Below are positions 1 through 22,694 of a stretch of DNA of 22,694 bases, piece by piece. The notes under the pieces are model-generated. The model was not told the origin of the DNA. It searched no databases and was given only the letters and a program-made list of their open reading frames with translations. The stretch lies in IMG/VR virus record IMGVR_UViG_3300021347_000040, positions 1-22,694 of that record. One strand, written 5' to 3'. Numbering within the stretch: the stretch's first letter is position 1; each line of letters starts with the position of its first letter. Made by a program: the position numbers and the translations under genes. This stretch comes from a virus.

Positions 1-2
1 CA

Positions 3-2321
3 TTATGGGGTGGAGATGCTGGTTATAAATGGTCAGAAACAAAAGTGAACCAAATGAAAAAAGAAGAAGAAAGAGCTATGCCTGATGAATTAAAGATTGG
101 TGATTTTGTAAGTTGGAATAGTTCTGGTGGCAGAGCTAGAGGTAAAATAATAAAAATAGAAAGAGATGGGTCAATTAATATTCCAAATAGTGAATTAACT
201 ATTACTGGAACTGAGGATGACCCTGCTGCATTAATACAAGTTTATAGAAGTGGTGAACCTACTGATATTGAAGTAGGACATAAATTTAGCACTTTAAGAA
301 AGATTAATCCCATTAGGGATTTTAACGATTTCAATTCTAACGAATTGGAAAAACATCCTTTATCAACAAATAAAGAGGAGAAATCTATGAATAAAGAAGA
401 TAGACATATCCTCAACGTGAATGAGACTGATGATTCTGTAATCATTGAGTTCTCAAAGCACCACGAGGATGAACAAGAAGGTGAAGAAGTAGAAATGCTA
501 GACGAAGTATCTATGGAACATGAAGATGAGGAAAGAAAAGTAATTGATATGCCTATGAAATATAGAACTATTGATTTATCTAAACATTCTTATCTTGATG
601 AAGAAAAAAGAATGGTTCGTGTAGGTGTTTCTTCTGAAGAACCTGTTGAAAGAAGTTTTGGCATGGAAGTGCTAGGACATTCTGCTGGAGATATAAACAT
701 GGAGTTTATAAATTCAGGAAGAGCACCATTATTGCTTGACCATGATATGACTAAGCAAATTGGTGTGATTGAAGAATTCAAATTAGATGAGACAGCAAAG
801 AGGACAACTGCTGTAGTTAGATTTGGAAAATCTGCTTTAGCTCGTGAAGTATTTGAAGACGTAAAAGATGGTATTCGTATGAATATATCTGTTGGATATC
901 GAATCGATAAACTAGAACGCTACGAACACAAAGATGAGACTTACTACAAAGCTCAATGGACTCCTATGGAAGTATCTTCTGTATCTGTCCCTGCTGACCA
1001 GTCAAGACTTGTTGGAGTTGGTCGTAGTAAAGATAAACAAAATAATAACATTGAGGTAAAACTAATGGAAAATGAAAAGAAACAAGATATTAATCTTGAC
1101 GAAGTTAGAGCTCAAACTGTTGAAGATGCTAAAGCTGAATTTAAAAGAAATTCAAAAGAAATCATTGATTTAGCTGTTAAGCACAACAAAAGAGATTTAG
1201 CTGACAAAGCGATTGCTGATGGTATCTCTGTTGCAGAATTTAGAGGAATTTTATTAGAAAACATTTCTAACAATACTCCTTTAGAAACTCCTTCAGAAAT
1301 CGGCATGACTAAAGAAGAAGTTAGAGAGTTCAGTCTAGTAAAAGCTATTAGAGCTATGGCTAACCCATCTGACAGACAAGCACAGAAAGATGCAGAATTT
1401 GAATTTGAATGTTCTGCTGAAGCTGCTAGACAGTATGGTAAAGATGCTCAAGGTATCATGTTACCTGCTGAAGTCCTAAGAACTTGGGGCAAAAGAGACA
1501 TCAATTCATCTGATGATTCAACTTTAATAGCTGAAGATTATAGAGGTGGAGATTTTATTGATGTATTAAGAAACGAATCTTCAGTAATGCAAGCTGGAGC
1601 TACTATGCTTAGAGGTCTTCAAGGGAACGTAGTTATTCCTAAGAAAACTGCTGCTTCATCTGCTGGCTGGATTGCTACAGAAGGAACTGCTGCTTCTGAA
1701 TCAGAATTTACTTCAGGTTCAGTAACAATGTCTCCTAAAGTAATCGGTGCTTTCACTGATGCAACAAGACTCTTATTACAACAATCTTCATTAGATGTTG
1801 AGAACTTAATTAGAGATGACCTAACAAAATCAATCGCTACTGCAATTGACTTAGGTGCTTTAGCTGGTTCAGGTTCAAGTGGACAACCAACAGGTATTGC
1901 TAATACTTCAGGTATTAACACAACTACATTTGCTGCTGCTAACCCAACATGGGCTGAGATTGTAGCTATGGAAAGTGCTGTAGCTAATGACAATGCCTTA
2001 ACTGGTTCTTTAGCTTATATCTGTAGACCTGCTGACTTTGGTACTTTGAAAACAACTGAAAAAGCAACTAATACTGCTCAATTTGTTGTTTCTCCTGATA
2101 ACACTATGAATGGTTATAATGTTGTTAGAAGTAATCAAGTAACAAGTGGTGATTTCTATTTTGGTAACTTTGCAGACTTATTAATTGGTATGTATGGTGG
2201 ACTAGATATTACTGTTGACCCTTATGCATTATCAACTTCAGGTGGAGTAAGAATTGTTGCTCTACAAACTGTTGATGTTGCTGTAAGACACGCAGTATCT
2301 TTCTGTAAATCAAGCGACTAA
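3..2321 (+). CDS. Fused Tudor-like / prohead protease / major capsid polyprotein (5' partial)
   Basis: This ORF is open to the left edge (codons from base 3, reading LWGGDAGYKW...), so the Met at 45 is not necessarily the start. Numbering from that Met, residues about 17-68 (KIGDFVSWNSSGG...) resemble the DUF2945/HVA1 Tudor-like domain. Residues about 168-330 look like an HK97 prohead protease, with candidate catalytic His233 (LLLDHD) and Ser282 (NISVGY). Residues about 341-430 are a charged, helical scaffold (delta-like) stretch, and about 430-758 are the HK97-fold major capsid protein. In this family the protease removes the scaffold during head maturation. Strong internal ribosome binding sites precede Met115 (base 387) and Met341 (base 1065), at domain borders, so shorter protease and capsid products may be made directly. 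The portal and terminase would be expected just upstream, outside the window. Domain assignments come from recognition by eye. Confidence 0.9.
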   Translation, partial: LWGGDAGYKWSETKVNQMKKEEERAMPDELKIGDFVSWNSSGGRARGKIIKIERDGSINIPNSELTITGTEDDPAALIQVYRSGEPTDIEVGHKFSTLRKINPIRDFNDFNSNELEKHPLSTNKEEKSMNKEDRHILNVNETDDSVIIEFSKHHEDEQEGEEVEMLDEVSMEHEDEERKVIDMPMKYRTIDLSKHSYLDEEKRMVRVGVSSEEPVERSFGMEVLGHSAGDINMEFINSGRAPLLLDHDMTKQIGVIEEFKLDETAKRTTAVVRFGKSALAREVFEDVKDGIRMNISVGYRIDKLERYEHKDETYYKAQWTPMEVSSVSVPADQSRLVGVGRSKDKQNNNIEVKLMENEKKQDINLDEVRAQTVEDAKAEFKRNSKEIIDLAVKHNKRDLADKAIADGISVAEFRGILLENISNNTPLETPSEIGMTKEEVREFSLVKAIRAMANPSDRQAQKDAEFEFECSAEAARQYGKDAQGIMLPAEVLRTWGKRDINSSDDSTLIAEDYRGGDFIDVLRNESSVMQAGATMLRGLQGNVVIPKKTAASSAGWIATEGTAASESEFTSGSVTMSPKVIGAFTDATRLLLQQSSLDVENLIRDDLTKSIATAIDLGALAGSGSSGQPTGIANTSGINTTTFAAANPTWAEIVAMESAVANDNALTGSLAYICRPADFGTLKTTEKATNTAQFVVSPDNTMNGYNVVRSNQVTSGDFYFGNFADLLIGMYGGLDITVDPYALSTSGGVRIVALQTVDVAVRHAVSFCKSSD
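374..389 (+). promoter_or_regulatory. Internal ribosome binding site and ATG before the protease domain
   Basis: AGAGGAG (374-380) lies six bases before an in-frame ATG at 387, which is Met115 of the fused ORF when counted from base 45. This is one of the best Shine-Dalgarno matches in the structural region, and it falls in the linker between the Tudor-like domain and the protease. It could start a separate protease-capsid product. Use in vivo is inferred. Confidence 0.5.
1053..1067 (+). promoter_or_regulatory. Internal ribosome binding site and ATG before scaffold-capsid part
   Basis: GAGGT (1053-1057) is followed by an in-frame ATG at 1065, Met341 of the fused ORF, beginning MENEKKQDIN. 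This point is just after the protease domain and resembles the start of stand-alone HK97-type capsid precursors. Independent initiation here would let capsid subunits outnumber protease, as head assembly needs. Confidence 0.5.
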
Positions 2322-2342
2322 TTAACTGATGCTTAAATGGAA

Positions 2343-2362
2343 TGGGGGTAGCAATACCCCCA
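2343..2362 (+). other. G/C-rich hairpin with GCAA tetraloop after the capsid gene
   Basis: Bases 2343-2350 (TGGGGGTA) pair perfectly with 2355-2362 (TACCCCCA) around a GCAA loop (2351-2354), a GNRA tetraloop. Eight base pairs with five G-C pairs stand out in such AT-rich DNA. No T-run follows, so it is not a standard intrinsic terminator. An RNA-processing or 3'-end-stabilising element after the abundant capsid message is one possibility. Confidence 0.6.
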
Positions 2363-2370
2363 ACTTAAAT

Positions 2371-2586
2371 ATGAAAAAATACAAAATCTTAACAGATACA
2401 ATGGCTGGTGGTTCTAAAGTTCATGCTGGCGATATAGTTGAATTACCTGAACATGAAGGTCATGCTTTATGTGGATATGGTAAAGCTGAAGTTCATGTAG
2501 GTAAGCCTAAAGCTGAAAAACAAGATAGAAGCGTAGGTTTAAAAACTTCAAAAACAAAAGCTCCAAAAACAAGAGCTAAAAAATAA
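2371..2586 (+). CDS. Small basic head-region protein, unknown function
   Basis: Predicted product of 71 residues from ATG 2371 (MKKYKILTDTMAGG...), with a Lys/Ala-rich basic C-terminus (TKAPKTRAKK). An in-frame ATG at 2329 would give 85 residues. I prefer 2371 because the extra 14 residues (MLKWNGG...) run through the hairpin at 2343-2362 and look unlike protein. Neither start has a clear Shine-Dalgarno, so coupling to capsid translation is possible. It lies between the capsid and neck genes, a place where small head proteins or decoration-type proteins are found. I do not recognise a specific family, and the head role is inferred from position only. Confidence 0.6.
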   Translation: MKKYKILTDTMAGGSKVHAGDIVELPEHEGHALCGYGKAEVHVGKPKAEKQDRSVGLKTSKTKAPKTRAKK

Positions 2587-2589
2587 ATC

Positions 2590-2994
2590 ATGCCTTTAGA
2601 GAGTGCATTAGATTTTAACGCCTATGTTGATACAACAACAGGTCATGGTGTTACTGCCACTTTCTTTGAGGTTCAATCTTCACTATGGGATGCAAGACAA
2701 GGATTAATTGATACTTGGTTTGATATTGATTCAGGAGATGCCTATAGTGTTAATATCATAATAGACCAAGAATATTTCAATATAGAAGGCGGTACTGTTC
2801 CTGTTGCTGGCTATCAACCAAGAGCAATAATTAAATCATCTGATGTGCCTTATATCTCTCAAGAAGATAAATTAGTTGTTGATGCAATTACAACTGATAA
2901 AGGTAGTGTTCTTAAACCTGAAACTACATTCCTAGTAAAAACAGTAGAACCTGATAATACAGGATTAGTTTCATTAGTTTTAGAGGAGCAATAA
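2590..2994 (+). CDS. Putative head-tail joining (neck) protein, copy 1
   Basis: Predicted product of 134 residues, soluble, mostly beta-type sequence. It shares a clear layout with the next gene: GHGV near residue 19, a strand ending EY, an RAIIKSSDVP block, and the final LVSLVLEEQ. Size and position (after capsid, before tail terminator) fit a small neck protein such as the lambda gpFII or HK97 head-closure type, which caps the portal and receives the tail. Its stop overlaps the start of copy 2 by one base. The exact family is not certain; the neck role rests on gene order plus general resemblance. Confidence 0.7.
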   Translation: MPLESALDFNAYVDTTTGHGVTATFFEVQSSLWDARQGLIDTWFDIDSGDAYSVNIIIDQEYFNIEGGTVPVAGYQPRAIIKSSDVPYISQEDKLVVDAITTDKGSVLKPETTFLVKTVEPDNTGLVSLVLEEQ

Positions 2995-3344
2995 TGTCTC
3001 AATTTAGATTAGAAACTGAATTAGATATGGCTGGATATTTAGATATTAATTTTGGTCATGGTGTATCTGCTGTTTATACAAATTCAGGTACTTCTACAAC
3101 AATTAATATTATTTTAAATAATGAATATGTAGAACAAGAAGAAGGTATTGGTGTTGAAGCATTAAAACCAATAGCTTATTGCAGAACTATAGACGTTCCT
3201 AATATTGCATTTGGAAATAGATTAGATGTATCTGCAATTAAAGATACAAATGGTAATATACTCAAAGCAGCACAAAGCTATACTGTTGTTAATATACAAG
3301 CAGATAGAACAGGTTTTAGTGCATTAATGTTAGAGGAAATATAA
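2994..3344 (+). CDS. Putative head-tail joining (neck) protein, copy 2
   Basis: Predicted product of 116 residues, visibly homologous to the preceding gene: GHGV at about residue 22, NIILNNEYV matching NIIIDQEYF, TIDVPNI matching SSDVPYI, and a shared ending (ALMLEEI versus SLVLEEQ). Copy 1 carries about 18 extra residues, mainly after GHGV. The two genes overlap by one base (TAATG) and are surely co-translated. Tandem divergence suggests that one copy closes the head and the other meets the tail, or that they form a mixed ring; this is inference. Confidence 0.7.
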   Translation: MSQFRLETELDMAGYLDINFGHGVSAVYTNSGTSTTINIILNNEYVEQEEGIGVEALKPIAYCRTIDVPNIAFGNRLDVSAIKDTNGNILKAAQSYTVVNIQADRTGFSALMLEEI

Positions 3345-3784
3345 TGGCAAATCATATAAGACAACAAATTAGAGAAAAGTTTGGTACTACTTTAACTGGT
3401 TTAACTACAACTGGTTCAAGAGTTTATGAGTCTAGGGTTTATCCATTAGAAACAGTACCAGCATTAGTTATTTATACTAAGTCAGAAACATCTGAACCAA
3501 TAGTTATAGGTACTGATAGGGTTATGAGTAGAGAATTGTCAGTAGTAGTAGAAGGATATGCAAAAGCAACTAGTGACTTTGATGATACTATTGATACAAT
3601 ATCAAAAGAAGTTGAAGAAGCAATAGCAGCAGACAGAACTTTAGATGGATTAGCTAAAGATTGCTATTTAGAATCAACAGAAATAGAGTTTAATGGTGAA
3701 GGTGAGAAACCACTAGGATATGTGAGTTTAACCTTCTTAACAAATTACTATGTTCAGGAAACTAATCCTGACGTAGCAGTATAG
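3344..3784 (+). CDS. Putative tail terminator (lambda gpU-like minor tail protein)
   Basis: Predicted product of 146 residues. The opening HIRQQIREKF...LTGLTTTGSRVYESRVYPL, then RELSVVVEGYAKA, a helical DDTIDTISKEVEEAI, and the C-terminal strand with FNGEGEKPLGYVSLTF match the pattern of phage tail-terminator proteins. These form a hexameric ring that stops tail-tube growth and binds the neck. Gene order (neck, terminator, tube protein) fits lambda-like phages. Its start overlaps the previous stop by one base. Confidence 0.75.
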   Translation: MANHIRQQIREKFGTTLTGLTTTGSRVYESRVYPLETVPALVIYTKSETSEPIVIGTDRVMSRELSVVVEGYAKATSDFDDTIDTISKEVEEAIAADRTLDGLAKDCYLESTEIEFNGEGEKPLGYVSLTFLTNYYVQETNPDVAV

Positions 3785-3793
3785 GAGACAATT

Positions 3794-3961
3794 ATGAAAA
3801 TGATTAGTCCTGATGGCAAAGTTTCTATAGAAGCTCATCCTTCTAAGGTTGAGTCTTTATTGAATATGGGTTGGAAAGAGGAAGCAGTCCATTCGCAAGA
3901 TAAAATTAAATCTTCTTCTAAGAAAAAGTCGAAAGACGAGGTAGAAAATGGCAACACATAA
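3794..3961 (+). CDS. 55-residue small protein between terminator and tube genes
   Basis: This ORF (MKMISPDGKVSIEAHPSKVE...) follows a good AGGAG at 3783-3787, seven bases before ATG 3794, and overlaps the tail tube start by 14 bases. The N-terminal half could fold as a small domain (SPDGKVSIEAHPSKVESLLNMGWKEE). The C-terminal part is Ser/Lys-rich (SSSKKKSKDE) and probably flexible. I recall similar short proteins in this position in other phages but cannot name a function. Coding is supported by the ribosome binding site and the tight packing. Confidence 0.7.
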   Translation: MKMISPDGKVSIEAHPSKVESLLNMGWKEEAVHSQDKIKSSSKKKSKDEVENGNT

Positions 3962-4337
3962 AGGAAGTGAAGGAACTGTAAAAGTCGGTTCTAATGCTGT
4001 AGCTGAAATTAGGTCTTATTCTATTGAAGAATCTGCTGATACTTTAGAAGATACTTCAATGGGTGATTCTGCTAGAACGTATAAATCATCATTGACTTCT
4101 TTCTCAGGAAGTTTAGATGTATTTTGGGATGAGACTGATACTTCAGGTCAAGGTGCTTTAACTATTGGCTCAGAAGTTACTCTTAATGTATATCCTGAAG
4201 GAGATACAGCAGGTGATACTTATTATACTGGTTCAGCTATTGTTACTGGTGTTTCAAGAAGTGCATCATTTGATGGATTGGTTGAAGCTAGTATTTCAGT
4301 ACAAGGTACTGGTGCATTAACATCAACAACAGTATAA
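3948..4337 (+). CDS. Major tail tube protein
   Basis: Predicted product of 129 residues, acidic and strand-rich, with no cysteine. MATHKGSEGTVKVG, then IRSYSIEESADTLEDTSMGD and SFSGSLDVFWDE are typical of siphovirus tail tube subunits, whose hexameric rings stack on the tape measure protein. The C-terminal segment (SRSASFDGLVEASISVQGTG) is the usual closing strand pair. It lies directly before the frameshifted chaperone pair, as in lambda (V, G/GT, H). GAGGTAGAAA precedes the ATG. Confidence 0.85.
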   Translation: MATHKGSEGTVKVGSNAVAEIRSYSIEESADTLEDTSMGDSARTYKSSLTSFSGSLDVFWDETDTSGQGALTIGSEVTLNVYPEGDTAGDTYYTGSAIVTGVSRSASFDGLVEASISVQGTGALTSTTV

Positions 4338-4341
4338 GAAC

Positions 4342-4677
4342 ATGAAACTTATAGATAAGGCAAAAGCTCATTTTGACTCATTAGATGTCAAAGAGATAGA
4401 GATACCTGAGTGGAGTGATGGAGATGAGGTTCTTAAAGTATATGCAAAGCCATTAACGCTAGCAGAAATGTCTAAATTGCAACGATATGCAAAAGATGAT
4501 GATGTAGCATTGATGGCTTATTGCTTAATATATAAAGCCTTAGATTCTGATGGTGAGAAAGTATTTGACCTATCAGATAAACATACACTTATGAATGGTG
4601 TGGATAAAGACGTGCTTGCAAGAGTTGCAACTGAAATCATGTCATCACCAAGTGTAGAACAACAAGCAAAAAAGTAG
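4342..4677 (+). CDS. Tail assembly chaperone (gpG-like)
   Basis: Predicted product of 111 residues in frame 0, ending QQAKK followed by TAG. It sits between the tail tube and tape measure genes, where lambda has G and GT. A canonical A AAA AAG slippery heptamer occupies its last codons (4668-4674). A -1 slip would replace the stop with 51 further codons, giving a 162-residue fusion. In known phages the short and long forms are made in a fixed ratio, chaperone the tape measure protein and are absent from the virion. The N-terminal part (IEIPEWSDGDEVLKVYAKPLT) is typical of these chaperones. Confidence 0.85.
   Translation: MKLIDKAKAHFDSLDVKEIEIPEWSDGDEVLKVYAKPLTLAEMSKLQRYAKDDDVALMAYCLIYKALDSDGEKVFDLSDKHTLMNGVDKDVLARVATEIMSSPSVEQQAKK
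4668..4674 (+). promoter_or_regulatory. Programmed -1 ribosomal frameshift site A AAA AAG
   Basis: The frame-0 codons are GCA AAA AAG TAG, so A AAA AAG is in the correct X XXY YYZ phase and lies directly before the stop at 4675. This heptamer is the well-known efficient bacterial slippery sequence (as in dnaX). After slipping, translation continues GTA GTA GAG... to TGA at 4827-4829. The best downstream helix I find is GTAGTA (4674-4679) with TACTAT (4704-4709), weak and too close to the site to be convincing. Confidence 0.85.
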
Positions 4678-4829
4678 TAGAGGATAAGGACTTATTTGCT
4701 AAATACTATCTAGCTGAAATGTTGCATTGCACACTTCAGGAACTAGAAGAAAAGATGACCTTATCCGAATATACAGGATGGTTAGCATATTTAGAGGAAA
4801 AGAATAGGCAGATAAGAGATGGCAACTGA
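4674..4829 (+). CDS. Tail assembly chaperone extension (gpT-like), reached by -1 frameshift
   Basis: This is a 51-codon open stretch with no good start or ribosome binding site of its own, reading VVEDKDLFAK YYLAEMLHCT... The pattern of a YYLAEML helix, then LQELEEKMTLSEYTGWLAYLEE, matches the T part of lambda-type gpGT chaperones, which bind the tape measure protein. Its TGA overlaps the tape measure start by 11 bases. It is a continuation of the gene starting at 4342, joined at base 4674, which is read twice. Confidence 0.8.
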   Translation, partial: VVEDKDLFAKYYLAEMLHCTLQELEEKMTLSEYTGWLAYLEEKNRQIRDGN

Positions 4830-6336
4830 TTATAAATTAAGAATTACAGCCCAAGATAAAAGTAAACAGGGTTTTAATTCAGTAAATAAAAATATCAACA
4901 GCACCCAATCAGCTATGAAAAAATTAGCTGGTGCTTTTGCTGGTGTTTTTGCTGTTAGACAAATTGTTCAATTTGGAAATCAAGCATTACAAGTTGCTGA
5001 TGATATTGGTAAACTTGCTGATTCTGTAAATGTAAGCACAACATTTTTACAGCAATATCAATTTGCTGCTGAACAATCAGGAATAAGTACAGAAGGTTTT
5101 ACTAAAGCTCTTAGATTCTTTGCTAAGGGTGTTGGTGAAGCTACTATGGGCACTGGTTTGGCTAAAAGAGCTTTTGAAGAAATGGGAATTTCTTTAGAAG
5201 ATGCTAGTGGTCAAACTAAAAGTACTGAAGATTTGTTCAAAGAATTTTTCCATACGTTAGAATCTATACAAGACCCTTTACAAAGAAGTGGATTATTAGC
5301 TCAAGTCTTTGGCTCAAGAGTTGGTATTCAGATGGCTAATCTTATTAAAAGTGGTGCTATGGCTATGGATGATTTAGCTGAATCTGCTACTGGTATCATA
5401 GATGAAGAAACAATAAGAAATGCTGAAGCATTTAACGACACTATGAATAGATTAAAACGACAAGTTTTAGTTCCATTACAAAGTGCATTTGTTAATACAT
5501 CTAAAGCTATTCTTGATTTTGCTGAAGCTATGGGTTTAATCAAGCCTGATTTGTTTACAAAGTCTTTAGATGAATTAAATACATCTTTAGATGAGCAAAA
5601 TGCTAAATTAGAAAAAAATAAAAAACTTGTAGAAAGATTTGGTGAAATTCCTCAATACACAAGACCATTAGAAGCTGCTAAAGAACAAAAAGCATTATTG
5701 GAAGATGCAATAGCAAAAAGAGAAAAGCAGATTGAAATTGAAAAAAGATTACAAGCAACTCAGACCGAAGGTGTTACTACTCAGGAAAATATTAATAATT
5801 CAATTAAAGAAAGCATTCTTATAACTAAAGATTTTGCAGATACAGTAGAAGGTCAATTAACAAATGCTTTTAAAAGTTTTTTTGATATAGCAAGTCAACA
5901 ATTTTTAGATTTTAAAGATTTAGCTACTTCTATTGCTAGAGCAGTTATAAATGAATTAATTAATGTTTTCATTATTCAAAAAGCTGTTGGAATGGTTAAA
6001 GGTAAAATTGGCGATATACAAAGTGCTATTGAATACAATAGATTATCTGATGGTGATACTTTATTTCAATCTAGCAACGAAGGTGGTGGTTTTACAGGTA
6101 TGGGTGTTAGAGCAGGTGGTATAGATGGTAGAGGTGGATTCCCTGCTATATTACATCCTAATGAAACTGTTATAGACCACACTAAAGGTCAAGCGGTTGG
6201 CGGTGCTACAGTCAACTTCAATATATCAACAGTAGATGCTGCTGGATTTGACCAGTTACTAGCATCAAGAAAAGGATTAATAACATCAATCATAAACAAC
6301 GCCATGAATAATCAAGGCAAGATGGGAGTCGTATAA
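4819..6336 (+). CDS. Tape measure protein
   Basis: Predicted product of 505 residues. The N-terminus (DYKLRITAQDKSKQGFNSVNKN) is typical of tape measure proteins, followed by a hydrophobic stretch (about 37-57), long helices, a charged coiled-coil-like part (about 245-320) and a hydrophobic segment near 370-395. The C-terminus has the common GGFPAILHPNETVIDHT motif and a VNFNISTVDAAGFDQLL tail. The protein fixes tail length, fills the tube, and helps DNA entry in known siphoviruses. It is short for the family; at the usual 1.5 angstrom per residue the tail would be near 75 nm, an estimate only. It overlaps the chaperone extension and abuts the next gene. Confidence 0.85.
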   Translation: MATDYKLRITAQDKSKQGFNSVNKNINSTQSAMKKLAGAFAGVFAVRQIVQFGNQALQVADDIGKLADSVNVSTTFLQQYQFAAEQSGISTEGFTKALRFFAKGVGEATMGTGLAKRAFEEMGISLEDASGQTKSTEDLFKEFFHTLESIQDPLQRSGLLAQVFGSRVGIQMANLIKSGAMAMDDLAESATGIIDEETIRNAEAFNDTMNRLKRQVLVPLQSAFVNTSKAILDFAEAMGLIKPDLFTKSLDELNTSLDEQNAKLEKNKKLVERFGEIPQYTRPLEAAKEQKALLEDAIAKREKQIEIEKRLQATQTEGVTTQENINNSIKESILITKDFADTVEGQLTNAFKSFFDIASQQFLDFKDLATSIARAVINELINVFIIQKAVGMVKGKIGDIQSAIEYNRLSDGDTLFQSSNEGGGFTGMGVRAGGIDGRGGFPAILHPNETVIDHTKGQAVGGATVNFNISTVDAAGFDQLLASRKGLITSIINNAMNNQGKMGVV

Positions 6337-6935
6337 TGTCAGGTCAATTTCCAACAGACCCTAATTTTAGAAGTTTAAATTTTAGAGATAATAGACCTAC
6401 TTTATTGAATCAGACTTTATCAGGTAAAAAACAAGTCAGACAAATAGGTAGTCAATATTTTTCTTTTACAGTGCAAATGCCACCTTTACAACAAGAAAAG
6501 GCTCAAGAAGTATTTGCATTTTTACAAAAACAAAAAGGTTCTTTTGAGGACTTTACTATAGTTGCACCACTAGATAATTTAGGTGCAAGTAAATCAGAAA
6601 CAGATATATTAGTTAATGGAGCACATACATCAGGTGACAATGCGATAGCTATGGATGGTTTCTCACAAACAACTGGTGCTTTAAAAGCAGGTGATTTAAT
6701 TAAATTTGCCAATCATTCAAAAGTATATATGGTTGCTGAAGATGCTGATGCATCAGGTGGTGCAGCAACAGTTACCATATCACCAAACCTAGTAGCATCT
6801 CTAGCAGATAATGAAGCTGTTACTGTAAACAAACCTAGTTTTACTGTTTATCTTGAATCTGATGAAATTATGTATTCAACAGATGCTAGTGGTTTTTATA
6901 GTATTTCATTTGATGTTAGAGAGGTTATAACATAA
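6336..6935 (+). CDS. Distal tail / minor tail protein
   Basis: Predicted product of 199 residues lying directly after the tape measure, where lambda has gpM and other siphoviruses have the distal tail (Dit) protein. The N-terminal half (SLNFRDNRPTLLNQTLSGKKQ, then YFSFTVQMPPLQQEKAQEVFAFLQKQKG) looks like a tail-hub strand-helix domain. An inserted stretch (about 88-165) is rich in Ala, Asp and Gly, and the end (SFDVREVIT) returns to the strand domain. It probably forms the ring linking tube and tip. I recognise the class but not an exact family. Confidence 0.65.
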   Translation: MSGQFPTDPNFRSLNFRDNRPTLLNQTLSGKKQVRQIGSQYFSFTVQMPPLQQEKAQEVFAFLQKQKGSFEDFTIVAPLDNLGASKSETDILVNGAHTSGDNAIAMDGFSQTTGALKAGDLIKFANHSKVYMVAEDADASGGAATVTISPNLVASLADNEAVTVNKPSFTVYLESDEIMYSTDASGFYSISFDVREVIT

Positions 6936-7483
6936 TGCCTAGAAGTTTATCATCTGCTTTACAAACTCAAGTATCATCAACAGCAACTAAAACTGCTTTT
7001 TTAGTTGAGCTTAATTTATCATCTACTATCAGATTAACTGATTGGTATTCTAATGTTACTTATGATTCTAATAGCTATGAAGCTGGTGGTTCTTTTTTAC
7101 AAGTAGATGCAACAACTGAAACTGGTCAACTACAAATAGATGAAGTTGGCATTACATTATCAAATGTTACAAGTACTATTAGAAGTCTTGTAGAAGATGG
7201 AGATTTTACAGATAAAACTGTTGATATTTATTTAGCATATTTTGATACTAATGAAACTATTGTTGGTGCTATTAACTTTTTTACAGGACAAATAAGAAAT
7301 GTAGGTATAGTTGAAACTATTGATAATTCAACAATAAATCTCAGAGTTGCAAGTCATTGGTCAAATTGGAATTTAACAAAAGGCAGACATTATTCTGATG
7401 AATCACAACAAGCATTTAGTTCAGGTGATAGAGGAATGGAATTTGCAACACAAGTTAAAGAAGATGTTAGGTGGGGTTTATAA
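6935..7483 (+). CDS. Tail hub protein, DUF2163/lambda gpL-like
   Basis: Predicted product of 182 residues with no cysteine. The order FLVELNLSSTIRLTDWYSNVTYDSNSYEAGG, EVGITLSNV, VDIYLAYFD, FFTGQIRNVGI and the closing HYSDESQQAFSSGDRGMEFATQ are typical of phage hub proteins of the gpL/DUF2163 type found between the distal tail protein and the tip. Lambda gpL carries a C-terminal iron-sulphur cluster; no cysteines are present here, so no such cluster is possible. Overlaps its left neighbour by one base; its stop is followed directly by the next ATG. Confidence 0.65.
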   Translation: MPRSLSSALQTQVSSTATKTAFLVELNLSSTIRLTDWYSNVTYDSNSYEAGGSFLQVDATTETGQLQIDEVGITLSNVTSTIRSLVEDGDFTDKTVDIYLAYFDTNETIVGAINFFTGQIRNVGIVETIDNSTINLRVASHWSNWNLTKGRHYSDESQQAFSSGDRGMEFATQVKEDVRWGL

Positions 7484-10042
7484 ATGGTATTTGGTTTTTT
7501 AACATTTTTAGGAATCGGTGGTACAACAGCTGCAACTATAACAAGTGTTATTAATTGGGCTGTAGCTCTAACAACTATAGCAGTTGGTGTTAAAGGTTAT
7601 AGACAGCTTAAGGATATGCAAGCTCAAGCTCAAGTTATTATGGCTAATAAAACTTCTGCTGGTGGCAAAATACCTGTTATATATGGCACTAGAAGAGTTG
7701 GTGCACAAATAATCTATATGGATACTAATAATAATGATTCAATGGATTTATATGTTGTTTATGCTTTAGCAATAGGTGAATGTGAAGAAATACTTGGCAG
7801 AACTATTGAATTAGATGGCAATAAATTAACTGATTCTGCAAGATTTAGGATTGGTGGCTATATTGGTTCTGATAAAATATCTTCAGGAGCAGGTTCATTA
7901 AATACAGCATCACAAAATGGCAAGCCAACTGATACTACTGCTGGTGGTTTTGGTACTGACCCTACTATTAGATATATGTATGTTATGAATCTACATCATG
8001 GTGCTGCAACTCAAACAGCAGACCCTATGTTAGTAGCTTCTATGTCTAATTGGACTTCATCACATAAATTAAATGGAATTGCTTATATAGCTGCTCATTT
8101 TCGTTATGACGATAGAGGTATGTGGTCAGGAGTTCCACAATTAACAGTTCAAGTAAGAGGAAAAAAAGTTTATGACCCAAGAGATTCAGGTCAAACATTT
8201 GGTACTCCTTCTACTTATGAATGGTCAGATAATCCAGCCTTATGTTTTTTAGATTACATATCTAATAATGAATATGGTAAAGGTTTAACTTCATCTCAAT
8301 TAAATATGTCTACTTTTAGTTCTGCTGCAAATACAGCAGATACCTTACAAGATAATCCTTATTATAGTGGTACTGAAAAATCATTTACTTGGAGTGGTAA
8401 TTCAGGTTCTAATCAAATTCTTGTAGCAGCAAGCGGTTCAGGTGGATTGCAGTGGTGGCAAAACAAAGTTGGTGAATTATTTACCTTAGAAGATTCAAGT
8501 GGAAATGTTGTTTTAAATTCAGTTTATATAACAGCAGTTGAAAGAGATTATGTTTATGGAGTAGGTGTTAGATATAGAATTTATTTTGATGGTACTTTAC
8601 CAGCTACTTATTCAGAACAAACAGGCACTTCATTAGCAAAAGTAAGAAGATTTCACTGTAATGGTTATCTAGATACAAATAAAAATGTAATGGATAATGC
8701 AAAAGAACTTCTTAGTAATATGAGAGGTATTTTTCTTTATATTAATGGTCAATATGAATTATCTATAGAAGATACTGGAACTTCAACTTTTAGTATAACT
8801 GATGACCATATTATTGCTGATGCAGGTATATCAGTTGATTATGGCAATAAAGACAAAAAAGCAAATAAAGTTATAGTTGAATTTTTCAATGCTAATAAAA
8901 AATACGAATTAGATACAGTTACAGTTTTACATGATGCAACGCCTGAATATTACTCAGATGATAATGATGAGATATTAGAAATTAAAGCTGAGTTCCCTTA
9001 TGTATCTGACCCATATATAGCTTACAACATGGGTAAAGCTATTCTTGTTAGAAGTAGAAATCAAACAACTATGCAGTTCTTAGGAACTCCTGAAATGTAT
9101 AAGTTAAATGTAGGAGATATAGTAGATTTAACTTATGCAGGTTTAGGATTCTCAGGTAAAGTTTGTAGAGTTGAAGCATTAGAATTACAATCTAATGGTT
9201 TAGTTGCAGTAAGTTTAATTGAATACTTTGATGTTTATACATGGGAAGTACCACCGCAAGAAGCATATGAAGAAATAGCAGCTCTACCTTCTGCTTATGC
9301 TGTTGATGCACCAGCTAATTTAGCTTTTACAGATACTAATGCATCTGATATTGATAGACCTAAATTAACTTGGGATGAACCAACTGATTATCCCTTTAAA
9401 GAATATAGAGTAGATGTTGTTGATAGTTCTGATAATAATGTAGTAAGTAAAATAGTAGATACTAATTCTGCTGAACTATCTTTTATTCCAAAAGCAACAG
9501 ACTATGTTGCAAGTGTATCAGCAATTAATGCTTTAGGTATTCAATCGAATCCTACAACTCTTACTTTTACAGTAGCAGATGACCCAGTAAAAGCTGAAGA
9601 AGTTAAGGTTGGTACTAATACCTTGAGTAATGTTTTTGATTCAAGTGGTACTGGAACTACTAGTAATGTTGTTCTAGGTTATGATGACAATAACAAATTA
9701 GAATTAGTAGGTGGTACACATTTAGAATATACTGCTTATGACCAAGTACAAGCAAATGGTGATTTAGTTTTAGATTTTGACCAAAGTATAGCTAAATTTT
9801 TTCCGCAAACATCAGGATTGGGTTGGAGACAAACAATAATTTCAAGAGGTGATACCTCACTTACAACCTATAAAATTTCATTAGACCATAAACAAGGATT
9901 AATAGTAGGTGGAGCTGCAGGTTCAGCACCATCATCTGCAACTGATACAGGTACAACAGGAACTATTACATGGGATTCAAATTATATATATGTTTGTGTT
10001 GCTACAAACACTTGGAAAAGGGTAGCGATTAGCACATGGTAA
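7484..10042 (+). CDS. Central tail tip protein, gpJ-like, with fibronectin III domain
   Basis: Predicted product of 852 residues. A hydrophobic N-terminal segment (about 8-36) precedes a KIPVIYGTRRVGA motif (62-74) seen at the start of many gpJ-type tip proteins. The middle (about 100-590) is the hub region (YDPRDSGQTF, SDNPALCFLDYI, ITDDHIIADAG). Residues about 606-698 form a fibronectin type III domain (PKLTWDEP, then EYRVDVVD). The last 31 residues carry YIYVCVATNTWKRVA, a small motif I know from marine phage tail proteins, possibly a structural or receptor element. In lambda this protein contacts the receptor and forms the tip; that role is inferred here. Confidence 0.8.
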   Translation: MVFGFLTFLGIGGTTAATITSVINWAVALTTIAVGVKGYRQLKDMQAQAQVIMANKTSAGGKIPVIYGTRRVGAQIIYMDTNNNDSMDLYVVYALAIGECEEILGRTIELDGNKLTDSARFRIGGYIGSDKISSGAGSLNTASQNGKPTDTTAGGFGTDPTIRYMYVMNLHHGAATQTADPMLVASMSNWTSSHKLNGIAYIAAHFRYDDRGMWSGVPQLTVQVRGKKVYDPRDSGQTFGTPSTYEWSDNPALCFLDYISNNEYGKGLTSSQLNMSTFSSAANTADTLQDNPYYSGTEKSFTWSGNSGSNQILVAASGSGGLQWWQNKVGELFTLEDSSGNVVLNSVYITAVERDYVYGVGVRYRIYFDGTLPATYSEQTGTSLAKVRRFHCNGYLDTNKNVMDNAKELLSNMRGIFLYINGQYELSIEDTGTSTFSITDDHIIADAGISVDYGNKDKKANKVIVEFFNANKKYELDTVTVLHDATPEYYSDDNDEILEIKAEFPYVSDPYIAYNMGKAILVRSRNQTTMQFLGTPEMYKLNVGDIVDLTYAGLGFSGKVCRVEALELQSNGLVAVSLIEYFDVYTWEVPPQEAYEEIAALPSAYAVDAPANLAFTDTNASDIDRPKLTWDEPTDYPFKEYRVDVVDSSDNNVVSKIVDTNSAELSFIPKATDYVASVSAINALGIQSNPTTLTFTVADDPVKAEEVKVGTNTLSNVFDSSGTGTTSNVVLGYDDNNKLELVGGTHLEYTAYDQVQANGDLVLDFDQSIAKFFPQTSGLGWRQTIISRGDTSLTTYKISLDHKQGLIVGGAAGSAPSSATDTGTTGTITWDSNYIYVCVATNTWKRVAISTW

Positions 10043-10071
10043 TAGTAGAATTAATAAAATAGGATTTTAAT

Positions 10072-13000
10072 ATGGCACAACACGATTACAACATAGCAAA
10101 CCAGTCAGGTTCAGACTTTAGAGCAGATTTAAATAATGCTCTATCTGCTATTGCAACTACAAATAGTGGTGCAACTGAACCATCAACTACTTATGCTCAT
10201 CAATTATGGGTTGATACATCAAGCAATGTATTAAAGATTAGAAATGGTACTGATAGTGATTGGATTACTACAGGTATAAGTATTACTACATCAAATATAC
10301 TTACAGGCGACTTAACAGGTAATGTCACTGGTAATGTAACAGGTAATGTAACTGGTAATGTCACAGGTGATTTAACAGGTAATGCAGATACAGCTACAAC
10401 ACTTGCAACTGCAAGAACTATATCTTTATCAGGAGATGTTGTAGGTTCAGCTTCTTTTGATGGTAGTGGTGATATTACTATTACAACTACAGCACAAATT
10501 GATTCTATTGCTTTAGGTACTGATACTACAGGTGATTATGTTCAATCTATTTCAGGTGGAACTGGGGTAACAGTAACAGGTGGAACTGGTGAAGGTTCTA
10601 CTCCTAGTGTTGCCATAGGGCAAGCTGTAGCTACAACTGATGATGTTACTTTTAATAGTGTTACTGCTCCTGATTTTATTGGTGATTTACATGGTGCTGT
10701 AAGATTCCCAGCTAAAGCAGATGGTGCTTTGTCAAAAGGTGATGTAGTTTATATTTCAGGTGTTACTGGCAATAATCCAACAGTAGCAAAAGCTAAAGCT
10801 GATGATGCATCTAAAATGCCTGCATTTGGTTTGGCTGCAAGCGATGCTAATGATAATGCTAGTGTTTCTATTTTAACTTTTGGTACTTTATCAAACATTG
10901 ATACATCACAATTATCAGTAGGACAAATATTATATGTATCTACAACAGCAGGAGAATATACAACAACACCACCTTCAGGTGAATCAGCACAAATACAAAA
11001 CATAGGTAAAGTTCAAAGAAGTCATGCAAATGCTGGTTCAATAAAAGTAGGTGGAGCTGGAAGAAGTAATGCTACCCCTAACTTAGATAATGGTAAAATA
11101 TTTATAGGTAATGCTTCTAATCAATCATCTACAGCAACACTTGATACTTCTATAGTTGTTGAAAATACTAATCTTTACTATACAACCACAAGAGCAAATA
11201 CAGATTTTGATACAAGATTAGCTACTAAAGATACAGGTGATTTAACTGAAGGTACTAATCTATATTACACAACAGCTAGAGTTAATTCAGATTTTGATAC
11301 TAGACTTGCAACTAAGTCTACAACTGATTTAGCAGAAGGCACTAATTTATATTACACATCAGCTAGATTTGATTCAGCTTTCACCACAAAAGATACTGAT
11401 GATTTAAGTGAAGGAACAACTAATTTATATTACACAACTGCAAGATTTGATTCTGCTTTTGGTAATAAAACAACTTCTGATTTAACAGAAGGCACAAATT
11501 TATACTATACAGATACAAGAGCAAATTCAGCTATAGATACAAGAGTTACTAAAGCATTTGTTGATGCATTAGGAATACAAGCATCAAGCGTAGATGCTAA
11601 TTCAGTAACACTTGGAACTGATACAGTAGGTAATTATGTGCAAACAATTACTGGAACTGCTAATAAAATCACTGTTACAGGTAGTGGAAGTGAGTCTGCA
11701 GATGTAACACTAACACTGCCTGATGACGTGCAAATTGCTGACAGCTTAACAGTAGCAGGCAATCTAACAGTCAATGGAACGCTAACATCTCTTGATACTA
11801 CTAATTTAGATATAGAAGATAACTTATTCCAGCTTAATGCAGGATTAACAGGTAGTCCTGTAAACGATTCAGGTATGCTTATTAATAGAGGTAATCAAGA
11901 TAATGGTATCTTTATGTGGGATGAATCTGTTGATAAATTCACATTAGGATTAACAACAGCAGATGGAACTGCTACAGGAAATATAACACTTAATTCACTT
12001 GGTACTTTAGTTGCTAATATAGAAGGTAATGTTACTGGAGATGTCACTGGTACAGTTTCTAGCTTATCTAATCACGATACTGGAGATTTAGCTGAAGGCT
12101 CAAACCTGTACTACACAGATGCAAGAGTACAAGCTGTTTCTATTAATAATGTTGTAGAAGATACAACTCCTCAGCTTGGTGGTAATTTAGATTTAAATTC
12201 AAGCGATATAACAGGTACAGGTAATATAAATAATACAGGTACTATTACAACTGATGGGTTGACTGTTGATGGTGACGTTACTTTTACTGGAGATAGCTAT
12301 AACGCATTTTGGGATAAATCAGATAATAGATTAGAATTTTTTGATAATACAAAAATAGTATTTGGTAATTCTGCTGATTTGCAAATATATCATAATGGAG
12401 CAGCAAGTTTTATAGAAGATACTGGAACTGGTGATTTAATAATAAAAGCTGGAGATGACCTTAGATTAGAGGATACCAATGGTGATAAATATATAAATTG
12501 TAATGAAAATACTGGTGTTCAAATTTATTATAATGGCTTAGAAAAACTAGTCACAACCTCAACAGGCATAGACGTAACAGGTACAGTAACTGCTGATGGT
12601 TTGACTGTTGATGGAAATGTAAACATTGATGATGCAATTCCTATTCTACGTCTTGATAGTCCAGCAGTTACTTGGTCTGGCGGTGAAGATTTAGGAGGTA
12701 TTGATTGGTACACCAAAGATACATCAAGCATTGGTCCTACTGTTATAGGTCGTATTTACTCAGAAAGTTCTGGTTCAAACACACTTCCACAACCAAGCAT
12801 AATATTCCAAACTTCTATTTCTAGTAGTTCATTGACAGACAGAATGAAGATTTCCCACGATGGCGACATCTCCTTCTACGAAGACACAGGAACTACAGCT
12901 AAGTTCTTTTGGGATGCAAGTGCTGAATCTTTGGGTATTGGGACAAGTTCGCCAAGTGCTACTCTTGATTTAGTTTCTTCAGGAACAAATAGTCAAAGTT

Positions 13001-14745
13001 TATTAGACCTTAACTCGGCAAGTGGCTTAAGAGCAAAATTAGCAACAGATGCTCAAGATGATGCATATATGTATTTATATGATAGTGCTGATGCTCTTAA
13101 AGTTGCATTTAGAACTGATGGTAATGATAGTTATATTGCAGGCGGTGGTGACTTTGGAATTGGATTAACAAATCCATCTGAAAAATTGCACGTCTATGGT
13201 ACAGGAGCAACTATATCAGCCAAAGTTGAAGCAGGAGATGGCAATCAAGCAAGTCTTGATTTAAAAAATAGTGAAGGTGAGTTTAGATTAATATGTGATA
13301 GTGGTGAGTTATATGTTTATGACTCAACTGATGCAACAGAAAGATTTAGAATAGACACTTCAGGACGAGTTGGAATTGGGACAACTTCGCCTTCATATAC
13401 TTTAACAGTACAAAAAGATGTTGATGATTATATAGCTAAACTTGAAAATGATGGTAATTCAACTTCATCAAATGGTTTATGGGTAGATACTCGTTGGAAT
13501 ACTGCAACTAATACTGTATTTAAGGTAACAACAAATAGTGGAACTGCTGATGTTATTACTGCAAAAGGTGATGGCAAGGTTGGGATAGGGACAAGTTCGC
13601 CATCAGCACCCCTTCATGTTGTTGGAAGTGCCTTAGTTGGTGTAAATGACTTTGGTTCATACGACAAAGACGATGCTAATTTACTTATAAGTAATGGCAA
13701 TAATGGTACTTCAATATTATTACATGATGGTTCAGGTGTTTATCATTCAGGTTTAATTAAATATGATACTAATATTCTAAGTTTAGGATTAAACAACTCT
13801 AATTCAACCAATAGTATTCTTACAGGTTCAGCTTTAAATATAACATCTTCAGGTGTTGGCATAGGGAGAACTTCACCAAATGGCTTATTGCACATGCAAA
13901 GTAGTTCAGGTACAGATAGTGCTTTTTACATTCAAACAAGTGCTGGAACAGATGATAGTGTTATAAATTTCGGTGATGATTCATCTAGTACTGTTGGTAA
14001 GATTTTATATGCTCATAGCAACAACAGTATGCGATTTAATACTAATAGTAGCGAAAGAGCAAGAATAGACAGCTCAGGAAATCTGCTTGTTGGGACTACA
14101 AGTAATGCACCTACAACAACAGCAGGTATTAACTTAGGTGCAAATAATAAATTACACGCAACTCGTAGCGGTGGCACTTCAGGATATTTTAATAGGCTAT
14201 CAAGTGATGGCGGTATTGTAGAATTTGCAAAAGATGGCACAACAGTTGGAAGTATTGCTGCTTATAGCAACGCAATACAAGTTGGGCAAGGTAATGTTTA
14301 TTTAAAGTTTGCAAACGCTACAGATACAATAACCCCCGCTAATGGTAGTGGAACTAATAATGATAATGCTCTTGATTTAGGTTCTTCATCAGCTCGTTTT
14401 GACGACATCTATGCTACCAATGGAACTATTCAGACTTCTGACAGGAATGAAAAACAAGATATAGCAGAATTAACAGATGCAGAAACTAGAGTAGCTGTTG
14501 CAGCTAAAGGACTATTAAGAAAATTTAGATGGCAGTCTGCTGTTGCAGAAAAAGGTGACGAAGCTAGGATTCATTTTGGTATAATAGCTCAAGACTTACA
14601 AGATGCTTTTACTGCTGAAGGATTAGATGCAAGTGATTATGCTATGTTCTGTAGCAACACTTGGACTGATGATGATGGAGTAGAACAAACTAGGCTAGGA
14701 GTTAGATATTCTGAACTCTTAGCATTTATAATTGCAGCAATATAG
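10072..14745 (+). CDS. Long repetitive tail fibre with C-terminal S74 chaperone
   Basis: Predicted product of 1557 residues, the largest gene here. The N-terminus (QHDYNIANQSGSDFRADLNNALSAI) is the attachment type common in marine phage fibres. Then come four NVTG units, five consecutive NLYYT...TR/AR units of about 27 residues (about 365-490) plus a later copy, and six GIG-T-SP-type units (about 955-1350). The C-terminus is an S74 intramolecular chaperone: the motif TSDRNEKQDI places Ser1456 and Lys1461 in the spacing of known self-cleaving domains. Cleavage before Ser1456 would release about 102 residues after the trimer folds. It is likely a receptor-binding trimer. A weak AGGA precedes the ATG. 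Confidence 0.85.
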   Translation: MAQHDYNIANQSGSDFRADLNNALSAIATTNSGATEPSTTYAHQLWVDTSSNVLKIRNGTDSDWITTGISITTSNILTGDLTGNVTGNVTGNVTGNVTGDLTGNADTATTLATARTISLSGDVVGSASFDGSGDITITTTAQIDSIALGTDTTGDYVQSISGGTGVTVTGGTGEGSTPSVAIGQAVATTDDVTFNSVTAPDFIGDLHGAVRFPAKADGALSKGDVVYISGVTGNNPTVAKAKADDASKMPAFGLAASDANDNASVSILTFGTLSNIDTSQLSVGQILYVSTTAGEYTTTPPSGESAQIQNIGKVQRSHANAGSIKVGGAGRSNATPNLDNGKIFIGNASNQSSTATLDTSIVVENTNLYYTTTRANTDFDTRLATKDTGDLTEGTNLYYTTARVNSDFDTRLATKSTTDLAEGTNLYYTSARFDSAFTTKDTDDLSEGTTNLYYTTARFDSAFGNKTTSDLTEGTNLYYTDTRANSAIDTRVTKAFVDALGIQASSVDANSVTLGTDTVGNYVQTITGTANKITVTGSGSESADVTLTLPDDVQIADSLTVAGNLTVNGTLTSLDTTNLDIEDNLFQLNAGLTGSPVNDSGMLINRGNQDNGIFMWDESVDKFTLGLTTADGTATGNITLNSLGTLVANIEGNVTGDVTGTVSSLSNHDTGDLAEGSNLYYTDARVQAVSINNVVEDTTPQLGGNLDLNSSDITGTGNINNTGTITTDGLTVDGDVTFTGDSYNAFWDKSDNRLEFFDNTKIVFGNSADLQIYHNGAASFIEDTGTGDLIIKAGDDLRLEDTNGDKYINCNENTGVQIYYNGLEKLVTTSTGIDVTGTVTADGLTVDGNVNIDDAIPILRLDSPAVTWSGGEDLGGIDWYTKDTSSIGPTVIGRIYSESSGSNTLPQPSIIFQTSISSSSLTDRMKISHDGDISFYEDTGTTAKFFWDASAESLGIGTSSPSATLDLVSSGTNSQSLLDLNSASGLRAKLATDAQDDAYMYLYDSADALKVAFRTDGNDSYIAGGGDFGIGLTNPSEKLHVYGTGATISAKVEAGDGNQASLDLKNSEGEFRLICDSGELYVYDSTDATERFRIDTSGRVGIGTTSPSYTLTVQKDVDDYIAKLENDGNSTSSNGLWVDTRWNTATNTVFKVTTNSGTADVITAKGDGKVGIGTSSPSAPLHVVGSALVGVNDFGSYDKDDANLLISNGNNGTSILLHDGSGVYHSGLIKYDTNILSLGLNNSNSTNSILTGSALNITSSGVGIGRTSPNGLLHMQSSSGTDSAFYIQTSAGTDDSVINFGDDSSSTVGKILYAHSNNSMRFNTNSSERARIDSSGNLLVGTTSNAPTTTAGINLGANNKLHATRSGGTSGYFNRLSSDGGIVEFAKDGTTVGSIAAYSNAIQVGQGNVYLKFANATDTITPANGSGTNNDNALDLGSSSARFDDIYATNGTIQTSDRNEKQDIAELTDAETRVAVAAKGLLRKFRWQSAVAEKGDEARIHFGIIAQDLQDAFTAEGLDASDYAMFCSNTWTDDDGVEQTRLGVRYSELLAFIIAAI
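10321..10368 (+). repeat. Four tandem 12-bp repeats encoding NVTG
   Basis: Four near-identical 12-base units begin at 10321, 10333, 10345 and 10357. Each has the form AATGTNACNGGT and encodes Asn-Val-Thr-Gly. They differ only at third-codon positions, which suggests selection on the protein after duplication. Degenerate relatives flank them (GDLTG before and after). Confidence 0.8.
11164..11545 (+). repeat. Five NLYYT repeat units in the fibre
   Basis: Five successive units of about 75-85 bases share the protein pattern E-T-NLYYT-x-x-R-x-x-x-x-DxR/AF-x-x-K-x-x-DL-x-EGT. A further, separated copy is near 12080-12130 (DTGDLAEGSNLYYTDAR). DNA identity is partial while the protein pattern is strong. 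Such repeats usually form the shaft of trimeric fibres and can change copy number by recombination. Confidence 0.75.
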
Positions 14746-14755
14746 GAGAATAAAA

Positions 14756-15067
14756 ATGGAATGGAATGTAAACACAGTGGACGTACATCCACATGAAGAA
14801 GGACATGATGATGTTATCTATAACGTGCATTGGTCAGTATCAAAAGTAGATGGAGAATGTTCAGCACATTCTTATGGTACACAATCAATAGATACATCTG
14901 ATTTATCTAACTTTACATCATTTGCTGAGGTAACAGCAGATATGGTTAAAGGTTGGGTTATTGATGCTATGGGTGAAGAAGAAGTTGCTAATTTGGAAGC
15001 AAGTTTAGATGCACAAATAGAAAGTCAAAAAAATCCAACATCTATTACAAAAACACTAGAGTCTTAG
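14756..15067 (+). CDS. Small conserved-looking tail-region protein
   Basis: Predicted product of 103 residues from ATG 14756, chosen because AGGAG (14744-14748) lies seven bases upstream; an in-frame ATG at 14732 would overlap the fibre gene. The form is a strand-rich N-terminus (WNVNTVDVHP...VIYNVHWSVSKVD), a FTSFAEVTADMVKGWVIDAMG helix, and an ending QIESQKNPTSI. I recall similar small proteins after fibre genes in cyanophages and other marine phages (a DUF-type family), with no known role. It could assist the fibre or be part of the tail tip; this is position-based inference. Confidence 0.65.
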   Translation: MEWNVNTVDVHPHEEGHDDVIYNVHWSVSKVDGECSAHSYGTQSIDTSDLSNFTSFAEVTADMVKGWVIDAMGEEEVANLEASLDAQIESQKNPTSITKTLES

Positions 15068-15100
15068 TATATAATTTAATTAAAATAAACTTATAGGAGA
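15045..15100 (+). promoter_or_regulatory. Possible promoter and leader before the lysis region
   Basis: A perfect TATAAT lies at 15070-15075 in the 38-base gap before the gene at 15106. The -35 match is poor (TTACAA at 15045-15050, 19 bases away). TTAATTAAAATAA follows at 15076-15088, resembling the leader of the two stronger modules at 17211 and 18107, then AGGAGA at 15095-15100. This may be a diverged promoter for the lysis genes. Confidence 0.35.
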
Positions 15101-15105
15101 GTTAA

Positions 15106-15366
15106 ATGAGTAAAGAAGATAATAAGATGGAAAACCAAGAACCAGTAATAATTACATATAATGGCACTGAATACAGAGCTTCTGATTTAAACGAAGAGCA
15201 AATGGCTTTAGCTGCTAAATTAAATGTAGCTGGTAAAAAACTAGCTAGACTTCAAGATGCTTATGATGATTATGTCATCACTAACGAATACAAGAACTTA
15301 GTGATTGAATCATTTGATAGAGCTATCAATGCTGAAGAAGAAGTTGAGGTAGTAGAGGAAGAATAA
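15106..15366 (+). CDS. Small acidic protein, unknown function
   Basis: Predicted product of 86 residues with AGGAGA five bases upstream. It has a short strand (VIITYNGTEYRASDLN), then a long helix (EEQMALAAKLNVAGKKLARLQDAYDDYV), and a run of acidic residues at the end (EEEVEVVEEE). The pattern YNGTEYRASDLNEEQ is common in small phage proteins placed just before lysis genes, but I know no function. It may form a helical dimer. An in-frame ATG at 15127 is a weaker alternative start. The stop overlaps the next ATG by one base. Confidence 0.65.
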   Translation: MSKEDNKMENQEPVIITYNGTEYRASDLNEEQMALAAKLNVAGKKLARLQDAYDDYVITNEYKNLVIESFDRAINAEEEVEVVEEE

Positions 15367-15602
15367 TGCCTAGAGTCACCGCACAAGATATCGGAGTTGA
15401 ATTAGAAAAACACGAAATCCAATGCGGTGAAAGATGGACTCAAAACTGGAATAGATTAAAAAAGATAGAAGAACAAGTTAAAGATTTAGATAACAAAACT
15501 GAAACTAAACTTAACAAAATTGATTGGTCTATTAAAGGTGGTTTGGGTGCAGTAATATTAATATTACTAAGTGGCATTATTACCTTGATTATCAAATTAT
15601 GA
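15366..15602 (+). CDS. Single-span membrane protein of the lysis cassette
   Basis: Predicted product of 78 residues. A cytoplasmic helical part with heptad-like character (about 28-55, NRLKKIEEQVKDLDNK) is followed by one membrane segment (about 57-76, GGLGAVILILLSGIITLIIKL). This layout resembles XhlA-type haemolysin/holin helper proteins. It overlaps the holin gene at 15599 by four bases (ATGA). A helper to the holin is the most likely role; an unrelated one-span holin is possible. Confidence 0.65.
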   Translation: MPRVTAQDIGVELEKHEIQCGERWTQNWNRLKKIEEQVKDLDNKTETKLNKIDWSIKGGLGAVILILLSGIITLIIKL

Positions 15603-15970
15603 TAGATAAACTAATCCAACCTGTCGGTGACATATTAGATAAATTTGTTGTTGATAAAGATTTAAAAATAAAACTATCTCATGAACTTGAGAAAGAAATA
15701 ATTTCGTTAAACAAAGCACAATTAGAAGTAAATAAAGTTGAAGCAAAACACAGTAATATATTCGTTTCAGGTTGGCGTCCTGCTATTGGTTGGATATGCG
15801 GTTTTTCAATCGGTTATCACTTTATCTTAGAACCTATCATTCAATATATTCTTATAGTCAATGCAATTCAATTTGAAACGCCTGAGTTTGATTTTAGCCA
15901 ATTATCTACAATCGTTATGGCTATGCTTGGTATGTCAACACTTAGAACCTACGAAAAAACTAAAAAATGA
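15599..15970 (+). CDS. Holin, gene-transfer-agent three-segment type
   Basis: Predicted product of 123 residues. An N-terminal amphipathic part and charged helix (KLSHELEKEIISLNKAQ) lead to the family-typical block EAKHSNIFVSGWRPAIGWICG (49-68), then membrane segments at about 62-77, 79-90 and 101-115. This matches the GTA_holin_3TM family, which forms inner-membrane lesions that let endolysin reach the cell wall. It is flanked by membrane proteins and followed closely by the lysozyme. The family is best known from alphaproteobacterial gene transfer agents and phages. Confidence 0.8.
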   Translation: MIDKLIQPVGDILDKFVVDKDLKIKLSHELEKEIISLNKAQLEVNKVEAKHSNIFVSGWRPAIGWICGFSIGYHFILEPIIQYILIVNAIQFETPEFDFSQLSTIVMAMLGMSTLRTYEKTKK

Positions 15971-16329
15971 AAATTCTAGATAAAATCAAGAATACTGAGT
16001 TTTATCAAAACTGGGCAAAAGCATTTGCTGTTTGTTACCCAATGATGGTTGAAGGTGATTTATCATCCTTGACCTTTACCCATTTTTGGAAAGCTAATGT
16101 TACTGGTATTATCGCAGCCACTTTAGCTTCATTAACCAAAAAGTCTTGGTATCAAAGTTTTATGCAACATAAATACGCACCAGCAATCATTTTAGGTGTC
16201 TGCACATTTGTTGCAGATTTATTAGTGCATCCAACTCACTTTGGAGCATTTTGGACTGAAGCTCTAGCAACAGGAGTTGGTGCTGGTTTACTATCAGCCT
16301 TTTTTATCTATAAACCACTAGAAAAATAA
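15967..16329 (+). CDS. Second multi-span membrane protein, holin-like
   Basis: Predicted product of 120 residues with about three membrane segments (about 42-57, 71-87, 97-115) and a Lys-ending C-terminus (IYKPLEK). It overlaps the holin by four bases and the lysozyme by one. The location suggests a role in lysis, as second holin, antiholin or envelope protein. I do not recognise its family. No spanin pair (lipoprotein plus one-span protein) is seen nearby. Confidence 0.6.
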   Translation: MKILDKIKNTEFYQNWAKAFAVCYPMMVEGDLSSLTFTHFWKANVTGIIAATLASLTKKSWYQSFMQHKYAPAIILGVCTFVADLLVHPTHFGAFWTEALATGVGAGLLSAFFIYKPLEK

Positions 16330-16772
16330 TGTACGACAACATCAAAGAAATGCTAATCAAGAATGAAGGGTTAGTATGTACTCCTTATCATTGTAGTGCT
16401 AACAAGCTGACAATAGGCGTAGGCAGGAATTTAGAAGCAAATGGCATATCAGAAGAAGAAGCTATGTTTATGCTTGAGAATGATATTAATAGAGTAGTAG
16501 CTAATTTAGATAAGGTTTGGGAAGTATGGAGAAGTTTTCCTGTACCTGCTCAAGAAGTATGTGTTGATATGGCATTTCAAATGGGTATAGCAGGATTTAT
16601 GAATTTTAGACAAACACGAGCTCTGATGGAGATGGGTTGTTGGTTGGAAGCATCAGAGGAAGTTTTAAGAAGTAAGTATGCAGTTCAAACACCAAATAGG
16701 GCAGCTAGGAATTCAAGAAAACTAGCTTTGTGTAAAAGTGCCAAGAAAAACATCAGACCAACATCAAGCTAA
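16329..16772 (+). CDS. Endolysin, GH24 T4-type lysozyme
   Basis: Predicted product of 147 residues. Glu13 (NEG), Cys22 and Thr28 (LTIGVGR) fit the family motif E-8aa-(D/C)-5aa-T exactly, with Cys in place of the T4 Asp20. The C-terminal QTPNRAARNSRKL matches the T4 segment around QTPNRAKR. It cleaves the N-acetylmuramic acid - N-acetylglucosamine bond of peptidoglycan. There is no signal peptide or obvious signal-anchor, so it should depend on the holin for release. It is slightly shorter than T4 lysozyme (164). The end overlaps the next gene by 35 bases. Confidence 0.85.
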   Translation: MYDNIKEMLIKNEGLVCTPYHCSANKLTIGVGRNLEANGISEEEAMFMLENDINRVVANLDKVWEVWRSFPVPAQEVCVDMAFQMGIAGFMNFRQTRALMEMGCWLEASEEVLRSKYAVQTPNRAARNSRKLALCKSAKKNIRPTSS

Positions 16773-17184
16773 TTCTAGACTTGGTGCATTAGGAGAATCA
16801 TTAGTTCAAACCTTCTTGCTTGAATACGCTGACTTTTGTTATCCCACCCAAGAAAAACATCCTGCTGATTTAATGGTTGAATTTGGTTCAGCTAAATATA
16901 CAGTGCAAGTAAAAAGCAGAAGAGCTACTAAAGAAAAGAAGTTTATTTTTGCTGCTGAAAACTCAAGGTCAATGTCTGAAACTTATAAACATTACACTTG
17001 CGATATTCTAGCTTTTGTATTCTTTAATGAAGATAAAAAGCGAATCATGTTTAAAGCAAATACATCATCACAAAACTATTTTACTTTTGATAGTAAAGTT
17101 ATCACTGAATCTATGGAATTAGATTCTCTAAAAGAAACACTGGATAATCTAAGTTCAGTACCAGTTCTAAATCCTTTAATTTAA
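16738..17184 (+). CDS. PD-(D/E)XK-type nuclease-like protein
   Basis: Predicted product of 148 residues from GTG 16738, the only plausible early start, overlapping the lysozyme gene by 35 bases. LGALGESLVQTFLLEY (Glu20), then HPADLMVEFG (Asp44) and TVQVKSRRA (Gln57-Val-Lys59) follow the E...D...(E/Q)xK arrangement of PD-(D/E)XK nucleases related to resolvases and restriction enzymes, with Gln at the usual Glu, as seen in several such families. Substrate is unknown. It ends the structural/lysis gene run. A resolvase or a host-DNA-cutting enzyme are both possible; inactivity is not excluded. Confidence 0.6.
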   Translation: MPRKTSDQHQANSRLGALGESLVQTFLLEYADFCYPTQEKHPADLMVEFGSAKYTVQVKSRRATKEKKFIFAAENSRSMSETYKHYTCDILAFVFFNEDKKRIMFKANTSSQNYFTFDSKVITESMELDSLKETLDNLSSVPVLNPLI

Positions 17185-17189
17185 TACTT

Positions 17190-17214
17190 AAAAATAAATT
17201 AATATTTTTTTACA
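17190..17214 (+). terminator. Weak AT-only hairpin with T-run, possible end of late operon
   Basis: AAAAATA (17190-17196) can pair with TATTTTT (17203-17209) around AATTAA, followed by more T. It contains no G-C pair, so it would be weak. It lies just after the last gene of the lysis run and overlaps the -35 of the next promoter. Confidence 0.25.
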
Positions 17215-17277
17215 CATTTATATATATTTATGTATAATACCTATATGTTAATTAAAAATAAGGAGTTAAATAACATG
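17209..17277 (+). promoter_or_regulatory. Promoter-leader module A
   Basis: TTTACA (17209-17214), an 18-base spacer and TATAAT (17233-17238) form a good sigma70-type promoter. A leader follows with TTAATTAA and AAGGAG, and ATG at 17275. From about 17215 to 17274 it is nearly the same as module B at 18111. Both lie in front of clusters of tiny genes, suggesting shared early control. Confidence 0.75.
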
Positions 17278-17700
17278 GATAAACACGAAATATATAGAAA
17301 ATATAGAAGCCAATTTATTGGTTATATTGTATTGCAACAACATTACAATAATGAAAAACCATTGAGTAAAACAGATATTGATAATTTAGTTAATTTATCG
17401 CATCAATTATATCGTTCAAAAGATTATTCATTACGTGTTGGTTGGGGAACAGATACTACATATGGAATTAATAGAAGAGTTGCTGTAAAACATATGGGTG
17501 CATATATGGGTAATTATTGGTCTAGATATTGTAATTTAAACAGAAAGATAGGGTTGTTAAATATAAGTACTGATGATTATGGTGTAGAAAATGTGTATGT
17601 TAGTTTGCTTGATACAAGATTAGAAAAAATTACAAAAGAAATGTATCAAGAACTAGAAAATCTTTATAAAGATGCAACAACTAAAAAGGAGTGTGCATAA
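17275..17700 (+). CDS. Unrecognised 141-residue protein, first gene after promoter A
   Basis: The start at 17275 is fixed by AAGGAG (17260-17265); an in-frame ATG at 17230 lies inside the promoter and would precede the transcript. The product (MDKHEIYRKYRSQFIGYIVL...) is basic and Tyr-rich, with a helical N-terminal half and a YGVENVYVSLLDTRLEKITK C-terminal part, and no signal peptide. No known motif was recognised. As the first gene behind a strong promoter it is a candidate early protein acting on the host. Confidence 0.7.
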   Translation: MDKHEIYRKYRSQFIGYIVLQQHYNNEKPLSKTDIDNLVNLSHQLYRSKDYSLRVGWGTDTTYGINRRVAVKHMGAYMGNYWSRYCNLNRKIGLLNISTDDYGVENVYVSLLDTRLEKITKEMYQELENLYKDATTKKECA

Positions 17701-17849
17701 TGACTAGATACACACTACAAGTTCAACTACCTAGCTTAGGCTGGGTGGTTGCTATCAAGACTAGCGACTTATTCTACATGGCTAGTAAGAGAGCTAGATT
17801 AATTAAAGAAGGGCATAAGGTTAAATTAACTAAGGAGAAGAAACAATGA
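17700..17849 (+). CDS. 49-residue basic protein
   Basis: Reads MTRYTLQVQL PSLGWVVAIK..., ending KLTKEKKQ. AAGGAG (17686-17691) lies eight bases before the ATG; the start overlaps the previous stop by one base and its TGA overlaps the next ATG (ATGA). Basic C-terminal half (KRARLIKEGHK). No family recognised. Coding is supported by the packing and ribosome binding site. Confidence 0.65.
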   Translation: MTRYTLQVQLPSLGWVVAIKTSDLFYMASKRARLIKEGHKVKLTKEKKQ

Positions 17850-18103
17850 ACCTAATGTGCAATACCAAACATGGTGTTATTCAATGGAGATGGAAAGACA
17901 CAGGTCAACCATCTCCTGAATACAAATCATTAAATCATCAATGGTGGATTCCTAAGAAGTCAGATTTTGAATTAGTTACTGAAGTTGATGCTTCTATTAA
18001 ACAAGAAATCAAAGATGAGATTTGGGAAGATATGCAATCTGATTTTGATTATCAGAAAGGCATTTATAAGATTCATAAATTAAATAAAAAGAATTTAAAA
18101 TAA
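17846..18103 (+). CDS. 85-residue protein, unknown function
   Basis: Starts with AAGGAGAAG upstream (17832-17840). The N-terminal half is Trp-rich (VIQWRWKDTG, HQWWIPKKSD), and the C-terminal half is a charged helix (IKQEIKDEIWEDMQSDFDY). It ends just before promoter B. I see no known domain. It is the third gene of the short cluster behind promoter A. Confidence 0.65.
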   Translation: MNLMCNTKHGVIQWRWKDTGQPSPEYKSLNHQWWIPKKSDFELVTEVDASIKQEIKDEIWEDMQSDFDYQKGIYKIHKLNKKNLK

Positions 18104-18173
18104 TTGTATACATTTATATATTTTTATATATAATGGGTAGTATGTTAATTAAAAATAAGGAGTTAATAACATG
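18104..18173 (+). promoter_or_regulatory. Promoter-leader module B
   Basis: TATAAT at 18129-18134, with TTGTAT (18104-18109) or TGTATA one base later as a weak -35. The CATTTATATAT segment, the -10, and a 26-base leader block (18141-18166) including TTAATTAA and AAGGAG match module A; the leader blocks are identical. It drives the gene at 18171. The conserved part extends well past the core promoter, which suggests an operator or translational element. Confidence 0.7.
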
Positions 18174-18338
18174 AACAAATATGAAAATCTAGAAAATCTA
18201 ATTAAACAACTTGATAACATTAATGCTGAGTATGAGAAGAAGATGGATAAGCTCAGAGCCAAACAAGATAGAGATGCTAGTTTTATGTGGCAAAGAATTG
18301 CTATTGAGAAAGCTAAGTTAAGAGAGGGGGATAAGTAA
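18171..18338 (+). CDS. 55-residue helical protein
   Basis: Reads MNKYENLENL IKQLDNINAE YEKKM..., almost entirely helix-forming and charged, likely a short coiled coil. AAGGAG (18157-18162) supports the start; the stop overlaps the next ATG by one base. First gene after promoter B. Function unknown. Confidence 0.7.
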   Translation: MNKYENLENLIKQLDNINAEYEKKMDKLRAKQDRDASFMWQRIAIEKAKLREGDK

Positions 18339-18586
18339 TGAAGTATGAATTTTACATCTATACTAAAGATGGTGAAGATACTTGGAACTGGAGTATTGAT
18401 AATTGGAATCTTGTTCAAGATGACATTAAACAAAACCAGCATGACAAATCTTTTAGCGTAGAAGTTCAGAGATGGCATGGGGAAAGTGATTTTGATTTTG
18501 TTGAGGTATACCCAAAAGACGATTCAAAATATCTACCACTTTATATTCAACAAAAAGTTAAACGAGCATTACAAGGGGGTAAGTAA
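18338..18586 (+). CDS. 82-residue acidic protein, unknown function
   Basis: The product starts MKYEFYIYTKDGEDTWNWSIDNWN, suggests strands with many aromatic residues, and ends with a basic helix (YIQQKVKRALQGGK). A G-rich Shine-Dalgarno (GAGGGGG, 18324-18330) lies in the last codons of the previous gene. It overlaps both neighbours by one base. No family recognised. Confidence 0.65.
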   Translation: MKYEFYIYTKDGEDTWNWSIDNWNLVQDDIKQNQHDKSFSVEVQRWHGESDFDFVEVYPKDDSKYLPLYIQQKVKRALQGGK

Positions 18587-18792
18587 TGGCTAGATACACA
18601 AACGAAGAGAAAGCACTTATGGTTTATGCTTTAAATCTTATGGCAGGAGAATCACATATTTGGAATGATGAAACGCATGACAAAATATTCACACTTATTG
18701 ATAAGGTTGATACTCCATTTATTACTGATGATGACAGTGGTTTGTATAACAAAAAATATCAAAACTATATGAAAAGTTGGGAGAGTAAATAA
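18586..18792 (+). CDS. 68-residue protein, unknown function
   Basis: The product starts MARYTNEEKALMVYALNLMAG and has helical segments with an acidic middle (DDDSG). AGGGGG (18574-18579) inside the end of the previous gene serves as ribosome binding site, in the same arrangement as the previous junction. No known domain. Confidence 0.65.
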   Translation: MARYTNEEKALMVYALNLMAGESHIWNDETHDKIFTLIDKVDTPFITDDDSGLYNKKYQNYMKSWESK

Positions 18793-18884
18793 TGGATATA
18801 CAACTATTACCAGTATTAATCTTTATGGCATTTTGTTTATATGCAACTGCCATAATTATCAACGATAGGAACAATAAAAAATGA
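18792..18884 (+). CDS. 30-residue membrane peptide
   Basis: Reads MDIQLLPVLI FMAFCLYATA..., one membrane segment (about 4-23) followed by a short polar tail with Arg/Lys (NDRNNKK). It overlaps the previous stop by one base and the next start by four (ATGA), with GGGAGAG upstream (18780-18786). Packing supports expression; role unknown. Confidence 0.55.
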   Translation: MDIQLLPVLIFMAFCLYATAIIINDRNNKK

Positions 18885-19063
18885 GAGAGATAACACTAAA
18901 CGAAGTAGGGCAGACAAAACCCTTGATACTAAACATAAGACAAATCAGAGGTTACTACAGAGATGTCTTTACTGGTGAAACTAAAGTGCAAACTGAGAAT
19001 AGAGAATATGTAGTCAGAGATTCTTTATACGAGATAGGTTATTTGATGGGAGTTAATAAATGA
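18881..19063 (+). CDS. 60-residue protein, unknown function
   Basis: The product starts MREITLNEVGQTKPLILNIRQ, continues GYYRDVFTGETKVQTENREYVVRDS, and ends in YLMGVNK. It is probably all strands. It overlaps the exonuclease gene by four bases (ATGA), so it is translated with it. A small accessory factor for recombination is possible from position only. Confidence 0.6.
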   Translation: MREITLNEVGQTKPLILNIRQIRGYYRDVFTGETKVQTENREYVVRDSLYEIGYLMGVNK

Positions 19064-19890
19064 AAATAGAATCACTTAAAAACTTTGAATCTAAGCAAAA
19101 GGGTCAGGCTCTTATTTATAAAGACTTACCCAACGAGGACTATCATGCAAGTGTAGGTATCAGCAGTAGTTATGTTAGAAGGTTTGGGCAATCCCAACTT
19201 CATGCAGTCAACTATACTTCTGAATCTACTCCAGCACTAAAGTTTGGAACAGCAGCTCATTCTTTATTAGTAGAAGGACAAGAAGCATTTGATAAAGAAG
19301 TCAGGGTGATTACAGGTTCTCCATATACTAAAGCATATAAAGAAGAGAAGGCTGAATATGAAGAGCAGGGATTCATAGTATTAAAAGAAGATGAAGCTGA
19401 GATTATTACTAGCATGAAAGAGAATATGATATATGAGGGTAATGCTTATCTAAATGCAATTGGCAAGATACCTGAAGCAAGTATCTACTGGTATGAAGAT
19501 GATGTGTTGTGCAAATGCAGACCTGATGCTATGTGTCCGCCTTTAGATGAACCTAATTCAGATAACAAGATAGTTATTATTGATTACAAGACTACACAGT
19601 CATGCGAACCTCATGCTTTTAATTATTCAGTTAAGAAGTATGGCTATGATATGCAAGCTGCTTATTATAGAAGAGGTGTTGAGATGGCAGGATATGAAGT
19701 CACTGATTTCTTATTCATAGCTCAAGAAAAAGTACATCCTTATGCATCTAAAGTATTTAGAATCACAAAAGAACAAATGGATTATGGCTGGACTATGATG
19801 GAGCAATACCTGAATGATTATAAAGAATATCAAAAAGGTAAACCTCTAAGTATTTACAATAGTCCTAATGTTGTGGATTTGGTTTTATAG
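19060..19890 (+). CDS. RecE-like PD-(D/E)XK exonuclease
   Basis: Predicted product of 276 residues. EDYHASVGISSSYVRR (26-41) and LKFGTAAHSLLVEG (60-73, His67) are the typical N-terminal motifs. The active site follows with RPDA (Asp156), IDYKTT (Asp175, Lys177) and YDMQAAYYRRG (Gln199). This matches the DUF3799/exodeoxyribonuclease VIII (RecE C-terminal) family, which degrades the 5' strand of duplex DNA for single-strand annealing. Phages usually pair it with an annealing protein. None of a known family is next to it; the SSB-tailed protein at 21973 is a candidate partner. All core residues I look for are present. Confidence 0.8.
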   Translation: MKIESLKNFESKQKGQALIYKDLPNEDYHASVGISSSYVRRFGQSQLHAVNYTSESTPALKFGTAAHSLLVEGQEAFDKEVRVITGSPYTKAYKEEKAEYEEQGFIVLKEDEAEIITSMKENMIYEGNAYLNAIGKIPEASIYWYEDDVLCKCRPDAMCPPLDEPNSDNKIVIIDYKTTQSCEPHAFNYSVKKYGYDMQAAYYRRGVEMAGYEVTDFLFIAQEKVHPYASKVFRITKEQMDYGWTMMEQYLNDYKEYQKGKPLSIYNSPNVVDLVL

Positions 19891-19899
19891 GAGAGAGAG

Positions 19900-20802
19900 A
19901 TGGATAAAATATTTTTACAAAAATTAAGCAATATGTTGGACTTGGCAAGTGACATGAATAAATTTGGTAATCATTTCATTATTGATGTTGAATGTAAAAA
20001 TCACACTGTAAAAGACCTAAATACTTTTGCACATAGAATTAAACAAATATCAAATAATGTTAATGATGCCACTAAATTTTTTTTAACAAACAATGTTAGA
20101 GATTTTTTTGCAGATAATTTTGTTGACATTTGCAAGATGGATAAAATGAAGCAGGAATTTAGACTGCCTACAGATAAACCATTATTAATACAATACAGTG
20201 ATTTGAATAGAACAATAGTTATTAATGAAATTAGTGGATTTTCTTACGCTGATTATCAGGTTGATTTCTTTGTAAATTATAAAGATACCAAACAAATAAT
20301 GATAAATCCTTATATGTCATTTGTATTTAGTAAAAACTTTTTTATTGAGCTGTTAGATAAATTCCCTCAACAAATATATTTAAATTTTCATAAACAAGAT
20401 TATGCAGATTTAGTAGAAACCACAAAAGAGTGGAGAGAAAACAGGATGCATCAAATATTTGAATTATTAATGATTTATTTTTCTGTAATAAATTTATCCA
20501 ATGATTTAGATATATTTGAAGAAAAAAAAGTTACTGGTTTAAAGAAACAACTACATCAAAAATTTTCATTAGCATCATTTATTAGTAAACCAGTTTATGA
20601 GCACATTACATTAGATATTAATATTAATAATAAAAATTACACAAATAATGGTGATGGTAGTCAAAGTAAGAAAAGATTGCATGGTGTAAGAGGACATCTA
20701 AGACAATTACAAAATGGAAAAATAGTTTGGGTCAATCCATACAAAAGAGGTGATGCATCATTAGGTGTTATAACAAAAGATTACAAATTAGATTTAAGGT
20801 AA
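19900..20802 (+). CDS. Unrecognised 300-residue protein with RLHGVRGH...WVNPYKRGD C-terminus
   Basis: Preceded by a strong AGGAGAGAGAG (19879-19889). The body is rich in Phe, Asn and Asp, and mostly helical from about 180 to 240, without a catalytic motif I know. The last 44 residues are different: basic, with RLHGVRGHLR (259-268), WVNPYKRGDASLG (277-289) and KDYKL. I recall this end in other phage proteins of unknown function; it may bind nucleic acid. Asn/Thr-rich linker (about 242-255) separates the parts. Lies between exonuclease and the attenuator-like element. Confidence 0.65.
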   Translation: MDKIFLQKLSNMLDLASDMNKFGNHFIIDVECKNHTVKDLNTFAHRIKQISNNVNDATKFFLTNNVRDFFADNFVDICKMDKMKQEFRLPTDKPLLIQYSDLNRTIVINEISGFSYADYQVDFFVNYKDTKQIMINPYMSFVFSKNFFIELLDKFPQQIYLNFHKQDYADLVETTKEWRENRMHQIFELLMIYFSVINLSNDLDIFEEKKVTGLKKQLHQKFSLASFISKPVYEHITLDININNKNYTNNGDGSQSKKRLHGVRGHLRQLQNGKIVWVNPYKRGDASLGVITKDYKLDLR

Positions 20803-20879
20803 GGGCGAATAGATATATGAGAGTATTTAGATTTATGGAGAGTTTATCTTACGCCCTTGAACTAAGTATAAGGGTTTTT
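20800..20879 (+). promoter_or_regulatory. Attenuator-like element with two exclusive hairpins
   Basis: AAGGGCG (20801-20807) can pair with CGCCCTT (20852-20858). The same CCCTT (20854-20858) can instead pair with AAGGG (20870-20874), which is followed by TTTTT (20875-20879), a terminator-like form. The two cannot exist together. The first would also cover AAGGG (20801-20805), the only ribosome binding site candidate for the ORF at 20817. Seen in sequence; control is inferred. Confidence 0.45.
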
Positions 20880-20921
20880 GGAAGAGTAGGTAATAAAGTT
20901 CTAGCTTTATTATCAAATTAA
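20817..20921 (+). CDS. 34-residue ORF in the attenuator-like element
   Basis: Reads MRVFRFMESL SYALELSIRV..., amphipathic and basic, without a clear membrane span. Its ribosome binding site candidate (AAGGG, 20801-20805) is 11 bases away, longer than usual. The terminator-like hairpin and the hairpin at 20891 lie inside it. It could be a leader peptide, a real small protein, or chance. Confidence 0.4.
   Translation: MRVFRFMESLSYALELSIRVFGRVGNKVLALLSN
20891..20912 (+). other. Perfect 8-bp AT-rich inverted repeat
   Basis: TAATAAAG (20891-20898) and CTTTATTA (20905-20912) flank TTCTAG. Two G-C pairs only and no T-run after it, so it is a weak terminator. The symmetry would also suit an operator for a dimeric repressor; the ribbon-helix-helix gene begins 37 bases later. 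Confidence 0.4.
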
Positions 20922-20948
20922 TATTAATATAAAAAGCGGAGAGTCATT

Positions 20949-21110
20949 ATGGACGAAAAAACAAAAAAGGCACTTTGGATTCCTGAAGAATTACATAAGG
21001 ATATCAAGGTGTTTGCAATCACAAATAATATGAACATTGAATCTGCTACTCAGCTATTGCTGAAGCTAGGCATGGTTTCTTATAAGGAGAATAATCATGG
21101 GTCAAAATAG
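20949..21110 (+). CDS. Ribbon-helix-helix (Arc/CopG-like) small regulator
   Basis: Predicted product of 53 residues with GGAGAG (20939-20944) upstream. The strand TKKALWIP (5-12), helix EELHKDIKVFAITNN and helix IESATQLLLKLGMV give the ribbon-helix-helix layout used by Arc, MetJ and CopG type proteins, which bind DNA as dimers through the strand. It is the only DNA-binding regulator I recognise in the window. Possible targets are the repeat at 20891-20912 next to it (autoregulation) or the twin promoter modules. The next gene starts inside it, overlapping by 14 bases. Confidence 0.6.
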   Translation: MDEKTKKALWIPEELHKDIKVFAITNNMNIESATQLLLKLGMVSYKENNHGSK

Positions 21111-21261
21111 TGCAGCAGTAGAGAAGCGTAGAAAAGAATTAGAACAAGAAAAACTAGATAAGCAAATCAAAACATATTATTTCCAAAAGGGTGCTGGAAA
21201 GCACTACAGAGAAATAACATATATGAGTGGCAAAGTAGTAAGGACTGATTTTAATGCTTGA
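21097..21261 (+). CDS. 54-residue charged protein
   Basis: Reads MGQNSAAVEK RRKELEQEKL..., a charged helix followed by a short basic strand part (KHYREITYMSGKVVRTDF). AAGGAG (21084-21089) lies seven bases before the ATG. It overlaps both neighbours (14 and 8 bases). No family recognised. Confidence 0.6.
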   Translation: MGQNSAAVEKRRKELEQEKLDKQIKTYYFQKGAGKHYREITYMSGKVVRTDFNA

Positions 21262-21361
21262 GTGGATTCTATATTTTATTGCAGGAATATTTGGATTAGT
21301 ATTTATAGGAATCATTTTAAGTGTATTAGCATTTATATACATAATTAAAGAGTTAGATTAA
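21254..21361 (+). CDS. 35-residue membrane peptide
   Basis: Reads MLEWILYFIA GIFGLVFIGI..., a single long hydrophobic span (about 4-31) with a polar end (KELD). No strong ribosome binding site; the start lies inside the end of the preceding gene and its stop overlaps the next ATG (TAATG), which suggests coupling. Role unknown. Confidence 0.5.
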   Translation: MLEWILYFIAGIFGLVFIGIILSVLAFIYIIKELD

Positions 21362-21795
21362 TGGTAAACAGTAGAAATAAAGGTGCAGCTTTTGAGAGGG
21401 TTATAGTTAACAAACTTAATGCAGTTTTAGAAGAAAAAGGTTTAGATGAGAGAGTAAAAAGAAATCTTGACCAGTATCAAACTAAGGGCATGGCTGACAT
21501 TTATTTCAGGAACTTTGCTATTGAATGTAAACGATATAAGAACAATGGTAAGCAGAATATTTACAAGAACGAATGGTGGCAACAAGCAATAGATAGTGCT
21601 GGTGATAACTTAATACCTATATTGATATACAAGTTTGATAGAAGAAGCATTATGGCTGTAGTGCCTTTATTTTTAATGAACAACTTTGATAAAGCTAATT
21701 GGGAATGCACATATATGTGTCCTTTATCAGATATATGTGAAAGGTTAGATGAAATCATACAAAAGGCAGATGGATTTAAACAGTTACCTGCTTGA
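21361..21795 (+). CDS. Holliday-junction-resolvase-like PD-(D/E)XK nuclease
   Basis: Predicted product of 144 residues. NKGAAFERVIVNKLN (Glu12), KGMADIYFR (Asp46) and FAIECKRYK (Glu55, Lys57) make up a complete E-D-ExK active site, followed by EWWQQAIDSAGDNLIPILIYKFD. This matches phage endonucleases related to archaeal Hjc resolvases, which cut branched DNA during recombination and before packaging. It lies in the recombination/replication cluster between RecE-like exonuclease and the SSB-tailed protein. The exact substrate cannot be read from sequence. Confidence 0.75.
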   Translation: MVNSRNKGAAFERVIVNKLNAVLEEKGLDERVKRNLDQYQTKGMADIYFRNFAIECKRYKNNGKQNIYKNEWWQQAIDSAGDNLIPILIYKFDRRSIMAVVPLFLMNNFDKANWECTYMCPLSDICERLDEIIQKADGFKQLPA

Positions 21796-21958
21796 GCAGG
21801 ACTTTGAAGAATATTGCAGATATGCATTTGAACGTATTCAGAGTGCTTGCGATTTTCTCGGAATTATTAATGACGAGGATTATGAAAGTTTTAAGGAAAG
21901 ATGTTATTCAGAACTTGAAGCTAATTACTTAAACAGTATTGAGAAAACAATACATTAA
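21749..21958 (+). CDS. 69-residue acidic helical protein
   Basis: The product overlaps the nuclease gene by 47 bases if ATG 21749 is used; ATG 21770 gives 62 residues and also has an AAGG before it. The body (YLLEQDFEEYCRYAFERIQSA, DEDYESFKERCYSELEANY) is helical and acidic. No family recognised. It overlaps in a different frame and is followed by a strong ribosome binding site for the next gene. Confidence 0.55.
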   Translation: MKSYKRQMDLNSYLLEQDFEEYCRYAFERIQSACDFLGIINDEDYESFKERCYSELEANYLNSIEKTIH

Positions 21959-21972
21959 CCATAGGAGAGTAT

Positions 21973-22596
21973 ATGGATATATTAGGTGGAATGAGTAATT
22001 CCAACAATGAGAGTCAGCAAGTTTATCTTGCTTTTAAAACATCACATCAGCAGTTTTTTGCTAATGGTGAAACGCCTGTAGATTTTCAATACATGCAACT
22101 TGACCCTGCAACATTCAAATCAGGATGGGGTAGGTATACAAAAGTTAGCGGTTTTGAATATGTATGGGATGATAAATTTACTGTAATTAGTCCACAGCCT
22201 GCTGATGACTATAAAAGAGCATTTAGTGCTTGGGTATTTCCTCAAGGAGCACAACATGCTTACTTATGGCAAAGGTTTAGCTGGGCTGAATCAACTGCAT
22301 TTAATAATATCTTAAATGGATTTTGGAATCAGATGGATGCTAATTCAGATAGCTTGCCTGTAGTTAAGTTTGAAGGTTCTAAACCTATTCAAGTCGGTGC
22401 AGGTAATTCATCAGATATACAATTCAGCTTTGCTAAATTTGCACCAAGAAGTGATGGTTTTGTAATACCTCAATGGTATTTAGACCAAGAAGCACCAGTA
22501 GAGGATACATTTAAAAGTCCTAATGATGGTCTTAGCGATAAAGTAGCTGAGATGGTTAGTCAGAATGAATTAACAGATGACGATATACCATTCTGA
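21973..22596 (+). CDS. Putative ssDNA-binding/recombination protein with SSB-type DDDIPF tail
   Basis: Predicted product of 207 residues with AGGAGAG (21962-21968) upstream. The last six residues are DDDIPF, the same as the C-terminal tip of bacterial SSB, which docks many repair and replication proteins; an acidic stretch precedes it. The body (about 15-170) is rich in aromatic residues (RYTKVSGFEYVWDD, HAYLWQRFSW) and looks strand-rich, but I cannot recognise a standard OB fold or RecT/Erf motif. Position between resolvase and primase suggests a phage ssDNA-binding protein; inference is moderate. It overlaps the next ATG by one base (TGATG). Confidence 0.6.
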   Translation: MDILGGMSNSNNESQQVYLAFKTSHQQFFANGETPVDFQYMQLDPATFKSGWGRYTKVSGFEYVWDDKFTVISPQPADDYKRAFSAWVFPQGAQHAYLWQRFSWAESTAFNNILNGFWNQMDANSDSLPVVKFEGSKPIQVGAGNSSDIQFSFAKFAPRSDGFVIPQWYLDQEAPVEDTFKSPNDGLSDKVAEMVSQNELTDDDIPF

Positions 22597-22694
22597 TGCA
22601 ATCAGTAGATTGGCAAAGAATAGCACCTGAAGTTGCAAAGCAATTATTAGGTGAACCCACTAGCACCTCATCTAATGAATTAAGATGGGGTCGC
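22596..22694 (+). CDS. Start of a putative phage primase/helicase (3' partial)
   Basis: Thirty-three codons are visible (MQSVDWQRIA PEVAKQLLGE...NELRWGR), open to the right edge. The opening IAPEVAKQLLGEP followed by a LRWGR block is what I expect at the N-terminus of phage Toprim primases or primase-helicases, where the text usually continues with a GSL motif. The start overlaps the stop of the SSB-tailed gene by one base. The call is from a short stretch and gene context, so it is tentative. Confidence 0.5.
   Translation, partial: MQSVDWQRIAPEVAKQLLGEPTSTSSNELRWGR

Follow-up and report, generated by a model that had tools for sequence, protein, structure and literature searches.

Introduction

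A survey of Firmicutes phages has described a module of a duf2800 nuclease, gp2.5 and polA in which ssb genes are absent (PMC8093625). ORF6 of Enc34 is a Gp2.5-like single-stranded DNA-binding protein (SSB) with an OB-type core, and its acidic tail gives the protein its preference for ssDNA (PMC5686142). The stretch of virus DNA analysed here, hereafter the window, is 22,694 nucleotides long (IMG/VR record IMGVR_UViG_3300021347_000040, positions 1 to 22,694) and encodes a 207-residue protein that recalls these systems. Like the Gp2.5-like proteins and Enc34 ORF6 (DUF2815, PF10991, PF21265, phrog_112), it is encoded close to replication genes and a PD-(D/E)XK nuclease, where ssb is lacking, and it has a disordered acidic C-terminal tail behind a core predicted to be beta-rich, with OB-type structural neighbours at Z scores under 6. 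A Gp2.5-like protein moreover holds the same locus, with nearly the same tip, in phage CRP-406. The window family, however, has no sequence or profile match to PF10991, PF21265 or phrog_112.

Other known systems share some of these features. T4 and RB69 gp32 are among the best solved-structure neighbours of the window protein (within the top four, over 132 residues) and resemble it in their acidic C-tail and, putatively, in a role in both replication and recombination, a Dda-type helicase being encoded near the family gene in jumbo phages; on the other hand, there is no profile match, the Z score is lower than a firm homologue would give, and the window protein contains no cysteine at all and thus no zinc site of the gp32 type, which has Cys ligands. 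Bacterial SSB (PF00436) ends in the identical DDDIPF tip and likewise combines an ordered core with a disordered tail, but no PF00436 match was found in the window core and no Pfam match in 54 family members. RecT/Red beta, Erf and Rad52-type annealing proteins are comparable in that the family adjoins a RecE-like exonuclease, yet no sequence match to them occurs in any of 31 records. More generally, none of the characterised ssDNA-binding proteins was matched at the level of sequence, and T7 gp2.5, T4 gp32 and E. coli SSB all gave negative results in profile comparison (hhalign for SSB). Since anatomy and context fit the Gp2.5/Enc34 pattern and sequence does not, the window protein is assigned to a new sequence family rather than to Gp2.5 or gp32.

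Gene organisation and neighbourhood

The features of the locus and of the encoded protein are as follows.

19060..19890, + strand: RecE/ExoVIII-like PD-(D/E)XK exonuclease, upstream partner gene (DUF3799 3e-24, ExoVIII phrog_412 9e-60)
21361..21795, + strand: putative Holliday junction resolvase, PDDEXK_15 / RusA-like (Pfam PF24608 2.4e-11, phrog_244 4.5e-17)
21973..22596, + strand: ORF of the putative phage ssDNA-binding/annealing protein, 207 aa, stop codon included
22015..22491, + strand: predicted folded core, residues 15-173 (AlphaFold2, 54-sequence alignment; beta-rich, OB-like, one helix 104-120 between strand pairs)
22492..22575, + strand: acidic, probably disordered linker, residues 174-201 (low confidence, pLDDT <50 for most)
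22576..22593, + strand: DDDIPF C-terminal tip, residues 202-207, the same six residues as the E. coli SSB tip
22596..22694, + strand: RepA-like primase-helicase, start only, as the window ends within the gene (full-length homologue L039:8624-10567)

The ORF at 21973-22596 (+) comprises 207 codons and a TGA stop, is preceded by an AGGAG ribosome-binding site at 21963-21967, and encodes a protein ending in LTDDDIPF, whose residues 174-207 include 9 acidic and 2 basic residues (pI 4.05). The ATG of the primase-helicase overlaps the TGA (TGATG), an arrangement that suggests translational coupling. The RecE-like exonuclease that the initial annotation had noted in the window was confirmed by both profiles listed above.

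Of the 151 family loci for which 3.5 kb or more of preceding sequence was available, 147 have a PD-(D/E)XK exonuclease homologue upstream, encoded on the same strand. Its type changes among clades: the main marine clade and the Manatee Spring clade have DUF3799/ExoVIII, sphingomonad phages have phrog_10230/PDDEXK_1, and two marine subclades and the jumbo phages have the RecE-like phrog_434. As many of the 151 loci are closely related, the independent cases are fewer, namely three exonuclease families and at least five clades. The RepA-like primase-helicase is present in 30 of the 31 long contigs, the exception being the window, which ends before the gene is complete.

Two further ORFs of the window were recorded. 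The one at 19900-20802, between exonuclease and resolvase, encodes a 300-aa protein matching phrog_10678 (unknown function) at 1e-8, and the one at 16738-17184, whose position beside the lysozyme-like gene is conserved in related contigs, encodes a protein of 148 aa in which a PD-(D/E)XK signal is weakly present. Separately, the contig IMGVR_UViG_3300050343_000089 (65678 bases; loci L095 and L104) contains two copies each of the family gene, the DUF3799 gene and the helicase gene, separated by about 33.9 kb; it may hold one genome duplicated in tandem, or it may be a concatemer produced by assembly.

Extent of the protein family

Searches of Pfam, PHROG, NCBIfam and PDB sequences returned no family matching the window protein, in agreement with its earlier description as unrecognised, and no paper describing it was found in a literature search. 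Homologues nevertheless number well over 100: 57 close relatives were collected from IMG/VR in a first scan and 141 in a profile-guided scan, with more distant ones added later. When the window protein was compared by tblastn with phages and plasmids, the best E values were around 1 or worse. Among these, the very weak matches in a Caenibius phage-plasmid and in a Manatee Spring phage (E about 1 and 5) correspond to a protein of 205-206 aa encoded immediately upstream of a RepA-like helicase and were retained because synteny and profile comparison back them; a match in Butyrivibrio was dropped, being located in a structural gene. Scans seeded from the two retained matches showed that many contigs and phages of sphingomonads and other alphaproteobacteria carry the family, and tblastn reached large phages of Caulobacter, Brevundimonas, Sphingobium and Mesorhizobium, in which the family gene adjoins polymerase, exonuclease and Dda/RecD-type helicase genes.

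Profile comparison linked the marine with the sphingomonad clade (E 1.8e-11), the sphingomonad clade with the Manatee Spring phage (3.5e-15) and the 54-sequence profile, from which the jumbo-phage set had been left out, with that set (4.8e-17), and a direct search of four large genomes gave family matches of 1e-14 to 3e-17. These values support common descent of the marine, sphingomonad, Manatee Spring and jumbo-phage members. Weak matches of some members to Cas3f, EF1G, DUF1131, DUF3472, a methyltransferase and galactose-6-phosphate isomerase (PDB, 0.004) were judged to be due to chance, as they vanish with the full alignment or are confined to few members. By its tail protein the virus is closest to pelagiphages among isolates (28-34% identity), and its host is therefore probably a marine alphaproteobacterium.

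Conservation of the C-terminal tip

Residues 202-207 of the window protein are identical to the last six of E. coli MG1655 SSB (which ends MDFDDDIPF), in line with the bacterial SSB tip of the initial annotation; the SSB of the virus's own host may end differently. The tip is unchanged in 27 of 27 aligned relatives down to 66% identity, and across 54 aligned members, down to 13% identity, the invariant columns are reduced to M1, G51 and the terminal F207. A final Phe was counted in 92 of 95 distinct family C-termini (FG and FA ends included); among 1,036 other ORFs taken from these loci as background the share is 6.5%. Among the 155 loci with a D[DE]D[IV]PF tip, 33 different DNA versions of it occur, and pairwise codon differences are synonymous in 1,338 cases and non-synonymous in 194. 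In this clade it is therefore the peptide that is under selection rather than the DNA, even though the stop codon overlaps the start codon of the next gene. Judged from these patterns, the DDDIPF tip is not a product of chance in this family.

An acidic SSB-like tip is not universal in the family. Besides DDDIPF, the ends include DEDIPF, DDDVEF, ELDEF and DDEIPF, a GAPLF form in one sphingomonad clade and a basic RRxRF type in the jumbo-phage relatives. For the DDDIPF clade, the exact tip makes use of the host SSB interaction network plausible.

Predicted structure

The structure prediction and fold search that the initial annotation had proposed yielded a confident core whose neighbours are mostly OB folds at modest scores (Z <6). 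AlphaFold2 with 54 divergent sequences gave a mean pLDDT of 79, with values >90 over most of residues 21-160 and <50 for most of residues 174-207; a run with a shallow alignment of 26 close relatives (pLDDT 48) was set aside. In the predicted model eight strands come first, then a helix at 104-120 and finally two long strands. A Foldseek search of the PDB gave no match at E <= 0.001. The top rows of VIA-align were the phiC31 recombination directionality factor (RDF, Z 5.7), the T4 gp32 core (1gpc, Z 5.4 over 132 residues at 3.9 A), RB69 gp32 (2a1k, 5.3) and gp32-Dda (5.0), followed by HIN, BRCA2, CST, Rim1, RPA, SSB and PrgE. Nucleic-acid binders with an OB fold make up about 21 of the 30 neighbours listed, at Z values of 5-6 that the tool describes as a possibly common arrangement and that are insufficient alone to prove a fold. 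Structures of the T7 gp2.5 / Enc34 type are absent among the rows listed, which weighs neither way. In a viral fold library, the best matches were unnamed phage proteins and a protein of phiCbK (5e-8), in agreement with the family link.

On the predicted model, the core would be an OB fold. The observation that the body carries no OB-fold, RecT or Erf signature holds at the level of sequence, whereas the predicted structure points to an OB fold. Positions W52 and Y55 are aromatic and K81 is basic in 54 of 54 members, making these three residues candidates for contact with DNA.

Standard ssDNA-binding and annealing proteins

Profile searches of 31 records (the window and 30 related ones), with working controls, detected SSB (PF00436), RecT, ERF and Rad52 in none of them, and neither the window protein nor the 54 members matched PF03837, PF04404 or PF04098. 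Similarly, the Gp2.5-like profile matched 0 of 37 family-bearing records, although the same profile did detect CRP-406. The records are mostly incomplete, so that these absences are strong in sum and not for each record, an SSB elsewhere in any one genome being possible. Nothing in the window itself matched RecT, Erf, Rad52 or SSB, and the view that its exonuclease has no classic annealing partner was upheld. A Sak4 match (phrog_124) in one record was rejected, since it falls inside the helicase ORF. Idiomarinaceae and Salicola phages with related helicases encode a putative annealing protein or Sak4 together with a Cas4-type exonuclease.

In the Roseobacter phage CRP-406, which likewise has a PDDEXK_15 nuclease, a DUF3799 exonuclease and a homologous primase-helicase, a different protein fills the slot between the exonuclease and the helicase. 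This protein is annotated as ssDNA-binding, matches phrog_112 (Gp2.5-like) at 5.4e-16 and ends in MDFDDEIPF; no relation of it to the window-protein family was detected, nor was the family found in the CRP-406 genome. If the family and the Gp2.5-like proteins had the same function, a replacement of this kind is what one would expect to see.

Discussion

The window protein is best explained as an ssDNA-binding protein that the phage supplies for itself and that probably also anneals strands, acting in a replication-recombination module (probability about 0.78). The observations underlying this explanation are the gene family itself, the conservation of its tip, its gene context, the lack of every standard SSB or annealing family tested, the displacement in CRP-406 and the confident predicted core. 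The initial annotation had considered a new type of ssDNA-binding or annealing protein. With regard to an unrecognised ssDNA-binding protein that is possibly the annealing partner of the exonuclease, this idea is well supported by the family context, the lack of the standard families tested, the Gp2.5-like replacement and the OB-like predicted core, but "new type" is too strong: on the best reading the family is new in sequence, whereas its function is a known one (compare T7 gp2.5, Enc34 ORF6 and T4 gp32). A more far-reaching proposal is that this is a separate family in which a single polypeptide does the work of both SSB and annealing protein, pairs interchangeably with several PD-(D/E)XK exonuclease families and, in some clades, uses an exact copy of the host tip to hijack the enzymes that bind host SSB; it is put forward tentatively, with somewhat worse than even odds.

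The proposed mechanism involves an OB fold, ssDNA binding, annealing and tip-mediated recruitment, all of which we infer. Within a module of exonuclease, Holliday junction resolvase, window protein and primase-helicase, the OB-like core would coat the ssDNA produced by exonuclease and helicase, with W52, Y55 and K81 as likely members of its contact surface. The disordered acidic tail would compete for the DNA site and keep the protein off duplex DNA, and the DDDIPF tip, given its identity to that of SSB, may dock host enzymes that normally bind the bacterial SSB tip or, alternatively, phage proteins imitating those enzymes.

Because the exonuclease pairing is constant across several exonuclease families, a putative annealing role is worth testing, and the protein could in principle be a dedicated single-strand annealing protein for the exonuclease, in a RecT-like role, and no replicative SSB. 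The upstream exonuclease in 147 of 151 loci despite its changing family, the lack of any other annealing protein of the families tested, and the use of Sak4 or a putative annealing protein with a Cas4-type exonuclease by phages with related helicases are all in line with this. Linkage to the primase-helicase is equally constant, however, jumbo phages add linkage to polymerase and Dda-type helicase genes, and an acidic tail with an SSB tip is typical of SSBs; a role in annealing alone is therefore unlikely, bearing in mind that Gp2.5-type proteins unite both roles, which makes the two readings hard to separate. It is improbable that the tip is instead a decoy titrating host SSB-binding enzymes (e.g. 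RecO, PriA, ExoI) for takeover or counter-defence, on a body that does not bind DNA. The tip is indeed exactly of host type, and in related phages a protein of about 190 aa and one primase-helicase bear it too, but the body is strongly conserved and OB-like, the gene lies within a replication-recombination operon in all clades, and a decoy would leave these phages without any ssDNA-binding protein of the tested families.

Two alternatives arise from individual matches. The rank of the phiC31 RDF in VIA-align (first, 134 residues aligned) and a named RDF among the viral fold matches (E 0.015) could indicate that the protein is an RDF of the phiC31 gp3 kind. The Z of gp32 is nevertheless within 1 of that value, the family is present in jumbo phages too, and a serine recombinase occurs in just 3 of the 31 (partial) records, none of the marine clade; with serine integrase absent from the marine-clade contigs seen, this very improbable reading was rejected. 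The label nucleotidyltransferase, carried by jumbo-phage relatives (Lacusarx, Caulobacter phage C1) and by phrog_9528, which 14 of 54 members match (best 2.5e-6), is hardly credible as a description of function: a Pfam domain of that kind was found in 0 of 54 members, no such fold is among the structural neighbours listed, and the gene context is that of an SSB. On the large-phage members it is very likely a propagated misannotation.

If the family is what it appears to be, the ssDNA-binding/annealing component that RecE-like exonucleases have been missing would be found, both for marine phages and for phages of alphaproteobacteria as large as the Caulobacter jumbo phages, and the propagated label would be corrected. 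The compact exonuclease-annealing pair would then be a candidate for genome editing in Alphaproteobacteria. As the same tip is found on unrelated proteins at one locus (the family and the Gp2.5-like protein of CRP-406), phage recruitment of host SSB partners becomes directly testable.

Some annotations and tips in related phages are recorded as minor observations. The proteins at L170:4926-5927 and L171:4602-5447 are labelled nucleotidyltransferase or polyribonucleotide nucleotidyltransferase (phrog_9528). In alphaproteobacterial relatives, a second, unrelated protein of about 190 aa encoded near the helicase also ends in an SSB-like tip (L230:10901-11503, L182:3787-4359, L174:8320-8910, L191:5989-6555 and L226:8051-8611), the tips being DELSDIPF, LDDDIPF, DDEIPF, GDELPF and SDEIPF, and the primase-helicase L190:5622-7964 of one phage itself ends in SDDIPF.
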